DNA of 64,000 nucleotides from NCBI GenBank assembly GCA_025699025.1, contig JAILWJ010000001.1, positions 1 through 64,000 of the forward strand, in the 5' to 3' direction. This DNA comes from Nitrosarchaeum sp. GTDB lineage: Archaea; Thermoproteota; Nitrososphaeria; Nitrososphaerales; Nitrosopumilaceae. This document shows, one piece after another, positions 1-64,000 of the stretch. Made by a program: the position numbers and the translations under genes. The notes below the pieces were generated by a model. That model saw nothing but the letters and a program-made list of their open reading frames with translations. It did no database searches and was not told the DNA's origin. How positions within the stretch are numbered: position 1 is the first letter of the stretch; each line of letters begins with the position of its first letter.

Positions 1-172
1 CTCTATCGCTTCTTCTAGATTCACCACTGTCTCTTCTGTAGTCTCCTCTATCGCTTCTTCTAGATTCACCACTGTCTCTTCTGTAGTCTCCTCTATCGCT
101 TCTTCTAGATTCACCACTGTCTCTTCTGTAGTCTCCTCTATCGCTTCTTCTAGATTCACCACTGTCTCTTCT
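1..172 (-). repeat. Perfect 45-bp tandem repeat inside nop5
   Basis: Almost four identical 45-bp units (1-45, 46-90, 91-135, 136-172) run off the left edge. Because 45 is a multiple of three the repeat keeps the nop5 frame and encodes RRDSGESRRSDRGDY per unit. No base difference is seen among the visible copies, which suggests recent expansion or homogenisation. Confidence 0.95.
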
Positions 173-1342
173 ACCGAAACCGCCTCTTTCGCGCCTGAAT
201 GATTCGGGTTTTCTTAGGTCTTTTTCAGCAGGCTCTTCGTACTTTTTTCCAATCTCGTCAACTCTGATGTTGAGTTTCTCTAACAAAGTCCTGTTCAGTC
301 CCTCTCCATAGACGTCCACTCTGCCGGCAATTACGGCCTTGGCAGCTATGGCTCTTGCAATCTTCCCGCGTTGCCATCTTGGAGCGGCATGAACCATCGC
401 ATGCTGGAATAACAGTCCGTGTTTTGGTGGTTGTGCGCCTGTCTTCAATGATCTGAAAAGAGCTTTTTCCGCACCAAGAACCTGAATTGTGCTTGCAGGC
501 ATTGATGCTAGTTTTTTCAGACTTCCTGCCCTAGCTAAAATTCTTGCCCCTACTGCAGTTCCTAAAATTGCCGAAAGATTTGGTGCAATTGTCTGCATTT
601 GTGACTCTATATGGTCCTCTAGTTTTTTACGCAAATCATGAAAGTCTAAAATCTGCCTTGCAATCGATTGAACAATTGCAAGATTGACATCTGAAATGTC
701 TCCTCCTCTGCTTTTTGAGGCAATCAACAAAAGCATTTCCACTTTTGAGTCTGGAAATCCCGCTTCTTCAAAGACTTCCTTTGTCAGAGAATCGCGTTTT
801 CCTGCAAGGACAATCTGCGCATACCCGTTAATGCTGTCTATGACATTGTCCAATTCTGGAAAGTGAAGACCATACCACTCACGTAACCTTGAGCTTAGTG
901 CATTTGCAATCTTGTCAATCTCGTCCAAGGAATTTATCGCCTGAATGATGTGAAGATCTGGACTCTCAGAGACTTCGGTAACCTTTGATGATGAGAATCC
1001 CATTGCAAACTCTCGCAGCTTTGCAAGTGCATCTGGGACACTTTCTGCAAAGCCCGAATCCACAATTATTTGCGGCTTGGATGACTGTATCTCTTCTTGC
1101 TGTGACTCTTCCATGAGCTGCGCATCAATTGAACTTTTTTTCAACAATGCAAGTAGTGACTCGTCACTTACTGACACTCCTCTCTGAAGCGAGCCAAGAT
1201 AATCTATGATCTTGTTTAATTCTGATTCCTTTTTCTTAACTGCAAGGTACTCCTTTACCACGTTGGAGAATGGAAACGCTTTTTCGAGTTTCTCATCCTT
1301 GAAAACTGATATTCCCAATTCTGTTAAAATCACAGAATACAT
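1..1342 (-). CDS. nop5: Nop5/Nop56-58 family protein of box C/D sRNPs (partial, C-terminus beyond left edge)
   Basis: Nop5 scaffolds archaeal box C/D RNPs by joining L7Ae-bound guide RNA to fibrillarin for 2'-O-methylation of rRNA and tRNA. Reading in from an ATG at 1342 the frame stays open for 447 codons to the window edge. The protein begins MYSVILTELGIS, has a helical middle part, and carries the family signature with GAEKALFRSLKTG and PPKHGLLFQH, followed by arginine-rich RWQRGKIARAIAAKA. After the Nop domain (KLNIRVDEIGKKYEEP) comes a tail that turns into exact 15-residue repeats RRDSGESRRSDRGDY. Known archaeal Nop5 proteins usually end in a short charged tail, so the repeats are unusual. 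The stop codon is not visible. Confidence 0.9.
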   Translation of the reverse strand, partial: MYSVILTELGISVFKDEKLEKAFPFSNVVKEYLAVKKKESELNKIIDYLGSLQRGVSVSDESLLALLKKSSIDAQLMEESQQEEIQSSKPQIIVDSGFAESVPDALAKLREFAMGFSSSKVTEVSESPDLHIIQAINSLDEIDKIANALSSRLREWYGLHFPELDNVIDSINGYAQIVLAGKRDSLTKEVFEEAGFPDSKVEMLLLIASKSRGGDISDVNLAIVQSIARQILDFHDLRKKLEDHIESQMQTIAPNLSAILGTAVGARILARAGSLKKLASMPASTIQVLGAEKALFRSLKTGAQPPKHGLLFQHAMVHAAPRWQRGKIARAIAAKAVIAGRVDVYGEGLNRTLLEKLNIRVDEIGKKYEEPAEKDLRKPESFRRERGGFGRRDSGESRRSDRGDYRRDSGESRRSDRGDYRRDSGESRRSDRGDYRRDSGESRRSDR

Positions 1343-1427
1343 GACTAATTCATTCTAGGTATCCTTTAAAAAAGGTACAGAATGCCTTAATCAACTGTTA
1401 TATTCGAAACTAGGTCTACGATTCAAA

Positions 1428-2339
1428 GTGGAACCAAGTCTTGCTGCCTCGATAGGGAAAATTGATCTTGAGAGACCTATAATGCTGGCATCTGGAATCT
1501 TGGGCATATCCCTTGATGTCTTTAACAGACTGTATCGCTCAGGCGCAGGAGCAGTTGTCACAAAGTCGCTAAGCAAAGAACCATGGGAGGGCTATCCAAA
1601 CCCAACAATACTTGGTCTGAAGAGCGGAGGATGGATTAATGCAGTAGGTCTGTCAAATCCTGGCGCTCCATATTTTGCAAAGATGATCGAGCCAAACACG
1701 GATGTTCCAATAATAGTGAGTCTAGTGGGCTCTGTTCCTGAAGATTTTGATTTTATGATTAAACAATTTGCAAACTGCAAGGTTGCAGCATACGAGTTGA
1801 ACCTTTCTTGCCCGCATGTTGCCAAAGTGGGACTCGAAGTAGGCGATGATCCTGAGCTGGTAAAAAAGATTGTTACTGTTGCAAAAAAATCATCTGATGT
1901 TCCTGTTATTGCCAAGGTGGGATTGGGTACAACTCACTATCTCAATACCGTTGGTGCTGCAATAGAATCTGGGATTGATGCAATTACTGCCATCAACACA
2001 ATCAGGGCAATGGCAATTGATGTTGATACTCAAAGACCCATTCTTAGCAACAAGTTTGGAGGACTGTCTGGTTCTCCAATCAAGCCAGTAGCGCTTAGAT
2101 GCGTTTATGAGATTTCTTCCAAGTACAACATTCCAATTATCGGATGCGGCGGCGTTTCCACCTGGGAGGACGCAGTAGAGTTTTTCCTGGCAGGTGCGTC
2201 TTCTGTCCAAATAGGAAGTGCGATTGGAGATAACTGGATAAATGTATTTGATGATATCAACAAAGGAATAAAAAAATACATGACTGACAACGGTTTTTCA
2301 AAAATAGAGGAGATGGTAGGTCTTGCAAAGAAATCATAA
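1428..2339 (+). CDS. pyrD: Dihydroorotate dehydrogenase, class 1B catalytic subunit
   Basis: This enzyme oxidises dihydroorotate to orotate in pyrimidine synthesis using FMN. The 303-residue product has the family landmarks: ERPIMLASGILG near the N-terminus, NLSCPHV for substrate binding, PVIAKVGLG, NTIRAMAID, a GGLSG loop and the C-terminal phosphate-binding IIGCGGVSTWEDAVEF and GASSVQIGSA. The start is GTG at 1428, which gives the expected short N-terminus. It overlaps the next gene by 17 bp. That neighbour is the electron-transfer partner, so the pair should form the NAD-linked PyrD-PyrK complex of class 1B enzymes. Confidence 0.93.
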   Translation: MEPSLAASIGKIDLERPIMLASGILGISLDVFNRLYRSGAGAVVTKSLSKEPWEGYPNPTILGLKSGGWINAVGLSNPGAPYFAKMIEPNTDVPIIVSLVGSVPEDFDFMIKQFANCKVAAYELNLSCPHVAKVGLEVGDDPELVKKIVTVAKKSSDVPVIAKVGLGTTHYLNTVGAAIESGIDAITAINTIRAMAIDVDTQRPILSNKFGGLSGSPIKPVALRCVYEISSKYNIPIIGCGGVSTWEDAVEFFLAGASSVQIGSAIGDNWINVFDDINKGIKKYMTDNGFSKIEEMVGLAKKS

Positions 2340-3135
2340 CCATCCAAAAATCTGTACCGTTGAAAAGGTAATTGATGAGACTCCGACAGTAAGAACTCTT
2401 GTCTTCTCTGATGATGTAATGGCAAACGTATTGCCTGGGCAATTTGCAATGGTCTGGGTTCCGGGAATCAACGAGCTTCCAATGAGTGTGATGATCACAG
2501 ACGAACCTGGAATGGCTGCATTTACGGTAAGGCGGCACGGTCCTGCATCAACTGGACTATACAATGTCAAGGCCGGACAAAAGATTGGAGTCCGAGGGCC
2601 ATACGGCAACTCTTTTGACCTAAAGCAAGGCAGGCTCTTGCTTGTCGGCGGGGGTACCGGACTTGTTCCGATGATGCGTCTGCTGACATTTGTAAAGCCT
2701 GAGGATGATGTCACTGTCTTGATTGGGGCAAAATCAAAAGACGAGGTGTTCTTTGAAGGTATGGCAGAAAACCTTCTGAAGCAAAACAAGCATCAGGTAA
2801 TTGTCACTACCGATGATGGCAGCTATGGCAACAAGGGATATGTTACAGACATGGTTGACAAACTCGTCTCTGAGAATCATTATGACGGTGTCTATACGTG
2901 CGGTCCTGAAATTATGATGTACAAAACTGTACAACATGCACACTCCAAGGGACTGTTTGTACAGGCAAGCCTTGAGCGCATGATGAAATGCGGCGTTGGA
3001 ATCTGTGGAAGCTGTTGTGTCGGCGAAGACCTTGTTTGCAGGGATGGCACGGTTTTTGATGGCAAACATCTGCTGTCTAACAAAGAATTTGGTCATTTTC
3101 ACAGAAATAAGGCCGGAATTCTTGAAAATTACTAA
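2323..3135 (+). CDS. pyrK: Dihydroorotate dehydrogenase electron-transfer subunit, FAD and 2Fe-2S
   Basis: The 270-residue protein passes electrons from the PyrD flavin to NAD+. An N-terminal FAD-binding barrel (KICTVEKVIDETPTVRTL, LPGQFAMVWVPG) is followed by a nucleotide-binding part (LLLVGGGTGLVPMMRLL) and a C-terminal 2Fe-2S cluster site, CGVGICGSCCVG then C in LVCRDGTVF. The first codon is TTG at 2323, inside pyrD, with a purine-rich GAGGAGATGG just upstream. Translational coupling to pyrD is likely. Confidence 0.9.
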   Translation: MQRNHNHPKICTVEKVIDETPTVRTLVFSDDVMANVLPGQFAMVWVPGINELPMSVMITDEPGMAAFTVRRHGPASTGLYNVKAGQKIGVRGPYGNSFDLKQGRLLLVGGGTGLVPMMRLLTFVKPEDDVTVLIGAKSKDEVFFEGMAENLLKQNKHQVIVTTDDGSYGNKGYVTDMVDKLVSENHYDGVYTCGPEIMMYKTVQHAHSKGLFVQASLERMMKCGVGICGSCCVGEDLVCRDGTVFDGKHLLSNKEFGHFHRNKAGILENY

Positions 3136-3150
3136 GTTTAACCAGCAAGG

Positions 3151-3158
3151 TTTAAAAT
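3151..3158 (+). promoter_or_regulatory. TATA box of the radical SAM gene
   Basis: TTTAAAAT lies 20-30 nt before the two possible starts (TTG 3178, ATG 3187). It fits an archaeal TATA element giving a transcript with almost no leader. Confidence 0.5.
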
Positions 3159-3177
3159 AAATCATGAAATTATTGCG

Positions 3178-4911
3178 TTGAAGGGAATGGGGACTCCAAA
3201 GATTGTACTAACTGCCGATCGAACATTGATGTCGCCGTACAGGGGATTGTCGCTTGCAACCTTCTTTGGGTGTGCGCCTGCAATCGATCCTCACAGGGAC
3301 AAAAACAGTCTTTTGTACAAGATTCTGGGCAAACAAGTCACTCCAAAAATCCTATTTGATTTTATCTGCAATTACATTCCTCACGAAAACGGTGTGGCAA
3401 AATATGCCCCATACGGGCTGCGAAAGCTGGAAGCCGGACTGCTCAGGGACGGCTTTAGGCGAGACGAGGTCGTCGTAGCTCATCCTGATCATATTGAAAA
3501 GTTCATCGGGCCTGAAACTCAGGTGGTTGGAACTTATGAGATGGACCCACTTGGAATGGGTCCTGTAACCATGACGTTTACTTATGGTAGAAAACAAATC
3601 TCATACGATGAGCTGTACAACACAGAGCTCCACCACAGAATCAAAGCTGCAAAAGCAAAAACCGGAAGCAAGGCCAAAGTAATCTCTGGCGCATCTGGCA
3701 CATGGCAGTACAACTATGATCCGGAAAAAATTGAAGAGTTTGGAATTTATGCGATTCTGGAAGGCGAGCTTGGCGGCATTGCACCAGAAATTGACGGACA
3801 TGCTGGCAGGTTCTTTAACTATCTGATTAATGGCGATTTTGAAAACATGGATCCCTTCAGGAAAAGAAGCGACTTTAAAGTAAACATCAAGGAATTTGAG
3901 AGGGACGGCAAAAAAATTCACGGAAGGTTTGTGAATTTCTGGGACAGGCCAGACCTGGAAGAGATTCCTGACATTGTAGAGCCAAGCATGCACGGAATGG
4001 TTGAAGTCATGCGAGGTTGCGGACGCGGATGCAAGTTCTGTGACGTGACTCTGAGATCCTTGAGGTACTATCCTCCAGAAAAAGTCAAAAAGGAAATTGA
4101 AATTAACATGAGAAAAGGCGGCTCCAAGTCTGCATGGATTCACAGCGACGACATTTTCGTTTATGGAATGGATCCGAGAACCTCAAAGGGAATGGAGCCA
4201 AACAGGGAAGCACTTGAGGAGCTGTTCACTGCAATCATGTCTACTGGTGTAGAGCATACAAACCCAACACACGGCACACTGGCAGGTGCCATTGCAGATG
4301 AGAAACTGATTCCAAACCTGTCTAGAATAATCAAAGCAGGACCTGACAACATGATTGGCGTCCAGGCCGGATTTGAGACAGGAAGTCTCAGACTAATTGG
4401 AAAATATGCCGACAGAAAACTTGCACCATACTCTCCAAGCGAGTGGCACTGGGTTGTCAAAGAAGGCGTCAAAACACTCAACGAGCACTACTGGATTCCT
4501 GCCTTTACACTTATCATGGGACTGGACAACGACGAGACCCCTGAGGACTCTTGGGATACGATCCGTCTTATCAGCGAGCTGGAGCACGAGCAGCCAGAGT
4601 CAATGTTTACTGCTACTGCTCTGACGTTTGTGCCAATCGGGCTGTTGGAAAAATCTGACTTTTTTAATATAGGAAACGAAATGACTCCTGCACAACTTGG
4701 TGTGCTGTACAAGACTTGGCAGCACAACTTCAAGTATGGCATTCAAAAGTTCATGACAAAGACTGGTGCAAAAGGACCTCAGAGGTACTTTTTTAACGCA
4801 ATTGCAAGATCCCTTGGCGGTGTCCCGCTGGCTGCTATGGAGCGATATGCGCGCAAAAAGAGCGTCGAACACGAAAAAGTAATAGAGCTTGTCAAAGCCA
4901 AGTACTGGTAG
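3178..4911 (+). CDS. Radical SAM protein of unknown substrate
   Basis: The 577-residue protein has a radical SAM core in its second half. The 4Fe-4S motif CGRGCKFC is at residues about 281-288 (C281, C285, C288), preceded by MHGMVEVMRG and followed by ESMFTATALTFVPIGLL. The roughly 270-residue N-terminal part (KIVLTADRTLMSPYRGLSLATFFGC) resembles the leader region of archaeal Elp3/MiaB-like radical SAM proteins, but I see no clear cobalamin-binding DxHxxG motif. The substrate cannot be told from sequence. Starts are TTG 3178 or ATG 3187, both in frame. It stands between pyrK and rps30e, apparently with its own promoter. Confidence 0.8.
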   Translation: MKGMGTPKIVLTADRTLMSPYRGLSLATFFGCAPAIDPHRDKNSLLYKILGKQVTPKILFDFICNYIPHENGVAKYAPYGLRKLEAGLLRDGFRRDEVVVAHPDHIEKFIGPETQVVGTYEMDPLGMGPVTMTFTYGRKQISYDELYNTELHHRIKAAKAKTGSKAKVISGASGTWQYNYDPEKIEEFGIYAILEGELGGIAPEIDGHAGRFFNYLINGDFENMDPFRKRSDFKVNIKEFERDGKKIHGRFVNFWDRPDLEEIPDIVEPSMHGMVEVMRGCGRGCKFCDVTLRSLRYYPPEKVKKEIEINMRKGGSKSAWIHSDDIFVYGMDPRTSKGMEPNREALEELFTAIMSTGVEHTNPTHGTLAGAIADEKLIPNLSRIIKAGPDNMIGVQAGFETGSLRLIGKYADRKLAPYSPSEWHWVVKEGVKTLNEHYWIPAFTLIMGLDNDETPEDSWDTIRLISELEHEQPESMFTATALTFVPIGLLEKSDFFNIGNEMTPAQLGVLYKTWQHNFKYGIQKFMTKTGAKGPQRYFFNAIARSLGGVPLAAMERYARKKSVEHEKVIELVKAKYW

Positions 4912-4950
4912 TATCCAAATACATAAATTCACTATTTTGCATAATACATC

Positions 4951-5133
4951 ATGGCAACTCACGGTTCGCTTACAAAAGCAGGCAAAGTAAGAGGACAAAC
5001 CCCAAAAGTTGAAGGAAGAAAGATAGTTGGTACAAACTCTAGCCTTAGAAACAAGAGCAACTTCAAAAAGAGATTCGTTCTTGGCAGAGTACCTGGGCAA
5101 AACAAACCCGGACAACGAAGAAAGAGACGATAG
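4951..5133 (+). CDS. rps30e: Small ribosomal subunit protein S30e
   Basis: This is a 60-residue, very basic protein with HGSLTKAGKVRGQTPKV near the N-terminus, which matches the S30e (FAU) core HGSLxRAGKVRGQTPKV, and a basic tail ending RRKRR. S30e occurs in archaea and eukaryotes but not bacteria. A TATA-like ACATAAAT lies about 26 nt before the ATG at 4951, so the gene is probably monocistronic and leaderless. Confidence 0.92.
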   Translation: MATHGSLTKAGKVRGQTPKVEGRKIVGTNSSLRNKSNFKKRFVLGRVPGQNKPGQRRKRR

Positions 5134-5250
5134 TCTACACTCTGTATATTTTACAATCATTTCTGAAATAAATTGCGCACCTTTGATGGATGTGTTTTCT
5201 CTTATTGTAAAATGATCACAATCATTAACTGCTTTGATGTCTAGGTTGTA

Positions 5251-5610
5251 ATGGATTTCAAAGGCTTCCTGTCTTCTATGTCTCTTTTTTTCATTGCCGG
5301 ATTGTGTGAGATTGGTGGCGGTTATCTGGTTTGGCTGTGGCTGCGTGATGATTTTGGTTTTGTAATTGGCTCCGTTGGTGGTTTTGTTTTGTTTCTTTAC
5401 GGGATTGTACCGACATTTCAGAAAACCCACTTTCACAGAATCTATGCGGCATATGGCGGAGTCTTTATTGTAATGTCTGTCTTTTGGGGATGGCTAATTG
5501 ACGGAGTCATGCCTGATAATTATGACATTCTTGGGGCAGTCATTGCAGTAGTCGGTGTACTGATAATTTTTTACTATCCAAGAAAGGGTGAGAAGATCTG
5601 GTCGAAGTAG
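5251..5610 (+). CDS. UPF0060 (YnfA-like) small membrane protein, copy 1
   Basis: The 119-residue protein has four predicted membrane segments and family signatures FFIAGLCEIGGGYLVWLWL, YGIVPTFQ and RIYAAYGGVFIVMSVFWGW. YnfA relatives belong near the small multidrug resistance fold, where subunits pair as dimers. The next gene is a diverged copy that begins on the last base of this one, so a two-gene operon making a heterodimer is possible. Substrate unknown. Confidence 0.85.
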   Translation: MDFKGFLSSMSLFFIAGLCEIGGGYLVWLWLRDDFGFVIGSVGGFVLFLYGIVPTFQKTHFHRIYAAYGGVFIVMSVFWGWLIDGVMPDNYDILGAVIAVVGVLIIFYYPRKGEKIWSK

Positions 5611-5930
5611 TGCTCTCAACTCTGGGACTGTTCTTTTTTGCTGCATTGCTGGAAATTGGCGGTGGCTATCTCGTATGGAAGTGGCTGCGTGATCACAAGG
5701 GGAAAATATTTGGGCTTGTCGGCGGCTTGGTATTGTTTACTTATGGGATTGTCATGACATTTCAGCCTGCAGATTTTGGGAAGGTGTATGCCACATATGG
5801 TGGGATCTTTGTCGTGTCCTCAATAATCTGGGGATACTGGGTGGATAAGAAAAGACCCGACAGGTTTGAGATAATTGGCTCAATGGTTGTCTTGGTAGGC
5901 GTTGCTGTGATGTTTTATTTTCCAAGATAA
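5610..5930 (+). CDS. UPF0060 (YnfA-like) small membrane protein, copy 2
   Basis: The 106-residue paralogue has the same signatures: FFFAALLEIGGGYLVWKWLR, YGIVMTFQ, KVYATYGGIFVVSSIIWGY. It starts with GTG at 5610, sharing one base with the stop codon of copy 1, which means tight translational coupling. Charged residues at the loop and C-terminus differ from copy 1 (WVDKKRPDRFE against WLIDGVMPDNYD), as expected if the two insert with different topology. Confidence 0.85.
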   Translation: MLSTLGLFFFAALLEIGGGYLVWKWLRDHKGKIFGLVGGLVLFTYGIVMTFQPADFGKVYATYGGIFVVSSIIWGYWVDKKRPDRFEIIGSMVVLVGVAVMFYFPR

Positions 5931-5931
5931 T

Positions 5932-6109
5932 GTAGTTCGTGGAATCAAGAAGGATTGTTCTGATTATTGATGGCTGCCAAATTTATCATAATTATTTGAG
6001 AAATCACATGGGGCTTGATGGTAAGACACCAAGTGAGGCATGTGGTATTACTATTGAAGGAGATAACAAGTGGAAGACATTGATCCAAAACGCAAGCGTA
6101 AAATGCTAA
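5932..6109 (+). pseudogene. Decayed C-terminal fragment of the DDE transposase found at 8586-9722
   Basis: Translation in two frames gives VVRGIKKDCS and then, after a frameshift, DGCQIYHNYLRNHMGLDGKT followed by NKWKTLIQNA. This lines up with the tail of the intact transposase (MRGIKKDDSVIFDGYQIYHNYI, GLEGKT, NKWITLIQNA). There is no start and the upstream part is gone. It is what remains of an older copy of the same element type, directly before the matrixin gene. Confidence 0.88.
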
Positions 6110-6154
6110 TTTCCAAAAATGGGAATTAAATACTAGTATTACAATAATACTCTG

Positions 6155-7069
6155 ATGAAATATGTTGGTAGGGATACTGACAGAAAGAATCCACTAGATA
6201 GCCTTCCGCAAATAGACGATGATGAAGCAAATGTCATGGAAGAAATTCAATCGGCAATAAAAAATATAGAAGACAACCAGAAAAACCTGACCAAAACAAT
6301 CAGAATAAAATCTACAATCATAATGGGCGTAATTGCAGTATTTGCAATAATCATAGCAGTGGTCATGACTCAGGTTTTGATACCTAGTGGCGTTTTTGAA
6401 ATCAGTGGAACACTAAAAGATGAAATGACAAGCGGTTATTTCATTGAGAACCTAAAAGGCGACAGAATCGACACGTGGGTATCATGGAAAATAGTAGATG
6501 GTGACTACTTTCACATACACGTAATAGAATCACCCGAGGTCACTCAGGAAAGACTGGACGTAATTAATAATGTGATATATTCGACTGAGACAGTAGAAAT
6601 TCCCAATAGTCTTTTGCATACCTTCCCACAGGGCGAATCATCTACATATTACAAGGGTTGGGCAGGTGCATTAGGAACAATATCTGGTACAAAATTCCCT
6701 GTTCCAATTCACTATCATTCAGCAATCACTGATTCTGGAACTGGACAGATCACAATAAGACTTACCAACCTGAAAAATGCAGATGGATACAGCGGATATA
6801 CAAGATCACAAGTGGATGAATCAAACAACCAGATACTGAAATCACAAATTACGATATTCAATGTTGACAATCTGAGTTTGAAAGAATTGGAGGCAATCAC
6901 AAGACATGAACTAGGACACGCATTTGGTCTTGCACATTCTGATAACCCAGATGATTTGATGTATCCTACCATCAAAACCAATTTTCCGTACATCAATCCA
7001 TGCAATGTTCAGGCAATTGCAGAACTATACGACGGCAATGAAAAAGGCACTGTAATTTGTGAAAACTAG
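6155..7069 (+). CDS. Membrane-anchored matrixin-like metalloprotease, paralogue 1
   Basis: The 304-residue protein has a cytosolic N-terminal helix (about 25-50), one membrane segment (about 53-75) and an extracellular domain ending in the metzincin zinc site HELGHAFGLAH (H251, H255, H261) with a Met-turn DDLMYPT at M269. That is the matrixin (M10) pattern. Upstream, ENLKGDRIDTWVSWKIVDG and YKGWAGALG are shared with the paralogues at 41684-42691 and 49044-49946. Unlike those, this copy has no kinase beside it: it lies between a transposase remnant and an orphan element end, so it may be old transposon cargo. The promoter contains the palindrome AATACTAGTATT (6129-6140). Substrate unknown. Confidence 0.88.
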   Translation: MKYVGRDTDRKNPLDSLPQIDDDEANVMEEIQSAIKNIEDNQKNLTKTIRIKSTIIMGVIAVFAIIIAVVMTQVLIPSGVFEISGTLKDEMTSGYFIENLKGDRIDTWVSWKIVDGDYFHIHVIESPEVTQERLDVINNVIYSTETVEIPNSLLHTFPQGESSTYYKGWAGALGTISGTKFPVPIHYHSAITDSGTGQITIRLTNLKNADGYSGYTRSQVDESNNQILKSQITIFNVDNLSLKELEAITRHELGHAFGLAHSDNPDDLMYPTIKTNFPYINPCNVQAIAELYDGNEKGTVICEN

Positions 7070-7072
7070 ATA

Positions 7073-7121
7073 CCCGACGAAACTTTACACGTACAAGATC
7101 CGACGAAGACTTGACAGAACC
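7073..7121. repeat. Orphan right end of an older element
   Basis: CCCGAC, then ACTTTACACG and a final ACTTGACAGAACC repeat, in the same direction, the right end of the intact element (11054-11109). It directly abuts the 8-bp target copy at 7122-7129. This indicates that an earlier element, now largely lost, ended here. Confidence 0.75.
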
Positions 7122-7129
7122 CCCAAGCG
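7122..7129. repeat. Target-site duplication, left copy
   Basis: CCCAAGCG lies between the orphan right end and the left inverted repeat. The second copy is at 11110-11117. Only the boundary that makes the repeats start GGTTCTGT gives an exact 8-bp match. Confidence 0.82.
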
Positions 7130-7196
7130 GGTTCTGTAAAGATATGGGGACATTGATCAAAATATTCTATCTGTAAAGTGTCGGGACATGGGTTAA
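7130..7196 (+). repeat. Left terminal inverted repeat
   Basis: This is the 67-bp left end, aligning without gaps to the reverse complement of 11043-11109. Positions 43-67 are identical, the first eight are identical, and the middle is diverged. Confidence 0.88.
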
Positions 7197-7294
7197 CTCA
7201 CGCCTAATTTTTACATAAATATTTGACTTTATTCATTGATAATGTCTCATAAAGTTTAACTGTGACTAATTTAGGACTCATATTGGAATAAAAT

Positions 7295-8128
7295 ATGACT
7301 ATCTGTGTAGGTGCGATTAGTAAAAATTCTAATGCTGCAGAACAGTATGCTTTAGTTGCATCCGATAGAATGGTTACTCTTTCATTACCTAGTATTGAAT
7401 GGGAACAAAATGTTTCTAAAACCCTACCAATATCTGATAATTGTGTTGCTGCAACTGCAGGATCTGCAATCGCATTTACAGAGATTTTACGAAATGCCAA
7501 ACCTAAGATCAATGGATTAAAAAAGAAAAACATAGCAGAAATAGTAGATATTATTCGTCAAGAGTATAATGAAGCCAGATTAAAAAAAATAGAAGAAGAT
7601 ATTCTTTCAAAAATTGGCTTAACATTAAAAACATTTTATGAAGGAAATCAAGTTATTTCACCTCAAATTGTTCAAACAGTAATGGATGCTATGGCAAAAT
7701 TCAACTATGGATTATCAATTTTAATTGCAGGTGTAGACGATTCAGGAGCACATATTTACAGAATAGACAATCCTGCACGAGCTGATTGTTTTGATTCTAT
7801 AGGATATTGTGCAATAGGTAGTGGAGATCTTCATGCATTAACTACTTTTATCGCAAATGATTATGATCCAAATTTAGATCTTAATCATGTTTGTGCCATG
7901 ACATATGAATCAAAAAAACGTAGTGAAAAGGCTCAGGGAGTTGGTGAAAAAAGCGATCTTTACATAATATGTGATAGTAGAGTAGTAAAGATGCCTTCTG
8001 ATGCAATTGAAAAGTTAGATAGCATCTACTTAATGCGTGCAGAACAAGAAAAGAAAGTAGTGGCAGATATTCAAAACGAAATTGAAAAGTTAGATATTGA
8101 GAAAATAGAAAAGAATGGTCGAGTCTAG
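7295..8128 (+). CDS. Proteasome/HslV-like Ntn-hydrolase peptidase carried on the transposon
   Basis: The 277-residue protein begins MTICVGAISK, so Thr2 becomes the N-terminal nucleophile once Met is removed, without a propeptide. It then shows the proteasome-beta/HslV pattern: YALVASDRMVT (Asp24, equivalent of D17), SKTLP (Lys42, equivalent of K33), VAATAGSAIAFTEI, and a late YCAIGSGDLHALTTF matching the GSG loop of HslV. About 45 residues of charged helix follow the core, which HslV and beta subunits lack. No ATPase or alpha-type partner is encoded in the element. This is not the core proteasome; substrate and oligomer are unknown. Cargo for protein turnover or defence is inference. Confidence 0.8.
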   Translation: MTICVGAISKNSNAAEQYALVASDRMVTLSLPSIEWEQNVSKTLPISDNCVAATAGSAIAFTEILRNAKPKINGLKKKNIAEIVDIIRQEYNEARLKKIEEDILSKIGLTLKTFYEGNQVISPQIVQTVMDAMAKFNYGLSILIAGVDDSGAHIYRIDNPARADCFDSIGYCAIGSGDLHALTTFIANDYDPNLDLNHVCAMTYESKKRSEKAQGVGEKSDLYIICDSRVVKMPSDAIEKLDSIYLMRAEQEKKVVADIQNEIEKLDIEKIEKNGRV

Positions 8129-8310
8129 TTCTCTAGCAATATATTCTCATCATCATCCAATAATGGATTTGAGACAAATCCGTTAAATTGTGTTGATTCA
8201 TTTTGCTGAGAACTGGCTTTTTCAAATAACACGCCGTTATTAGTCAATGTGTTTGACTCTGAATTTGTATTATTTAATAGTAGTGATCTTTTTTTGTACA
8301 TTTTACTCAA
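8125..8310 (-). CDS. Small hypothetical protein
   Basis: This 61-codon frame is rich in Asn, Ser and Leu (LLLNNTNSESNTLTNN) and meets the peptidase gene tail to tail with a 4-bp overlap. No domain is recognised. The first Met may be at 8310 or 8301. The even spacing to the RHH gene upstream on the same strand supports a real gene only weakly. Confidence 0.4.
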   Translation of the reverse strand: MSKMYKKRSLLLNNTNSESNTLTNNGVLFEKASSQQNESTQFNGFVSNPLLDDDENILLEN

Positions 8311-8370
8311 TAATATTACGTGTTCTTCACATTAAAGTAATACGCAGTATTATCAAAGTACAGAATAACT

Positions 8371-8511
8371 TTATGAGTTGATTTCAAGTTCATTCTTTAT
8401 TGCATTATTCAAAAACTCTGCTGCTGTAATTCCACGCTTAATAGCCTCAATTTTCGCTTGTTTCCATAATTCTTCATCTATCTTAATTGAAGTCACTATT
8501 AATTCTCCCAT
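8371..8511 (-). CDS. Ribbon-helix-helix (CopG/Arc-type) regulator
   Basis: The 46-residue protein MGELIVTSIKIDEELWKQAK has the RHH layout: a beta strand (IVTSIKID) followed by two helices (EELWKQAKIEAIKRG, TAAEFLNNAIKNELE). It is divergent from the transposase gene, and the space between them carries iterated TACTAC/GTAGTA sequences. It is probably an autoregulator and transposase repressor, or the antitoxin-like half of a pair. Confidence 0.75.
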   Translation of the reverse strand: MGELIVTSIKIDEELWKQAKIEAIKRGITAAEFLNNAIKNELEINS

Positions 8512-8559
8512 ATCAAATATTTACTGATCGTAGTATTTAATTATATTAGTATAACTATT

Positions 8560-8587
8560 AATACTACTACAATACTACTAGTAGTAT
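8560..8587. promoter_or_regulatory. Probable operator in the RHH-transposase divergent promoter
   Basis: AATACTACTA occurs twice in direct order (8560-8569, 8571-8580), and the second copy is half of the 16-bp perfect palindrome ATACTACTAGTAGTAT (8572-8587), which runs into the transposase ATG at 8586. A protein bound here would block transcription start and translation. The RHH protein next door is the obvious candidate. Confidence 0.6.
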
Positions 8588-9722
8588 GGAAACAAATCCA
8601 CGCCAAGAAAAAGGAAAAGAGATAGCAAAACGACAGGACATTATTAGAGTTTCAGATATTCACTATAGAGTACATTCCCAGACAACAAACAGAGAGTATG
8701 ATGTTATCAAGGTCGGGGAGGATTTCACCTGTACCTGTCCAGATCACAAGTTCAGACACGTTTGCTGTAAGCATATTCATGGCGTGGAATATTCATTGAG
8801 ATTCAGAGAGGAAGTAAGAAAACAAAATACCATAACACTAGAACCAATCAACGTTTCATCATGTCCAAAATGTCTATCATCTAATATCACAAAACATGGA
8901 ATCAGACACAACAAGTATGGAGACATTCAAAGATATTCCTGCAAGAACTGCCACAAGAGATTCTCAATAAACATCGGATTTGAAAAGATGAGGGCAACAC
9001 CTCAGGCTATCACTTCAGCCATGCAACTATACTTTACTGGTGAATCACTTAGAAGCGTGCAGAAATTCCTTAGATTACAAGGTGTAGATGTATCTCATCA
9101 GACTATCCTAAACTGGATTACCAAGTATACCAAAGTCATGAAATCATACCTAGACAAGATAACACCACAAGTAGGTAATGCATGGAGGGCAGATGAAGTA
9201 TGGACAAAAGTAAGAGGGGATCTAAAGTATCTATTTGCTTTGATAGATGACGAAACAAGATGGTGGTTAGCCAAAGAGGTAGCAACCTCAAAGGAAAAGC
9301 ATGATGCAAGTGGGTTATTCAGACAAGCCAAAGAGATTGCAGGAACTAGACCAAAGGTCATCATTACAGATGGATTGAGATCATATCAGGATGCTTACAA
9401 AAAGGAGTTTTGGACGATAAACAGACAGGATAGGACATTACACATTCGCCATATACACTTGAAAGGGGACATGAATAACAATAAGATGGAGAGATTCAAT
9501 GGAGAGTTTAGGGATAGAGAAAAGGTAATGCGAGGAATCAAAAAAGATGATTCAGTTATTTTTGATGGTTATCAGATTTATCACAATTACATCCGAGAAC
9601 ATCAGGGATTGGAGGGTAAGACTCCAGCTGATAAAGTAGGAATTGATGTTAAAGGAAATAATAAATGGATTACGTTGATTCAAAATGCAAAAAAGCATAT
9701 GAAAAAATCAAATTCCGAATAA
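8586..9722 (+). CDS. DDE transposase with N-terminal SWIM zinc finger (IS6-like)
   Basis: The 378-residue protein contains, in order: a SWIM-type finger (C49, C51, C61, H63 in FTCTCPDHKFRHVCCKH), a second zinc ribbon (C93, C96, C119, C122), a helix-turn-helix (SLRSVQKFLRLQGVDVSHQT) and an RNase H-like catalytic core with RADEVW (D203), ITDG (D262) and NKMERFNGEFRDREK (E302). The core fits IS6-family DDE enzymes; the added SWIM finger is not part of classical bacterial IS6 transposases. The frame is intact. A decayed relative of its C-terminus lies at 5932-6109. Confidence 0.9.
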   Translation: METNPRQEKGKEIAKRQDIIRVSDIHYRVHSQTTNREYDVIKVGEDFTCTCPDHKFRHVCCKHIHGVEYSLRFREEVRKQNTITLEPINVSSCPKCLSSNITKHGIRHNKYGDIQRYSCKNCHKRFSINIGFEKMRATPQAITSAMQLYFTGESLRSVQKFLRLQGVDVSHQTILNWITKYTKVMKSYLDKITPQVGNAWRADEVWTKVRGDLKYLFALIDDETRWWLAKEVATSKEKHDASGLFRQAKEIAGTRPKVIITDGLRSYQDAYKKEFWTINRQDRTLHIRHIHLKGDMNNNKMERFNGEFRDREKVMRGIKKDDSVIFDGYQIYHNYIREHQGLEGKTPADKVGIDVKGNNKWITLIQNAKKHMKKSNSE

Positions 9723-9726
9723 AAAA

Positions 9727-9897
9727 TTATTCGAGTTTGAGTGTGATTGTACCGTTTTCAGCACTAATCAAAAATCGTGCACCTTTTTCTATTCCAAGAC
9801 CATCTTTGATCGCTTTTGGAATAATCAAAGCTAAAGAGTCATTGCCATTAGCTTTGTAAACTGTACCTACACCAAAAATTGGTTTTTCCATAGTCAT
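9727..9897 (-). CDS. AbrB/SpoVT-like swapped-hairpin DNA-binding protein
   Basis: This 56-residue protein reads MTMEKPIFGVGTVYKANGND and continues SLALIIPKAIKDGLGIEKGA, the AbrB/MazE fold signature (S-x-x-IPK-x-I-xx-LGI-xx-G). The start is ATG 9897 or 9891. It points towards the transposase and is divergent from the unknown gene at 9981. Such proteins act as transition regulators or antitoxins. Confidence 0.8.
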   Translation of the reverse strand: MTMEKPIFGVGTVYKANGNDSLALIIPKAIKDGLGIEKGARFLISAENGTITLKLE

Positions 9898-9914
9898 ATT
9901 AGATCACATCCCAT

Positions 9915-9960
9915 ATATCAATATTTATATAGTTTAAGCTATATGAATATAGCTAGGAAA
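9915..9960. promoter_or_regulatory. Divergent promoter between the AbrB-like gene and the gene at 9981
   Basis: This AT-rich stretch contains TTTATATAG and the inverted pair ATATAG/CTATAT separated by six bases. It can serve as TATA box and as a binding site for the AbrB-like protein. A purine-rich AAAGGTGTGAG before ATG 9981 looks like a ribosome binding site. Confidence 0.4.
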
Positions 9961-9980
9961 TTAGAAAGGTGTGAGAACAA

Positions 9981-10583
9981 ATGTCGATAATAAACACGTC
10001 AAAAACCAAATTAATGTTCGAGTTAAGAAAAAAATATCCACGTTTACAGATTGTGGATGAAATAGCATCTGTAATACTTGCTGGTGAAGCATTAGGGGCT
10101 ATTGATGAAACACGCAAACGTAAAAGATGGGAATTTATCAAAAATGGTGCAAAAGATGCCGCATTTTATGCAGCATATAAAAAATATGGATTATTAGTAA
10201 AAAAAGAGAAGGAACTCAAAAGATATTTTGAATACAAAAGACCACATGCCAACAGGTTAGATAACAATACGGCAATACTAAATGCATTAAAATATGAACA
10301 AACAAAACTTTATGCCCATATGTTATCAGATCACAATGTACGAAATGCTATTGTGAAAACGTTATCTTTACCATCTAAAGATCTAACTTCAATTAAAAGA
10401 GCTATTGAAAAAGGAAGTTTATATGAACAACTTAATGTTTATGGAAAAATACTCCGATTTCTCATGGATGAAAAATTATATCATCAACGTCACGATTACT
10501 ACATAATAGGATTCAGAAATATACCCCATCATTATTGGCTTAGCAAAGTAGCCATAAAATTATTAGCAGATGCAAAAAAGTGA
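9981..10583 (+). CDS. Hypothetical protein of the transposon
   Basis: This is a 200-residue, basic, largely helical protein without membrane segments. Notable stretches are KRKRWEFIKNGAKDAAFYAA, KKYGLLVKKEKELKRYF and the histidine-rich YHQRHDYYIIGFRNIPHHYW near the C-terminus. I recognise no family. It is followed after four bases by the TM-protein gene, so the two are likely made together. Confidence 0.65.
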   Translation: MSIINTSKTKLMFELRKKYPRLQIVDEIASVILAGEALGAIDETRKRKRWEFIKNGAKDAAFYAAYKKYGLLVKKEKELKRYFEYKRPHANRLDNNTAILNALKYEQTKLYAHMLSDHNVRNAIVKTLSLPSKDLTSIKRAIEKGSLYEQLNVYGKILRFLMDEKLYHQRHDYYIIGFRNIPHHYWLSKVAIKLLADAKK

Positions 10584-10587
10584 GAAT

Positions 10588-11046
10588 ATGATCAAGAATG
10601 ATCCACATCACTGTCATTGTTTTAAAATTCTAAATACTCATTTTGATTTATTCAGAAATAAATTAGAACAGAATGGATTTACAGATGGACTTCAAATGCC
10701 AAATGGACAATTATTTGGAAGAATCAAAAAAATCAATGCTGAAGAACAAATGCATGTTAAATTAATGCAATCAGGAATTATTGAAGCAGAGATAGAACCA
10801 TCACAAGATTATCCTGTGGCACATTTGAATCAAAAACACAGTTATTCTGCACATAACCAATTACAAGAATTACTCAATCAATTTGGTATTCCGCATATAC
10901 GTAATTGGTCAATTCCCCTTTGGTGTATTCGACCGATTATTGTAAAACCATTCAGACCTACTCATGTCAAGGTTATTGCAGGCGTCATCGTTGTCATACT
11001 ATTTGCAGGCGTTCTAGGATATGCTTTGGCAAAAAGTAAGAATTAA
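10588..11046 (+). CDS. Hypothetical protein with C-terminal membrane anchor
   Basis: The soluble part starts MIKNDPHHCHCFKILNTHFD and contains a His-Cys cluster (HHCHC) and KHSYSAHNQLQELLNQFGIP. One membrane segment (VKVIAGVIVVILFAGVLGYA) lies near the end, so the protein is tail-anchored with its bulk in the cytosol. The in-frame ATG at 10570 would overlap the previous gene; I prefer ATG 10588, four bases after its stop. The last codons lie inside the right inverted repeat. Function unknown. Confidence 0.6.
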   Translation: MIKNDPHHCHCFKILNTHFDLFRNKLEQNGFTDGLQMPNGQLFGRIKKINAEEQMHVKLMQSGIIEAEIEPSQDYPVAHLNQKHSYSAHNQLQELLNQFGIPHIRNWSIPLWCIRPIIVKPFRPTHVKVIAGVIVVILFAGVLGYALAKSKN

Positions 11047-11109
11047 CCCATGTCCCGACACTTTACACGCATAAGATCTACACTAAACACCCGATAACTT
11101 GACAGAACC
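11043..11109 (-). repeat. Right terminal inverted repeat
   Basis: This is the 67-bp right end. It overlaps the last four bases of the stop region of the TM-protein gene ending at 11046, so that gene reaches into the repeat. Confidence 0.88.
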
Positions 11110-11117
11110 CCCAAGCG
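11110..11117. repeat. Target-site duplication, right copy
   Basis: CCCAAGCG follows the right inverted repeat and leads directly into the radA promoter region. Confidence 0.82.
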
Positions 11118-11123
11118 GTAACC

Positions 11124-11154
11124 TTATAAAGTAATGGTACCGTACCATACGGTA
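11124..11154 (+). promoter_or_regulatory. radA promoter with start-site palindrome
   Basis: TATA box TTATAAAG (11124-11131) is 26 nt before the radA ATG, so the mRNA should be leaderless. The inverted repeat TACCGTA-CCA-TACGGTA (11138-11154) covers the expected transcription start and touches the ATG. The transposon's target duplication ends seven bases upstream of the TATA box. Confidence 0.6.
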
Positions 11155-12296
11155 TGGTAGAAGATTTAAGATTAGATAGTTTAGAGGGCGTAGGTCCTGT
11201 AACTACTAGAAAATTATCCGACGCAGGTGTCCACAATATCATGGATCTCATAGTCAGGGGTCCAGTAGAGATTGCAGAAATAACTGGAATGGAAAAGGAC
11301 ACGGCTGAAAAGATTGTCAACAAAGCCCGACAGCATCTAGTTGAAGGAGGCTTGCTAGCTAAAGATTTTGTTAGTGCAAGCGAGATTTACAAGCACAGAC
11401 AGTCTATTGGCAAAATCACGACTGGTACAAACTGCCTTGATACTCTGTTTGATGGCGGTATAGAGACCCAAGCACTCACCGAAGTCTACGGAGAGTTTGG
11501 TTGTGGAAAAACACAATTTGCTCACACAATGTCTGTGATGGTTCAAAAGCCAAAAGAAGAGGGCGGTCTAAACGGCTCTGTTCTGTACATTGATACTGAG
11601 AACACTTTCAGACCTGAAAGAATCGTATCCATTGCACAAGCACACGGAATGGATCCAGAAAAGGTTCTTGACCGCATCATCGTGGCACGTGCATACAACA
11701 GTGCACACCAAACACTGATCCTGGAAGAAGCAGGACCAGTAATCGAAGAAAATAACGTAAAACTAATAGTCGCAGACTCTGCGGTGGGTCTGTTCCGCTC
11801 TGAATACCTTGGAAGAGGAACACTCTCAAACAGACAACAGAAACTAAATCACTTTGTTCATCTATTGTCTAGAATTGCAGAGACGTACAACTGTGCAGCA
11901 ATTGCGACAAACCAAGTCATGGCATCACCTGACGTGTTCTTTGGTGACCCTACTCGCCCAATTGGTGGAAACGTAGTTGCACACACAAGTACCTATAGAA
12001 TCTACTTTAAGAAATCAGGCAAAAAGAGAATTGCAAGAATGGTTGACAGTCCTCATCACCCAGAGGAAGAAGTAATCTTTGCACTAGGTGAGGCTGGAGT
12101 GATTGATCCAGAAGATGCCGAAAAGAAGACAAAAAAGACAACCAAAAAGGCAACCTCTAAAAAAGCAGCAGACTCTGATGAAGAGACTGTAGAATCAGTC
12201 GAGGTGGAAACACCAGCAGAATCATCTGATGCTGACACCACTGTTGAATCCGCAACAGAAGCACCTGATGATGAATCAGAACCACAAGAAGAATAA
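11154..12296 (+). CDS. radA: RadA recombinase
   Basis: RadA forms ATP-dependent filaments on single-stranded DNA for strand exchange in homologous recombination. The N-terminal helix-hairpin-helix domain (DSLEGVGPVTTRKLSDAGV) and linker are followed by the ATPase core with Walker A GEFGCGKTQ, Walker B LIVADSAV, and L1/L2 region (SEYLGRGTLSNRQQKLN, FGDPTRPIGGNVVAHTSTYR). The core ends near residue 320. A 55-60 residue tail follows, first lysine-rich (KKTKKTTKKATSKKA) and then strongly acidic, which makes the protein 380 residues against about 320-350 in most archaea. Confidence 0.96.
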   Translation: MVEDLRLDSLEGVGPVTTRKLSDAGVHNIMDLIVRGPVEIAEITGMEKDTAEKIVNKARQHLVEGGLLAKDFVSASEIYKHRQSIGKITTGTNCLDTLFDGGIETQALTEVYGEFGCGKTQFAHTMSVMVQKPKEEGGLNGSVLYIDTENTFRPERIVSIAQAHGMDPEKVLDRIIVARAYNSAHQTLILEEAGPVIEENNVKLIVADSAVGLFRSEYLGRGTLSNRQQKLNHFVHLLSRIAETYNCAAIATNQVMASPDVFFGDPTRPIGGNVVAHTSTYRIYFKKSGKKRIARMVDSPHHPEEEVIFALGEAGVIDPEDAEKKTKKTTKKATSKKAADSDEETVESVEVETPAESSDADTTVESATEAPDDESEPQEE

Positions 12297-12316
12297 CTCT
12301 TCTTTTTATTTTTGTA
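12297..12316 (+). terminator. T-rich terminator after radA
   Basis: CTCTTCTTTTTATTTTTG directly follows the radA stop codon. Oligo-T tracts without a hairpin are the usual archaeal termination signal. Confidence 0.5.
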
Positions 12317-12349
12317 ATCTATGAATATAGTTTACAAAATCTTCTTTTT

Positions 12350-12961
12350 ATGACTCGAATAGAGTGCGTCTTGTTTGATATTGGAGGCGTACTTGTAGAC
12401 TGGCACATGTCTTGGATCACCTCTGAGGTCTCTGCAAGGTTTGGCATTGATGAATCTTTAATTGTTGATGCCTTTTCAAAATACCTGCATGAGCTGGATT
12501 CAGGCAAAATCGAAGAAAAAGAATTCTGGCACAAAATTGCAACTGATACAGACTCCACACCGCTCAAAGAAAACACCGAATCATTATGGGACACATATTT
12601 TCGAAAGAATGCAAAGCTAAACCACGACGTAATCAGCCTCTCAAAAGCAATCGGTGCCAACCACACATTAGGAATAATATCCAACATTGAAAAAATCACA
12701 CACAAAATAGTTGATGACTGGAACGTGCTTGATAACTTTGAGCACAAATTCATGTCATATGAAATCGGCTTTTCAAAACCTGATTCCAGGATTTATGAGC
12801 ATGTCATTGACAATCTTCCTTTTGATCCAGAAAGCATGCTGTTCATTGATGATAAAAAATCAAACGTTGATGCTGCAGCAGATTCCGGTCTTGAGGCAAT
12901 CCACTTTACAGGATATTCAAAGCTGAAGGAATCTCTTGCCAAACATGGCCTGACTGTCTGA
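12350..12961 (+). CDS. HAD-superfamily hydrolase
   Basis: The 203-residue protein has HAD motif I as VLFDIGGVLVD (first Asp nucleophile; the second acid position is Gly, as in several HAD subgroups), motif II GIISN, motif III in FSKPDSRIYEHV and motif IV in MLFIDDKKSNVDAA. The cap-containing layout with GGVLVDW resembles the haloacid dehalogenase/epoxide hydrolase-type branch. The substrate is not predictable. Confidence 0.85.
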   Translation: MTRIECVLFDIGGVLVDWHMSWITSEVSARFGIDESLIVDAFSKYLHELDSGKIEEKEFWHKIATDTDSTPLKENTESLWDTYFRKNAKLNHDVISLSKAIGANHTLGIISNIEKITHKIVDDWNVLDNFEHKFMSYEIGFSKPDSRIYEHVIDNLPFDPESMLFIDDKKSNVDAAADSGLEAIHFTGYSKLKESLAKHGLTV

Positions 12962-13046
12962 CTCGTGCCTGATGTGCCAGAATCCTGCAAAATGCCATGA
13001 CTGGGGCAATTGATTAAATTATCATCAATCAAACAATTTATCCATC

Positions 13047-14102
13047 ATGACTGACCTTTACAGGCTCCTTCCAGAGGAGATGGAACAACTGGTAATGGAT
13101 ATGGGGTACCAGAGGTATCGCGCTGATCAAATACTGTATCCTCTATACTACAAATTCCCAAAGGACATCTCTGAGATAAAGCAGCTCCCAAAAGCCATGA
13201 GAGAGGAGCTGGCTGCTGCAGGATACACCATTGGCTCCACCCAAGAAATACACCGTGTCGTAAGTGAGGATGGCGAAACAATGAAACTGCTGCTCAATCT
13301 TGATGATGACACATCTGTGGAAACAGTTCTGATGCAATACCCTTCTACAAATCCGCTTGGTCATCCAAGATCAACCATATGCGTCTCAACCCAAATCGGC
13401 TGTGCCATGGGATGCGTGTTTTGCGCAACAGGACAGATGGGATTTGAAACCAATCTAAAGGCAGAGCATATTGTCTCCCAGGTGATCCATTTTGCAGAAA
13501 TTCTGCAGCAGCGCGGGCAGCATGTCACAAATTTGGTGTTTATGGGAATGGGGGAGCCGATGGCAAACTATGACGAGATGATCCGTGCCGTGCGAATCCT
13601 GACTCATCCAAGGGGATTTGGAATCGGCCAACGACACATAACAATCTCCACCATTGGCATCACGTCTGGAATCGACAGACTTGCCGAGGAAGACCTGCAG
13701 ATAGGCCTTGCAATATCGCTTCATGCACCAAATAATAATCTGAGAAAACAACTGGTTCCAACTGCCGGCCCAAACTCCGTTGAGGAGATAATCGAAGCTG
13801 GAAGAAGGTATTTTAAAAAAACTGGGCGCCGTGTAACGTTTGAGTATGCGCTTATGGAGGGAGTAAACGACTCCATCGAGACTGCAATGGAACTTGCGCG
13901 CCTCTTGAAGGGAAACGGCTCCCACCTGAATATAATCCCGATAAACCCGACGGCTGGAAACTTCAAGCGGCCATCCAGCGGACGTGTTCTCAAGTTCGAG
14001 CAAATCCTAATTGATGCCGGCATAAACTGCACTGTCCGCGTGGAAAAGGGCACAGAGATATCTGCAGCATGTGGGCAACTTCGAACAGACATTGTTGGGT
14101 AG
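13047..14102 (+). CDS. rlmN: RlmN-type radical SAM methyltransferase
   Basis: RlmN adds a C2 methyl group to adenosine in 23S rRNA and in some tRNAs. The 351-residue protein has the YRADQILYPLYYK start, the 4Fe-4S site CAMGCVFC (C119, C123, C126), NLVFMGMGEPMANYDE, LAISLHAPNN and the C-terminal catalytic cysteine in ISAACGQL. Length and motif order fit the family. RlmN is mainly bacterial, so this archaeal copy probably came by transfer. It sits between a HAD gene and rpl21e. Confidence 0.93.
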   Translation: MTDLYRLLPEEMEQLVMDMGYQRYRADQILYPLYYKFPKDISEIKQLPKAMREELAAAGYTIGSTQEIHRVVSEDGETMKLLLNLDDDTSVETVLMQYPSTNPLGHPRSTICVSTQIGCAMGCVFCATGQMGFETNLKAEHIVSQVIHFAEILQQRGQHVTNLVFMGMGEPMANYDEMIRAVRILTHPRGFGIGQRHITISTIGITSGIDRLAEEDLQIGLAISLHAPNNNLRKQLVPTAGPNSVEEIIEAGRRYFKKTGRRVTFEYALMEGVNDSIETAMELARLLKGNGSHLNIIPINPTAGNFKRPSSGRVLKFEQILIDAGINCTVRVEKGTEISAACGQLRTDIVG

Positions 14103-14199
14103 GTCCTGAAAAATCCCCTTGCCTGTTGCATGTTTGTCGCCAAATTGTTGTAAAATATGGTAAGTGTTAAAATAGGGTCTTTGGGAGTTCTACTCAGAT

Positions 14200-14499
14200 A
14201 TGGCAACCAAGAAGACCTCTGGTCGTTCACATGGATTCAAGCACAAGTCACGTTCTGTGATGAAGAAAGATGCCCCTAGGGGAGTCTCATTCTTGCTTAG
14301 AGAGTATACTGTGGGTGAGCAGGCGCTTGTCATCATTGATCCAAGACAGCACAAGGGACTCCCGCACAGGAGATACCACGGAAAGGTGGGTGTAATCACA
14401 GAGGTCGGAAGACGTGCTGTCACGCTAGACGTGAAATTGGGGAACAAATCGAAAACCTTAATCACTAGATTGGATCATATCAAACCATTCGGTGTATAG
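14200..14499 (+). CDS. rpl21e: Large ribosomal subunit protein L21e
   Basis: This is a 99-residue protein with the L21e landmarks SRSVMKKDAPRGVSF, YTVGEQALVIIDP and PHRRYHGKVGVITEVGRRAV. It opens an operon with rpo4, DUF655, ksgA and hemK that is conserved in many archaea and links ribosome assembly with transcription. rpo4 starts three bases after its stop. Confidence 0.96.
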   Translation: MATKKTSGRSHGFKHKSRSVMKKDAPRGVSFLLREYTVGEQALVIIDPRQHKGLPHRRYHGKVGVITEVGRRAVTLDVKLGNKSKTLITRLDHIKPFGV

Positions 14500-14501
14500 A
14501 T

Positions 14502-14828
14502 ATGGAAGAGGTAAAAAAGAAACAAAGTATCTCTCTTTCTGAAGTTAAAGAGATTTTGGGAAAGGTAGACCCTGAAGAGATGGACCAGATTCAGCGATGG
14601 ACATTTGACTATGTTTCTAAGTTTGGAAAAATTGATCCTAAAGATGCTAAAGAAATGAAAAAGAAACTCGTAAAAGAGTGTGAACTGACAGAAGAGGAGG
14701 CTGTTGAGATTGTAAACATCAGACCAACAAGCTTGGCAGAACTCCGCTCGTTTACATTCGGATGGAAGAAACTCATTCTTGCTGAAACTTTAGAAAAAAT
14801 GCTCAAGATAATCAAGGAGCATTCTTAA
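14502..14828 (+). CDS. rpo4: RNA polymerase subunit Rpo4 (RpoF)
   Basis: The 108-residue protein, with ISLSEVKEILGKVDPEEM, FDYVSKFGKI and NIRPTSLAELRSF, matches archaeal Rpo4, which pairs with Rpo7 in the polymerase stalk. Its position directly after rpl21e is the usual archaeal order. Confidence 0.93.
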   Translation: MEEVKKKQSISLSEVKEILGKVDPEEMDQIQRWTFDYVSKFGKIDPKDAKEMKKKLVKECELTEEEAVEIVNIRPTSLAELRSFTFGWKKLILAETLEKMLKIIKEHS

Positions 14829-14849
14829 TCCTAAAGAGGTCATTTTATT

Positions 14850-15416
14850 TTGTATAGGGCACATCCCCCACCTAGAAAGTATGAGGAGTACGCATACGTT
14901 TTGGATTTCAACCCAAGAGGCAAGTCTTCAACTGTTCGCGGTCGCGAGGGAATTATCATCACTGCAATAGGAGAAGACAGGCTGACACTGCTTGAGATAC
15001 TTGGGATGCCAAACTCTACTTTTGAGGTAGGCGAAAGACTCTACATTGGAAAGGACGGGCGTACAAAGATTCTCTCTGTGTTGGGAAAGATGGACTATGA
15101 GCACATTTCATCGTCTGCACAAAGTGAATTGGCCGGCGTGGTGGAAAAGATTGTGACACAGAACGAGTCCAGATTTGTGGAATATCTCAACAATGCACAG
15201 CCTCTGACACCTCGAATCCATGCACTGGAGCTAATCCCTGGCATTGGCAAGACCTACATGAAAACAATGCTTGAAGAAAGAGAAAAGAAAAAGTTTGAAA
15301 GCTATCAGGACTTGCAAGAAAGAGTCGGGTTTAAGGATCCGACCAAACACATTGCTGAGCGAATCATGGATGAGATTACTGGCGAGAGTAGAATGAACCT
15401 CTTTGTCAAGCGATGA
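14850..15416 (+). CDS. DUF655 putative RNA-binding protein
   Basis: The 188-residue product has EEYAYVLDFNPRGKSST, EDRLTLLEILGMPNSTFEVGERLYIGK and a helix-hairpin-helix-like ALELIPGIGKTYMKTML. These are hallmarks of DUF655, always found near ksgA. The start is TTG at 14850. The stop overlaps the ksgA ATG (ATGA), so translation is coupled. A role in rRNA or translation is inferred from context. Confidence 0.88.
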   Translation: MYRAHPPPRKYEEYAYVLDFNPRGKSSTVRGREGIIITAIGEDRLTLLEILGMPNSTFEVGERLYIGKDGRTKILSVLGKMDYEHISSSAQSELAGVVEKIVTQNESRFVEYLNNAQPLTPRIHALELIPGIGKTYMKTMLEEREKKKFESYQDLQERVGFKDPTKHIAERIMDEITGESRMNLFVKR

Positions 15417-16114
15417 TTAAAAGAAAGAGACTGGGCCAGCACTTTCTAAACTCAAACTCCATGGCACAACTCATAGTCTCTGAGGCTCAGATCACCAAAA
15501 ATGACACCGTGTTTGAGCTAGGGACGGGCCTGGGAATCCTTACGCCGCTATTGTGCAAAAACGCAAAAAATGTTATTTCTGTTGATGCTGACAGGGAACT
15601 GTATCTAAAGGCAAAGTCAAGGTTTGGCAATGAGAATCTGACTTTAAGGTGTGGTGATGGATTTCAAAGCGATGACTCCTTTACAGTATTTGTTTCAAAC
15701 CTGCCTTACTCCAAAAGCAAGGACGCCATCGAGTGGCTGGCACAACAAAAGTTTTCCCATGGGATAATAATGGTGCAAAAAGAGTTTGCAGAAAAGCTCC
15801 TCTCACAGTCTTCCAAAGGCAGGAGGGCTGTAAACGTAATTGCAAACCATACTCTTGACATCCAAAAATTATCCAATGTAAACAAAAGCAACTTCAACCC
15901 GCCCCCAAAGGTGGACTCTGTGATCTTAAAAATTGTAAAAAAACGGACAATTGACAAAAAACTCGTAGATGCAATCAACAGTCTTTTTTCATACAGGAGA
16001 AAGACAATCCACAACATTCTCAAGCAGTTTGGAAAAGAAACGACACTTGACAAACGACTAGATGATCTTTCAGTAGACGAGATTGTGAGCCTTGCAAAAG
16101 AAATTCTTAAATGA
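15413..16114 (+). CDS. ksgA: Small-subunit rRNA adenine dimethyltransferase KsgA/Dim1
   Basis: KsgA dimethylates the two adenines in the 3' hairpin of 16S rRNA. The 233-residue protein has RLGQHFLNS, motif I FELGTGLGILT, and the catalytic NLPY in FVSNLPYSKSKDAIEWL, followed by GIIMVQKEFAEKL and NPPPKVDSVILKI. It is somewhat shorter than the roughly 260-residue average because the C-terminal domain is compact. Confidence 0.95.
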   Translation: MIKRKRLGQHFLNSNSMAQLIVSEAQITKNDTVFELGTGLGILTPLLCKNAKNVISVDADRELYLKAKSRFGNENLTLRCGDGFQSDDSFTVFVSNLPYSKSKDAIEWLAQQKFSHGIIMVQKEFAEKLLSQSSKGRRAVNVIANHTLDIQKLSNVNKSNFNPPPKVDSVILKIVKKRTIDKKLVDAINSLFSYRRKTIHNILKQFGKETTLDKRLDDLSVDEIVSLAKEILK

Positions 16115-16625
16115 CGAATATCCTCCCTCTGAGGACACTTTCTTTATTGCATCAAACATTGAAAACGAAAGGGGCTTTTCTGCACTGGATGTCGGAAGCG
16201 GCTCCGGATACCTTACCAAGATGCTTTCTGAGCAGTTCTCTTTTGTGGTGGGCACTGACATTAATCTTGATGTACTAAAAAACCAGACATACAAAACACC
16301 AAACATCATCTGCTGCAACGGCTCTGATGCAATACGATTTGAGTTTGACTTTGTAGTGTGCAATCTGCCTTACCTGGCAACTGATGAGATCTTGGATGTG
16401 GCAACAGATGGCGGGGCAGAAGGTTTTGAGATTCCAAAAAAGATACTTGACTCCGTTGTGGGGTGTATCAAAAAGGGAGGCAAGTTCGTCTTTGTCACCT
16501 CGTCTCTCTCAAACTATGAAAGACTCATCGACTACGCACAAAAGCTAGGTATGAGTGCAAAAATCATTGCAAAAAAGAGACTGTTCTTTGAGGAGCTAAT
16601 ACTAGTGGAAGCCAGAAAAAACTAG
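16092..16625 (+). CDS. HemK/PrmC-like N5-glutamine methyltransferase
   Basis: The 177-residue protein has NDEYPPSEDTFF at the start, the SAM loop ALDVGSGSGYLTKML and the substrate motif as CNLPYLA in place of NPPY. Archaeal relatives (Mtq2-like) methylate the GGQ glutamine of release factor aRF1. The start is TTG 16092, inside ksgA. A 23-bp overlap indicates coupling. Confidence 0.85.
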   Translation: MQKKFLNDEYPPSEDTFFIASNIENERGFSALDVGSGSGYLTKMLSEQFSFVVGTDINLDVLKNQTYKTPNIICCNGSDAIRFEFDFVVCNLPYLATDEILDVATDGGAEGFEIPKKILDSVVGCIKKGGKFVFVTSSLSNYERLIDYAQKLGMSAKIIAKKRLFFEELILVEARKN

Positions 16626-16628
16626 GTT

Positions 16629-17669
16629 TTATTTTCTTAGGTTCTGTTTTGCATGTGCAATTATCGCATCTGTCATTTGTGTGGTGCTTGCGTCTCCGCC
16701 AATGTCCCACGTGACTGTCTTTCCTTCGTTGATCACTTTTTCGGTTGCATCAAATATTGCGTTTCTGATGTCAGTCTCGCCTAGGTATTCTGCCATCCAT
16801 GCACCTGACAGGATGGTTGCAGTTGGATTTACTTTGTTTTGTCCTGCAAACTGGGGAGCACTGCCGTGTGCTGCCTCAAACATTGCAAAATCATCCCCCA
16901 TGTTTGCCGAATAAATCAATCCGATTGATCCGACCAGTCCTGAGGCCAGCTCTGAAATAATATCCATGAATAGATTGGTACTTACAAGAACTGCTCCGTT
17001 GAACTGAGCTGGTGCAACGACCATCTGCTGCGCCATGTTGTCTATGTATATCTCAGACAGCTCTACGTTGGTTCCATCTACTGCCCTTTGTGCCTCCTCC
17101 CAAAATATTCCGTCTGTCTGCTTGAGGATGTTTCTTTTTGTGATTGCGACCATCTTTTTTAACTCGTATCTTTCTGCCCATTTCATTGCAGAGTTCAAAA
17201 ACCTCCTGCATCCCTGCCTTGTTATTTTTCTGATTGCTATTGCCGCATCTTCTGTGATCTGGGCCTCAACTCCCGTATACAATCCCTCTGTTGCCTCTCT
17301 GAAACAGACGCAGTCTAGTTTTTTGTTTGGGGATAGTCTGTCATATGTTTTGGTAGGTCTTATGTTGGAGTATAGCTCAAATTTTTGGCGTAATGTTACT
17401 GCAACGCTTCTGGGTGCATTTGGAACTGGAATTGTGGTGGTTGGTCCCTTGAAGCATGCGTCTGATTCCTCTAAAATTCTGATTGTCTCATCTGGGATGT
17501 ATGACTTGTCTTTTCTTCCGTTTCTGTCCCACTGCTCCGAGCCTGCCTCGCAAAGAATGATCTCAGACTGGGCATTGCATTCTTTTAAAACTCTGAGCAT
17601 CGAGTCTACGACCTCGGGTCCGATACCGTCCCCCTTCATGATTGCAGCTTTTTTGCTCAAAACTGTCAA
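16629..17669 (-). CDS. Isocitrate/isopropylmalate dehydrogenase family enzyme
   Basis: The 346-residue beta-decarboxylating dehydrogenase has MKGDGIGPEVVDSML, the substrate region LRQKFELYSNIRPTKT, FREATEGLYTG, a catalytic-type KRNILKQTDG, the Mg-site region NLFMDIISELASGLVG and the NAD-binding AAHGSAPQFAGQNKVNPTATI. No leucine-pathway genes are nearby, so a TCA-cycle isocitrate dehydrogenase is the more likely role, but isopropylmalate or homoisocitrate are not excluded. The start is TTG 17669; the ATG at codon 11 would cut into the first strand. It converges with hemK three bases apart. Confidence 0.85.
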   Translation of the reverse strand: MTVLSKKAAIMKGDGIGPEVVDSMLRVLKECNAQSEIILCEAGSEQWDRNGRKDKSYIPDETIRILEESDACFKGPTTTIPVPNAPRSVAVTLRQKFELYSNIRPTKTYDRLSPNKKLDCVCFREATEGLYTGVEAQITEDAAIAIRKITRQGCRRFLNSAMKWAERYELKKMVAITKRNILKQTDGIFWEEAQRAVDGTNVELSEIYIDNMAQQMVVAPAQFNGAVLVSTNLFMDIISELASGLVGSIGLIYSANMGDDFAMFEAAHGSAPQFAGQNKVNPTATILSGAWMAEYLGETDIRNAIFDATEKVINEGKTVTWDIGGDASTTQMTDAIIAHAKQNLRK

Positions 17670-17767
17670 AAATTGAGGTGATTATTATTTAATCCTACCT
17701 TGACTTTGCACCACTATGTATTTTCTATAGAGATGATTTATAGAGATGATCTGAGAAAACTTGTAAA

Positions 17768-18514
17768 ATGATAATTGTGCAAATCTCAGATCTTCATGTT
17801 GGTTCCCAGTTTCTCCAGGAAAAGTTTGATGTTCTAGTTGATGAAGTCAACCAGATTAATCCTGATGCAATCGTTGTAACTGGCGATCTTACAAATGAGG
17901 GGTTGATGAAAGAATACGAGCAATGCAAATCTCTCCTGACTCGATTCAACACAAAAAAAATTATTACAATTAGCGGAAACCATGACTATAGAAACACTGG
18001 CTATCTTCTCTTCAAAAAGTTCTTTCCATTTGAGACGATAAATGAACTGGATGAAAATGTTGTCTTGGTGACATTGGGCACTGCCAGACCTGACAGAAAC
18101 GAGGGCGAAGTAGGATACAGGCAAAACCTCTGGCTTGATAGGACCATGAAAAAGTACAAAGACTGGGTAAAGATTCTTGCAATGCATCACCACCTGGTTG
18201 CAATACCTGACACTGGCTCTGATCAACTGACTGTTGTTGATGCTGGAGACATCTTGAGAACCATCATGACCAACCATGTTGATCTTGTCCTGTGCGGACA
18301 CAAACACAGGCCATGGATCTGGAACTTTGGCAAGCCGATGGTTGTCAATGCCGGAACTGCAACCTCTGAAAGGGTACGCGGTCTCTTTGAAAATACCTAC
18401 AACATCATCACCATCTCAGGCAAAACGGTTCACGTCGAACTCAAGGTTGTAGGGGGAAGACGAATCCCGCTTGAAGAGATTGTGAGCAAATACAGTCAGT
18501 ACGGCGAAGAGTGA
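17768..18514 (+). CDS. Calcineurin-like metallophosphoesterase
   Basis: The 248-residue protein carries all five metal motifs: ISDLHVG, VVTGDLTNEG, ISGNHDYRN, AMHHHLV and CGHKHRPW. The pattern and length resemble the cAMP phosphodiesterase/DHH-type Icc branch. No transport signal, so it acts in the cytosol. The substrate is not known. Confidence 0.88.
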   Translation: MIIVQISDLHVGSQFLQEKFDVLVDEVNQINPDAIVVTGDLTNEGLMKEYEQCKSLLTRFNTKKIITISGNHDYRNTGYLLFKKFFPFETINELDENVVLVTLGTARPDRNEGEVGYRQNLWLDRTMKKYKDWVKILAMHHHLVAIPDTGSDQLTVVDAGDILRTIMTNHVDLVLCGHKHRPWIWNFGKPMVVNAGTATSERVRGLFENTYNIITISGKTVHVELKVVGGRRIPLEEIVSKYSQYGEE

Positions 18515-18546
18515 ATTTATTTACAGATTAATTCAAGGCACTTTGT

Positions 18547-18633
18547 GCGGGGATCGCCTAGCTTGGTAGGGCGTGGGATTGCTAATCCCATGTCAGCAAT
18601 GACTCGTGGGTTCAAATCCCTCTCCCCGCGCCA
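18547..18633 (+). tRNA. tRNA-Ser (GCU)
   Basis: The acceptor stem GCGGGGA pairs with TCCCCGC (18623-18629), with discriminator G and an encoded CCA (18631-18633). The anticodon stem GGGAT/ATCCC holds the loop with anticodon GCT. A long variable arm (about TGTCAGCAATGACTCG) marks a type II tRNA, and GGTTCAAATCC is the T-loop. All agree with tRNA-Ser reading AGC/AGU. Confidence 0.95.
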
Positions 18634-18675
18634 TTGAAAAATTAAACTTAATAGTGTGATTTAGGCATCAAACTC

Positions 18676-18837
18676 ATGGGACGGAGAAAAACGCAAAAAA
18701 TAATCCGCACTGGTCCAAAAAACGCAACAACTGGAATGTGTCCCGTTTGTAAAACCATAGGCAAGGTATTTCTTCTTGGCCCGCCTGGGCAGGAGAGGGG
18801 AAAATGCGAGAAATGTCGCCAAGAATTTGAGTTATAG
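18676..18837 (+). CDS. Small zinc-ribbon protein
   Basis: The 53-residue protein begins MGRRKTQKIIRTGPKNATTG and carries two CxxC knuckles (MCPVCKT and KCEKCRQEF) 19 residues apart. The basic N-terminus and single zinc ribbon suggest nucleic-acid or ribosome/polymerase binding. An AT-rich TATA-like stretch lies between the tRNA and the ATG. I do not recognise a named family. Confidence 0.7.
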   Translation: MGRRKTQKIIRTGPKNATTGMCPVCKTIGKVFLLGPPGQERGKCEKCRQEFEL

Positions 18838-18910
18838 TGCAAAAAGCTTACGAGCCTATCAACAAATTTACCCATAACTTTTTAAGACAATTTTTTGATG
18901 ATACATAATC

Positions 18911-19081
18911 ATGAGTTCCGAAGCTGAAACAATCTACGAGCGCGTAGCAAAACTTGAAGATGAAATTGCCTTGCTTAGAAGCGAAGTTGATATCTTAAAG
19001 AGAGCATTAAGAAACAGAATTGCCAGACACGAGATATCTATGATTAAGAAAGGACAGGATATTAGTTCTATTATTGATTAG
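18911..19081 (+). CDS. Small coiled-coil protein
   Basis: The 56-residue protein MSSEAETIYERVAKLEDEIA continues with LLRSEVDILKRALRNRIARH, an almost unbroken heptad pattern, and ends in a short polar tail. It probably dimerises. The stop overlaps the end of the convergent gene by four bases. Function unknown. Confidence 0.65.
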   Translation: MSSEAETIYERVAKLEDEIALLRSEVDILKRALRNRIARHEISMIKKGQDISSIID

Positions 19082-19896
19082 TCTTTTGTCTTTATACTTC
19101 TGATCAATTCCAAAATAAAATCGACATCTTCTGCGTTTGGATTTATCTCCAGATATTTGTTCAGATACTCCAAAGCAATATCTGAACGCAGCATTCTCTC
19201 TTCCAATATTCCTTTGTCTCTAATGTCTTCTGGCGAGTTTGGCTCTATTGCCAATACCATGTCTGTACATCTTAGCGCCTTATCATACACAAACGACTGG
19301 ATGTAAGAGTTTTTCAAATTTCGAGTCATTCTCACCAGGACCTGCTCTGGCTCCATGTCGTCAAGAAAGTCTGGCTGAAATTCCAATTCTCCGCCAAAAT
19401 TTTCATCCAAGATGTCTTGCAGATCATCCACATCAAGCAGGCTTCCGTCATTGAACGGATCCAGAATCATCTCCTCGTTGTATTTTACCAGTACATGTCC
19501 AGGGAAGCCCACCATCTTGAGATCCAGACCTATGAATTTTGCAATCTCTACATACAAGATTGACATTGTGATTGGCAGTCCTGATTTTTTGTCAATCACT
19601 TCGTTTAGGAAATTGTTTTTTGGATTATAGTAATCATCATCGTCTCCTCTGAAACCCAGATTCTCAAAGAGATGCTCATTTAACATGGAGATCAGGTATG
19701 TAGGATTTTTCACATCATTGATTGACTCCTTTAGCGACATGCCAATTCGGCTGATCTTCTGAATGTAGGACTCTATGTTTAGATCAGGATACTCTAAGAG
19801 CTGAGCAAATTTCAGGCATTTCTCAACAAGGTTGAAGTTTGGGTTTCTTACAAATGATATCCATTCTGCAACGTATGGATCAAATTTTTCTTGCAA
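19078..19896 (-). CDS. SirB1-family transglutaminase-like/TPR protein
   Basis: The 272-residue protein has the SirB1 core: NEHLFENLGFRGDDDDYYNPKNNFLNEVI, KKSGLPITMSILYVEIAK, VGFPGHVLVKY and ILDPFNDGSLL, followed by a C-terminal tetratricopeptide-like helix region (RNLKNSYIQSFVYDKALRC). SirB1 proteins usually lack a working transglutaminase cysteine. The TTG start at 19896 lies three bases after the stop of the upstream gene, so the two form an operon. Confidence 0.82.
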   Translation of the reverse strand: MQEKFDPYVAEWISFVRNPNFNLVEKCLKFAQLLEYPDLNIESYIQKISRIGMSLKESINDVKNPTYLISMLNEHLFENLGFRGDDDDYYNPKNNFLNEVIDKKSGLPITMSILYVEIAKFIGLDLKMVGFPGHVLVKYNEEMILDPFNDGSLLDVDDLQDILDENFGGELEFQPDFLDDMEPEQVLVRMTRNLKNSYIQSFVYDKALRCTDMVLAIEPNSPEDIRDKGILEERMLRSDIALEYLNKYLEINPNAEDVDFILELIRSIKTKD

Positions 19897-19899
19897 TTG

Positions 19900-21093
19900 T
19901 TACTGACTGGTCCTTTTTAGGTATAATTGCGGATCTTTTAACTCTCTTGTGTTTGGCGGGTTTTCAATCATGCTTTTGAATGCCTTCTGCCCCATCTTCT
20001 CATAGACTGTCTTTGTAAAGTCCTTGCCCATGCTCTTTCTGACCTGGTATGATGAGAAATCCGTGCCCATGTATGTGGCAAGATAGTTTTGAAAGTCCTT
20101 GTCATCTCTTAGGATGTTTTCAATGGCAAACGCTGCCATGCCCTCCATTGTTGTAAATGCGGCATGATGTGTCTGTATTGGGGTCAGCCATCTCTTGTAA
20201 ATGTCGCCTAGGCCTAGAATTGATTCGGATATCTTTGGGTCTATCTCAACATGAGTAAATGTCATGACGTCAGGCCCAATCTGCTCGATTAGGAAATGAT
20301 CCGGGTTTAAAAAGAAAAACAGGTTTGCCTTTTTTGCAAATGGAAAATCATCAGGTACGGCTTGCAGCTGCAAATACTCTGAGAGTTTGTTTATCGTCTC
20401 GCTTTCCAATGAAAGAATGATTTTGGCAAGCTCCTCGTTTATCTTGTTTACACTGGTTGCGGCATTCTTGTTTATTTCATGTAGGTTCTGTTGAGCAGAA
20501 TGAATCAACTCTTCTAAAACCGTCATCTTTACTGCTCCCAAGTATCCTGAATTGACGTTTTCAAATCTTGCATCGTATGGCTCGCCTTGCTTGTGCAAAA
20601 TGATCTGCGGGTATCTTGACAGGATGAACTTGTTCAAGTAAATCACACCATCCAAATAATCTCCATACGTTGTAGATATCTTTGAGATGTACTGGATAGC
20701 ATATGTGGAGTATACGAGATACTTTGCAGTGTCTTTTTTCATCAGCGCTGCAATTGACTTGTGATCCTCATCTGCAACTGCCATGAACAATTCGCTTACA
20801 AACTCTCTTGATGCCTCATCTGAGAACACCTTGTCTCCCTTTAGTTTTTTTAGATCCTTGAGCTCTGGAAACTCTATCTTGACTTGGGGGATTCTTATTC
20901 CCAAAAATTCCTCGACTTTTTGCTTGAGTGGTGGTAATACACGTTCAGTTATGCTCTCTATCTCTTCAAATTTTACCTTGGATTGGAGATCCTCGTCTGC
21001 TTTTTGAGCAAGTTGCCTGATCTCTTTTTCCTCGTTGATCTCAACTGACAGCTGGCCAAACAGTGCCTCTGCAAACTCGTCAAACTCGCTCAT
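19900..21093 (-). CDS. Unknown helical protein with LEELIHSAQ motif
   Basis: This 397-residue protein is acidic and mainly helical, with no signal peptide or membrane segment. One conserved-looking stretch, KMTVLEELIHSAQQNLHEIN, resembles a zinc-protease helix in which the first His of HExxH is replaced by Glu; HVEIDPKISES and TPIQTHHAAFTTMEGMAAF supply further His and Glu residues. Activity cannot be claimed. It is co-transcribed with the SirB1-like gene. Confidence 0.7.
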   Translation of the reverse strand: MSEFDEFAEALFGQLSVEINEEKEIRQLAQKADEDLQSKVKFEEIESITERVLPPLKQKVEEFLGIRIPQVKIEFPELKDLKKLKGDKVFSDEASREFVSELFMAVADEDHKSIAALMKKDTAKYLVYSTYAIQYISKISTTYGDYLDGVIYLNKFILSRYPQIILHKQGEPYDARFENVNSGYLGAVKMTVLEELIHSAQQNLHEINKNAATSVNKINEELAKIILSLESETINKLSEYLQLQAVPDDFPFAKKANLFFFLNPDHFLIEQIGPDVMTFTHVEIDPKISESILGLGDIYKRWLTPIQTHHAAFTTMEGMAAFAIENILRDDKDFQNYLATYMGTDFSSYQVRKSMGKDFTKTVYEKMGQKAFKSMIENPPNTRELKDPQLYLKRTSQ

Positions 21094-21185
21094 TTTGAAT
21101 CAATCCCTTCGTACTACATTTAACATTATCTTGGCTCCGTGTCTGAAACAAATTATTAACTGAAAATCATCCACCAACATTCAGA

Positions 21186-22055
21186 ATGCACGAGTTTAGC
21201 CTTGGTTTTTTAAGATGTGTCAGATGTACTTCAAAGCTTTGGGTGGACATCTTTTGTCAAGACAGTGAGATCACTGAAGGGATGCTGGAATGCAAAGGAT
21301 GCGGTCTGAATTTTCCCATCATTGACGCCGTCCCGATAATTTGGGATGATTTTTCAAAATACTTGTCGTCTAGAATAACCCTTGGCGGAAAGTTGTTTCG
21401 TTTGGCATCTACTGGTAGGATGAAAAAATTTGTCAAAGATTCCCTCTCAAAATCAGTTAGGGGAGATGATCAAACTGCACTTGAGAAAAGGTGGAGTGAA
21501 ATCTATCAAAGGAGTAAAAATTCCAAATTCTACGTTATGATCAAAAGTAAACTGCGACAAATCCCTCCATCTGAGTTGGCAGTTGAGTATGGTTGCTCCA
21601 TTGGCTTGATGTCTGATTTTTTGGCGCGCCATAACAAAACTGTGTTTGGAATAGACAAGTCATACAGTGCAATCCAAATTGCAAAAAAATTACCCAAGAA
21701 GAATCTGGACTTTGTTGTTGCAGATTCTCTTTCTCCACTTTTTGGAGATCAAAAATTTAATGTTGTTTTAGCGTTAAATGTACTGGAGTTAATTGAACCT
21801 CTTGATTTACTGGAGCATGTTTCAAAACAAATCTCAAAAGGCTATCTTGTAATTTCTGATCCGTATGACTTTGACCGGGGAAAAAATTCTGTCAAAAAAT
21901 CATTTGATGAAAAATCACTAAGAAAAAATCTTTATGATTTGGGTTTCTCCATATCAAACAAAACGCAAAAGCCATCATACATCCCATGGACCTTGAATCT
22001 GAATTCCCGCTGTACGTTAAACTACAAGGTGGATCTGGTAGTTGCAAAAAAATAA
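21186..22055 (+). CDS. SAM-dependent methyltransferase with N-terminal zinc ribbon
   Basis: The 289-residue protein starts with a Trm112-like ribbon (FLRCVRCTSKLW, MLECKGCGLNFPIIDAVPII), then a class I methyltransferase core with motif I as LAVEYGCSIGLMSDFL, acidic loop FGIDKS, DFVVADSLSPLF and LALNVLELIEP. The zinc-ribbon plus methyltransferase order is common in enzymes acting on small molecules or lipids. Substrate unknown. Confidence 0.8.
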   Translation: MHEFSLGFLRCVRCTSKLWVDIFCQDSEITEGMLECKGCGLNFPIIDAVPIIWDDFSKYLSSRITLGGKLFRLASTGRMKKFVKDSLSKSVRGDDQTALEKRWSEIYQRSKNSKFYVMIKSKLRQIPPSELAVEYGCSIGLMSDFLARHNKTVFGIDKSYSAIQIAKKLPKKNLDFVVADSLSPLFGDQKFNVVLALNVLELIEPLDLLEHVSKQISKGYLVISDPYDFDRGKNSVKKSFDEKSLRKNLYDLGFSISNKTQKPSYIPWTLNLNSRCTLNYKVDLVVAKK

Positions 22056-22166
22056 TTCCATGCACTTACAAAATCTACGCTTTACAGCGTTCTAAACTCT
22101 GATTTTTGATTCTTATGCAGGTTATTTTGAACAACTGATTTATTCTGTATGCATTATACAATTTTG

Positions 22167-22529
22167 ATGAATTTTGAAAAATTTTGCTCTCAAATACTAG
22201 AGTCCAGCCCCGATATACGATTTGCAACCGTATATGATGAATGGGGAGTTCGACTTGCTGGGGGTATTAGAGATGGAGTGCAAAATCTCCTATCTGCGCA
22301 TGCAGAAAAAGAGCTGGTCAGCCTTTCAGTGATGGACTGGAAAGCAAGAAAGGAAATGTCAAAGTGGCTTGGCAAGACAATCTATACTCTGGGTGAATAT
22401 GAAAAGGTAAAACGATTCTCATTTTATCTGGGCGAAGATAATCTGCTACTGGTGAGTGCTGAAAAGAATGCGGACACAAATCAAGTGGTAGAACAGGTGA
22501 TCAAACTATACTATCAAAATCTCAAATGA
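22167..22529 (+). CDS. Small conserved thaumarchaeal-type protein
   Basis: The protein of 120 residues reads MNFEKFCSQILESSPDIRFA, then VYDEWGVRLAGGIRDG and RFSFYLGEDNLLLVSAEKNA. Alternating strands and helices suggest a small alpha/beta fold such as roadblock/longin, but that is a guess. An ATG at 22149 is also in frame; I prefer 22167 because ATTTATTC (22138-22145) is then correctly placed as a TATA box. Confidence 0.65.
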   Translation: MNFEKFCSQILESSPDIRFATVYDEWGVRLAGGIRDGVQNLLSAHAEKELVSLSVMDWKARKEMSKWLGKTIYTLGEYEKVKRFSFYLGEDNLLLVSAEKNADTNQVVEQVIKLYYQNLK

Positions 22530-22589
22530 TGTTTCTGATGTTTGATTTTTTATAATATGGTTATATATCATAATTTTTAACGGTTACCA

Positions 22590-23057
22590 ATGTACAAAAC
22601 AATTCTTGTCCCTCATGCAGGAACCAAAGCAGGTGATGAATCACTAAGGCATGCCATTTACCTTGCAGGATCTTCAGGCAAGATAATTTTACTGCATGTG
22701 GTAGAAGAGATTCAACGCCCTCCGACTTTTGCACTGTCTTCTTCTGAGCAACGCAAGATACTCAACTCTATACGCTCTGCAAACGAGTCCCTTAGACAAG
22801 ATATGGAAAAAGTAATACAAGAAAAAGTCGAGATGTGCAGAAAGTCAAAAGTTCCGTTTGAATCATTTGTAGTCATCGGCTCACCCGCTGATGAAATTTT
22901 AAAGATTGTAAAAAATAAGAAGGTGGACATCATTGTAATGGCCAAACGCAGAAAACTCAAAGGCGTCAAAAAGCTGCTGGGCATGGGCAGTGTCTCAAGA
23001 AAGATAGCCGAGAACGTGTCTTGCCCCGTCCTTCTAATTGATATTGAGAAACCTTGA
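22590..23057 (+). CDS. Universal stress protein (UspA family)
   Basis: The 155-residue protein begins YKTILVPHAGTKAGDESLRHA and ends with the nucleotide-binding signature GMGSVSRKIAENVSCPVLLI, preceded by VDIIVMAKRR. It is a single Usp domain and probably binds ATP. TATA-like TATAATATG precedes the gene. Usp proteins accompany stress and transport functions; no partner is evident. Confidence 0.92.
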   Translation: MYKTILVPHAGTKAGDESLRHAIYLAGSSGKIILLHVVEEIQRPPTFALSSSEQRKILNSIRSANESLRQDMEKVIQEKVEMCRKSKVPFESFVVIGSPADEILKIVKNKKVDIIVMAKRRKLKGVKKLLGMGSVSRKIAENVSCPVLLIDIEKP

Positions 23058-23184
23058 CCTGAAACAATCCCTTGGACTAGCATTGGAACTGTCTCTGTCC
23101 TAAAAATTAGCTCAAATAATTAGAGTTATTATTATTTTCATTAAACCAAACATCACTTAAGAGATGTCTGTCTAATCCGGTACG

Positions 23185-23997
23185 TTGGCTCGAAAATACA
23201 CACCAACTATTTCCTACAGACTAAAAGAAATCCCCATCAAAGAAATCAAGGTCTGGAAAGAAGCTCAGGCACGAAATCTGGATCGTGAAGGCATATCCGA
23301 GCTTGCAAAATCCATCAAAAATGAGGGGTTGTTGAATCCTCCTTTGGTGCAAAAGCAAGACAAAAAGACGTATCTTCTAATGTCTGGTCAGAGAAGGCTG
23401 GCTGCCCTGAAAAGACTGGGCGCAAAAAAGGTGCCAGTTCACATTATCTCTAAAAAAACAGAATATGATCTTGAAAACGCAAAGGCTGCATCGGTTGTAG
23501 AAAATATTCATAGAAAAGACATGAACCACAAGGACATTGCTGATGCGTGCAAGTTTCTGACAGAACAGGTTGGCAAATCTGTTGCTGCAAAGTCTATGGG
23601 TATGTCTCCTGCCACATTGAACAAGTATCTTGGATTTGCTGGTGTTCCTGACAGACTCAAGTCATTTGTACCCTCTATGATCTCAAGGGATGAAGTTACA
23701 AAATTGTATCTGATTGTACCAAACATCCAAAAGGCAGAAAAAATAATCCAGAACATCTCCAAGTTAGACTCTCCACTGAGAAAAAAATATCTTACTGCAC
23801 TCTCTCAATCTCCAAAGTCCTCCCATCAAAAGCTCTTAAAGCGCGCAAAATCATTTCGCATAAAGCAAAACATTTCGCTAAAACTAGCAAAGACACACGC
23901 AAAAAGACTCTCAAGCATCTCAAACAAGTATGATCTGACTCCTGATGAGATGGCTGGTAAAATAATATCTGATTATCTAAAGCGCAAAAAACGTTAG
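23185..23997 (+). CDS. ParB-like DNA-binding protein
   Basis: The 270-residue protein has the ParB N-terminal domain (IPIKEIKVWKEAQAR, ELAKSIKNEGLLNPPLVQK, YLLMSGQRRLAALKRLGAKKVPVHII), then VVENIHRKDMNHKDIA and an HTH (GKSVAAKSMGMSPATLNKYLG), and a basic C-terminus (SDYLKRKKR). The start is TTG 23185. No parA-like gene or clear parS cluster is next to it. It may act in chromosome organisation or as a regulator. Confidence 0.85.
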   Translation: MARKYTPTISYRLKEIPIKEIKVWKEAQARNLDREGISELAKSIKNEGLLNPPLVQKQDKKTYLLMSGQRRLAALKRLGAKKVPVHIISKKTEYDLENAKAASVVENIHRKDMNHKDIADACKFLTEQVGKSVAAKSMGMSPATLNKYLGFAGVPDRLKSFVPSMISRDEVTKLYLIVPNIQKAEKIIQNISKLDSPLRKKYLTALSQSPKSSHQKLLKRAKSFRIKQNISLKLAKTHAKRLSSISNKYDLTPDEMAGKIISDYLKRKKR

Positions 23998-24076
23998 TTC
24001 TACTCTATATCGTATGAACTGATTTCTAAAAGTATGTGCAAATTACATCTTCAATTTGACAGTTAAAATATTTGGG

Positions 24077-25864
24077 TTAATCTGTGTCTTTTTCTTCTGC
24101 GGATAGCCAATTGTCAAACAGATGGGTCTGAGTGATCTGTCTTATTGCAAAAAATGTATCCAAAATTAGCGGAATTATTGCGATAAAACCTACTGTTGAG
24201 ATTATTATCTTGATGTTTTCTGATGTCACATCTACAAAACTAACAAACACCGCAGTCAGAGACAAAATCAATCCGATAAATATGATGTTGCGGATAACTC
24301 TGTGAACTGGCTTGTTGACTATCTGCTTTCCTTTCTGAAGATGGTTGATTGTAATTGCATCTGATATGTTTGTGATTATGGTTTCGGTTTTACCTATGAG
24401 TGAGAGAATTGGATAGACTAGGATTATTGCCGTAAGAATTCCTAAAAAGATTCCTGGATCCATGAAAAACGGAACTTCCGGATCTTCCAACAGTGCAATG
24501 ATTGACGGCGAGAAATAACTCATGCCTACCAAAATCAGGACGATCATCACAAAATGAACCAGAAATATTGGTCCGTATTTTTTTACGTCTATGATGCGTG
24601 TTTTCTTAGGCGCATCAGAATCCTGCTCTAATGACGTTCCTGCTCTGATGAATCGTCCGGCAAGGAAGATGCAATTAAGTAATTTTACCGGGATGATTGA
24701 ACGCTGATCTGCTACAGTTGGAAGTGCCCTTAAAAGAAGTGGCATTGCCAGCATTGTGATCAGCGCAACTGCTATTGTCACAGGGTAAATTGACTCGTTA
24801 ATGCTTCCACTGTCAACTCCGAGTTTTGCTATGATGAATGAAAATTCCCCAATTGGAATCATCATGGCTCCAATAGTTGATGCGCTGATGAACGTGTTGC
24901 CTGCCAGTGATGCTGCAAACATGTTTCCGATGAACTTTCCCACTATTGCAACTATGACTATGGGAATTGCAATCCATATGGCACCTGGCAACAGTGCAAT
25001 ATCTACCAGCATTCCTATTGATACAAAAAATATCACTATGAAAAAGTCTCTTAACGGTAAAACCCTGTGTGTTATGGACTCTGAAAATTTTGATGATGCA
25101 ATTATCATGCCCATCAAAAATGCTCCTACGGCGCTGCTCAATCCCAATAACTGTGCTAAAACGGAAAGCCCAAATGCTAGAGCCAGAGCAGTGATGAACT
25201 GAGCCTCCTCCATATTGATCTTGCTTACGTGCTCCAAAAGCCTTGGAATTATCTTGATTCCTATTGTAAAAGTCAGAACAAAAAACACAATGCTCTGAAT
25301 TATGATAAAACCAAAGTCTGCAATCTCGATACCGGCGCCTTTTGATGCATTGCCCAGCAATGTCAGCAGCAAAACTGCCGCAAGATCCTCAATTATCAAA
25401 ATGGTGACAACCGTATTCCATTCCTTTGTGTTGACCAGATTCAGATCACGCAAGAATCGTAGTGATACCGCAGTGCTTGTAATTGCCAGTATGCTTCCCA
25501 AGAATACGGCCTCAAGATGTGTCCAAGAAAGAGCCATGGCAAGAATATATCCCAAAAAGAAAACCACGCCCAACTGTACGGTTCCAATGATGATTCCGTT
25601 CAACCCAACTCGTCTTAATTTCTGGACGCTAAACTCCAGTCCTACAACAAAAAGTAGTATGATTATTCCAAATTCGGCTAACAGATTGATAATTTCAGTG
25701 TCTGTTACCACCCCCAGGCCAAATGGCCCTGCAACCATTCCGATTATGATGAATCCAATGATTGTTGGAAATTTTATTTTGTGCATAAAATATGCACATG
25801 CCATTCCTCCACCAAACAACACAGCAAGTAAACTGAGAAATTCTGTTACTCCTGCAGACACCAT
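24077..25864 (-). CDS. CPA2-family cation:proton antiporter
   Basis: The 595-residue membrane protein has about 12 segments of the Kef/Nha-type antiporter: FGGGMACAYFMHKIKFPTIIG, GLEFSVQKLRR, LGSILAITSTAVSLRFLRD and GMIIASSKFSE. A second hydrophobic part follows a charged linker (EQDSDAPKKTRIID) and has three to four more segments. There is no TrkA nucleotide-binding domain. It likely exchanges Na+ or K+ for H+. It starts just downstream of the Dps gene, in the same direction. Confidence 0.88.
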   Translation of the reverse strand: MVSAGVTEFLSLLAVLFGGGMACAYFMHKIKFPTIIGFIIIGMVAGPFGLGVVTDTEIINLLAEFGIIILLFVVGLEFSVQKLRRVGLNGIIIGTVQLGVVFFLGYILAMALSWTHLEAVFLGSILAITSTAVSLRFLRDLNLVNTKEWNTVVTILIIEDLAAVLLLTLLGNASKGAGIEIADFGFIIIQSIVFFVLTFTIGIKIIPRLLEHVSKINMEEAQFITALALAFGLSVLAQLLGLSSAVGAFLMGMIIASSKFSESITHRVLPLRDFFIVIFFVSIGMLVDIALLPGAIWIAIPIVIVAIVGKFIGNMFAASLAGNTFISASTIGAMMIPIGEFSFIIAKLGVDSGSINESIYPVTIAVALITMLAMPLLLRALPTVADQRSIIPVKLLNCIFLAGRFIRAGTSLEQDSDAPKKTRIIDVKKYGPIFLVHFVMIVLILVGMSYFSPSIIALLEDPEVPFFMDPGIFLGILTAIILVYPILSLIGKTETIITNISDAITINHLQKGKQIVNKPVHRVIRNIIFIGLILSLTAVFVSFVDVTSENIKIIISTVGFIAIIPLILDTFFAIRQITQTHLFDNWLSAEEKDTD

Positions 25865-25889
25865 GCTCAGTCACTTGGATTTTGATTGA

Positions 25890-26360
25890 TCATTCCAAGA
25901 ACGCTCTTAGCATCCATGCCATCTTTTCATGTTGTTCCATGAGTCCTGTGAGAAAATCAGACGTTCCTGCGTCCCCCAGCTTTGCACATACTTCAAGGTC
26001 GCGTCTCAGTGTCTGAATTACTGTCTCGTGATCAACTAGAAGGTTTCTCAGCATTGTTTGCGCCTCTGGGTATGTGTCTGGCTGCTCCTTTATTCTGCTG
26101 TTTCCTACAAATTCTGAAAGCGTGGCAATTGCTTTGCCTCCCAAGGATCTGCCCCTTTCTGCAACTTCGTCAATAACTCCGTCAATCTCTTCATATTGTG
26201 ATTCAAAGAACTTGTGCAGGTCATTGAACTGCATGCCTGTTACGTTCCAATGGTAGTTTCGCGTCTTTGTATACAAAACATACTCGTCGGCCAAAAGTCT
26301 GTTTAGAATGTCGACAATATTTTTTGTGTTCTCTACAGAAATGCCAATGTTTGCTTCCAT
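25890..26360 (-). CDS. dps: Dps-family ferritin-like protein
   Basis: Dps oxidises and stores iron with peroxide and can protect DNA. The 156-residue protein carries LLADEYVLYTKTRNYHWNVTG, then FNDLHKFFESQYEEIDGVIDE, giving the inter-subunit ferroxidase ligands (His in YHWN, His in LHKFF, Asp/Glu in FESQYEEID), and ends with LMEQHEKMAWML. Length fits the dodecameric family. The antiporter gene follows 25 bp downstream. Confidence 0.93.
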   Translation of the reverse strand: MEANIGISVENTKNIVDILNRLLADEYVLYTKTRNYHWNVTGMQFNDLHKFFESQYEEIDGVIDEVAERGRSLGGKAIATLSEFVGNSRIKEQPDTYPEAQTMLRNLLVDHETVIQTLRRDLEVCAKLGDAGTSDFLTGLMEQHEKMAWMLRAFLE

Positions 26361-26439
26361 GAGTCTCTGATGTCTTTATTTTATAAAAAGGATATGTTGC
26401 AAGTTGGATGATTATATCTTATAAAAAAGATTGAACCTC

Positions 26440-26760
26440 TTATGGCTCAATCACTGCAATTCTTTCATGTACTTTGTCATAGAAACCGTTTACTTCCATT
26501 GCGGGAACGTAAAATGATGCTGAAATCACATCACCCACTTTAACTCCACACTCGGAAACTACGACACTTACACCGTATTGTGATTCTCCTACACACCCAT
26601 GTTCAGTTATTGCCAGTACTGTAATGTCTTCAGTGACTTGTACTGGAACAAAGTTCCATGGAGTTAGCAATAGAACCAACATCACAGCTAATCCGCCTGC
26701 CATCAAGGCAATCACTGGAACAACTGGTGATTTCTTTTCTATTTGGTTTGTTTTTTGCAT
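26440..26760 (-). CDS. Hypothetical membrane-anchored protein with cysteines
   Basis: From ATG 26760 the 106-residue protein has a short cytosolic head (MQKTNQIEKKSP), one membrane segment (VIALMAGGLAVMLVLLLTPW) and an external domain with two cysteines (HGCVGES, VSECGVKVGD) that could form a disulfide. A ribosome binding site GAGGTG precedes this ATG by seven bases, which is why the longer frame starting at 26835 is not used. Function unknown. Confidence 0.65.
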   Translation of the reverse strand: MQKTNQIEKKSPVVPVIALMAGGLAVMLVLLLTPWNFVPVQVTEDITVLAITEHGCVGESQYGVSVVVSECGVKVGDVISASFYVPAMEVNGFYDKVHERIAVIEP

Positions 26761-26863
26761 GTTATACACCTCACACTGGTTTTGGTGATTTTGCAATATA
26801 ATCAAGATGATTACAGTGCGGTTATTTGCAGGCAAATTGATATGCTGCCTCTTACGTCATAAT

Positions 26864-27394
26864 ATGATGAGTTCTAAAAAGACCTCAAGCATTACATTTC
26901 GCATTGATGATAGTTATGGTGACATTCTAAGAAAAGTGGCTGAAAAAGAAGGCATGAGCTTGAACACCTTAGCAAACAAGATATTTGGACAATATGTAGA
27001 GTATGACATTTTTTCTACAAAATTTGGAATGCTAAAGATAAGCACTGATACATTTAGGAGGATACTCTCTAAGATATCTGATCAAGATATAATTGATCTG
27101 GCTACTAGAGCAGGTTCTCAAGAAGCCAAAGAATTCATTTTGTTCAAGTGGAAGGAACTCAACACTGACAGTGTGACTGATTTTATTTTGTTGCTTTTTG
27201 AATACTGTGGATATGGAAGATGTCACATGGATAGAAAAGAAGGAAAAATCTCAGTCAGCGTACATCATGATCTGAAAGAAAAGGGCTCTTTGTATCTTGA
27301 ACACCTTTTGACATCACTCATTCAAACAACGCTGAAAAAACCGTCTACTGTTGATTCTACTGAGGATGTATTGACATTACACTTTCAACCTTGA
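26864..27394 (+). CDS. RHH-like regulator with a C-terminal 130-residue domain
   Basis: From ATG 26864 the product has 176 residues. The N-terminus (SSITFRIDDSYGDILRKVAE, LNTLANKIFGQYVEY) resembles a ribbon-helix-helix domain. The remainder (LATRAGSQEAKEFILFKWKE, VSVHHDLKEKGSLYLEHLLT) matches in layout the protein at 48344-48886, so these are paralogues. The upstream frame could be extended to 26807 but lacks similarity there. It is probably a transcription regulator with a sensing domain. Confidence 0.65.
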   Translation: MMSSKKTSSITFRIDDSYGDILRKVAEKEGMSLNTLANKIFGQYVEYDIFSTKFGMLKISTDTFRRILSKISDQDIIDLATRAGSQEAKEFILFKWKELNTDSVTDFILLLFEYCGYGRCHMDRKEGKISVSVHHDLKEKGSLYLEHLLTSLIQTTLKKPSTVDSTEDVLTLHFQP

Positions 27395-27437
27395 AAATTA
27401 TGTGATCATTAATAACACAATACCTATAATTCATACT

Positions 27438-27878
27438 ATGACTAACCGATACATTTGGATTGGTATTGCAGTTGGCGTGTTTATTGCAGGCATTGGAATT
27501 GGATATGGTGTTTCTCAAAATGCTTCCACTTTCAACTATATGCATATGACTCCACAACAAATGCAACAAATGATGAATGATCCTAACATGATGAACCAAT
27601 GGCATCAAACTATGACAAACGATCCTCAAGCCATGACTACTTGGATGCAAACTATGATGAACGATCCTCAGGCCATGACACAGATGCATAATATGATGAT
27701 GAACAACCAACAACACATGAATCAGATGATGCAGCCCATGATGAATCACATGATGAACGATCCCCAATTGCAACAACAAATGATGAATAGCATGATGCAG
27801 CATCAGGGAATGATGAACTACATGATGAACAATACACAATGGCAAAACATGATGATGGGAAACCACATGATGCCATAA
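27438..27878 (+). CDS. Methionine-rich membrane-anchored protein, possible copper binder
   Basis: The 146-residue protein has an N-terminal membrane segment (IWIGIAVGVFIAGIGIGYGV) and an external part made almost only of Met, Gln, Asn, His and Thr, with recurring MMNDPxxM and NDPQAMT units, and ends NMMMGNHMMP. Clusters of Met and His are typical of Cu(I)-binding extracytoplasmic proteins. A TRASH-domain regulator and DUF4396 protein follow. ATG 27438 is preferred to 27402 because it places the membrane segment at the start. Copper handling would suit an ammonia oxidiser, but is inference. Confidence 0.65.
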   Translation: MTNRYIWIGIAVGVFIAGIGIGYGVSQNASTFNYMHMTPQQMQQMMNDPNMMNQWHQTMTNDPQAMTTWMQTMMNDPQAMTQMHNMMMNNQQHMNQMMQPMMNHMMNDPQLQQQMMNSMMQHQGMMNYMMNNTQWQNMMMGNHMMP

Positions 27879-28073
27879 TCTTATTTTTTAATTCTTCTGA
27901 ATCCTACTTTTCCAATTTCACAACAGAGCTATTGTTGACTTTATTTCTTGATGTCTGTTTGTAACATTTTGCATGTATGCGAAGAGATATCATCTAATTC
28001 ATACTGAGAATTATACCTACGGTGTTTTGTATTCTGATCGGTTTATAGGTATGAAACCAGTAATGCCAATAAT

Positions 28074-28532
28074 TTGCCAGTAGAACTTGATGACACTGAC
28101 ATTGCCATTCTCAAATCTCTGATGGAAGATGGGCGAAAATCATTTAGGACAATATCTAGGGAATTAAAAATCAGTACCCCTACAATAAAGGCAAGATATG
28201 ACAGACTGGTAAATATCGGACTGATAAAATCCATACGACCTGAGATTGACGTTACAATGATATCCAATTCAAATAAAAAATCTCTCTCAGATGATCTGAT
28301 TGAATCTCTTAAAGTAAAGAAAAAACATTTTCATCTCAACATTGATAACCTGAAAGTAAAAATGCAATGTGATTTCTGCAAAGGACCAATTAATGACAAA
28401 CCCAAGGTTCTAAAATTTGCAAACATTGAACGATTCTTTTGCTGTATATCTTGCAGATCTGACTATAAAGAAAAGTATGGTGGAAGAATACAATCCATAA
28501 TAGAGAAACATAGAGAAAATAAAAAAAATTAA
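28074..28532 (+). CDS. HTH-TRASH metal-responsive transcription regulator
   Basis: The 152-residue protein has an Lrp/AsnC-type HTH (DDTDIAILKSLMEDGRKSFR, ISRELKISTPTIKARYDRL) and a C-terminal TRASH zinc-finger-like domain: CDFCKGPI, then FCCISCRSDYKEKYGG. TRASH domains sense or carry metals, notably copper, in archaeal regulators. The start is TTG 28074. It converges with the DUF4396 gene, overlapping by four bases, and follows the Met-rich protein. Confidence 0.85.
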   Translation: MPVELDDTDIAILKSLMEDGRKSFRTISRELKISTPTIKARYDRLVNIGLIKSIRPEIDVTMISNSNKKSLSDDLIESLKVKKKHFHLNIDNLKVKMQCDFCKGPINDKPKVLKFANIERFFCCISCRSDYKEKYGGRIQSIIEKHRENKKN

Positions 28533-29008
28533 TGGCAAGAAGGCTTTCTTCCCTCTTGAACTGCCTTTCTCATGGCATAGTACATTATCGGGTATGATGC
28601 TGCAAATCCTGCAACAAGAATTATCCCCATTCCTGCCCAAAATATGGCGCCAAACAACGCTGCACCCATAAAGCCCGGGATGAGAAATGCTACAGTGTTT
28701 TCTGCAAATTCCATGGCAGATATGCTTGCAGTGTCCCCAACTAGGGCAACTCTTACTGCTTTTTTCAATGGCAGTGTCTTTAGCATGGGAATTACGGTGA
28801 ATGCATAGCCAGTTGTAAATGCCAAGCTCACCGCCAGGACCAGTGTTGTAATTATGTCCAGTCCTAGGAAATATCCTATTGCCGCCCCGATTGCTTCGCC
28901 AACATTGCATCCAAGCAGACATCGCAGTGTGTGTTTTGCGGTTTCTTTTGGAAGATTCAGTGAATGCTGTCCATGATTTGCGTGTGGTGTTTTTGATTGT
29001 GGTTTCAC
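28529..29008 (-). CDS. DUF4396-type membrane protein
   Basis: The 159-residue protein has a His-containing head (KTPHANHGQHSLNLPKETAK), the motif CLLGCNVGEAIGAAIGYFLG and four membrane segments, ending EGRKPSCH. CLLGCNxGE and MEFAEN are typical of DUF4396, a family often beside metal-resistance genes. The Cys and His residues in membrane and tail could bind metal. Confidence 0.75.
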   Translation of the reverse strand: MKPQSKTPHANHGQHSLNLPKETAKHTLRCLLGCNVGEAIGAAIGYFLGLDIITTLVLAVSLAFTTGYAFTVIPMLKTLPLKKAVRVALVGDTASISAMEFAENTVAFLIPGFMGAALFGAIFWAGMGIILVAGFAASYPIMYYAMRKAVQEGRKPSCH

Positions 29009-29105
29009 AAACTAGTATGCAATCATGAGATAGTTATCTGCTGGACTTTACAATTGTAAAGACTACTATTGATGTATCCTGTGTTCTACACCACAATGAC
29101 ACAAA

Positions 29106-29522
29106 ATGTATCTCCAACAAACACAATCAAACAGAATCCACGAACTTGTCTATTGGGGGATTAGGGCATCACTAGGTGTGATCTTTTTTGTGTATGGCCT
29201 GCAAAAATTTGATCCAATTTGGAAGCAACATCTAGTCAATTTTGGATTGCCTCCGGAATTGCAAATTCCTGTCGCACTAGCTGAGACTATAGGGGGAATA
29301 TTCCTAATAGCCGGCTTTATGACTAGGATTACTGGGGTGATATTCTCGGTAATACTGCTAGATGCCATATTTCACATTAGGTGGGAAAACGGATTCTTTA
29401 TAGCCCAAGGCGGATGGGACTATGATCTTGCACTTTTAGCAATGACTTTGCTTGTTATTGTTACAGGAGCAGGAAAGATCTCTGTCAATTCATTGTTGAG
29501 TATTCCAAAAACTCTTCAATGA
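29106..29522 (+). CDS. DoxX-family membrane protein
   Basis: The 138-residue, four-segment protein has WGIRASLGVIFFVYGLQKFD, ALAETIGGIFLIAGFMTRIT and HIRWENGFFIAQGGWDYDLAL, the DoxX pattern. DoxX relatives act with quinone- or thiol-linked redox enzymes. It is divergent from DUF4396. Confidence 0.85.
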   Translation: MYLQQTQSNRIHELVYWGIRASLGVIFFVYGLQKFDPIWKQHLVNFGLPPELQIPVALAETIGGIFLIAGFMTRITGVIFSVILLDAIFHIRWENGFFIAQGGWDYDLALLAMTLLVIVTGAGKISVNSLLSIPKTLQ

Positions 29523-29648
29523 TTTATTTTTTCTACAAACACTAACAATATCTTAATCTGTACTTTTGATTTACTATTTTAATTTCCCTCCAAATCTAAA
29601 ACAAATTTGGACAAATTCTTTTATGCAAAAATTATATGGATTCATTCA

Positions 29649-30947
29649 ATGAACAAGAGTCTAAAATACCTCGCGATACTAGCTTTGGTACCTCTTTTTA
29701 CTGCAGGTCTTACCACTGACTATCAAACAGCTGATGCTGCAAAAAGTCAGGGCACAAATGCTCCTGGTAGGATGGGCGTCCAGTCATATGGTTCTGCAAA
29801 TGCGGGAATAGTGTGCGGAGATGTTCTCTGCAAGGACTATCCTGGTGGAAAAGCAGGCTATGATGCAGATCAAGGAAAATCTCAAACTGCACCGCCTTCC
29901 ACAAGAGCAGAAGAATCAACAGTAACTGAGAAACCAACAGCACAAGAATCCCAGACGACCATGTCATCAACTGATGATTCGGGTTCAGTACTTCGACTAG
30001 CAAGAGCAAATGTTCCTGCGACAATCCCAATGCATCAAGGATACTATAACGGAGAATTTGTCTATTTTATCATCACAGATTCCAGTGATCCTACACATGC
30101 AGACGTTATTTCAAAAAGTCAAAAGTGGAAAGTAGAACTTGCTCCAATGCTAAAGAATACTCCAAAGGAGGCACTCTCTAAAACATACATGTTTACAAAT
30201 GGAATTTCTGGTGATGGTGTTCATGGATTTCAAGGTGAAGTCTTTACAAGCACCCCAGCACAGCCAGAAAAATACAGCGCATTAACATCACATGTACACG
30301 TAACCTGGAGAGATGGAAAGCAACCAACTTTGCTTGATTCCGAGCAAAAGATTCTAGATGCATCCAAAAGAGGAGAAGTATCTCTTACCGAAGTCCCAGT
30401 TGTCTTGAACATGCCTCATATAGTTTGGCCAGGTGGTCAGATGAAAGTAAAGCAAGACAAGACGCTTACTGATGAAACCCCATATGGCGATGCACAAGTT
30501 CTTGACATTGACACAAAGAAAAAGTCAGTGACATTTATTGCTCATCGAGGTTGGGGTCCAGACGGTAGAACCATCTATTACATTGTAACTGATGCCACGC
30601 CAAGTGGTCCAGCTGAAATGATGGGAGTAGTAAGCACACCTACATCTGCAAAACTTATTGCAAACTCTGCAGCAGTGGATCTATACCAGTTCATGAATGG
30701 AATACAGGGCTCCGGCCCAATGGGATTCCAAGCAGGAATTGCAGCAGGAGCACCCGGTGATGAGAACTATAGTCCCATGTGGCGAATATTCATGATTGGA
30801 TGGAAAGACCCGTCAAGTGCACAATTGCTAGAAACCATACCTGACATTACTGCCTATCAAGATGCAGGACTAATCGATGTTGGATTGGCAAGGCCTATGG
30901 ACAGTGATCATATTGTAAACTGTCCGTTTATTGATCCGTTCCAATAG
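29649..30947 (+). CDS. Secreted two-domain protein of unknown function
   Basis: From ATG 29649 the 432-residue protein has a signal peptide (MNKSLKYLAILALVPLFTAG), a low-complexity Thr/Ser linker (about 75-105) and two similar domains. Each contains a YYNGEFVYFIITDSSDP or RTIYYIVTDATPSGP strand, then a FTNGISGDGVHGFQGEVF or QFMNGIQGSGPMGFQAGIA loop and a HVTWRDGKQP or MIGWKDPSSA strand. The repeats indicate internal duplication. Residue GIVCGDVLCKDYPG near the N-terminus could bind metal or form a disulfide. The upstream frame to 29607 would add residues before the signal and is unlikely. Function unknown. Confidence 0.75.
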   Translation: MNKSLKYLAILALVPLFTAGLTTDYQTADAAKSQGTNAPGRMGVQSYGSANAGIVCGDVLCKDYPGGKAGYDADQGKSQTAPPSTRAEESTVTEKPTAQESQTTMSSTDDSGSVLRLARANVPATIPMHQGYYNGEFVYFIITDSSDPTHADVISKSQKWKVELAPMLKNTPKEALSKTYMFTNGISGDGVHGFQGEVFTSTPAQPEKYSALTSHVHVTWRDGKQPTLLDSEQKILDASKRGEVSLTEVPVVLNMPHIVWPGGQMKVKQDKTLTDETPYGDAQVLDIDTKKKSVTFIAHRGWGPDGRTIYYIVTDATPSGPAEMMGVVSTPTSAKLIANSAAVDLYQFMNGIQGSGPMGFQAGIAAGAPGDENYSPMWRIFMIGWKDPSSAQLLETIPDITAYQDAGLIDVGLARPMDSDHIVNCPFIDPFQ

Positions 30948-30970
30948 GAACGCTTCTTTTTTCTTTTTTT
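30948..30970 (+). terminator. T-rich terminator
   Basis: A run of T with few C follows the stop codon of the secreted two-domain protein. Confidence 0.45.
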
Positions 30971-31126
30971 GCTTAGTTGAAAATTAGGCACCAGAATTCA
31001 AAATTTGTTATGTGTTGGTGAATGGAATAATTTTCAAAATGATTCAGTTCAATTGTTCTAGTAATTTATTCTCATAATCTGGAACAAGTTATTTTCTTAA
31101 ATATGCTTATTTGGCTGTTTACTTGA

Positions 31127-31465
31127 TTGGCAAACAAGTTCAGCTTAACTCAAGTAAAAAAATACAATATCAATCACAAGATTCTTGAAAGTTTGGCCAG
31201 TCTTGAATCCCGGATAATCCTTTTTTCAATAATAAAAAGCTCGAAAACTGCTGAAGATATAGCAAAAAAAGAAAACATTCCACAGAGTACAGTTTATTCC
31301 AAGCTCCACGAGCTGGAAGATCTGGGTCTGATATGTGTTGAAAAAACGATAAAATCTGGCGCAGGAAGGCTCACAAAGTTTTATCAAAGTCGCATCAGTA
31401 GCATAACAATGAATCTAAATTCTGTCGAACCCCATTTTATTTTGACTCCTGTCTCAACAAGCTGA
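31127..31465 (+). CDS. Small winged-helix transcription regulator
   Basis: The 112-residue protein has a winged HTH: ILESLASLESRIILFSIIKS, then AEDIAKKENIPQSTVYSKLH and ELEDLGLICVEKTI with a basic wing (SGAGRLTKFYQS). It resembles TrmB/ArsR-type archaeal regulators without a sensor domain. The start is TTG 31127. Confidence 0.8.
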   Translation: MANKFSLTQVKKYNINHKILESLASLESRIILFSIIKSSKTAEDIAKKENIPQSTVYSKLHELEDLGLICVEKTIKSGAGRLTKFYQSRISSITMNLNSVEPHFILTPVSTS

Positions 31466-31523
31466 CATTCCTTGTTAATTTTTTATTGTAACAAATGTTT
31501 TCTTTATTTAATGCAAAAAGAGT

Positions 31524-31665
31524 ATTGGAAAACTGGACGTGAAATTAGATGCCAATAGAACCACTTCCATGGTCGGAGTAGGGTGACTTTCATTATCTTC
31601 CAGTTTTCCAATGCCTCTAGGCCTGTGAAGACTTGTAAAGGACTGTCAGACGCAACACGATGACC
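31524..31665 (+). ncRNA. Candidate structured non-coding RNA
   Basis: The 360-base gap between two genes contains the perfect 14-bp inverted repeat ATTGGAAAACTGGA (31524-31537) and TCCAGTTTTCCAAT (31599-31612), enclosing 61 bases. The loop has higher G+C than the surroundings and could form inner pairing (CCACTTCC with GGAGTAGG). TATA-like TTTTATTG (31481-31488) and TTTATTTA (31503-31510) lie upstream. No start codon gives a long frame here. RNase P and SRP signatures were looked for and not seen. Strand and 3' end are uncertain. Confidence 0.45.
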
Positions 31666-31825
31666 TATTTAGTTTGTACTTTCTAAATTATTATAGATAC
31701 ACATCATTCTATTGTATTATTTTAAAAAACTAAATCAAAAAATCATTTTTAATTTATTCCATGATCATATAATATGATGATGAATTCATCTCTATGTTTA
31801 ATATCAAAAATATGTATTTCACATC

Positions 31826-32128
31826 ATGAGTGATCAAGACACAAAACCTTGGGTAATTGTAAGCAATGTAAAAGAAAACACGACTCCTCAGGACTTGGCA
31901 CGAATCTCCCCGCTTGTTTCTGCGCTTGTTGATGACTGGCAGTCCAAAGGCAAGATAATGTGGTCTGGCGCGTTTGATAACGAGGCCTCCTCCATGGCAG
32001 TTTTTGAGGCTACAGAACAAGAGGCAAAAGAGTTTTTCCAAAAATATGGCGATGTCTGCTCTGGTGTTTTGGAATACAAGACATACCAGTGGGATGCCAT
32101 GCCTATACTCTCAATTATTTCCAAATAA
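31826..32128 (+). CDS. YciI-like/dimeric alpha-beta barrel small protein
   Basis: The 100-residue protein WVIVSNVKENTTPQDLARIS, WQSKGKIMWSGAFD and AVFEATEQEAKEFFQKYGDV has the beta-alpha-beta pattern of small ferredoxin-like dimers such as YCII or EthD relatives. The active site His-Asp of YciI is not clear. Function unknown. Confidence 0.65.
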   Translation: MSDQDTKPWVIVSNVKENTTPQDLARISPLVSALVDDWQSKGKIMWSGAFDNEASSMAVFEATEQEAKEFFQKYGDVCSGVLEYKTYQWDAMPILSIISK

Positions 32129-32388
32129 TTGAGCATTTTTTGTCCTAGCATTGTATGATTGTGATTTGTTTTTCTAATTCTGTATTTTGCCTATCTGGAG
32201 GTATTCTTTTGATTTAGTTCTTATCTTATGTTCTAAATTTGTAAAATAAAGATCTAATTTTAATTGTTTTAGAATAATTCTCTACCATGCATGTGTTTAC
32301 ATGGTTGACTTGTTGTACCAAATGTCAAAAAATTACTGTTAATCATTTTCCACGACTTAAATCGCATCATATCTGTGAAAAATAACTG

Positions 32389-32574
32389 GTGTCTTGTGTG
32401 ACTTGTAGGGGAATCTGTGAACGATACAGGTCACAAAAGAAAAGATATCACGTGGGAACCAAACGATGCACCTCATGTGATATCTATATTGATTATCAAG
32501 ACATAACATGTCCGTGTTGCAACACTCACCTAAGATCCAAACGTAAAGTAAAATATCGAGATAAATCCAAATAA
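32389..32574 (+). CDS. Small double zinc-ribbon protein
   Basis: The 61-residue basic protein reads MSCVTCRGICERYRSQKKRY, then KRCTSCDIYIDYQDITCPCC, ending in KRKVKYRDKSK. Its CxxC pairs form one full ribbon and an extra N-terminal CVTCRGIC. The start is GTG 32389. It probably binds nucleic acid. Confidence 0.7.
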   Translation: MSCVTCRGICERYRSQKKRYHVGTKRCTSCDIYIDYQDITCPCCNTHLRSKRKVKYRDKSK

Positions 32575-32748
32575 TTTTTCTGTAGCGATGTTGCTCTTAT
32601 CTGTATTTTACTTTTGATTTTCTTGACATCTTATTTTGTAATTCTGTTCCACATGTGAAGAATGACATGTTTCTTAGTTTCTAAATTTGTATTCTATGTG
32701 TAAAGAATCATGTCATAGCTTATACATCTTTGAAATTGTTTCACTGTA

Positions 32749-34326
32749 ATGAATTTCAAAGATGCAATAATGACACTGAGTGTTATTACAGTATTGTCAA
32801 TCACTTCATTCTCTGCATTGCAATACAATGTATATGCTGAAGAACCACAATACAAATATGCAGATGACGTAAGTGTTGTCACTACATTCACATTTCGTGA
32901 TGGGGTAGAGACTTACAAGTATCCCGTATTTGTAATGATTGATGATTTTGTAGCAAATTCTGGCTCGCCGGGATTTAGACTGCAAGGCACTGTTGAACCA
33001 TCCCCACTACTACATCAAGCACTAGATGATGCTTTCAAACACAAGCAGAATCGCAGCTTTGACTGGAACTCCAAATACTTCGACGTTACAGCCGATTTTA
33101 TCAAAAATGGAACTTCAATCAAAAAACTTGACTATTCCAAATGTGAGGTCAATGATTATCACATAACTACCCTTAATGATAGTCTTGATTCCTACATTGT
33201 GGCCTCCAGCGGATTTGCCATTGTCAATTCCATTGATTTCCTTTGTGGTGGTATTGATCTGGTAACTTCTAATGGTGTTTCCTATTCTCATAGAACACCA
33301 TTTACAATAACAGATTATGGTATGACGCCATTCAAATTCAAAGGTGATGTACGTACATTTGTCACATTTGAGTTTGATAAAGGAGTAGAAAAGATAGAGT
33401 TTCCCATATTTCATCTAACATCTGGATATGGCGAAGATACAAGAAACACATCTGTCAGCTTTAAGGTAGAAGGGATAGTTGGAAATCATCAACTATTAAA
33501 CGAAGCAATCGAAACTGCACGTAAGGTATCTGGGTTCAAAAATGGTCCAAACACCGACTTTGAGGCACTAGTCCAGTTTGTTTCAGGCGATAAGGTCTTA
33601 CGAGAACTCGATTTTAGAGACTGCCGTATAGACTCTTACAAACTCACTACTCTGTTTGATAAAGAAGAGGGATTTACTGGAAAAAGCGGGTTTGTACATG
33701 TTGATGATATCGGAGTTGAATGCATTGGACTGTCTCCAAAAAACACAATGTATGAGAAGATGATCAAGGAGGTATCTTGGAAAAACACAATGTTGGAACA
33801 TCAAACCACTCCGCATGAGTTTCCTACGGGCAATGGTCCTAGGGCTGTTGCCACATTCACATACATGAACGGTGTTGAGACTATAGACTTCCCAATGTTT
33901 ATCCAAGGTGATGTACTTGTTAAATCAAATCCAACATTCACATTGCAAGGTATGGTTGGAGAGACTCCAATGTTGTACAAACGAGCAGATGATAATCTGA
34001 AAATGACAAGTGCGACTGGTACAAATCCAGTGCTTGAGCTGTTTCATGTGGATATTAACCTCATGCTTGGCGAAGAATCTGTACGTGGTTTCAAGTACAC
34101 TGATTGTAGAGTGGTAGACTATGAGGTTAAAACAGTAAGAAATGGCGAAGAGAATTACTTCAAAACATTTCCATTGACCAATACATTTGAGTTTGAATGT
34201 ACCGGATACAAACCATATGACCCAGTAGCTGAAAAGATGTCAAAATCATACACAAAAGCAGATACTGTAAGCACAGGTGACCTCAGAAAAACTCATCAAT
34301 GGGGACCTGACTTCTACGTAAAATAG
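32749..34326 (+). CDS. Secreted three-repeat protein, unknown
   Basis: The 525-residue protein has a signal peptide (about 1-30, ending NVYAEE) and three copies of a roughly 150-residue module. Each begins with a strand like VVTTFTFRDGVETYKYPVF, FVTFEFDKGVEKIEFPIF or AVATFTYMNGVETIDFPMF, has SFKVEGIVG/TLQGMVG in the middle and ends with a conserved Cys in LDYSKCEVNDYHITTL, LDFRDCRIDSYKLTTL or FKYTDCRVVDYEVKTV, paired with a second Cys (FLCGG, VECIG, FECTG). One disulfide per module is likely. I recognise no family; an extracellular structural or binding role is probable. Confidence 0.75.
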   Translation: MNFKDAIMTLSVITVLSITSFSALQYNVYAEEPQYKYADDVSVVTTFTFRDGVETYKYPVFVMIDDFVANSGSPGFRLQGTVEPSPLLHQALDDAFKHKQNRSFDWNSKYFDVTADFIKNGTSIKKLDYSKCEVNDYHITTLNDSLDSYIVASSGFAIVNSIDFLCGGIDLVTSNGVSYSHRTPFTITDYGMTPFKFKGDVRTFVTFEFDKGVEKIEFPIFHLTSGYGEDTRNTSVSFKVEGIVGNHQLLNEAIETARKVSGFKNGPNTDFEALVQFVSGDKVLRELDFRDCRIDSYKLTTLFDKEEGFTGKSGFVHVDDIGVECIGLSPKNTMYEKMIKEVSWKNTMLEHQTTPHEFPTGNGPRAVATFTYMNGVETIDFPMFIQGDVLVKSNPTFTLQGMVGETPMLYKRADDNLKMTSATGTNPVLELFHVDINLMLGEESVRGFKYTDCRVVDYEVKTVRNGEENYFKTFPLTNTFEFECTGYKPYDPVAEKMSKSYTKADTVSTGDLRKTHQWGPDFYVK

Positions 34327-34522
34327 AATTTATTTTCTTTTTCTTTTTTTTAAATCTATTTTGATTGATAAAACCCTGTTAATTTTATAGTTATCAAAAT
34401 TTCTGCTTGATATTTTGCCTTGCTCATTTCCTAACATGTTCTATTATTTAGTTTTAGAATAACTATGTGTAATAATGTGGCATTTTAAATAATGTGTATT
34501 TTCCATTGATAAAAGAATCAGT

Positions 34523-35584
34523 ATGGCAAACAACTCAAAATTTGCAATAATTGGAGCCGTAGTGGCTGCAATCATTGTAGTAGGTGTAGTTGCATTTGCC
34601 ACTATTCCAAACAATACCGTTTCTCAAGAACCATCTACAACTGATATGGTTTCTCAAGAAACTCCTGTACTCACAATCTATTCTGGACGAGCCGAAACAC
34701 TAGTCGGACCCATAATTGAACAATTTGAACAGGAAACCGGTATTGAGACTCAAGTCAGATATGGTGGTACTGCAGAACTTGCCCTTGCTATTTTAGAAGA
34801 GGGACAAAATAGTCCTGCAGATATTTACTTTGCACAAGATGCAGGTGCTCTTGGAGCTCTTTCCAAAGAAGACCGTCTATTGAAAATCTCTCCATCAGTA
34901 CTAAGTATGGTGGATTCTGATTTTAACTCACTAGATGGTGAATGGATTGGTATCACTGGAAGAGCAAGAGTTGTGGATTACAATACAAATCTAGTATCTC
35001 CATCCGAACTACCTGACTCCATTTGGGGATTCTTGGATCCAAAATGGAAAGGCAAGATAGGTTGGTCTCCACAAAATGGCTCATTTCAGTCATTTGTTAC
35101 TGGCCTTAGAGTCTTGGAAGGTGAGGACAGAGCCAGACAATGGTTAGAAGGAATAATGGCAAATGAACCAGTTGTATATTCTGGTAACACACCTATTGTT
35201 GAAGCACTTGGACGTGGAGAAATACATGTTGGCTTTGTAAATAATTACTATTTGCAAAGATTCACTAGTCCAGACCCGTCGTATCCAGTGGCACATCACT
35301 ACACAAAGGCAGATGCCGGATCAATGATTAATGTTGCAGGAGTAGGTATAGTTGACACTACAAGTGACAAAGCACTTGCAGAGCGCTTCATACAATACAT
35401 GCTAAGTGACAACGCGCAAACATACTTTGCAACAAGCACATTCGAGTATCCTTTGGCAAAGAATGCACAAGTGGCCGGCTCACAAATACCAATTGGACAA
35501 ATAGAACATCCAAAAGTGGATCTGAACAAGTTAGATGACCTGGAAGGTACATTGGCCTTGTTAAAAGATATAAGAGCATTGTAG
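34523..35584 (+). CDS. Iron(III)-type ABC transporter substrate-binding protein
   Basis: The 353-residue extracellular protein is held by an N-terminal membrane segment (about 8-28). The binding fold starts LTIYSGRAETLVGPIIEQFE and has VRYGGTAELALAIL, PADIYFAQDAGALGAL, GITGRARVVDYN and the tyrosine pair in VNNYYLQRF, which bind Fe(III) in FbpA/AfuA relatives. Permease and ATPase genes follow. Uptake of ferric iron is likely; other metals or oxyanions are not excluded. Confidence 0.88.
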   Translation: MANNSKFAIIGAVVAAIIVVGVVAFATIPNNTVSQEPSTTDMVSQETPVLTIYSGRAETLVGPIIEQFEQETGIETQVRYGGTAELALAILEEGQNSPADIYFAQDAGALGALSKEDRLLKISPSVLSMVDSDFNSLDGEWIGITGRARVVDYNTNLVSPSELPDSIWGFLDPKWKGKIGWSPQNGSFQSFVTGLRVLEGEDRARQWLEGIMANEPVVYSGNTPIVEALGRGEIHVGFVNNYYLQRFTSPDPSYPVAHHYTKADAGSMINVAGVGIVDTTSDKALAERFIQYMLSDNAQTYFATSTFEYPLAKNAQVAGSQIPIGQIEHPKVDLNKLDDLEGTLALLKDIRAL

Positions 35585-35597
35585 ATTCCATGAATAA

Positions 35598-37208
35598 TTG
35601 GTTTTGTTGAACCTCAAGCCATTCCGTCACGGACATGCCCGAGCCCCCTTTCTTTTTATCATAGTTGGAATCATTGTTGCCTTTGCAATGATTCTCCCAT
35701 TGGCATATTTGGGAATCCGAGCGTCTGAAGCAGGCACTGATGCATTATCCATTCTTGTTTCTTTTCGTACTCTGGAAGTTTTTGCAAATAGTGCCGTTCT
35801 TGCACTTGTTGTAACTGCATTGTCTGCTGTGATTGCAGTAGTTGGTGCATTTTTGACTGTGAGAACAGATCTTCCCGCAAAAAAGTTTTGGTCAGTTGTT
35901 TTTGTGCTGCCTCTTGCCATTCCAAGTTTTGTTGGAAGCTTTGCTCTCATTGCAACTTTTGCTCCTAGAGGGAGCGTTGTTCATAATCTTCTCCTGCCTT
36001 TAGGAATTGACGTACTTCCATCCATATATGGATGGCCTGGCGCAATTCTTGCTCTGACTATCTTCACATATCCATATGTCTTTTTGACTACTCGAACGAG
36101 TTTGCGTGGAATGGATCCTGCTCTTGAAGAGGTGTCAAGATCACTTGGACGTGGCATGCTGTCTACTATTCGTCGAGTTACTCTGCCTCATCTCTATCCT
36201 TCAATTGCAGCTGGTTCATTACTTGTGGCATTTTATGTTTTGAGTGACTTTGGTACTCCTGCACTTATGAGATTTGATTCTTTTACAAGAATTATTTATG
36301 TTGAATACCAACTAGCATTTGATCGTGTATCTTCTGCCATTTTGTCCCTTCTTCTTGTAACCCTTGTTGGAGTTATCTTGTATCTTGAACATCGTGTTAG
36401 GAGTAAAGCTGCATACTATAGTTTGGGACCTGGTACAAAACGCCAACCAACTATGTTGACTTTGGGAAGATGGAAAGGACCTGCCCTTGTTTTTTGTTGC
36501 ACTATTGCAACTCTGGGAATTTTCATTCCAGTAGGTGTCTTGCTTTATTGGTTCTTCCAAGGAATAGTTGCAGGAGAAGTCTTTCCTGATATTTTGGGAA
36601 TTACTTTGAATACTGTATATGCAGCTGCTTTGGCTACTTTGGTTATAGTTTCGCTTGCAGTACCAATGGCATTACTGTCAGTCAGATTCCCCAGCAAGTC
36701 TACCAGTTTTATAGAGAGAATATCTTACCTTGGATTTGCCATGCCTGGGATTGTAGTCGCCTTGTCTCTGGTGTCTTTTGGTGCAAAGCACCTTCCTGCA
36801 CTATACCAGTCTATGAGCATGTTGATTTTTGCATATGTGATACTATTCATTCCTCTGTCGATAGGTGCAATCCGCACCTCGTTATTGCAAGTAAGTCCAA
36901 GAGTGGAAGAGGCTGCAAGATCTCTTGGGTCTAATGCAAGCAGGACGCTATTTAAGATAACAATGCCTATGATAAAGACTGGGATGCTATCTGGCGCCGC
37001 ACTGGTAATTCTTACAATTATGAAGGAGTTGCCTGCAACACTTTTGCTCTCTCCAATAGAATTTAGGACTCTAGCCACGCAGGTATGGGCAGGCTCTGAA
37101 AACGCCTCGTTCTCATATGCTGCCCTGCCTGCCTTGGTATTGGTGGCGATTTCAGCAATTTCCGTAACTATTATACTCTCACAGGATAAGGTAATTGCGA
37201 GGAGATAG
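35598..37208 (+). CDS. Iron(III)-type ABC transporter permease, fused two-domain
   Basis: The 536-residue membrane protein contains two permease halves, each with an EAA loop: EEVSRSLGRGMLSTIRRVTL and EEAARSLGSNASRTLFKITM. This FbpB-like fused layout supplies both membrane halves in one chain. The start is TTG 35598 (or TTG 35607), 13 bases after the binding-protein gene. Confidence 0.9.
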   Translation: MVLLNLKPFRHGHARAPFLFIIVGIIVAFAMILPLAYLGIRASEAGTDALSILVSFRTLEVFANSAVLALVVTALSAVIAVVGAFLTVRTDLPAKKFWSVVFVLPLAIPSFVGSFALIATFAPRGSVVHNLLLPLGIDVLPSIYGWPGAILALTIFTYPYVFLTTRTSLRGMDPALEEVSRSLGRGMLSTIRRVTLPHLYPSIAAGSLLVAFYVLSDFGTPALMRFDSFTRIIYVEYQLAFDRVSSAILSLLLVTLVGVILYLEHRVRSKAAYYSLGPGTKRQPTMLTLGRWKGPALVFCCTIATLGIFIPVGVLLYWFFQGIVAGEVFPDILGITLNTVYAAALATLVIVSLAVPMALLSVRFPSKSTSFIERISYLGFAMPGIVVALSLVSFGAKHLPALYQSMSMLIFAYVILFIPLSIGAIRTSLLQVSPRVEEAARSLGSNASRTLFKITMPMIKTGMLSGAALVILTIMKELPATLLLSPIEFRTLATQVWAGSENASFSYAALPALVLVAISAISVTIILSQDKVIARR

Positions 37209-37209
37209 A

Positions 37210-38322
37210 ATGTCCTACAAAAAGCATTTTGGCGTATCTGGGTTGAAGATTATTGGAATTCATGGAGTGGTAAAGCATCTAGGCCAAGAGAATATTGCTG
37301 CCGTTGATGATCTAAATTTAGAAGTTAACCGAGGTCAAATACTCACAATTTTGGGTCCAAGTGGATGTGGCAAAACCACTACATTGCGACTTGTTGCAGG
37401 ATTTGAATCGCCTGATGATGGTGTAGTTTTGATTGATGGCATCTCTGTAGCTGGAAACGGAATATTTGTTCCACCTGAAAAAAGAAATGTTGGCATTGTG
37501 TTGCAAGAGTTTGCATTGTTTCCCCACATGAACGTTAAACAGAACATTGCCTTTGGTCTAATGGGTATGAATCGAACTGAATCAAACATGAGAGTTAGGG
37601 CAATGATCGATTTGACTGGGCTTCAGGGTCTCGAAGAGCGTTATCCGCATCAGTTATCTGGAGGACAGCAACAAAGAGTAGCATTGGCAAGAGCATTGGC
37701 TCCGTCCCCATCTATAGTTTTACTTGATGAACCTTTTGCCAGTATAGATCCTGATTTACGTTCACGCGTTAGAGCTGAACTAAAACGTATATTGAAAGAA
37801 GCTGGCGTTACTGCAATATTTGTCACACATGATCAAGAGGAAGCATTCTCAATTGCAGACAGAATTGTCGTGATGAACAAAGGCAAAGTGCACCAGATTG
37901 GCACTCCTATGGAGATATACCACAATCCAAATGATCGTTTTGTGGCAGAGTTTGTCGGACATGCTGATTTTATCTCCGGCAAGATTCGCTCTGCAAAAAT
38001 CCTCACTGAAATAGGAGAGTTTTCACTAAACAGTAACAATGTAACTGATGACGAAGATGTTAGCATCATGCTCCGACCTAGTGACGTGGATATAGTTCCA
38101 ACAGAATTTGGCATTGGAACCATTGACTCTGTAGAATTTCGGGGCCATGAGGTGCTGTATTCAATCAAGCTAAAATCTGGACAGATGATACACAGCTCTC
38201 AGCGTTCGTCTTATGTCTCTGAAGTAGGCACGCCAGTAAACGTTGTTATTCATTCCAAGAATCTTGCTGTATTCAAGTCAGATGGTATTTCCATCAAAAA
38301 TGAGATTCCAGTCACTCTCTAG
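37210..38322 (+). CDS. Iron(III)-type ABC transporter ATP-binding protein
   Basis: The 370-residue ATPase has Walker A GPSGCGKTT, Q-loop VLQEFALFPHM, signature LSGGQQQRVALARAL, Walker B IVLLDEPFASID and switch His in VTHDQEE, then a C-terminal TOBE-like domain (DVSIMLRPSDVDIVPTEFG). ATG 37210 is chosen because GAGGAGAT, a ribosome binding site, lies six to eight bases upstream and overlaps the permease stop; the in-frame TTG at 37195 would be inside the permease. Confidence 0.92.
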   Translation: MSYKKHFGVSGLKIIGIHGVVKHLGQENIAAVDDLNLEVNRGQILTILGPSGCGKTTTLRLVAGFESPDDGVVLIDGISVAGNGIFVPPEKRNVGIVLQEFALFPHMNVKQNIAFGLMGMNRTESNMRVRAMIDLTGLQGLEERYPHQLSGGQQQRVALARALAPSPSIVLLDEPFASIDPDLRSRVRAELKRILKEAGVTAIFVTHDQEEAFSIADRIVVMNKGKVHQIGTPMEIYHNPNDRFVAEFVGHADFISGKIRSAKILTEIGEFSLNSNNVTDDEDVSIMLRPSDVDIVPTEFGIGTIDSVEFRGHEVLYSIKLKSGQMIHSSQRSSYVSEVGTPVNVVIHSKNLAVFKSDGISIKNEIPVTL

Positions 38323-38370
38323 ATTCCATTACACCTAGCAAATGCTAAATATCATTTCAAAACATCACGG

Positions 38371-39372
38371 TTGTTGAAAAGAATAGAGCTTACTTGTTTT
38401 GAACAGCAGGCTCCAAGCATTGAATATGTTTTAAAAAAGTATAAAGTCACATATCATTTTGAACTTGCAATAGTGGATGAGCAAAAACTGATTCGCTATG
38501 TCTTGGTAGTGCCTGATATCCTTTCCAGAAACGTTCTAAACGAGCTAAGCGGCATACTTGATACTCGAATAAAGGAGATCTATCTAATCAGTCAAGCATT
38601 GGATGCAACAATATCCGACTATTCTGACAAACTGTACGAGGAAGAAAAACTCAAGCAAGGCAAACAAGACAAGAAAATAACAGAGGAATTCAAAGCATTA
38701 ACCGAGCCCTCGGTGGATCTCAAAAAACCCCTGCTCTTTATGATAATAATTGCATCTTCTGTAGCATTGGTTGGTCTCTTTGCAAATAATGCGTCTTTGG
38801 TCATTGGTGCAATGTTGTTATCTCCATTACTTGGTCCAATCACCGCATTCTCATTCAACGCTGCGGTGGGCCAGCCAAAAAAGATGTACAAAGCTGCCCA
38901 GTCGGGTCTTATTCTTACTCTGGTAATCATTGCAACTGGCGCAGCACTTACTGCAATAGCGTCATCATTTACAGAATTGGAGATCACCCCTGAAATTCTT
39001 GCAAGAACAGAAATGACTCCTGTATTTCTGGTAGTTGCAATTCTTTTGGGATTGGCTGGCGGTATTGCAATGTCTTCAGACATTCCTGGAATTTTGGTAG
39101 GTGTGGCAATAGCGGCTGCATTGGTTCCACCTGCAGTAGTGACTGGAATTTCTCTTGCAATGCTAGACTATGATATGCTGATAAATTCACTCACATTGAC
39201 TATTGCCAATGTATTGGGGCTGGTTTTAGGTACGATGATTGTGTTTTATGCAATTGGAATTACTCCAAGAAAATACCATGAAAAAGAGCAGGCAAAAAAG
39301 TACCAGTCATATACAATAATTCTTTTTGTAGGCATGAGTGTCGCTTTGGGAGTTTTGACATTTTGGATATGA
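38371..39372 (+). CDS. DUF389/TIGR00341 membrane protein
   Basis: The 333-residue protein has a soluble N-terminal domain (about 1-115) and six membrane segments with the signature LVIGAMLLSPLLGPITAFSF and VALVPPAVVTGISLAM. These glycine- and proline-rich elements are typical of DUF389, whose function is not known. The start is TTG 38371. Confidence 0.85.
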   Translation: MLKRIELTCFEQQAPSIEYVLKKYKVTYHFELAIVDEQKLIRYVLVVPDILSRNVLNELSGILDTRIKEIYLISQALDATISDYSDKLYEEEKLKQGKQDKKITEEFKALTEPSVDLKKPLLFMIIIASSVALVGLFANNASLVIGAMLLSPLLGPITAFSFNAAVGQPKKMYKAAQSGLILTLVIIATGAALTAIASSFTELEITPEILARTEMTPVFLVVAILLGLAGGIAMSSDIPGILVGVAIAAALVPPAVVTGISLAMLDYDMLINSLTLTIANVLGLVLGTMIVFYAIGITPRKYHEKEQAKKYQSYTIILFVGMSVALGVLTFWI

Positions 39373-39378
39373 TTTTTT

Positions 39379-39399
39379 AATATGTGCAACATATTTTTT
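39379..39399. terminator. Bidirectional hairpin terminator
   Basis: AATATGT-GCA-ACATATT (39379-39395) is a 7-bp stem with T runs on both sides, between two converging genes (38371-39372 and 39515-41674). Confidence 0.55.
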
Positions 39400-39514
39400 G
39401 TTTGATCTTTCTTTTCTAATGATTTTGTGATGGTGTTATGTATCATTGTTTTATACGATATAATCCCAATCGTTCTGGAATTCTCATTCTGTAATTATTT
39501 TTCAAATCTATGTT

Positions 39515-41674
39515 TTATTCAAATTTTATATGTTCAAACAGTTTTACTCTGTTTATCAAATAATCCTTAATCTTTGGCTCAATGTTTGATTTTACCATCC
39601 AGTTTTCAAAAGAGCCAATAGATATCTCATTCTCATAATATGATTTAATTTTGTTTTTTAATTCATCTGTTATGTTGAAAAGCTTTCCTCCAAATCCTTT
39701 GACATTGTCATCAATTGAAAATTCTATGGATGCGATCTCTGTGTTTTTATAACTGGCAATTACAGTATATTTTCCGGACTGCCATTTTTTGTCCAATACT
39801 GTAGGGACAAAATAATATCCTCTTTCATTTGTAGCTGTCCTGATTTCTTCTGATGATCCGTCAGGTCTTATTACTGATAATAGTATGGGTTGTGATCCTC
39901 TTTTTTCTTGGATGTGACCAGAAATCTCTACTTTGAGATCTTTATTTGGTATAACTATCGTCTCTTTGTTTTCAATCATTATGGAACCCGATGAAGAAAC
40001 AGACGCCACTAATAATGCTGGTTTTGTCTCATCATATTCAATTTTTTCAAATTTAGAATCATTTGACACTACAGTAATTATTCCAGTCGCCCAAGGATGC
40101 ATACTGCAAAAATACTTGTAAACTCCAGGCTGTTCGAATTTTCTTTGCGCCATATTTCCTGGAATAATGTGTTCGTCAAACCTGTTGTCTTTCTTTCCAG
40201 GAACGCCACTCTCAATATCATGCATAAAAACATCGTTGTTTATCCATGAAACTATTCCTCCTTGAAGAATTTGTGCATTATGGGGCGTAAAACAGGTACC
40301 AGATGCTTTGCAAACAGGACTGGAAGTGTCGTGATTTACCGACACATCAACTCGTAATGATGGCCGGTCATCTTGAGTAAACTCTATGTTTCTTACCACT
40401 TGGATTGAATCTTTTAGGATTTTGGTCGCTGGCTTTCGTTGCTCATTCCATGTTTCTATTATGATGTCGGACTCGGAAATTTCTTTGTCAAACACTACAT
40501 CAATTATTGCCCAATACCAACCATCTTCTAAAGATGTATTGACAGATGCGCTGGATATGACATTGTTCTTATCGATGACATCAAGCGGCTGCCCTTTATT
40601 CCATAATATCTTTGGATCATATGATGAACTATCCTCAGATTTTCCAATGTACAAACCAATATGTTCAATTTTGGAAGATGCATATTGATCTATGAATCTA
40701 ATCTGTATTTGTACTGGCTTTCCTATTTCTGCAAGAAATGTGGGGATGATACTGTTGCCATCAAGTGAAACATACTGCCCATGTTTGTCATAGTTTGCAA
40801 AATTTTTGAACTTCTTCATGTCTATTTCATCACTATACTGGCTGTAAGGGATAAAATCATGAAACCTTCCAGCATCATCGATTTCTAATCCTAGTGTTAC
40901 TTTGGAATATGGGTTGCTTACACGTTCAGTATTGATATGATAAAATCCAACACCTAGGATTTCAGGAGGGTGCCTCTCATAGCTTCCATTTGTACTGATA
41001 GTACCCTGAGGCATAGCCTGAACCTCAGAGTATGGGCCAATTCCGATCGAGTTTACGGCAGAGACTCGAAACAAGTAAAGTATATAGTTTTTCAAATTAG
41101 TGATCGTTGCAATTGTGTTTGTAGATGTGCCATCATCAAATGATGTCCAAGTGCTTCCATTATCTGCGCTGTATTCTATGACATAATCAAATATTGCTTC
41201 ACCGCCGTCTGAAACAGGCTCCTTCCATGATAAAGTGACAAATGCGTCTCCAGATATTGCAGTTAGCGCACGCGGTTTTGTGGGTACTGTAGATGCTGCA
41301 AAGGTTGCTTCTGTTGCAGGTGAGGATGCAGGGCCTATTCCCGCAGAGTTTATTGCACTGACACGATAGCTATACCGAGTATCCGTAGCAAGACCTGCAT
41401 CCGAATAATTTGTTTCATTGTCTGCAGTATTCGATACGATGATCATCCATGTGCCCTGTATCCGTCTTTCTATCTGATATCCTGTAATCGGAGATCCATT
41501 ATTGTTTGGTTCAGACCATGATAGATCAATCTGGGAAGTACTTGTCGCAGTTGCAGACAAGTTTGTTACTTTGTCTGGAATGCCTTCTATTGGTTTTGCA
41601 GCTTCTACGACTTGACTAAATAGAAAAGTAGTACACAGAATTATCAAGGTAAATGATATTTTAAGAAAAATCAA
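39515..41674 (-). CDS. Secreted Fn3-cupredoxin surface protein
   Basis: This 719-residue exported protein has a signal peptide (1-26), two fibronectin type III domains (about 30-115, 130-222), a beta-rich middle part, a cupredoxin domain (about 440-540) and a beta-sandwich like Big/carboxypeptidase-regulatory domains (about 575-660). The cupredoxin has candidate type 1 copper ligands in FMHDI and YFCSMHPWATG (Cys, His); the usual Met four or five residues on is absent, so the site is unusual or weak. The TTG start follows the matrixin stop by nine bases with GGAGG between, so the two are co-expressed. It may be a redox or adhesive surface protein and a candidate protease substrate. Confidence 0.85.
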   Translation of the reverse strand: MIFLKISFTLIILCTTFLFSQVVEAAKPIEGIPDKVTNLSATATSTSQIDLSWSEPNNNGSPITGYQIERRIQGTWMIIVSNTADNETNYSDAGLATDTRYSYRVSAINSAGIGPASSPATEATFAASTVPTKPRALTAISGDAFVTLSWKEPVSDGGEAIFDYVIEYSADNGSTWTSFDDGTSTNTIATITNLKNYILYLFRVSAVNSIGIGPYSEVQAMPQGTISTNGSYERHPPEILGVGFYHINTERVSNPYSKVTLGLEIDDAGRFHDFIPYSQYSDEIDMKKFKNFANYDKHGQYVSLDGNSIIPTFLAEIGKPVQIQIRFIDQYASSKIEHIGLYIGKSEDSSSYDPKILWNKGQPLDVIDKNNVISSASVNTSLEDGWYWAIIDVVFDKEISESDIIIETWNEQRKPATKILKDSIQVVRNIEFTQDDRPSLRVDVSVNHDTSSPVCKASGTCFTPHNAQILQGGIVSWINNDVFMHDIESGVPGKKDNRFDEHIIPGNMAQRKFEQPGVYKYFCSMHPWATGIITVVSNDSKFEKIEYDETKPALLVASVSSSGSIMIENKETIVIPNKDLKVEISGHIQEKRGSQPILLSVIRPDGSSEEIRTATNERGYYFVPTVLDKKWQSGKYTVIASYKNTEIASIEFSIDDNVKGFGGKLFNITDELKNKIKSYYENEISIGSFENWMVKSNIEPKIKDYLINRVKLFEHIKFE

Positions 41675-41683
41675 AAAACCTCC

Positions 41684-42691
41684 TTAATTCTCACACACAA
41701 CTTCGCTTTTCTTTCCGCCATTGTACAGCAATACGATGGCATCGATGTTACACTCTGAAATGTACGGATAATCCGTCTCTATTGTGGGATGCATCAGATC
41801 TTCAGGTGCAGTGGAATGTGCAAGACCGAGTGCGTGCCCCAACTCGTGTCTTAGTATGGTCTCAAACTGAGACTTTGAGAGTCTATCTACCTCGTATATT
41901 GTAATCTCGGATTTTAGTATCTGGTTTTGTGCATCATCTGCGATTGATTTTGTAAATCCGGAATATCCGTCACCATTTCTCAGGTTTGTCAGTCTGATTG
42001 TTATCTCTCCTTCGCCTCTCTGTGATTCTATCATGTTGAGTTTGTTTGGTATGTAAAACTCAGTTGGTACGTTTGATGCACTTGCAAGGGCGCCAGCCCA
42101 CCCAACATAATATGTGGAAGTTGTGCCTTTTGGACCCTTGTGCAACAATGAATTGTCTATTTGGATTGCCTCTTCGGAAAGGATGACCTTTTTTGCAATC
42201 TCGACCATTTCGGGATATCTTTCACCATCAACTAGGTTGACATTGAGTGTAACGCCATCGACCAGCCTCCATGCAAGCCACGTATCTATGGTGTCTCCTC
42301 TGAGATTCTGTATGACATAGCTTGATCTTATCTCGCCCAGATCTGGCACCTTGTACTGCTGACCAACAAGATCCACTACCAACAACGAATACCCTGTTGT
42401 GATTGCGGCTATAACCATTGCAGTGCATGCAAGCACCACGAAATACTTTTTCTCCAGTTTTTTGTTTTTCCGCTCTCCAGCAATCACTGTTTTTTCAAGT
42501 AGTTTTTTTGCTTGCTCTAATTCCTTTGTCTTGTGCTGGAATTTCTCCAGATCGGCTGAAAATTCGTCTTTTTCTTTTTGGGTGATTTTAGATTTATTTT
42601 CTAGGGATTTGTTTATTTTTGTAAGCAGTGCTTTTTCTTGCTCCAATTCCCTTATTCTGTGTTGGGAGTCATCCGTAGAACCGTCTGGCAT
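41684..42691 (-). CDS. Membrane-anchored matrixin-like metalloprotease, paralogue 2
   Basis: From ATG 42691 the 335-residue protein has a cytosolic coiled coil (about 10-80), one membrane segment (83-107) and an external matrixin domain with HELGHALGLAH (H282, H286, H292) and Met-turn EDLMHPT (M300). NLRGDTIDTWLAWRLVDG and YVGWAGALAS align with the other two paralogues. GAGGT eight bases before ATG 42691 supports this start rather than 42715. The order is response regulator, HisKA protein, protease, Fn3-cupredoxin, all on one strand with overlaps or tiny gaps. The coiled coil shares a heptad style with the HisKA protein just before it and might bind it. Confidence 0.88.
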   Translation of the reverse strand: MPDGSTDDSQHRIRELEQEKALLTKINKSLENKSKITQKEKDEFSADLEKFQHKTKELEQAKKLLEKTVIAGERKNKKLEKKYFVVLACTAMVIAAITTGYSLLVVDLVGQQYKVPDLGEIRSSYVIQNLRGDTIDTWLAWRLVDGVTLNVNLVDGERYPEMVEIAKKVILSEEAIQIDNSLLHKGPKGTTSTYYVGWAGALASASNVPTEFYIPNKLNMIESQRGEGEITIRLTNLRNGDGYSGFTKSIADDAQNQILKSEITIYEVDRLSKSQFETILRHELGHALGLAHSTAPEDLMHPTIETDYPYISECNIDAIVLLYNGGKKSEVVCEN

Positions 42692-42698
42692 TTTAACC

Positions 42699-43100
42699 TC
42701 ACAAAAACTTTTCAATATTTTTCTCTAGTTGCTTGATGTTTACAGAGATTTGCAATATTTTTTGTTTTTGTGTCTCATTTAGGTTGCCAAATTTTTCCAA
42801 AAGCAACATGTCTGTATATCCTTTGATCGGAGTCAATGGTGTCTTTAGGTTGTGGTGTATCTGATTTAGAAGATCTTTTGATAGAGTGGGGGAATCAAAA
42901 TCAACATCCTTTATGATTTTTTTTGCAGTGATTGATACTTGTTCTAGATCTTTGATTCTGTGTTCTATGTTGTATTTGTTGGATTTGTGTGCTGCTTTTT
43001 CTCTTTCAAGAATTTTTTTTAATAGCATGTTTGCTTGCTGTAATTCTCTTATGGTATGATCGATATGATCATTGTTGGAGTGCGATGTTTTTTTCTTCAA
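42699..43100 (-). CDS. Kinase-like HisKA-only protein (no ATPase domain)
   Basis: The 133-residue protein has an N-terminal coiled coil (IRELQQANMLLKKILEREK) and then a dimerisation/phosphoacceptor domain with an H box as HHNLKTPLTPIKGYTDMLLL. It ends NIEKFL without N, G1 or G2 boxes, so no ATP-binding domain exists here or in the next gene. It could accept or pass on phosphate like a phosphotransfer protein, or act as a dominant partner. It overlaps the response-regulator gene by 32 bp. Confidence 0.75.
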   Translation of the reverse strand: MKKKTSHSNNDHIDHTIRELQQANMLLKKILEREKAAHKSNKYNIEHRIKDLEQVSITAKKIIKDVDFDSPTLSKDLLNQIHHNLKTPLTPIKGYTDMLLLEKFGNLNETQKQKILQISVNIKQLEKNIEKFL

Positions 43101-43452
43101 ATGTCTTCAAGTAACTTATCAGTTCGTCAGGATCCATTGGTTTTTTCAGGCAGGAATGCACCCCCAATCCAAGCAATTTATCAATCTCACTGCTTGCCAC
43201 TGATGATGCTGTGAAAAGAATTATTTTTCGAAGAGCGGATTTGTCTTTCTTTGCTATTGTGTTTACAATGTCGATTCCAGAAAACTCTGGCATTGAGACA
43301 TCAAGCAAAACAACGTCGTGGTTTTGACTCTCAATTAGGTTTAATCCATTTCTACCATCGTTTGCAACATGGCATTCATGATCATTCAGATTCAAATATT
43401 TTGAAATTAAATCTGTAATGTCTTTATTGTCATCAACAATCAGGATTTTCAT
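43069..43452 (-). CDS. Stand-alone response regulator receiver
   Basis: This single CheY-like domain of 127 residues begins MKILIVDDNKDITDLISKYL. Acceptor Asp is in VVLLDVSMPEFSG (about D51) and Lys in CLKKPMDP. ATG 43452 is preferred over 43461 since a TTAAAT box lies 26 nt before it. No output domain; it probably signals by protein contact to the HisKA protein encoded next. Confidence 0.88.
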   Translation of the reverse strand: MKILIVDDNKDITDLISKYLNLNDHECHVANDGRNGLNLIESQNHDVVLLDVSMPEFSGIDIVNTIAKKDKSALRKIILFTASSVASSEIDKLLGLGVHSCLKKPMDPDELISYLKTFEEKNIALQQ

Positions 43453-43515
43453 TATACACATAATGTGATAATCTCATTTAACTATTTCCACTTTTGGGAA
43501 TTGCTGTTCTGTCTC

Positions 43516-45243
43516 TTAGGCTCGTTTTATTGGTAATGTGAAGAAAAACGTCGAACCGTTTTTACCGTCACTTTCGACCCAAATACTTCCGCCAAGTTTT
43601 TCGATTATCCCTTTACATATTACCAACCCCAGTCCTGTTCCCTGTATCTTTCGTGTATGTGTAGTATCAACCTGGTAAAATTTTTGAAATAAGTGCGATT
43701 GTTTGTCTTTGGATATTCCGATTCCATTATCCTTGACGTAAAACTGAATGAAATCCTCTTTTTTGGTTGCACCCACTGTGATCTTTCCCCCATCTGAAGG
43801 TACGAACTTTATGGCATTGCTGATTAGATTCCCAAAAACCTGACGTATTCTGTCTGCATCTGTGTTTAGTGTCATTCCTTTTACTTGATTGTCCAATACA
43901 AATTTGATGTGTTTTTTATTCAATACCTCCTGATAGTTGGATTTTAAATTGGCCAAAAATTCATCTAGTACTACATCATCAATGTCAAATTTCATCTTGT
44001 CAATGTCAAGCTTTCTTGCATCCATTATGTCGTTGATTAGTTTCTCAAGCCGCTTGGCGTTCCTTTCTATGACTTGAACTGAATCAAGTTGTTCCTCATT
44101 TAGGTTTCCTATCATGTCTTTCTTGGAGAGCATTTTGATGTGGCCTAGGATTGGCACAAGTGGAGTTTTCAGTTCGTGAGTGATCATTGCCGAGAACTCT
44201 TCTTTTTCTCGATCCACTTCATGGCTTTTCTCGAGCATCAATGATAGTTTCTGGTTTGATTTTTCAAGTTGTTTTCTAATTGTAATGTTTTTGGTATTTT
44301 GCCAAAATACAATGTAACCAAAACCCGATATTACTACAATAGACACAATCAAGAGAGATTGGGTCAGATATTGCGCTGCAACAATTGGAGTGAAAGCCTG
44401 CTTTGAAGGCTGGATTAGAAAAAGAAACCAGTCCTTGGTTCCAAGTTCAGATGCCTCATATACTACAAGCTGTTCTTTGCCAAAGAACTCCTCTTGAAGA
44501 TATCCTCCATCTGAGTCAAGAGAATGGATCAATTTCGAAAAGAATGCCTCATCATACTCAGTTTGATCCCCTCGAGCCATTCCGATTTTGCCATTTTCAT
44601 CTACAAAGTACCACATTGTCTCGGGTTCTTGGATTTGAACATCAATTAGTTTTCGTAGAAAATCTAATTGTAGGGTCGTATGAAAAATTCCTACAATATT
44701 TTCTCCATCCCGTATTGCCGCGCTTAATGCAATTGTCTTTTCATTGGTATAGTGTGTCTCATAAGGTTCACTGACATATACACCGGCAGTGTTGATAGCA
44801 CCAACATACCAATCTCGAAAAGCATAGTTTTTTTGCGGCAGATTTAGTTGAGACAAAAATGGTTCTGCAAGGTAAATGTCACCATTTGGCAAGAATAGTC
44901 CTATGGATTCAAACCTGGGATTGCTTTCCAGCAAATTCCTTAATTCTTGACGTTGATCAATCTCCATAAATTCTGGAACACCGTTTAATTCAGGATTGAT
45001 TTTATCTGTTTCTGAAAATTTCGTATGGATTGAATGGAGTAATGTCTCTTCAATAATTTTTATGTGTGAAGAAAAACGTTCATGGATTGACGCCTGAAGT
45101 ATGTTCACCCTGTTTTGTTTGTGATTAATGATGAGTTTTTTTTGATCTTCAGATATTTGCCAGTTAAAATAAGCGATTGATGTAGAAACACCGATTATAA
45201 GAAATAATGTGATTACTATGATTTGTTTCTGTGAATTGTCCAC
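43516..45243 (-). CDS. Membrane sensor histidine kinase with extracellular Cache domain
   Basis: This 575-residue kinase has membrane segments at about 7-27 and 288-312 enclosing a dCache-type sensor (NPRFESIGLFLPNGDIYLAE, FRDWYVGAINTAGVYVSEPY, GIFHTTLQLDFLRKL). Then come HisKA with H356 in MITHELKTPLVPILGH and HATPase with N, G1 and G2 boxes (NLISNAIKFV, VKDNGIGISKDKQ, GTGLGLVICKGI). The sensor suggests a small-molecule ligand. The receiver gene lies downstream on the same strand. Confidence 0.92.
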   Translation of the reverse strand: MDNSQKQIIVITLFLIIGVSTSIAYFNWQISEDQKKLIINHKQNRVNILQASIHERFSSHIKIIEETLLHSIHTKFSETDKINPELNGVPEFMEIDQRQELRNLLESNPRFESIGLFLPNGDIYLAEPFLSQLNLPQKNYAFRDWYVGAINTAGVYVSEPYETHYTNEKTIALSAAIRDGENIVGIFHTTLQLDFLRKLIDVQIQEPETMWYFVDENGKIGMARGDQTEYDEAFFSKLIHSLDSDGGYLQEEFFGKEQLVVYEASELGTKDWFLFLIQPSKQAFTPIVAAQYLTQSLLIVSIVVISGFGYIVFWQNTKNITIRKQLEKSNQKLSLMLEKSHEVDREKEEFSAMITHELKTPLVPILGHIKMLSKKDMIGNLNEEQLDSVQVIERNAKRLEKLINDIMDARKLDIDKMKFDIDDVVLDEFLANLKSNYQEVLNKKHIKFVLDNQVKGMTLNTDADRIRQVFGNLISNAIKFVPSDGGKITVGATKKEDFIQFYVKDNGIGISKDKQSHLFQKFYQVDTTHTRKIQGTGLGLVICKGIIEKLGGSIWVESDGKNGSTFFFTLPIKRA

Positions 45244-45350
45244 TAGATCAGAAATACAAACAACCTATAAAACAATAGATGATGTGCTCCCTACACAATC
45301 ATGCGTTTTGTAATTATCTGTGATATCTGTAACTATTATGGTAATTGTGA

Positions 45351-45473
45351 CTATGATTTTTTGGCAGTGATGGTGACTTGATTTAATTCAATCATACTCA
45401 TATTAATGGTGTTTTCTGCGATGTCTGTTTTGTAGATTATGTGAGGTCGTGTTTGTATTTTGTGCAGTGTCAT
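45351..45473 (-). CDS. Possible small protein
   Basis: A 40-codon frame, MTLHKIQTRPHIIYKTDIAE then NTINMSMIELNQVTITAKKS, fills part of the 315-base gap at 45244-45558. Composition looks coding, but there is no family or clear ribosome binding site. TTTTTTATTATC just upstream could be promoter sequence. Nothing else is seen in the gap. Confidence 0.3.
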   Translation of the reverse strand: MTLHKIQTRPHIIYKTDIAENTINMSMIELNQVTITAKKS

Positions 45474-45558
45474 TTTGATAATAAAAAAGAGAAGATGCCT
45501 AAAATGTAGCATCTAGTCGTTCTCGACGAATCTTTTATTGCAGCATTGCAATGTGGTC

Positions 45559-45873
45559 TTAACCTCTTCCCATCACGGCATATCTTCCTTGGCGCCCCTT
45601 TACAAAAAACGCCGTAGCTATGCCACCAAACACTCCTGTGGACAACAACAATGCTCCCAAAACACCGTCTGCTGCAAACAGTGGTGTCCCAGAACCTGTA
45701 CTGGGATTCTCGTTTGCTATTGTGACTCTGGTCTCTGCCAGTCTTAGATAGTCATCAAACCCCGTATGTCCCTGTGGTGGCAGGTATTGCGCAAATGCCA
45801 CGCTGCTTACAGAGGGCAATATCAAAACGCTCAACATCACTCCTGCTGTAATTATGCTTTTCTTTCCACTCAT
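45559..45873 (-). CDS. Small exported membrane protein with NPxxGSGTP motif
   Basis: The 104-residue protein has a signal sequence (IITAGVMLSVLILPSVSSVAFA), an external loop of about 50 residues and a C-terminal membrane segment (GALLLSTGVFGGIATAFFV) ending with a basic tail. Before the segment it has TRVTIANENPSTGSGTP. The divergent gene at 45965 carries TKVDSVVSNPGAGSGTP in the same position, so the two proteins share a module and probably act together. Confidence 0.7.
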   Translation of the reverse strand: MSGKKSIITAGVMLSVLILPSVSSVAFAQYLPPQGHTGFDDYLRLAETRVTIANENPSTGSGTPLFAADGVLGALLLSTGVFGGIATAFFVKGRQGRYAVMGRG

Positions 45874-45964
45874 TGATTCAATTACGTGAATTTTGCATAA
45901 AGGCTTTGATGAAATTATGATTTTACTAATCTTTACATACTTTGTTGCCGTATATTATACATCT

Positions 45965-46720
45965 ATGATTGATAAAAATTCTGAGACAGCCAATAGCATA
46001 GAGATTTTTTCCACAGATGACGTCAAGCTAAAAATCTTGGCTGAAATAATATCAAACAAATCAAGCATTGAGATTCTTAATCTGCTATTTTACAATGAAA
46101 TGACTGCAAATGAGATTGCACTTAAAACAAACATGTCGTTACAGCTTGCAAAGTACCATCTTGAAAAAATGCAAAAAATAGAACTTGTTCATGTGTCAAA
46201 GACTGAAAAAAATTCCAAGGCACGGGACATGAATTATTACACCGCATCCAAGCTTGCAATAATAATCACGCCTTCGACCATTACCGAAAAGGCTAGGCAA
46301 AGCAAATTACTGGAACGCTCATTTCGCTCCATCTCAAAGTTCTTTGCAACATGTGTGGTTTCAATGATTGCAGCACTGTCGCTGGTCATGACCGCTGAAA
46401 GCAGCCTGTTTGATCCTCTTAAGAGTTGGTACTCTGAGTTTAGCTTACCAATCAAAATCTCCAGGACCGGACTTGCCAATTCCGTAGACGAGTCACTGTA
46501 CATGGCAAAAACCAAGGTGGATTCCGTAGTGTCAAACCCCGGTGCGGGCTCTGGAACTCCATATCTTGACCCATACGCTAGCGTGTTGAATTTTGCAGGT
46601 ACTGATTTCACAATTGCAATGGTGATCCTTGCAGGTGTTGGTACCGTCATATCGTTTGTAGTCTTTAACAGGATTCTGCACAACTATCAAAAGACATCTC
46701 AAAAATATTCTTGTATCTAG
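45965..46720 (+). CDS. Membrane-bound ArsR-like HTH regulator with NPxxGSGTP motif
   Basis: The 251-residue product has a winged HTH at the N-terminus (LKILAEIISNKSSIEILNLL, MTANEIALKTNMSLQLAKYH) and two membrane segments (ATCVVSMIAALSLVMTAES; TIAMVILAGVGTVISFVVF), with an external loop containing KTKVDSVVSNPGAGSGTPYL. ATG 45965 is chosen since TTTACATA (45932-45939) is then placed as TATA box; TTG 45893 would add a hydrophobic stretch. It is a one-component sensor in the membrane, divergent from the small protein that shares its loop motif. Confidence 0.75.
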   Translation: MIDKNSETANSIEIFSTDDVKLKILAEIISNKSSIEILNLLFYNEMTANEIALKTNMSLQLAKYHLEKMQKIELVHVSKTEKNSKARDMNYYTASKLAIIITPSTITEKARQSKLLERSFRSISKFFATCVVSMIAALSLVMTAESSLFDPLKSWYSEFSLPIKISRTGLANSVDESLYMAKTKVDSVVSNPGAGSGTPYLDPYASVLNFAGTDFTIAMVILAGVGTVISFVVFNRILHNYQKTSQKYSCI

Positions 46721-46766
46721 TTTATTGTCAATTGTGTATGTTTAATATTTTTTAGAATGACACAAA

Positions 46767-47651
46767 TTATCTCTTTGGCAGCACAATTGTAAATGTGGTT
46801 GGATGGTTTCTTACCTTGATGGTTCCATTGTGTTGCTCAATGATACTTTTGCATATTGACAGTCCAAGGCCTGTTCCTGTGGGCTTTGTTGTGAATAGTG
46901 GCTCGAATATTTTCTCAATGTTTTCTTTTGGTATTCCTGGACCATCATCTGAAAAATTAACTTCAACAAAATGAGATTCTTCATTTAGCGTAACGGTAAT
47001 ACGCTTTGCATGAATGGATATGGCATTTCCTATGATGTTTGAAAATACGGACTGGATCTTTTCACCATCGCACATTACAATACTGTCGTTGTCTGGGATC
47101 TTGATCGAGACGTCTTGAGGTATGGTAAATCCAATCAACGCATCTTGCAGTATCTTTTTGATTGATGATTCCTTTTTTAGTAACGGTGCGACCCTGACAA
47201 AATCCAGCACCTCGTTTATCTGCCTTGTCATTTTTTCTATGGCATTTTCGATTCTGGTGACATTGGTCTTTACTCGCTCAAATTCCTTGGTATCTAGTTT
47301 TTTTTGTATGAGGTGAGAGTTTATTGATGCAATCGATATGGATTGTCTTATCTCATGTGAGAAGTTTGCAATTGTCTGGCCTATTTTTGTAATGTTTGAA
47401 AGCGCCTCAAAGTTTGATGCGTTTTGATTTTCTATTTCAACTATCTCATCACATGTTATTTGCAGTTTTTTCAAGTGTTCCTTTATCTCATTTTCAGAAG
47501 GACTCTGGCAAAGACAATACATCTTGTGTAGTTCTCGATTAAATGCAAGCTGATAAACCTTGATGCCAAATTCATCTGCATTTTGTCTTACTGATTCAAG
47601 ATCAGGACAAGATTCTGGGTTGATTTTTTTGACTGCCAGAAAATACCCCAT
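46767..47651 (-). CDS. Soluble histidine kinase with DUF4242-like N-terminal domain
   Basis: The 294-residue kinase begins with a ferredoxin-like domain of about 75 residues (MGYFLAVKKINPESCPDLES, YQLAFNRELHKMYCLCQSPS) that resembles DUF4242 proteins, some of which bind nickel; it has three Cys and a His. HisKA has H99 in NFSHEIRQSISIAS. HATPase boxes are FSNIIGNAISI, FSDDGPGIPKENI and GTGLGLSICKSI. No membrane segment. Its receiver is encoded 29 bases downstream. Confidence 0.88.
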   Translation of the reverse strand: MGYFLAVKKINPESCPDLESVRQNADEFGIKVYQLAFNRELHKMYCLCQSPSENEIKEHLKKLQITCDEIVEIENQNASNFEALSNITKIGQTIANFSHEIRQSISIASINSHLIQKKLDTKEFERVKTNVTRIENAIEKMTRQINEVLDFVRVAPLLKKESSIKKILQDALIGFTIPQDVSIKIPDNDSIVMCDGEKIQSVFSNIIGNAISIHAKRITVTLNEESHFVEVNFSDDGPGIPKENIEKIFEPLFTTKPTGTGLGLSICKSIIEQHNGTIKVRNHPTTFTIVLPKR

Positions 47652-47680
47652 GAGATTATTTTCATAATATCCTATTTATG

Positions 47681-48049
47681 TTAATCATGGTTTGCCAGTG
47701 CTTCTCCTATCTTGTCTGCAGTGACTGGTTTTCTGATGATCTTCTGGACTCCAAGTTTCATGAGATCTTCGTATGCTTTTTTTGAATCGAGTGCGGACAT
47801 TACGATAAATTGAGCGTCAGGATCAATCTTTTGAATTTCCCTTATTGCATAGAATCCATCGTAATCGTCCATCACCAAGTCAAGCATTACGATATCTGGT
47901 CTGAGCGATCTGTACATTGTCACTGCATCCTTGCCGTTTTTACCGGTGCCAATAACATCAATGTCTGCGATCTCGATCAACTCCATCAGGGAATCGATAA
48001 ATGCTTGATCATCATCTACGATAATTGCCTTCTTTCTGCCTGTTTGCAC
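47681..48049 (-). CDS. Stand-alone response regulator receiver
   Basis: This 122-residue CheY-like domain has acidic pocket IIVDDDQAF, acceptor D57 in VMLDLVMDDYDGF, MSALDSK and Lys in IIRKPV. It has no output domain. It lies upstream of the soluble kinase, so the pair likely works together. Confidence 0.9.
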   Translation of the reverse strand: MQTGRKKAIIVDDDQAFIDSLMELIEIADIDVIGTGKNGKDAVTMYRSLRPDIVMLDLVMDDYDGFYAIREIQKIDPDAQFIVMSALDSKKAYEDLMKLGVQKIIRKPVTADKIGEALANHD

Positions 48050-48118
48050 TATCTCAATTACCTACTCTGCTATTAAGACAGAGCTTGTTTTGTGTATTAC
48101 ATACAGTTATGATTGTGA

Positions 48119-48265
48119 TTATTTCTTGATCGCCTTGGATAGCATGTTGTTTAGCACATTGGAAAAACTCACTGATTTTTTTTCTTTACGTATGATCTTT
48201 GCCTGGATGATTCTGATCCTTTTGTCAAGATCATCATCAAGAACAATTGTTACGCGCTTTTTCAA
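48119..48265 (-). CDS. Small RHH DNA-binding protein
   Basis: The 48-residue protein starts MKKRVTIVLDDDLDKRIRII and ends SVSFSNVLNNMLSKAIKK, the RHH pattern. The start is TTG 48265. Its paralogue lies at 52325-52468 (RILQAKKLK, VSFSRIVNEVLEKG). Confidence 0.75.
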   Translation of the reverse strand: MKKRVTIVLDDDLDKRIRIIQAKIIRKEKKSVSFSNVLNNMLSKAIKK

Positions 48266-48343
48266 CAATTATTGTTTGTTATGATATTATTAAGTTCATC
48301 CTTCCAAAATTGGAAATGATAAAAATTCAGTTCGTACATACAA

Positions 48344-48886
48344 TCAAGTTTGTTTCTTGATTGTAAATGACACCGAGTTTTGTTCCTGTTGCCCTTCCAC
48401 TGCGTATCCTATTTCATGTGCAATGGTCTCAATTACAGTAAAGATGTACAATGACCACTTTTTGCCCAACCCGTGCTGTGCGATGTAGTTTGTTGTACCG
48501 TGTTTTTCTATGTGCCTAAATGGAATGTGTGAGGTCCGAAACCATCCCTCTATGGTTTTTATCAGTGTGTTATTGGTAATTTCACCATGAATGTAAAGCA
48601 CTGATGTCTTTAGCGATTCAACACAATAGTCTTTTGCTATGCGCCGAATCTCTTTCTCATCGACGCTCTTGAAAAGCTGTTTTAAAAAGACCTTGTTTGT
48701 ATACACAAACCCTGAATCCCCAACAAACTGCTCCCATTCTATATACTGAGTTAGGATCTTTGCAATGTTGGCATTAAGTGTCAGATGGTTTGACTCACTG
48801 ATATTGGAAAGTTCTTGTTTTATAAAATCGGGCACACGTATGGTGATTACTGACGAGGAAGACGTATGATCATATGAATCTCCCAT
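48344..48886 (-). CDS. RHH-like regulator with C-terminal 130-residue domain, paralogue
   Basis: The 180-residue product has an N-terminal RHH-like part (SVITIRVPDFIKQELSNISE, LNANIAKILTQYIEWEQF) and a C-terminal domain (VLYIHGEITNNTLIKTIEGW, HGLGKKWSLYIFTVIETIAH) matching in layout the protein at 26864-27394. It is divergent from the matrixin gene at 49044 and could control it. Confidence 0.65.
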   Translation of the reverse strand: MGDSYDHTSSSSVITIRVPDFIKQELSNISESNHLTLNANIAKILTQYIEWEQFVGDSGFVYTNKVFLKQLFKSVDEKEIRRIAKDYCVESLKTSVLYIHGEITNNTLIKTIEGWFRTSHIPFRHIEKHGTTNYIAQHGLGKKWSLYIFTVIETIAHEIGYAVEGQQEQNSVSFTIKKQT

Positions 48887-49013
48887 GTCCGTGTATGGGA
48901 TAATTGGTATTTAACTACAACTCCAATTGTTGCCTTTGAGGAACATGCGTGTTTGTATGCTTTTGTATACAATCAAGACAAAGTTGATCATGTGATCATA
49001 CTATTTTCATACC

Positions 49014-49022
49014 TTTTAAATT
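49014..49022 (+). promoter_or_regulatory. TATA box of matrixin 3
   Basis: TTTTAAATT is centred 26 nt before GTG 49044, which supports the GTG as first codon of a leaderless mRNA. Confidence 0.6.
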
Positions 49023-49043
49023 CACAAGGTTGTACCACTCTAT

Positions 49044-49946
49044 GTGAAGACAGAATATACGCAGGATTTGGAATTGCAGCGAATTTTGCTGAGAGAAATC
49101 AATAAAAAACTAAAGTCTCAGAAAGCACTCCAAAACAAAGACAGCGCCACTCCTAGTTTTGGCGAACTGCAGTCAATGTGTGAACAGATAACAAAGTCGC
49201 AGAAACGTGCCTCATACAAGACAATTTTAGCTGTTGCAGCAATTCTGTCTGTCGGTTTTCTTGCAACTTCCTTCATGTCGCTTGACAATTCTAACGAATC
49301 ATCACCACTGTCAACATATTACGTAGTGGAGAATGTTCGAGGAGACAAGCTTGGCATTAACACACATTTGGCGCTATCTGATGATTCTGTCTCTGTAAGA
49401 ATACTTGACAGGGTAGGACTAGATGCCCCAACAATAAATGCCATCAAGATGGCGATACTTTCAGAAGAAACCGTAGAGATTGACGGTTCCATAACCCACA
49501 AAACACGTCCTGATGATTACTCTACATACTATGTTGGTTGGAAAGGAGCACTTGGTTCAATTACAGAGCCAACAAAAAACATCCTGCCTAAATCATTTGT
49601 ATTTTCGGATTCTAGTAATGCACAGATAACAATTGAGATTGTAGGGCACACCAATCCAGATGGATACGACGGAATAACAAGATCTATCCTTTCTGCAGAT
49701 AATAACAGCATAACAAAGTCGCACATTACTGTATATAATGCAGACAAGAAAAGCAGCAATGAAATCGAGACCATCATTAGACACGAGTTTGGTCATGCAC
49801 TTGGACTAAAGCACTCTACAGATCCTGATGATCTTATGGCCCCCACGATTACCAGCGCATATCCGTTTATCTCAGAATGTGTTTTGGAGGGACTGTTCCA
49901 TCTGTATGATGGAATGTCTCAAGAGGAGTATGAATGCAAATCATGA
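49044..49946 (+). CDS. Membrane-anchored matrixin-like metalloprotease, paralogue 3
   Basis: The 300-residue protein has an N-terminal cytosolic helix (about 8-55), a membrane segment (58-78) and an extracellular matrixin domain: VENVRGDKLGINTHLALSDD, YYVGWKGALGS and the zinc site HEFGHALGLKH (H247, H251, H257) with Met-turn DDLMAPT (M265). The start is GTG. Its stop overlaps the start of a receiver gene (ATGA) and a kinase gene follows, so protease, regulator and kinase form one operon. Confidence 0.88.
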   Translation: MKTEYTQDLELQRILLREINKKLKSQKALQNKDSATPSFGELQSMCEQITKSQKRASYKTILAVAAILSVGFLATSFMSLDNSNESSPLSTYYVVENVRGDKLGINTHLALSDDSVSVRILDRVGLDAPTINAIKMAILSEETVEIDGSITHKTRPDDYSTYYVGWKGALGSITEPTKNILPKSFVFSDSSNAQITIEIVGHTNPDGYDGITRSILSADNNSITKSHITVYNADKKSSNEIETIIRHEFGHALGLKHSTDPDDLMAPTITSAYPFISECVLEGLFHLYDGMSQEEYECKS

Positions 49947-50320
49947 ACAGGCCCACTTTTCCTCAAGTAATAGTCGTAGATGATGATGAGGCAACAGTAG
50001 AAGTGTTTTCAGAATATCTTGAGCTTAATAATGTCAAAGTGCTTGCAACTGCACACAATGGGTTTGATGCGGTAAAAATATTCCAACAAAACAGACCTGA
50101 AATTGTATTCATAGATGTAATGATGCCAATATATGATGGGTTTTATGCCCTGGAGAAAATACGCGAGATTGATCCTGACGTGCCTATCGTAATGGTCACT
50201 GCAGATCTCTCAAAAGCAACCGAAGAGAGACTGGTTAGCCTTGGTGCCAGCAAAATAATCTACAAACCATTTGACATTCCAGAACTGCTTGACTGCATAG
50301 AAACATACGCGAAAAGATAG
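49943..50320 (+). CDS. Stand-alone response regulator receiver
   Basis: The 125-residue CheY-like protein has VIVVDDDEATVEVF, acceptor D58 in IVFIDVMMPIYDGF, VTADLSK and IYKPFD. The preferred ATG at 49943 overlaps the protease stop as ATGA; an in-frame ATG at 49934 is possible. The kinase gene starts two bases after its stop. Confidence 0.9.
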   Translation: MNRPTFPQVIVVDDDEATVEVFSEYLELNNVKVLATAHNGFDAVKIFQQNRPEIVFIDVMMPIYDGFYALEKIREIDPDVPIVMVTADLSKATEERLVSLGASKIIYKPFDIPELLDCIETYAKR

Positions 50321-50322
50321 TC

Positions 50323-51846
50323 TTGAATCTAAAAACAAAGATAATTGCCGGATTTTTCATACTTACTGCAGTTGCTGCAGTTATTGGCGCAGTATCGTTG
50401 TATCAGTTCTCGGTTCTCTCAGCGTCTTTTGCAGGATTGCCTGAACACATGGACAAAATGTCAGATGAAATAATTGCGCTGGGGCATGCATCGAAGATTC
50501 TATACTATGATGAGGTACTAACACAGTCCGTACGAAACTATGCATTTACAGGAGACGTTGCATGGAAAAATAGGTATGTGGAATTTGAGTCACTCCTGAA
50601 CAACACGCTTGAATCAAGATTGATATCTGATCCTATGGATGAGGTATACTTTTCAAAAATAGCCAATTCAAACAAGCATCTGATTAGGATGGAAAAGGAG
50701 GTCATTGCACTTGTTGATAACGGTGAGCTCAAGCAGGCAATATCCGTACTTGAAAACGAGGAGTACATATCACACAAAAAAGAGTATGCTCAGGCTCTGG
50801 CCGAATACTCAAATGCACACGATGTCAATCTAGGTATGACATCAGACAGCCTATCAGAAAAAACAACAGGCTCGCTTCAACAACTGCGTAGCTTTTCTGC
50901 CGAAGGCGCAATTGTATTTCAAATATCTCTTGCAATACTGGTTCTTCTCTCGATAGTTCTGGGCTATGTCTTGGCATCATCCATTGCATTGCCTTTTACT
51001 AAACTCCAAAAGAAAATCAAACAAATTGCCAAGGGCAACTTTGATGTCATGTTGAAGCCGGAGGGCCCTGATGAGATCAGAGACATGATAATCGAGTTCA
51101 ACAACATGATTCAGGAGCTAAAAAAGCTAGATCATGCAAAAAGAAACGTCACATCCATTCTGTCCCATGAACTGCGCACACCTCTGATGCCAATAATGGG
51201 CAATCTTGAAATCCTACTGATGGACAAATCTGACAATCTTACCTCCGAACAAAAGATCAGGATTGAAAAGACAAAGGAGCGTTGCCTGTTTATGAAAAAG
51301 ATGATTTCAGATATTGTTGATCTAAATGACATCAACGAAGATAGAATCGTACTACAAAAACAAGTTATTTCTCTTGAGGACATAATACAAAACTCGTTAG
51401 ATGCACACCGTGCAGAAATAACCCGAAAAAACATCGATGTTCAGATAAAGTTGCCACAGATCAAAATCGATGGAGATATGCCTAGGTTGATTCAGGTATT
51501 CTCAAACCTGATTGCAAACGCTATTGATTTTTGCCCCAAGACAAACGGATTGATTTCAATCTCTGGACTGTTTGCAAAAAGCAATGTACGTGTAACTATA
51601 CGTGACAATGGACGAGGATTGGAGCAAAGTGATTTGGCCAAGATTTTTGAAATGTACTATCAGGTAGGTGATGCACATACTAGAGATCACAATGGAGCTG
51701 GAATCGGACTTGCTGTCTGCAAAGGCATAGTTGAGATGCACGGTGGAAGCATATGGGCAGAATCCTTTGGAATTGGGTATGGAACAGCAATTCATGTTGA
51801 ACTGCCGATTATAAGCAAACAAAAAACACTGAAAATGCGTTACTGA
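50323..51846 (+). CDS. Membrane sensor histidine kinase with four-helix-bundle sensor and HAMP
   Basis: The 507-residue kinase has membrane segments at about 8-30 and 195-220, between them a helical extracellular sensor of about 165 residues (ILYYDEVLTQSVRNYAFTGD), a HAMP linker (about 220-270), HisKA with H282 in SILSHELRTPLMPIMGN, and HATPase boxes FSNLIANAIDF, IRDNGRGLEQSD and GAGIGLAVCKGI. The start is TTG 50323. Operon with receiver and matrixin suggests that the signal it senses controls, or is made by, the protease. Confidence 0.92.
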   Translation: MNLKTKIIAGFFILTAVAAVIGAVSLYQFSVLSASFAGLPEHMDKMSDEIIALGHASKILYYDEVLTQSVRNYAFTGDVAWKNRYVEFESLLNNTLESRLISDPMDEVYFSKIANSNKHLIRMEKEVIALVDNGELKQAISVLENEEYISHKKEYAQALAEYSNAHDVNLGMTSDSLSEKTTGSLQQLRSFSAEGAIVFQISLAILVLLSIVLGYVLASSIALPFTKLQKKIKQIAKGNFDVMLKPEGPDEIRDMIIEFNNMIQELKKLDHAKRNVTSILSHELRTPLMPIMGNLEILLMDKSDNLTSEQKIRIEKTKERCLFMKKMISDIVDLNDINEDRIVLQKQVISLEDIIQNSLDAHRAEITRKNIDVQIKLPQIKIDGDMPRLIQVFSNLIANAIDFCPKTNGLISISGLFAKSNVRVTIRDNGRGLEQSDLAKIFEMYYQVGDAHTRDHNGAGIGLAVCKGIVEMHGGSIWAESFGIGYGTAIHVELPIISKQKTLKMRY

Positions 51847-51986
51847 CATGTTTTGAGTTCAAGTATGCACAAGATCAGTTTTTCTGTGCGATGATTTGAT
51901 GTTATCACTTGTTTGTCTTGCAGGTTTTGTAATCAATGTTACATACACTTTCTTTTAATGTGTAAAATCAACCATGTACGAGAAAA

Positions 51987-52142
51987 ATGGTTTTAATTTG
52001 CATGCAATGCGGCAAAAATACGACAAAAAAGGAAAAGTTTTGTTCACTGGTGTGCAAAAACTTGCGTAAAAGACATTTGCAAAACAAAATGATTCAGGTA
52101 TGTCAAAGGGATCAGAGTCACATACGAAACATGGCATACTGA
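51987..52142 (+). CDS. Small zinc-finger protein
   Basis: The 51-residue protein MVLICMQCGKNTTKKEKFCS continues LVCKNLRKRHLQNK and has a treble-clef-like CxxC...CxxxC site and a basic helix. It overlaps another small Cys-rich frame at 52100. It is probably DNA- or RNA-binding. Confidence 0.6.
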   Translation: MVLICMQCGKNTTKKEKFCSLVCKNLRKRHLQNKMIQVCQRDQSHIRNMAY

Positions 52143-52219
52143 TTGCATGCACGGCAAAGTGTGATGCATGTGACGATTCACTTATGTCCAGATGTCAACT
52201 GCTACATATGCCGGAGTAA
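52100..52219 (+). CDS. Possible small cysteine-rich protein
   Basis: A 39-codon frame, MSKGSESHTKHGILIACTAK then CDACDDSLMSRCQLLHMPE, starts inside the previous gene in another frame. Four spaced Cys residues argue for coding, the short length against. Confidence 0.35.
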   Translation: MSKGSESHTKHGILIACTAKCDACDDSLMSRCQLLHMPE

Positions 52220-52324
52220 AGCACGTTTGTATTTTCCACAATTGGAAATATTCTGTTTTGTTTGACATTTTTGTAAATAAATCGGATTTGAATCATTCAA
52301 AATAACAGCCGACTGTGACATCGT

Positions 52325-52468
52325 ATGGCCGAAAGAATCACAGTAATGCTAAACAGCGAACTTGTAAAAAAACTGCGAATCCTCCAAGCAAAGAAACTAA
52401 AAGAGTCTTCGTCAGCGGTTAGCTTTTCACGCATAGTAAATGAAGTGTTGGAAAAAGGACTGCAATAG
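52325..52468 (+). CDS. Small RHH DNA-binding protein
   Basis: The 47-residue protein reads MAERITVMLNSELVKKLRIL and ends SFSRIVNEVLEKGLQ: a strand and two helices of the RHH type. It is a paralogue of 48119-48265, and possibly an autoregulator or regulator of the adjacent surface-protein gene. Confidence 0.75.
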   Translation: MAERITVMLNSELVKKLRILQAKKLKESSSAVSFSRIVNEVLEKGLQ

Positions 52469-52810
52469 CTACAATTGCATCTCCTAATTCTGATTTGTAT
52501 ATGTGTATGATATCATGCCAGAACTATCTGTTGGTAATCCAGATCATGATTTATCGGGATGATTTTTTACAAAAAACTACAACCGTCTTCTGATTAACAT
52601 TCCTTGTCGTAATGGACGCAGATTCAATTTGAATCAGAATACATTTGGCTCTACTATTTCAGGTGCTATGATGTTTTCAGCATTTGATATGTCCTGAATG
52701 CAATCCACTGCCTCACAAGTTATGAAACTCCTCACCGGGTTAATCTGAGTTGATCAAATTGGTTGTGAAAATAACTATTGCTTTTAAATTCAAATGCGAG
52801 TATTATCGTC
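52469..52810. other. Intergenic region before the NHL-Fn3 gene
   Basis: The region contains the palindrome GATTCAATTTGAATC (52621-52635), and on the minus strand a GTG-initiated 33-codon stretch (MRSFITCEAVDCIQDISNAE) around 52655-52756 that looks coding but is too short to accept. A TATA box TTTTAAATT (52782-52790) serves ATG 52811. Confidence 0.4.
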
Positions 52811-55546
52811 ATGAACCTTGGTTTACCGCTGATGTTTGGTCTTTTGGTCGTATTGTCCATGGCATGGGCTCAAAGCATTCATGCAGAACTGGAATATGAT
52901 TTTGAGATTGGTTCCTCTGGCATAGATGCCAACGAGTTGAACAACCCAACAGATGTGGCAGTAAGCAAGGACGGGAATTCTATCTATGTAGTTGATTCGG
53001 CAAACAACAGGATTAACGTATTTGATGATGATGGAGAACATGATTTTGACTTTGGCTCTTTTTGCAGCATATTTACAATTCAAAGCTGCCATGACAATGC
53101 TGCCGGTGCGGACAATAATGGCGACGGGCAGTTTGACAACCCCACACGGGCAACCATTGCCATAAACGGAGATCTGTTTGTAACTGACTCGTACAACAGC
53201 AGGATTCAAAAGTTTGATGATGATGGAAGGTTTGAGCTAAAATTTGGCTCTGCAAACCCTAATGCCGTAGACTATCTTGGCTTGCCAAACGGCATTGCAG
53301 TGCTTGATTCTACAGGGGACATTTATGTTTCTGATGCAGTGACTGACTCTGTACGTGTCTTTGATTCTTCTGGTTCTTTTCTTTTTGATTTTGATTCCTT
53401 TGACGGAGATGAATTTCAAAACCCGTCGTCCATATTGATTGATAGTACAGACAAACTCTTGTATGTGTCTGATTTTGGAAATGATCAGATCGTAATCTTC
53501 AAGATTGCAGCTACATGTCCTGCAGGAAACGACGAAATTGTAGATGGAATCTGCTTTGTGGAAAAGTTTGGCACATCAGGCTCCGGCAACGGCGAGTTTG
53601 ACTCTCCGACAGGACTTGCACTTGATACAGTAAATGATCTATTGTATGTTGCAGACACTGACAATGACAGAATACAGGTATTCAGACTTGCAGCTACATG
53701 TCCTGCAGGAAACGACGAAATTGTAGATGGAATCTGCTTTGTGGAAAAGTTTGGCACATCAGGCTCCGGCAACGGCGAGTTTGACTCTCCGACAGGACTT
53801 GCACTTGATACAGTAAATGATCTACTTTATGTTGCAGACACTGACAATGACCGAGTGCAGGCACTCTCATTTAGTGTGGCTTCTTTGGTGTTTATCCCAA
53901 GCCCGCCTGACAATCTTGATGCAGTTCCGATATCTCCAACATCCATACTTGTCACTTGGGATGAGCCTTCCTTGAAAGAAGATATTGCAAAAATCACAGG
54001 TTACAAGATAGAGTACAGGACCGGAACAGATGACTACAAGACGGTGGTTGCCGACACAAAAAGCACCTTGACATACTTTGTCCATGAAGGCCTGGATTCA
54101 GGAACTACATACTATTACCGCGTATCCTCGATAAACTCTGAAGGGATTGCCCCATCGTCTACAAACTATGGTGTGCAACCCCAACACACTACGGAGCCTT
54201 CTGGCCTTATCGCACACGACATATCTCCAAACCAAATAAGGCTGAAATGGTATCCTCCCACCAACACGTTTGGCCAGCCAATAAGCGGATATGAGATAAA
54301 ACGCGTACTCTCTCCTGGGGTGTATGATCCTGTAGGTGAGACTGACTCTAAAACCACGACTTTTGTTGTAAACAACCTCCAATCTGACAAGACGCATTCC
54401 TTTGTGGTTGCCGCCAAGGTGGGCTTTGGGTACAGTAATGAATCGCATTCTGCATCTGCCACCCCGCATGCGGGTTCCACTGACAAATTCTCAAATGCTC
54501 CTGCCGTAAACGTAATCTCTGTTCCGTCTGCACCGCTTGGCCTTGCGGCGTCACCCATCTCGTCTTCGCAGATAAACCTGTCTTGGAATGCCCCGTCCTC
54601 TAATGGCAACTCTGCAATCACGGGATACCGCATAGAGGCAAAACAAGACTCTGGATCATTTGTCACGCTGGTTGAGGATACAAAATCTGCTGCAAGAACC
54701 TATCAGCACACCAATCTTTCACCTGATTCTAAATACACATACAAAGTCTATGCAATCAATTCTGCCGGAATCGGCAGCTCCTCAAATGAGGCATATGCAA
54801 CGGCAACATACAATACCTTCAAGATTCAACCTATTGGGAAATTCGCAATCGACGAAGGCAAAACACTGACATTTATCGTCAAGGTCTCTGGAAGTACGGC
54901 AGGAATTTCATATGTCTTGGACGGCAATGTCCCTGAAGGAGCTCAAATTAATGCCAATACTGGGATGTTTTCCTGGACCACAAACCACTCACAAGGAACC
55001 AAATCATACACTTTTGACATTGTTGCAACAAAGGATGCAATATCTGACAGACAACCAATAACCATAACTGTAAATGATGTAGTTAATACTATTCCAAACA
55101 TTCCTGCAGAGCCGCAAGACGAGCCAGATGCAGAGCCAGCAACAATTGCGCCATTTGTTGATATCACACGAGATCCTCAATACTATGTTGACAGATACAA
55201 CAACGAGCCCACCTACAAGACATGGTTTGATGAAAACTATCCTCAGTACGAATCAATCTATGACGCAGTAGGATTGGTTGCTCCTCTTAAAACAATTGCA
55301 CCGTTTGTAGATGCTACTCAAGACCCTCGATACTACATCTTGCGATACGAGTATGAACCCACCTACAAGACATGGTTTGATGAAAACTATCCTCAGTACG
55401 AATCAATCTATGACGCAGTAGGGTTGGTTGTGGAACAAGAGTTTGACAATGAATATGGTTACTGTGGAGAAGGAACAAAGTCCATTGATGGGGTGTGCAC
55501 CATAGTGGATGTGCCACAACCAAAGCCCTGGTGGCAATTCTGGTGA
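52811..55546 (+). CDS. Secreted NHL-repeat/Fn3 surface protein
   Basis: From ATG 52811 the 911-residue protein has a signal peptide (about 1-24), NHL/SMP-type beta-propeller repeats (about 25-350; LNNPTDVAVSKDGNSIYVVD), three Fn3 domains (about 360-450, 455-545, 570-665; DNLDAVPISPTSILVTWDEP, GLIAHDISPNQIRLKWYPPT, GLAASPISSSQINLSWNAPS), a cadherin-like/putative Ig domain and two copies of a 50-residue C-terminal module (EPTYKTWFDENYPQYESIYD). A 61-residue propeller unit is repeated almost exactly at DNA level (53507-53689 and 53690-53872). The C-terminus has YCGEGTKSIDGVC and ends PKPWWQFW. ATG 52811 is chosen from the TATA spacing; TTG 52778 lies at the box itself. It probably binds ligand or neighbours at the S-layer. 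Confidence 0.85.
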   Translation: MNLGLPLMFGLLVVLSMAWAQSIHAELEYDFEIGSSGIDANELNNPTDVAVSKDGNSIYVVDSANNRINVFDDDGEHDFDFGSFCSIFTIQSCHDNAAGADNNGDGQFDNPTRATIAINGDLFVTDSYNSRIQKFDDDGRFELKFGSANPNAVDYLGLPNGIAVLDSTGDIYVSDAVTDSVRVFDSSGSFLFDFDSFDGDEFQNPSSILIDSTDKLLYVSDFGNDQIVIFKIAATCPAGNDEIVDGICFVEKFGTSGSGNGEFDSPTGLALDTVNDLLYVADTDNDRIQVFRLAATCPAGNDEIVDGICFVEKFGTSGSGNGEFDSPTGLALDTVNDLLYVADTDNDRVQALSFSVASLVFIPSPPDNLDAVPISPTSILVTWDEPSLKEDIAKITGYKIEYRTGTDDYKTVVADTKSTLTYFVHEGLDSGTTYYYRVSSINSEGIAPSSTNYGVQPQHTTEPSGLIAHDISPNQIRLKWYPPTNTFGQPISGYEIKRVLSPGVYDPVGETDSKTTTFVVNNLQSDKTHSFVVAAKVGFGYSNESHSASATPHAGSTDKFSNAPAVNVISVPSAPLGLAASPISSSQINLSWNAPSSNGNSAITGYRIEAKQDSGSFVTLVEDTKSAARTYQHTNLSPDSKYTYKVYAINSAGIGSSSNEAYATATYNTFKIQPIGKFAIDEGKTLTFIVKVSGSTAGISYVLDGNVPEGAQINANTGMFSWTTNHSQGTKSYTFDIVATKDAISDRQPITITVNDVVNTIPNIPAEPQDEPDAEPATIAPFVDITRDPQYYVDRYNNEPTYKTWFDENYPQYESIYDAVGLVAPLKTIAPFVDATQDPRYYILRYEYEPTYKTWFDENYPQYESIYDAVGLVVEQEFDNEYGYCGEGTKSIDGVCTIVDVPQPKPWWQFW
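53507..53872 (+). repeat. 183-bp tandem duplication within the NHL propeller
   Basis: Two units begin at 53507 and 53690. The first roughly 135 bases of each are identical, encoding the same ATCPAGNDEIVDGICFVEKF segment and following residues. The period is 61 codons, so the frame is kept. A recent duplication or homogenisation is likely. Confidence 0.92.
55208..55422 (+). repeat. 150-bp-spaced C-terminal repeat
   Basis: A 65-base identical segment occurs at 55208-55272 and 55358-55422, 150 bp apart, encoding PTYKTWFDENYPQYESIYDA in both. Confidence 0.9.
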
Positions 55547-55838
55547 TTGTATTGTCTTATACCGTAACAGTTTGTTTTGTCAAATTCTTGATATTGTGAT
55601 TGATAAATCGTTTTTGATCTGTTTTTTGTAAGAATGATTTTTTATGTGTATGTTAATCTCAGTATTCATATCTATAAAATAAAAATGAACGTCATTCAAG
55701 TGATAAGTTAAAAATGTTATTGTCTAGCAAGAAACAGCATCATTATTTCTAGTTCTAATGTGATGTTACTTTATTTTACCATCTATCAATTTAATTTATT
55801 TATTCTAATTTAAAATGTATTAACCTTGTTCATACATA
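55547..55838. other. AT-rich intergenic region
   Basis: No convincing gene or structured element is seen. It probably holds the terminator of the NHL-Fn3 gene and the promoter of the lysine-rich protein. Confidence 0.4.
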
Positions 55839-56198
55839 ATGACAATAAGCAAACTAAAGAAGAAAATTAAGAAAGTTGCAAAGACTACAGTAAAAAAAGC
55901 AACCAAACGTGCAAAGACTACAAGTAGAACTAATAAATCATCTAAACCTGCATGGAAACGTGCCGCAAAACGAACAGTAACTACATCATCCAAACAAAAA
56001 TCAAAGCCAAGAAAAACTATAGCTGCCAAAAAAGGTAAGGCAATAACCAAGGCCGCATATGGAAGAGCTGCAAAACGACTAGTAACATTGAGCAATAAAG
56101 GTCCTAGAACTTTATCTAAAAAACCTGCCAAAAAAGGAACAAAAATAACAAAGAAAGCCTATAGTAGAGCGGCAAAACGAACAATCCGAAAAAGATAG
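55839..56198 (+). CDS. Lysine/arginine-rich protein with RAAKR repeats, chromatin-like
   Basis: The 119-residue protein is about 45 percent Lys, Arg and His, with many Ala and Thr. A repeated core is seen three times: AWKRAAKRTV, AYGRAAKRLV and AYSRAAKRTI, each preceded by a basic Ser/Thr/Lys/Pro linker. The composition and repeats recall the tails of histone H1 and bacterial Hc/AlgP-like proteins. It should bind DNA or RNA non-specifically. No membrane or signal segment. The last residues are TIRKR. Confidence 0.75.
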   Translation: MTISKLKKKIKKVAKTTVKKATKRAKTTSRTNKSSKPAWKRAAKRTVTTSSKQKSKPRKTIAAKKGKAITKAAYGRAAKRLVTLSNKGPRTLSKKPAKKGTKITKKAYSRAAKRTIRKR

Positions 56199-56563
56199 GA
56201 CTTTCTAAAACTTTTTTTATTTTAATTCTTCCAAATATTCTCTATTTTTTAGAGTACAAAATCGTCTTTTTTTGCTTGAAATTATATTATTACATTGTAT
56301 GTTGTTTGTAGTAGACTTCACAAACAATTGATAAGATGTTAACGTTGTGTGTATTTGAAAATCTCAACAAAATCTGTAATGCTGGGGCGAGTTTTGTTAA
56401 ATTAGTTTGATGCCGTACCCTTTTGTTTATAAACAAAATTATTTTTTCAAATAGTTCTAAACGAACTTACTATTTGCAAGTATTTTATAAAAAATGTTCA
56501 AAATTGCCACCCCGCAAAAAATTCGCCCTCTTCTAATACTCTGCTTTCTGAATTTTATCAGAT
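56199..56563. other. AT-rich intergenic region with palindrome
   Basis: A T-rich terminator follows the lysine-rich gene (56210-56225). The 18-bp perfect palindrome TTTTGTTTATAAACAAAA lies at 56421-56438, about 125 bases before ATG 56564, and may be an operator. No frame worth calling was found. Confidence 0.45.
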
Positions 56564-57121
56564 ATGAAACCCGTTCTTGCAATAATTGTATCTGGAATTT
56601 TGTTATTTGTTATGGGAATCCCTACAATTTCTGCCCAAACACAACTTCAAAATGTATACGTAGATTCAGATGTTCCAACACAAATTCCTTGGAATCTGAC
56701 TTCGGTTAATCTGCCCTATACTGATCAATTCTACTGCGATAAATCTTCGAAAACCACATTCAATCTGGGAAAGACTACAGTCAGATGCATGGAGACAAAA
56801 CCTGATGAGACAATTCGTTCATCATTCATAGTTACTGTTGGATACAAGGTAGTTCAAATTCCTGACTGGTTTAAGACACCAACAAAGTTTTGGATTGAAA
56901 ATGCTATTTCAGATGCAGAATATTTTAACGCAGTTAGTGAAATGATTAAAAATGAATATCTGTACATTCCACATGAAAAATCTCAAAAAACATCAAAGGA
57001 AATTCCAGTCTGGATTTATGATAATTCTGACAGGTGGATTAAAAATATGATTACCGATGATGAATTTTCCATTGGATTGCAATGGTTAATACAGAATGGG
57101 TTGATAGAAATTAAGACATAG
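56564..57121 (+). CDS. Secreted protein with two IPxW modules
   Basis: The 185-residue protein has a signal peptide (KPVLAIIVSGILLFVMGIPT, cleavage near ISAQT), a beta-rich part with two Cys (QFYCDKSS, TVRCMETK) and two copies of a helical module: IPDWFKTPTKFWIENAISDA and IPVWIYDNSDRWIKNMITDD, each followed by a hydrophobic helix and I-x-I strand. The same module occurs at 59644-60666. The function of the module is unknown; it looks like a surface adaptor. Confidence 0.75.
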   Translation: MKPVLAIIVSGILLFVMGIPTISAQTQLQNVYVDSDVPTQIPWNLTSVNLPYTDQFYCDKSSKTTFNLGKTTVRCMETKPDETIRSSFIVTVGYKVVQIPDWFKTPTKFWIENAISDAEYFNAVSEMIKNEYLYIPHEKSQKTSKEIPVWIYDNSDRWIKNMITDDEFSIGLQWLIQNGLIEIKT

Positions 57122-57250
57122 AACGCGTTCTAATACCAACAGTGTTCTCTAAATAACTACAACATGAAAAACTTATCTTGAAATGACCTTGTAGTCTATG
57201 ACAGAAGATAATAGAACGCTTTATCAATTATTGCAAATTAAAAATTCTAG

Positions 57251-58126
57251 TTGAAATACACACTAGGATTGCTTGCAATATTGGCAATCATACTTACTAG
57301 CAGTACTGTTTATGCACAGACGCCGTTCAGAGATACATCTGGTTTGACAAAAAACGGAATAGAGTGGTGTGAGGAAAATTATTCGTTATACCAACTTATG
57401 GGAAACGATTTTTTCGAACATCATAACCATTCGATTGAATCAAGGCTTTGTGGAAATCTATACAATGATGAGATATGGACATATGCAGAATTAGACAGAT
57501 ATCAACAATTAATTGAGAAAAGCAGAATCTACTATGCACTGGAAATTCAAGAGAGTGCAAATGAGGCAAAAGAAGGGAAAATAGACACAAAACCGGTGAT
57601 TGTTCAAGAGATACCACAAGAAATTGCGCAGCAACAAAAAGAACTTGAACAGCAACAAAAAGAAACAGAGATAGAATCAAAAGTAGAAATTCAACCCAAA
57701 GAAATCCCCGTGAACAATACTTTATCCGAACAGAGACAAAACAATGCAGGTGGAGGGGGTTGTCTTATTACAACTGCGGCATATGGAACGGAGCTTGCAT
57801 CACAAGTACAATTTCTAAGAGAAATAAGAGACAACAAAGTCATGAGTACTGAATTAGGGGCATCATTTATGACTGGATTTAACGAGTTTTACTATTCATT
57901 TTCGCCATATGTGGCAGACTATGAAAGAGAAAACCCAATATTCAAAGAGATTGTAAAGGTTGGACTCGTCCCTATGCTATCATCGTTATCGATAATGTCT
58001 TTTGCAGAAGATGATTCTGAAGAACAGATACTAGCATATGGAATTATGGTGGTTCTTGCAAATCTGGGAATGTATTTTGTAGCTCCTGCAGTTATCTTGA
58101 TAAAACTAACTAGAAGGATAACATGA
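57251..58126 (+). CDS. Exported protein with CLITTAAYGT motif and C-terminal membrane segments
   Basis: The 291-residue protein has a signal peptide (1-22), a Glu/Gln-rich coiled linker (about 110-165; QQQKELEQQQKETEIESKVE), a GGGGCLITTAAYGTELASQV motif and a helical region (QFLREIRDNKVM, FMTGFNEFYYSFSPYVADYE), then two membrane segments. The CxI(A/T)TAAYG element occurs in many secreted archaeal and bacterial proteins next to a membrane anchor; its chemistry is unknown, but a Cys attachment role is often suspected. The start is TTG 57251. Confidence 0.75.
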   Translation: MKYTLGLLAILAIILTSSTVYAQTPFRDTSGLTKNGIEWCEENYSLYQLMGNDFFEHHNHSIESRLCGNLYNDEIWTYAELDRYQQLIEKSRIYYALEIQESANEAKEGKIDTKPVIVQEIPQEIAQQQKELEQQQKETEIESKVEIQPKEIPVNNTLSEQRQNNAGGGGCLITTAAYGTELASQVQFLREIRDNKVMSTELGASFMTGFNEFYYSFSPYVADYERENPIFKEIVKVGLVPMLSSLSIMSFAEDDSEEQILAYGIMVVLANLGMYFVAPAVILIKLTRRIT

Positions 58127-58198
58127 TCTAAATCTTTGTTTGAAATATATCTAATACCACATTTGTTGTATTTATTGTAAATATGTCATAGCTATAAT

Positions 58199-58360
58199 TT
58201 ATTCAAAGTAATGACGAGTATTATTTTTTAGTGATGAAAACAATATTGTAAAAACAGAAGCAGGATAATCTCTTGTTTGATGATGGTCAAACACTATGTG
58301 AACCTGCCTCTTGTTTACACTCCAATATTTTTCTAAAAATATTTCTACTGTTTTGCCCAT
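58199..58360 (-). CDS. Possible small protein
   Basis: A 53-codon frame, MGKTVEIFLEKYWSVNKRQV then HIVFDHHQTRDYPASVFTIL, lies in the 360-base gap between two secreted-protein genes. Codons and residue mix look coding. The rest of the gap holds only AT-rich promoter-like sequence. Confidence 0.35.
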   Translation of the reverse strand: MGKTVEIFLEKYWSVNKRQVHIVFDHHQTRDYPASVFTILFSSLKNNTRHYFE

Positions 58361-58486
58361 TAAGAGCCTTGATTGCTATTGCAATCTATTTTGTTTGTTA
58401 AATGATTTTAGTTTATTTTGTTTAGTTCAAAGGCACCCCGTACAACCAAATCTATTGTAAAATAAACCATTTTCAGATGTCAATTA

Positions 58487-59521
58487 ATGACATACAAAAC
58501 AGGATTGTTCACAATATTTGTAGCAGTCTCTATGATGACAGCAGGAATCTCAGCAGTGAATATAGCTGATGCAGCAAAACCACAACAAACTATTGAAATA
58601 AGCAATGGTTTTCCAAGTGGTGAGCATCACAATATGAACATTCATGGGAAAAAAGACGGATTTTCTGGATGTGATGATGCTGGTGGTTCTTCAATATTTA
58701 CTCCTGAATATGGAGTCGGAACCATAGAATTTGTCTCAAATAGAAAAGCAAGCCTTGATAGCCTAACTGCTCTTGACAAGTGTACCGAATCCTTTGACGG
58801 AGATTCAGCAAAAGTACAACTACCTTACGAAAATGAGGGATATTACGTATTTTGGAGAATTCTGGCAAAACCGAGCAACGGAAATACTGGTGACCCATCA
58901 TCGGTGCTGCTTTACCCAAACATGGATTTGTTTACTGCATGCAACGACAATGACGGAACAGGACAAGTAATAGATGGATTTGATGGGTTCACATCATGTG
59001 AGGATCAAAATGCAGAAGGGATATCTCCACTAGGCGTAATAACAAAAGACGGCACCATTTTAGATCCTGATGGCGAAGAACTGCAGAGATTTGGCGATTC
59101 ATCAAATGGAAAAGGCAAGAGTAAGGCAATCGACATCACTGACATGTTCTTATGGACAGGAGTTGCCTGTGATGATACAGTTGATCTAGATGGTGACGGA
59201 CAGATCACACTTGCAGACTTTGATCTTACTGGTGATGGCATAGTAGACATTGCAGATATGGAACTTCTTGGATTATCTGACGTCTTTGCATTAATTGACG
59301 TAGACGGCGATGGCATCATAGAATCTCCAGATAATGGTTCTGGAACAGATGAATTGCTGGAACTGCTCAAAAATGTATCAGGCTGTCAGGTATTTGATGA
59401 ACCAACATGGATTTTTACAATTGCTGATTTGGTGATTCATGGTTTTGACTATGAGAACAACGGATCAAAACTTACTCAAATCAGATTCTATCCAGTTGAC
59501 ACAACTCAGTTCATCAGATAA
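58487..59521 (+). CDS. Secreted EF-hand/dockerin-like calcium-binding protein
   Basis: The 344-residue protein has a signal peptide (about 1-30, NIADAAKP), a beta domain with Cys residues (FSGCDDAGGSSIF, LDKCTESF, FTACNDND, TSCEDQN), and paired Ca-binding loops DLDGDGQITLADFD, DLTGDGIVDIADME and DVDGDGIIESPDNG with dockerin spacing. A TATA-like AAAATAAACC lies 27 nt before the ATG. Dockerin-like pairs can mediate surface assembly, but no cohesin is visible nearby. Confidence 0.8.
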   Translation: MTYKTGLFTIFVAVSMMTAGISAVNIADAAKPQQTIEISNGFPSGEHHNMNIHGKKDGFSGCDDAGGSSIFTPEYGVGTIEFVSNRKASLDSLTALDKCTESFDGDSAKVQLPYENEGYYVFWRILAKPSNGNTGDPSSVLLYPNMDLFTACNDNDGTGQVIDGFDGFTSCEDQNAEGISPLGVITKDGTILDPDGEELQRFGDSSNGKGKSKAIDITDMFLWTGVACDDTVDLDGDGQITLADFDLTGDGIVDIADMELLGLSDVFALIDVDGDGIIESPDNGSGTDELLELLKNVSGCQVFDEPTWIFTIADLVIHGFDYENNGSKLTQIRFYPVDTTQFIR

Positions 59522-59643
59522 CCCCTCTTTTTTTCTTGTGAGAAGAATTGTTATGACAATTAAGATTTAAATCTCTTTTAAATTAAAAATTATATTCCTA
59601 CAATAAGGGCATGTTTAATTAATTTTGTATTTTCTAGTTATTA

Positions 59644-60666
59644 ATGACCAGAATAACTCTTTCAATGATCGTTGTTGTAACTTTGATTGCAGGGTTTAGC
59701 TATCAACAGGCATACGGACCGTTGTCAATGCCGGAATTAGATGATAGAAACTACAAGGATACAAAAACCAAAGCAATTCCTGATTGGGTTGATAACATCT
59801 TTCGATGGTATGCGCAAGGACAAATTAAACAAACAGATCTTCTAAATGCACTTACTTTTCTTCTAGATAATGGCTACATGCATATTTCTGATGAAGCATC
59901 TAGGGAAGTACAAGATCTTAAAGAAATAAACAAAAGACTGCATTATGGCATAAGCTTGTCTATTTCTGAAGGTAAGATAAGTGAAGATGAGTTTGAATCT
60001 GTAGCTGGAATTGATGTAGAGCCAGTTCCAGTAGTAATTGGGGTGCCTAATCTGTTAGATGCAAGAAAGGGTGCAAACGAATCCTCATCAAACGACAGAC
60101 CTACTGAGGAGGTTGCATTCTACTATAACAAGATCTCGTTTGCAACAGACATTGTTTCTGATGTCCTTGTAAAAGGCGGAACTACTTTTGCATGGAACGA
60201 AGGGCTTTTGGCATTTTCAAAATATGGAATGTCTGATAGTGTAGCCAATGATTTACAACAAATCGTAGTACTATGTAATAATGCAATTGAGAAAAAATCA
60301 CAAAAGATTGAAGCCGAACTGGAAATGATTGAGCACTGGCTTGCAATTATTGCCCAAAAACAATCAAGCTCTGCCAATAGTGATTCTACATCTGGTAGAA
60401 CTACCGCCGATACTACACAATATTCCCAATCCGATCTTGATTTTATTCAACGAAAACTGTCAAGCATTGATCAGCAGATAAATTCTCTTACTACTGGAAT
60501 CAAAGTCATGGATGACAAACTTCAAACTGTGGGTGATGATGCCCAACTAACTAACATTGATTTGCAAAATGCGCTCCAAAAACAGCAACAAAACCTTCAG
60601 ACAATGTCAGATATATCAAAGACACTTCACGATACGGCGATGAATATTATCCGTAAAATCGGATAA
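59644..60666 (+). CDS. Exported coiled-coil protein with IPxW module
   Basis: The 340-residue protein has a signal peptide (MTRITLSMIVVVTLIAGFSY), one IPxW module (IPDWVDNIFRWYAQGQIKQT, ALTFLLDNGYMHI) and a long helical part ending in heptads (QQINSLTTGIKVMDDKLQTV, LQNALQKQQQNLQTMSDISK). It stops at TAA 60664-60666, while the next 190 bases keep an open frame encoding a membrane segment (60684-60856), so the gene may have lost a C-terminal anchor by frameshift. Confidence 0.78.
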   Translation: MTRITLSMIVVVTLIAGFSYQQAYGPLSMPELDDRNYKDTKTKAIPDWVDNIFRWYAQGQIKQTDLLNALTFLLDNGYMHISDEASREVQDLKEINKRLHYGISLSISEGKISEDEFESVAGIDVEPVPVVIGVPNLLDARKGANESSSNDRPTEEVAFYYNKISFATDIVSDVLVKGGTTFAWNEGLLAFSKYGMSDSVANDLQQIVVLCNNAIEKKSQKIEAELEMIEHWLAIIAQKQSSSANSDSTSGRTTADTTQYSQSDLDFIQRKLSSIDQQINSLTTGIKVMDDKLQTVGDDAQLTNIDLQNALQKQQQNLQTMSDISKTLHDTAMNIIRKIG

Positions 60667-60683
60667 TCTTTTCTTTTTTAACT

Positions 60684-60856
60684 ATGATCTTGATCTTAAA
60701 CTAAATCAATATGCACATCTTAACCGAGAAATCGATAATCCTGCTTATGTTGTTGAAAGTAATGGTTACGCCGTTACATGGTTTGATGCATTGCAAATTT
60801 TGATAATTTTAGGCATTGGAATTGCAGCATTCTTGGTTTACCGGAGGATTGGATAA
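60684..60856 (+). pseudogene. Start-less fragment encoding a membrane segment
   Basis: The +1 frame after the 59644 gene is open without any ATG or GTG and reads YDLDLKLNQYAHLNREIDNP, VVESNGYAVTWF and then the membrane segment LQILIILGIGIAAFLVYRRI, followed by a stop. It looks like a real C-terminus that lost its start. It could be the former C-terminal anchor of the gene before it, or a separate remnant. A 29-codon frame (MKTGISDNYWHYVG) starts at 60856. Nothing else recognisable is seen up to the tRNA. Confidence 0.45.
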
Positions 60857-61187
60857 TGAAAACTGGGATCTCTGATAACTACTGGCACTATGTAGGCACG
60901 TCACACTATATTGGAATTATTCAAATACGAAAAGAACATAACTGATTCAATGACTGACAGACACGCAATATTGTATCATCTCAACATTGATCCTGACAGC
61001 CCAGATGATGACTGTTACTAGTCCTGAATTTTAATTACATGTATGATTGGAGTTTGTAATTGTCTTGTTAGTTTCTGTAAAATATGGATTTGAGCCCATT
61101 GCGGTATCAAAGTTTTAGTTTGATGCCTTGTAAAAACTGCCTAGTTTTGAACCTAGTGTGGCTTCGTATCTTTAGAATCTTAATGTG

Positions 61188-61302
61188 TGCCGGGGGCGAG
61201 TTTCGAACTCGCGACCTCCAGATTATGAGTATTGCCTTAGTTGGAGAACCGTTAGAGTTTACCAATTGAACTGGCACTCTAACCAGGCTGAGCTACCCCG
61301 GC
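61188..61302 (-). tRNA. tRNA with CAU anticodon (elongator Met, possibly Ile2) with a 40-nt intron
   Basis: The exons are 61302-61271 and 61230-61188 on the minus strand, 75 nt together. Acceptor GCCGGGG pairs with CCCCGGC, then discriminator A; no CCA is encoded. After splicing the anticodon stem-loop reads CCAGA-CTCATAA-TCTGG with anticodon CAT. This lacks the G-C triplet of an initiator. The intron (61231-61270) breaks the 5' strand of the anticodon stem after CCAG, not the usual place after position 37. A CAU tRNA could also be tRNA-Ile2 with agmatidine. Confidence 0.88.
61231..61270 (-). other. Non-canonical tRNA intron
   Basis: This 40-base sequence interrupts the tRNA inside the anticodon stem, between its fourth and fifth base pair on the 5' side. 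Removing it restores a complete cloverleaf. Cleavage would need the splicing endonuclease that accepts relaxed bulge-helix-bulge sites. Confidence 0.8.
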
Positions 61303-61351
61303 ATAACAATGGTCTGAAAATTTGGGAAATTAAATGCTACGTATAGAATTT

Positions 61352-63019
61352 TTACTGTTTGGCAATCTCTGCCCAGTTTACTTTTTCATTCTTAACCCAT
61401 AGGAATTTTTTCTGTAGTGCCGAAGTGTACAATTTCTCCCACTCTGCACCTACCTCGTCAGTCCATGACTTGAATACGCGAGGATCGATATAGTTCCTCA
61501 GTGAAGTTCCAAGATTATAGTCTCGCGTCTTCTCAGACAGGTCTATCTGCAACTTTAGTTTCTCGACTCTGTCTTTGTGCCTTTCTTTCTGATTCTTAAT
61601 CTGTTCGTTTAGCGTCTTGATCCTTTTTTGCTTTGTCTTTTTTTGTGCATCTGTCTTTGCATCTGTATTTTCAACTTTTTTTAGCGTTTCCAGAGTCTTT
61701 TCCCATGGTTTCTCCTTTTCTATGTTTTTGAGAGTGTCCCGTTTCTTCTGAAGGGCTTGCTCAAATGTCTTGGGTATTGTTCTTTTGTGGTTGCACATCA
61801 CAGCTGCCTCCAGATTTGCCAGTTTTGCATGATATAGTTTCTCGTTTGAAGTCTTTGCCTTGATGGCCGTGTGTTCTTTGAGGTAGTTTTTTACAACCGT
61901 GGTTGCAAGATATGTTCTGAAAACCTTTGCTGTCAGTCCTTTTACTATGCTGGAGTAATATGCATTTACATGCCTAGATGTAATGTCGTGGAAGATCTCG
62001 TCCTTTGGTTTTTTGTTCTGGATTAATTTTTTTAGGTTTTCTTGGAACTGTTTGTCATCTCCTTCTGCCTTGACTGTTTCTTGCCATCTCACGCTGTCTT
62101 TTCCCAAAAAGTCAAACTCTATTGCATTCTCTGTGATGTTGATGTGCTCCTTCCTCAATGTTGTGGCACCCACCGTGTCTGCCTCGTCGGGATCTTTTTC
62201 GTCTCCTACTCTCATCGCTGTCCTGTATATGAGGTAGCATGCAGTAGCAATCCTGCTTATTTTGGGGTCATTGCTTTTCATGTCTTTTACAATTCGTTCC
62301 TTGATTTTTTCAATCTCTTTTGCAAGTTTTACTGCCTTTTCGTACTTTTCTCTGTCTCTGTCTTGCTTTAGTCCTGCAGTATCTGCCAGCCACACGTACT
62401 TTCTTTTCTGAGTGAGGTGATCAGTCCATCCTGCCAGCCACATCGAGTCTTTGTCATGTACTATCTTGCCCCAGTCTCCCTCAGGTACTTTGGCCTCCTT
62501 TCCAAGATTGAGTGTTACATCTTTTGGTGTAATTCGAGGTTTCCATCGTCCTCGCAGCGGATGATCTCCCCTTCCGATAAATATACCTGGAGGTTCGGCC
62601 ATGTAGTTTCCAACCTCCACCTCTTGGCCGTCCATGATTGCTTTGCCATACTTTTCTTTGAGTTTCTCTCGCAGTTCTTTTCTTTTTGCGGCAATCTTCT
62701 TTTTTTCCTCCTTTGACATCATCTCCTTGAGATCCTTTTCTTTGTCAACTATCTTGTATGCCTGAGAAAAGTCAATGTCCTCATATGAGATGCTCTTAAA
62801 TTTTGATGGCAGGGTTTTTGCAAAATCTGATGTAAAGTTTTTCTGGAAGACTTTGTCTTGCACGTATGGTGTGTCTTTCTTTTTTGCCCACTGATAGACC
62901 ATCTCCTCTTGATCCAGGCTGAGGTCGATACTCTCCCCCTTGATCCTTATCTTGATCCCTTGCTTCTCATAAGCAGGCGGGAACAGTATCCCATTATGTT
63001 GTAGTGTTTTCCATTTCAT
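61352..63019 (-). CDS. DNA topoisomerase IB, eukaryote-type
   Basis: Topoisomerase IB nicks and reseals one DNA strand to relax supercoils. The 555-residue protein has the eukaryotic core: WKTLQHNGILFPPAYE, GIFIGRGDHPLRGRWKPRI, WLAGWTDHLTQKRKYVWLA, YRTAMRVGDEK (catalytic Arg), VMCNHKRTIPKTFE and the C-terminal active site TSLRNYIDPRVFKSW with Tyr in NYIDPR. A long charged coiled linker precedes the active site, as in eukaryotes. Presence of TopoIB among archaea is a hallmark of Thaumarchaeota. Confidence 0.95.
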   Translation of the reverse strand: MKWKTLQHNGILFPPAYEKQGIKIRIKGESIDLSLDQEEMVYQWAKKKDTPYVQDKVFQKNFTSDFAKTLPSKFKSISYEDIDFSQAYKIVDKEKDLKEMMSKEEKKKIAAKRKELREKLKEKYGKAIMDGQEVEVGNYMAEPPGIFIGRGDHPLRGRWKPRITPKDVTLNLGKEAKVPEGDWGKIVHDKDSMWLAGWTDHLTQKRKYVWLADTAGLKQDRDREKYEKAVKLAKEIEKIKERIVKDMKSNDPKISRIATACYLIYRTAMRVGDEKDPDEADTVGATTLRKEHINITENAIEFDFLGKDSVRWQETVKAEGDDKQFQENLKKLIQNKKPKDEIFHDITSRHVNAYYSSIVKGLTAKVFRTYLATTVVKNYLKEHTAIKAKTSNEKLYHAKLANLEAAVMCNHKRTIPKTFEQALQKKRDTLKNIEKEKPWEKTLETLKKVENTDAKTDAQKKTKQKRIKTLNEQIKNQKERHKDRVEKLKLQIDLSEKTRDYNLGTSLRNYIDPRVFKSWTDEVGAEWEKLYTSALQKKFLWVKNEKVNWAEIAKQ

Positions 63020-63095
63020 TTATCATCACTTGAAAATTGCGGACTTTGACAAAAACAGGATTCTATGTGTATATCAAGTTAACGTAGCACTGTTT

Positions 63096-63923
63096 TTAGT
63101 TGGGGAATAGCTCTTTACTCATGTATTTCTCAAATTCCAGGTCTGTTTTCATCTTTTTTGCTTCCATGAACATTGCCGCGTCGGTTCCTACGATGTATCT
63201 TGGAAGCGTCTCTTTGTCGTGAATGGCTTTTAGAACTGCATCTGCTACCTGGAATGGCGGCGTTCCCATCTCTGCCATCATTTTAAGGCCCATTTGAATA
63301 TGATCTGTTAGTTGCTTGTATTTTGGGTCCGATTTTGATTCTGGAATCTTCATGGAATCAAAAAAGTTAGTCTTTACAACTCCCGGTTCTATTAGTGTAG
63401 TCTTGATCCCAAACATTCCCAACTCATATCTGACACACTCGGTAAATCCCTCCAGCGCAAATTTTGTGCTGATATATGCTGGAGATCCTGGCAAACCCAT
63501 TCTTCCAGCGACAGAGCTAATGTTTACTATTGTTCCGGACTTTTGTTTTCTCATGATTGGTGCGACCTCTTGAATAATTCTAACGATGCTAAAGAAATTT
63601 GTCTCAAACTGCTTTCTAAATTCCTCAATTGACACATCTTCGGTGCATCCAAACTGGCCATATCCTGCATTATTCACAAGGACATCTATCCTCCCACATT
63701 CTTTGATAATTTTTTTGATTGCATCTACGATCGATTCTTCCTTGTCTACATCAAGCTCTATGATGTCGATTGCAAGGTTTTCTTTTTTTGAAATTTCTAT
63801 CATCTTTGCACTCTTGCTGGTGTCCCTCATTGATGCAAATGTGTGGTATCCGTCTCTTGCAAGTGCCAATGCCGTCTCAAATCCTATCCCGGACGAACTT
63901 CCAGTTACAAGTGCAATCTTCAT
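63096..63923 (-). CDS. Short-chain dehydrogenase/reductase
   Basis: The 275-residue SDR has the cofactor motif VTGSSSGIGFETALAL (TGxxxGxG), NNAGYG, ISSVAGRMG and catalytic YISTKFALEG (Tyr, Lys), with Ser in NISSVAG. Acidic or basic residues after strand 2 (ASMRDTSKSAKM) suggest NADP preference. The substrate is unknown. The region to the right edge (63924-64000) holds its AT-rich promoter and nothing else recognised. Confidence 0.9.
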   Translation of the reverse strand: MKIALVTGSSSGIGFETALALARDGYHTFASMRDTSKSAKMIEISKKENLAIDIIELDVDKEESIVDAIKKIIKECGRIDVLVNNAGYGQFGCTEDVSIEEFRKQFETNFFSIVRIIQEVAPIMRKQKSGTIVNISSVAGRMGLPGSPAYISTKFALEGFTECVRYELGMFGIKTTLIEPGVVKTNFFDSMKIPESKSDPKYKQLTDHIQMGLKMMAEMGTPPFQVADAVLKAIHDKETLPRYIVGTDAAMFMEAKKMKTDLEFEKYMSKELFPN

Positions 63924-64000
63924 GTTATATGTGATTTTTTGTTATATTTATCCCATTTTGATTAATCATACAAGAGGCCTGTCTCCTTCTGTCGGATCTA

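Follow-up and report, generated by a model that had tools for sequence, protein, structure and literature searches.

A cargo-carrying, IS6-related transposon upstream of radA in Nitrosarchaeum and a family of archaeal relatives that probably insert beside promoters

The rpS30e-radA interval and its mobile elements

The window considered here is the whole stretch of 64,000 nucleotides of Nitrosarchaeum sp. DNA that was analysed, and within it the DNA-repair gene radA (11154-12296, + strand; Pfam Rad51, 1.5e-88) is the host gene behind the target promoter. In element-free relatives, rpS30e is found directly upstream of radA, and in a genome of the same genus (G012), where the two genes are adjacent, 83 bp separate the rpS30e stop from the radA start, as against about 6.0 kb in the window. 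From rpS30e (4951-5133, +; Pfam Ribosomal_S30, 2.8e-10), a host gene that marks the left border of the island, the order runs through two tandem YnfA/UPF0060 genes (5251-5930, +; Pfam UPF0060, 1e-38 each), a transposase scrap, an M10-type metalloprotease gene, the right end of a decayed element (relic A), an 8-bp sequence CCCAAGCG, an intact element (element B) and a second CCCAAGCG before radA is reached. The YnfA/UPF0060 genes belong to this accumulated insert and are absent from the same interval in G012.

Element B is an intact unit transposon of about 4 kb (7130-11109). The original prediction described 67-bp inverted repeats with GGTTCTGT tips and an identical inner 25 bp, flanked by a duplication of CCCAAGCG, and a check of the sequence bore this out: the terminal inverted repeats (7130-7196 and 11043-11109, both +) are about 67 bp long and 76% identical over 71 bp, their inner 25 bp being almost identical, the tip reads GGTTCTGT, the left repeat holds two motif copies 41 bp apart, and the 8-bp target duplication occupies 7122-7129 and 11110-11117 (both +). 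The pattern CTTGACAGAACCCCCAAGCGG, with at most 3 mismatches allowed, occurs twice in the whole window and 0 times in shuffled sequence. It was also predicted that element B holds six further genes, and six passenger ORFs indeed fit beside an intact DDE transposase. On its ends, duplication and genes, 7130-11109 is a real, complete, accessory-gene-carrying mobile element. Its own genome holds one full copy, a scrap just upstream at 5957-6097 and, on contig C3, a second relic; the copy in the window may well be active in transposition.

The best recognised passenger is a proteasome-beta-like Ntn hydrolase of 277 aa (7295-8128, +; Pfam Proteasome, 1.1e-9), which begins with Met-Thr at a conserved start, the Thr being a candidate nucleophile; homologues turn up in 5 of the 249 other host-family genomes (6 of 250 including its own). 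The protease expected from the first reading of the DNA would be this proteasome-like Ntn hydrolase (Pfam, 1e-9), and the two DNA-binding proteins named with it would be two that are seen at sub-threshold scores: a ribbon-helix-helix-like protein of 46 aa (8371-8511, - strand; CopG_antitoxin, E 0.02) and an AbrB/MazE-like protein of 56 aa (9727-9897, -; MazE_antitoxin 2.6e-4, AbrB 1.4e-4, just below threshold). The tail-anchored protein would be the 158-aa ORF at 10570-11046 (+), in which a C-terminal hydrophobic, probably membrane-spanning, segment can be read by eye. The remaining cargo comprises a 61-aa ORF (8125-8310, -) without a family match and a 200-aa protein (9981-10583, +) present in 2 of 250 genomes, its second occurrence being the cargo of a different element (L076, in genome G223).

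The left flank of element B is the end of another element and not plain host DNA, which went unnoticed at first. A C-terminal relic of a sister transposase belonging to the older element A lies at 5939-6109 (+; 62% identity to residues 323-369 of the intact transposase, E 1.8e-15), and the right terminal repeat of that relic, ending in ACAGAACC, at 7078-7121 (+), where it aligns as a direct repeat with the right end of element B. The M10-type metalloprotease gene (6155-7069, +; Pfam Peptidase_M10, 3.1e-9) is probably cargo of relic A, given its position between the relic transposase and the relic right end. Since 7078-7121 is the right end of a decayed sister element, the left CCCAAGCG is common to the two elements, adjoining relic A on one side and element B on the other, and the succession of relic end, CCCAAGCG, element B and CCCAAGCG therefore implies at least two insertions at one 8-bp site. 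The intact element B is the nearer of the two to radA. The empty radA-upstream site, for which a search had been proposed with the original prediction, was found in G012, where a single CCAAAACA occupies the position orthologous to the duplication; empty or near-empty sites are seen in same-genus genomes.

An IS6-related transposase and a widespread cargo-carrying family

The transposase (8586-9722, +; 378 aa) has an intact reading frame with a SWIM-like Cys/His motif (C49, C51, C61, H63), a zinc ribbon (C93, C96, C119, C122) and the catalytic triad D203-D262-E302. Among its relatives, the triad is kept in 98 of 98, 97 of 98 and 98 of 98 sequences, respectively, and both cysteine-rich motifs are nearly invariant. 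Its best models are those of IS6/IS240 (DDE_Tnp_IS240 6e-17; NCBIfam IS6 1.6e-34), with IS256 at 33 bits against a cut-off of 150. The Pfam model DDE_Tnp_IS240 is reached comfortably (62.5 against a cut-off of 27), and the curated NCBIfam IS6 model NF033587 is narrowly missed (119.4 bits against a cut-off of 125). By these profile scores the transposase is related to IS6, distantly, lying just under NCBI's IS6 cut-off. The label 'IS6-like' given at the outset thus holds as to kinship but understates the distance, in view of that score, the longer zinc-containing transposase and the two-repeat ends. The membership of archaeal and long-transposase members in IS6/IS26 is itself disputed, and one analysis would exclude them (PMC6807381).

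Element B is not a one-off oddity: its relatives are common across Nitrososphaeria, being present in 103 of 250 host-family genomes and elsewhere in the class, and are also found in Methanoperedens and other archaea. The search of relatives suggested beforehand delimited, by terminal repeats and a duplication matching at 7-8 of 8 positions, 56 of 102 non-redundant full-length transposase copies; for the other 46, no duplication was obtained (contig ends, decay or different ends). When ends were picked by the inverted repeat alone, in a redundant set, 64 of 94 showed an 8/8 duplication. The family ends carry two copies of a motif of about 18 bp, the inner copy starting either 30-32 or 41 bp from the tip, spacings that differ by one helical turn. 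Delimited elements measure 1.86-6.77 kb, of which the transposase gene takes up about 1.1 kb. At least one further ORF of 70 aa or longer is present in 54 of the 56, although the shorter ones may include spurious ORFs. Pfam assigns, among 120 cargo proteins, proteasome-like Ntn hydrolases (5), DNA methylases, HNH, Eco57I-type, GmrSD, Fic and RelA/SpoT proteins and response regulators, the larger part being without recognised function; the PADLOC matches in family cargo are chiefly to restriction-modification and to the mad2 model. Element B is a member of a large, apparently undescribed family of archaeal transposons.

These observations also bear on the idea that an ordinary IS6 element has trapped genes next to it and that the arrays arose by homologous recombination. 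IS6 elements do build such units through recombination (PMC7986276), and a review of them knows only one passenger-carrying member, ISDsp3 (PMC7986276). Extra ORFs in 54 of 56 delimited relatives, and cargo lacking a second flanking IS copy, make trapping the least credible of the explanations considered here. A survey of thaumarchaea recorded IS elements of one or two genes and detected no passenger-carrying composite transposons in archaea (PMC6563490). What the original prediction put forward as a new class of archaeal cargo transposon is sustained in that cargo is the rule in the family; promoter targeting, the recurrence at radA and stacking had escaped it.

Insertion upstream of predicted promoters and repeated use of one site

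Beyond the right copy of CCCAAGCG, the predicted radA TATA box TTATAAAG (11124-11131, +), conserved in radA promoters, follows after 6 bp, with the BRE position in between. The same geometry recurs across the family. TATA-like words are concentrated 5-9 bp beyond the duplication: this interval holds 29, whereas 5-bp windows elsewhere average 4.8 and never exceed 13. The count is blind to the side of the element, and similar flanks were collapsed. It replaced an analysis of flank base composition in which the side was picked by the downstream ORF and the signal was weak owing to the inclusion of spurious ORFs from the opposite flank. In a validation on other families, with the prediction fixed beforehand, 8 TATA-like words fell at 5-9 bp (mean 0.98, maximum 5), and an additional peak of four lay at offset 3. 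Terminal repeats and a duplication were present in 18 of the 22 validation copies; two of the 18 (L326, L328) come from genomes already in the first set (L062, L064), leaving 16 that are entirely new. The TATA boxes were identified by pattern matching in AT-rich DNA, and all promoters discussed here are predicted from sequence. Within that frame, insertion is non-random, placing the duplication about 5-9 bp upstream of a predicted TATA box, where it abuts the TFB/TBP site of the host promoter. Both orientations relative to the promoter occur in the family.

The genes downstream of delimited elements include radA (12), a PEFG-type secreted protein (6), an uncharacterised 128-aa protein (5) and TFB (2), with thermosome, rpL12, rpS13 and a phosphate-binding-type protein among single targets; radA was named by Pfam and the remainder by reading the sequences. 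Of 115 distinct radA promoters, 36 have an element tip at a single base position (at most 1 mismatch; about 0.4 expected by chance); these are not 36 independent insertions, since radA relics are partly inherited. This position is 41-44 bp before the annotated start, varying with the choice of start, and the TATA box lies 6 bp beyond the duplication. Decay is common there, and remnants of 46, 65 and 88 bp are still bracketed by the duplication. The predicted radA promoter is, on these counts, the favourite site of the family in Nitrosopumilales.

One could suppose that insertion is random or merely intergenic, and that copies at radA and other promoters survive since they are harmless or useful there. 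The intact core promoters would make such survival plausible, and relics do persist long at radA. Selection for harmless places nevertheless fails to account for a single base position in 36 of 115 radA promoters, for the 5-9 bp TATA spacing across families or for the reuse of an identical 8 bp in arrays, and we regard this account as very improbable. Only slightly better placed is a dedicated radA-site transposon that would recognise the conserved radA palindrome TACCGTAnnnTACGGTA, comparable to Tn7 at glmS. No site is used more often than radA, the palindrome is indeed conserved there, and the transposases of elements at radA group together to some extent in the tree (10 changes against 14.1 when shuffled). 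Yet the majority of delimited elements lie at other promoters, many without the palindrome, and radA is used by distant clades, while close relatives of the window transposase sit elsewhere (L141, 76% identity, at another site). The tree rules out a single radA-specific transposase clade, and the palindrome, absent from most sites, is ruled out as a general target; at its second exact copy in the genome (C1:686620), no element was found in the stretch read. More generally, distant clades use common hot spots and close relatives differ in site; for the secreted-protein site, the tree requires 6 label changes, the same as when shuffled.

The sites are also reused. The tip of another element abuts the duplication on 21 of 111 readable sides, where 0.5% would be expected by chance. 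The array at L142 comprises three different elements plus one more tip, with TGTTTCGA between all of them, the transposases of the abutting elements being 64-69% identical to that of the window; at L158, two elements of different subfamilies lie in opposite orientation around CTAAAACA. Because abutting elements differ in transposase (L142, L158) and in orientation (L158), they offer little homology to recombine, which tells further against the trapped-gene account. Repeated insertion at a site set by the downstream sequence explains the arrays simply, and recombination between such different elements does not. The promoter-proximal element of an array is presumably the newest.

Taken together, we hold it to be very probable that element B represents an archaeal IS6-related unit transposon with variable cargo, which inserts upstream of the TATA box at a fixed distance, made up of the 8-bp duplication and about 5-9 bp more, with radA as its favourite. 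In the mechanism that we envisage, the transposition complex would recognise a promoter through bound TBP/TFB, or through their DNA signature, and the element ends would be joined at the upstream edge of the initiation complex. The BRE and TATA box would be left intact, so that the host gene should stay expressed. Each new copy would insert on the promoter side of its predecessor and duplicate the same 8 bp anew, and older copies would be pushed outward and decay there. The window fits this order, because relic A is distal and the intact element B adjoins radA. Tethering to TBP/TFB themselves is a putative step of this scheme. The transposase might instead read the target DNA directly, as an AT-rich or bendable TATA-like motif, with no transcription factor involved. 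This would give the same spacing, and AT-rich target motifs exist in some IS families (ISH6, PMC3942029). However, TATA words are far too common in these genomes to explain 12 of 56 delimited elements at radA and the reuse of a few promoters belonging to highly expressed or core genes, and the duplicated 8 bp have no common sequence across sites; direct reading is consequently a serious but clearly less likely option.

Relation to known transposons and implications

With IS6/IS26, including the long zinc-finger clades h and i and the archaeal clades, the family shares the DDE_Tnp_IS240 domain, the GGTTCTGT tips and the 8-bp duplication; element B and its relatives begin with GG and carry cTGT, as IS6/IS26 ends do. 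Unlike those elements, whose ends are a repeat of 15-20 bp and whose transposase fills nearly the whole IS, it has two copies of a motif of about 18 bp at its ends, a transposase of 378 aa (in the window copy) with SWIM-like and zinc-ribbon motifs, and a length of 1.9-6.8 kb, of which the transposase gene accounts for about 1.1 kb. Cargo is the rule here, against the one IS6 case of ISDsp3, and insertion is promoter-spaced.

The nearest behaviour is that of the bacterial TnGBS, ISLre2 and ISKra4 elements with Mutator-like DDE transposases, which insert 15-17 bp upstream of sigma-A promoters (-35 box) and which, from an analogy with Ty3, were proposed to contact the initiation complex (PMC3942029). 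Like these larger elements with other genes, the archaeal family keeps a fixed spacing between its end and a promoter box, the TATA box lying about 5-9 bp past the duplication in both the discovery and the validation sets. The transposase superfamily probably differs, the promoters are archaeal (TATA/BRE) rather than bacterial sigma-A, and both orientations occur where theirs is mostly one. In yeast, the TFIIIB-guided Ty3 has its integration position set by a promoter-bound factor, the logic proposed here, but acts through a retrotransposon integrase at Pol III genes, and in the archaeal family the contact with a factor is inferred only. TnGBS and Ty3 are, by this comparison, functional analogues of the family. 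Tn7-like elements share a safe landing near a conserved essential gene, cargo and serial insertion at one site, but use one site where the archaeal family uses many promoters; no TnsABCDE-type genes were found among the ORFs of element B, which has a single IS6-like transposase. Thaumarchaeal casposons, in the same host group, show two elements in tandem at one target, ef-2 (PMC6563490), although with a Cas1-family integrase, PolB cargo and the 3' end of a gene as target. The main text of the thaumarchaeal survey makes no mention of the radA-promoter site (PMC6563490), and for radA- or TATA-targeted archaeal transposons the open-access literature searched gave nothing closer than PMC3942029. 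From this comparison, element B is classed among the promoter-targeting DDE cargo transposons, with the particularity that its promoters are archaeal and its transposase is related to IS6.

A bolder proposition, on which we are evenly divided, is that of an undescribed archaeal superfamily whose transposase docks on TBP/TFB-bound promoters as renewable landing pads, the arrays being time-ordered banks of accessory and defence genes. Purely as speculation, if transposition were replicative as in IS26, RadA might itself resolve the cointegrates.

If the promoter-targeting reading is true, the family would be an archaeal counterpart of Ty3 and TnGBS, in which the general transcription machinery guides transposition. 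It would account for the way in which ammonia-oxidising archaea acquire accessory genes, such as those for restriction and toxin-antitoxin systems, with their essential genes kept, and would make the region upstream of radA a genomic site always worth checking for cargo. It may also offer a route to safe-site integration tools for archaea without genetics.

Older insertions and remnants

Upstream of radA at three loci in other genomes (L257, L274 and L211), remnants of 46-88 bp consist of two element ends that still have the same 8 bp on both sides, and these look like scars of internal deletion. Between rpS30e and the relic of an older sister element in the window lie two tandem YnfA/UPF0060 genes (5251-5930), possibly cargo from an insertion older still than that relic. 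Elsewhere in the same genome, a second transposase relic carrying a frameshift is present at C3:116133-116344 (L003, L004, L322); no paired element tips can be recognised near it. Separately, the window opens with four tandem copies of a 45-bp unit (CTCTATCGCTTCTTCTAGATTCACC...; 1-217), possibly repetitive coding sequence.

Element ends and their motif

In all element ends, the distance from the tip to the inner motif copy is either 30-32 or 41 bp. The CGG-containing half of the motif appears to vary among elements and yet to be the same in both copies, and is perhaps the recognition code of each transposase. For a divergent transposase clade (L134, L139, L140 and L152), the 8-bp duplication was not found; L134 has an 80-bp inverted repeat beginning GACACTGTTCAG without a matching duplication. 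The ends or the chemistry of this clade may be different.

A palindrome at the radA start

The palindrome TACCGTAnnnTACGGTA at 11138-11154 overlaps the start of radA, as it does in most of the Nitrosopumilaceae radA promoters read. A second exact copy in the same genome (C1:686620-686636) lies across the start of a 115-aa ORF whose product looks like a winged-helix regulator. TACCGTAnnnTACGGTA is a candidate operator of a small regulon.

Follow-up and report, generated by a model that had tools for sequence, protein, structure and literature searches.

A proteasome-like threonine hydrolase as a probable passenger of an IS6-like transposon in an ammonia-oxidising archaeon

Relatives of the proteasome are known to be carried by hosts and by some phages. 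Within this superfamily, HslV constitutes a bacterial group, and PHI, ACC and WPH are uncharacterised proteasome-like families described by Fuchs, Alva and Lupas in 2021 (PMC8665760). Among mobile elements, members of the IS6 family have GG tips and 8-bp duplications, and a passenger gene is listed for a single one of them (PMC7986276); in a 2019 mobile-element survey of the phylum considered here, passenger-carrying transposons were not detected in archaea (PMC6563490). As the archaeal IS6 members have been argued to form a separate family (PMC6807381), we use the label IS6-like. Here, we describe a proteasome-like gene of the ammonia-oxidising archaeon Nitrosarchaeum sp. that is encoded between the ends of such an element, in the first 64,000 nucleotides of contig JAILWJ010000001.1 (assembly GCA_025699025.1; hereafter the window).

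What can be discerned from the sequence about the nature of the protein? The ORF, which opens with an ATG and encodes 277 residues, is a real gene, and its product belongs in all probability to the threonine-hydrolase class. It matches the Pfam proteasome family (PF00227) with 38.7 bits, the curated cut-off being 22.4, at an E-value of 1.1e-9, and with the single sequence as query, proteasome beta is retrieved from the PDB at 4e-6. A profile of 12 family members matches M. jannaschii proteasome beta (3h4p) at 9e-12, and profile-profile comparison of the family with archaeal beta subunits (hhalign) yields a probability of 94 and an E-value of 1e-7. The PF00227 match and the profile alignments bear out the proteasome-type Ntn hydrolase proposed in the initial annotation. 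Its HslV-like label, however, is not supported: the PDB matches listed for the 12-member profile are alpha and beta proteasome subunits, neither HslV nor Anbu chains being among the 60 listed, and a helical insertion behind H1/H2 and a C-terminal helix are features of the PHI, ACC and WPH type (PMC8665760). Its sequence places the protein outside both HslV and the canonical proteasome subunits, in a sparse, divergent family. For the alpha-beta-beta-alpha Ntn fold, structure prediction with Foldseek, suggested as a check, retrieved a proteasome chain in every one of the 50 top-listed PDB matches, but with TM-scores of 0.35-0.45 and for a model, built by AF2 from three sequences, of low confidence (pLDDT 49.5, pTM 0.46). 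This weak model predicts H1 and H2 followed by a helical insertion, and shows the extra C-terminal helix claimed earlier at about residues 235-265, again at a pLDDT of 49.5.

In the N-terminal alignment of the 12-member profile with M. jannaschii beta, T2 corresponds to Thr1, D24 to Asp17, K42 to Lys33 and G56 to Gly47, and the GSG loop is found at G175-S-G177. The proposed catalytic layout of Thr2, Asp24, Lys42 and GSG is thus positioned as had been stated, but it is not invariant: among the 12 homologues compared, K42 is absent from G652 and the Met-Thr start, and with it T2, from G450, the most divergent, while the middle residue of the loop varies between S, I and T. A loss of Thr2 or Lys42 in all homologues, which would have spoken against the assignment, is not observed, each being lost in one of the twelve. 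The putative catalytic residues are strongly, though not absolutely, conserved in the family. Asp166 and Ser169, accessory residues of the proteasome, are not conserved; a HMMER alignment places A213 and V216 of the window protein there, and the family has a conserved set of its own, comprising D148, H153, D167, K207/K208 and G215-V-G217. As in-frame stops close the frame 5' of the ATG, the claimed absence of a propeptide is confirmed. Two related element-borne hydrolases share an extension of 24-34 residues before Met-Thr (L038 9303-9404; L034 7846-7917), a possible candidate for a propeptide.

Could the gene be a decaying, inactive paralogue of a proteasome subunit? One homologue, in G009, is a pseudogene, and the loss of the lysine in another would be compatible with decay. 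However, the ORF is intact and retains the triad, pN lies well below pS throughout the hydrolase clade (with synonymous sites near or at saturation), a pattern that points to purifying selection across it, and the host genome encodes four canonical-type proteasome subunits separately, along with one more divergent relative; we consider decay highly improbable. This divergent relative, a proteasome-like protein of 294 residues, is different from the hydrolase (L055 1003-1887).

Compared by description only, the protein resembles PHI, ACC and WPH in its putative proteasome fold, in its triad, in the absence of a propeptide and an ATPase partner, and in its sparse occurrence in archaea and bacteria. 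An insertion after H1/H2 is a PHI feature with which its length and predicted secondary structure agree, and its C-terminal helix would fit the C-terminal coiled coil of ACC, WPH and some PHI proteins, both within a weak model; it is unlike these families, as described in PMC8665760, in being carried by a transposon, which is not reported there. The missing ATPase partner, initially judged unusual, says little, given that 22 further proteasome-like families have been described for which a co-occurring AAA+ partner was not found (PMC8665760). HslV does not have the insertions of the window protein (PMC8665760). Anbu, an ATPase-independent homo-oligomer within the superfamily, is similar in its C-terminal helix. 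With canonical archaeal proteasome beta the protein shares the Thr/Asp/Lys/Gly active-site layout, but differs by some 30 extra residues behind the predicted H2, a longer C-terminal helix, the replacement of Asp166/Ser169 and the lack of a propeptide. This departure of the accessory residues from those of the protease would also suit a connectase-like ligase or transpeptidase instead of a protease. Connectase is indeed an archaeal proteasome relative acting in this manner, but it has no H1/H2 and carries its insertion between S3 and S4 (PMC8665760), whereas the low-confidence model of the window protein predicts H1/H2 with the insertion after them, making such an activity improbable.

The hydrolase gene lies within an element of IS6-like character (Table 1). 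Its inverted arms of about 70 bp, at 7129-7199 and 11040-11110, are 76% alike and have GG tips, and they are bordered by a perfect duplication, CCCAAGCG, whose only two occurrences in the window, both strands considered, are at the element tips; a scan around the transposase for 8-bp duplications with matching tips returned this pair of ends alone. The transposase, the only intact copy in the genome, scores 119.4 bits with the NCBIfam IS6 model (NF033587), just under the cut-off of 125. The element has a GC content of 0.333 versus 0.43-0.45 in the flanks, and for its 200-residue passenger ORF a single distant relative was found among 150 related genomes. In combining an IS6-like DDE transposase and a passenger gene with GG tips and 8-bp duplications it resembles ISDsp3, a tIS of the IS6 family (PMC7986276), while the archaeal elements differ in being larger (about 2.2-4 kb), in their long terminal inverted repeats and in having passenger genes before as well as after the transposase.

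Table 1. Features of the element and its decayed neighbour, in window coordinates
Feature	Position	Strand	Support or remark
Decayed neighbouring IS6-like element	5957-7121	+	abuts the 3,980-bp element, not part of it
Transposase C-terminal remnant in decayed neighbour	5957-6097		
Matrixin-type metalloprotease gene, N-terminal membrane segment, in decayed neighbour	6155-7069		
Right tip of decayed neighbouring element	7109-7121		
Left copy of 8-bp target duplication CCCAAGCG	7122-7129	.	
Whole passenger-carrying IS6-like transposon, 3,980 bp	7130-11109	+	inverted ends, 8-bp duplication, block absent in G003/G004
Left terminal inverted repeat, tip GGTTCTGT	7130-7199	+	
Proteasome-like threonine hydrolase, 277 aa (Thr2/Asp24/Lys42), class probable	7295-8128	+	PF00227, profile alignment to proteasome beta, purifying selection
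Small ribbon-helix-helix-like ORF (weak)	8374-8511	-	below Pfam cut-offs
IS6-like DDE transposase, SWIM/zinc-ribbon N-terminus	8586-9722	+	PF13610 E 6e-17; NF033587 E 2e-34
MazE/AbrB-like small ORF (weak)	9742-9897	-	below cut-off
200-residue passenger ORF without a known domain	9981-10583	+	
158-residue passenger ORF with a hydrophobic segment at the C-terminus	10570-11046	+	
Right terminal inverted repeat, tip ACAGAACC	11040-11109	-	
Right copy of 8-bp target duplication CCCAAGCG	11110-11117	.	

The region is missing from two genomes of the same genus, which are 88-91% identical to the window close to the junctions: the left flank and the radA flank are 39 bp apart in G003 (to about 5145 and from about 11119) and 250 bp apart in G004 (to about 5132 and from about 11104). 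The roughly 6 kb that both genomes lack take in the decayed element upstream and two UPF0060 genes as well, so that the absence of the whole block is established rather than one clean excision confined to the 3,980-bp element. These UPF0060 (YnfA-type) membrane genes form a tandem pair at 5251-5930. As the decayed neighbour has the matrixin gene, a protease gene is found both there and in the adjoining 3,980-bp element. A composite transposon of two identical insertion sequences was considered and rejected, since the upstream remnant shows no more than 62% identity and the element's true ends are at other positions. In G008, an independent related element of 2,733 bp, with duplication ATAAAACA, is found just upstream of radA. 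At three junctions in two genomes (window 7109-7137; L034 4730-4753 and 7773-7796), neighbouring elements abut with their tips separated by exactly 8 bp, and the 8-mers of the L034 junctions, CGATTAAA and TTTAATCG, are reverse complements of each other.

That a chromosomal gene merely came to lie between IS remnants could be argued from the diverged remnant upstream and from several homologues being chromosomal, but is hardly credible in view of the enclosing terminal inverted repeats with their perfect 8-bp duplication, the absence of the block in both sister genomes and a second bounded element with a homologue. The same evidence upholds the description of the gene as transposon cargo in the initial annotation, and we regard the hydrolase gene as very probably a passenger of the IS6-like transposon.

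This second bounded element, in G171 from another family, measures 3,359 bp, has the duplication AAAATTTA and contains hydrolase, transposase and another ORF in the order seen in the window, its hydrolase being 25% identical to the window homologue and occupying the same position. At two more loci, both cut by contig ends, the hydrolase starts close to an IS6-like tip: in G096 (Nitrosotalea) it begins 129 bp in from the left tip, with a transposase after it, and in G569 it begins 300 bp in from such a tip. In G569 a MazE/AbrB-like gene precedes the hydrolase, and G127 retains a decayed piece of this upstream regulator. In the tree, the window copy groups with G127 and G569 (89/89), and G171 and G096 form a separate group (100/99); the remaining branches, three of them long, are poorly resolved. 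Since the tree places the two element-borne lineages at a great distance from each other, the link to elements is either old or arose more than once, and with distant versions of the gene in related archaeal elements it looks like a long-standing passenger and not a chance neighbour. About eight homologues, several of them chromosomal, are outside any detected element; a pair of IS6-like ends was not found near the hydrolase for G641, G652, G009, G008, G415, G550 and G450, and the contig of the G412 homologue is short.

Does the hydrolase serve the element itself? It could process or degrade the transposase or an antitoxin-type regulator such as the MazE/AbrB-like ORF, thereby controlling transposition or addicting the host. 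In each of the four cases linked to an element, no gene is closer to the left end than the hydrolase, which stands before the transposase wherever this is visible; this position, and the MazE-like ORF in two of the four, would be in keeping with such a role. However, most related elements do without the hydrolase, so that transposition does not need it, and chromosomal copies exist away from any element; service to the element is in our view unlikely.

The family is found in 10 of 400 genomes of the order and in 8 of 398 genomes of the phylum; a single bacterial relative comes from a Zixibacteria MAG. The latter is followed by an IS1-like transposase, and an enclosing terminal inverted repeat with duplication was not found there. 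Carriage by phages, plasmids or viruses was rejected: neither the window protein nor the Zixibacteria homologue matched the phage and plasmid collections, and family members had no match in IMG/VR. The hydrolase likewise had no match in the defence library. In G008, a divergent Prok-E2_E and ThiF/E1 pair is situated some 750 bp away from the chromosomal homologue (L037 6848-8627), in defence-rich surroundings that include restriction-modification and PDC-S18 genes. From this proximity one might picture a miniature degradation system in which the hydrolase acts with a ubiquitin-like conjugation pathway, but it is confined to this single locus, with no such genes near other homologues or beside the window gene, and we hold the idea to be very unlikely.

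Passenger-carrying elements of this kind appear to be common in these archaea, as judged from 18 transposase loci that were picked by transposase similarity and not at random. A strict criterion of at least 13 of 16 matching tip positions and an exact 8-bp duplication is satisfied by seven of the 18. Four further loci have GG tips matching at 11-12 of 16 and an 8-bp duplication, and are less certain because they come close to the best shuffled scores. A control of duplication length gives a modest peak at 8 only, with seven loci versus six at length 4, a length at which some matches should arise by chance. The bounded elements, at least seven and up to eleven, all measure 2.2-4 kb and all have extra ORFs. 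One of 3,009 bp (L122 4504-7512), with perfect 40-bp inverted ends and the duplication CTGAGAAG, carries an AbiV-type HEPN gene weakly matched in PADLOC.

For the window protein, our preferred reading is an ATPase-independent threonine hydrolase of narrow specificity that is retained as useful cargo, in an element that reads from its left end through hydrolase, transposase and other ORFs to its right end. Methionine aminopeptidase would remove Met1 and expose Thr2, which together with Asp24 and Lys42 would attack the peptide bond. Given the helical insertion predicted behind H1/H2, together with the C-terminal helix of the weak model, the assembly may be small or open, akin to Anbu or PHI, rather than an ATPase-fed barrel, and a narrow substrate would most likely be cleaved or processed without an unfoldase. 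The hydrolase may then have been retained for helping the host or the element in a conflict setting, a reading favoured by the AbiV-type HEPN gene of the sister-type element, though not by the lack of a defence-library match for the hydrolase. Overall, the best explanation, and a likely one, is an N-terminal-threonine hydrolase of the proteasome family that travels on a multi-passenger IS6-like transposon and is kept for a benefit in conflict; the conflict or cargo-benefit role, taken by itself, is a tentative proposal that may well prove wrong.

A proteasome relative as a repeated transposon passenger is not reported in the literature cited here, and at least seven, up to eleven, bounded examples with 8-bp duplications compare with none in archaea in the earlier survey (PMC6563490). 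More speculatively, and with considerable doubt, small IS6-like transposons with passengers could make up a so far undescribed class, widespread in ammonia-oxidising archaea and serving as vehicles of conflict genes (AbiV-type HEPN, the threonine hydrolase and others), in which the hydrolase would be an ATPase-independent enzyme of defence or element control. The passenger elements provide a defined set of genes of unknown function in which roles in defence and element control can be tested, and the window hydrolase offers a natural small threonine hydrolase for assay.
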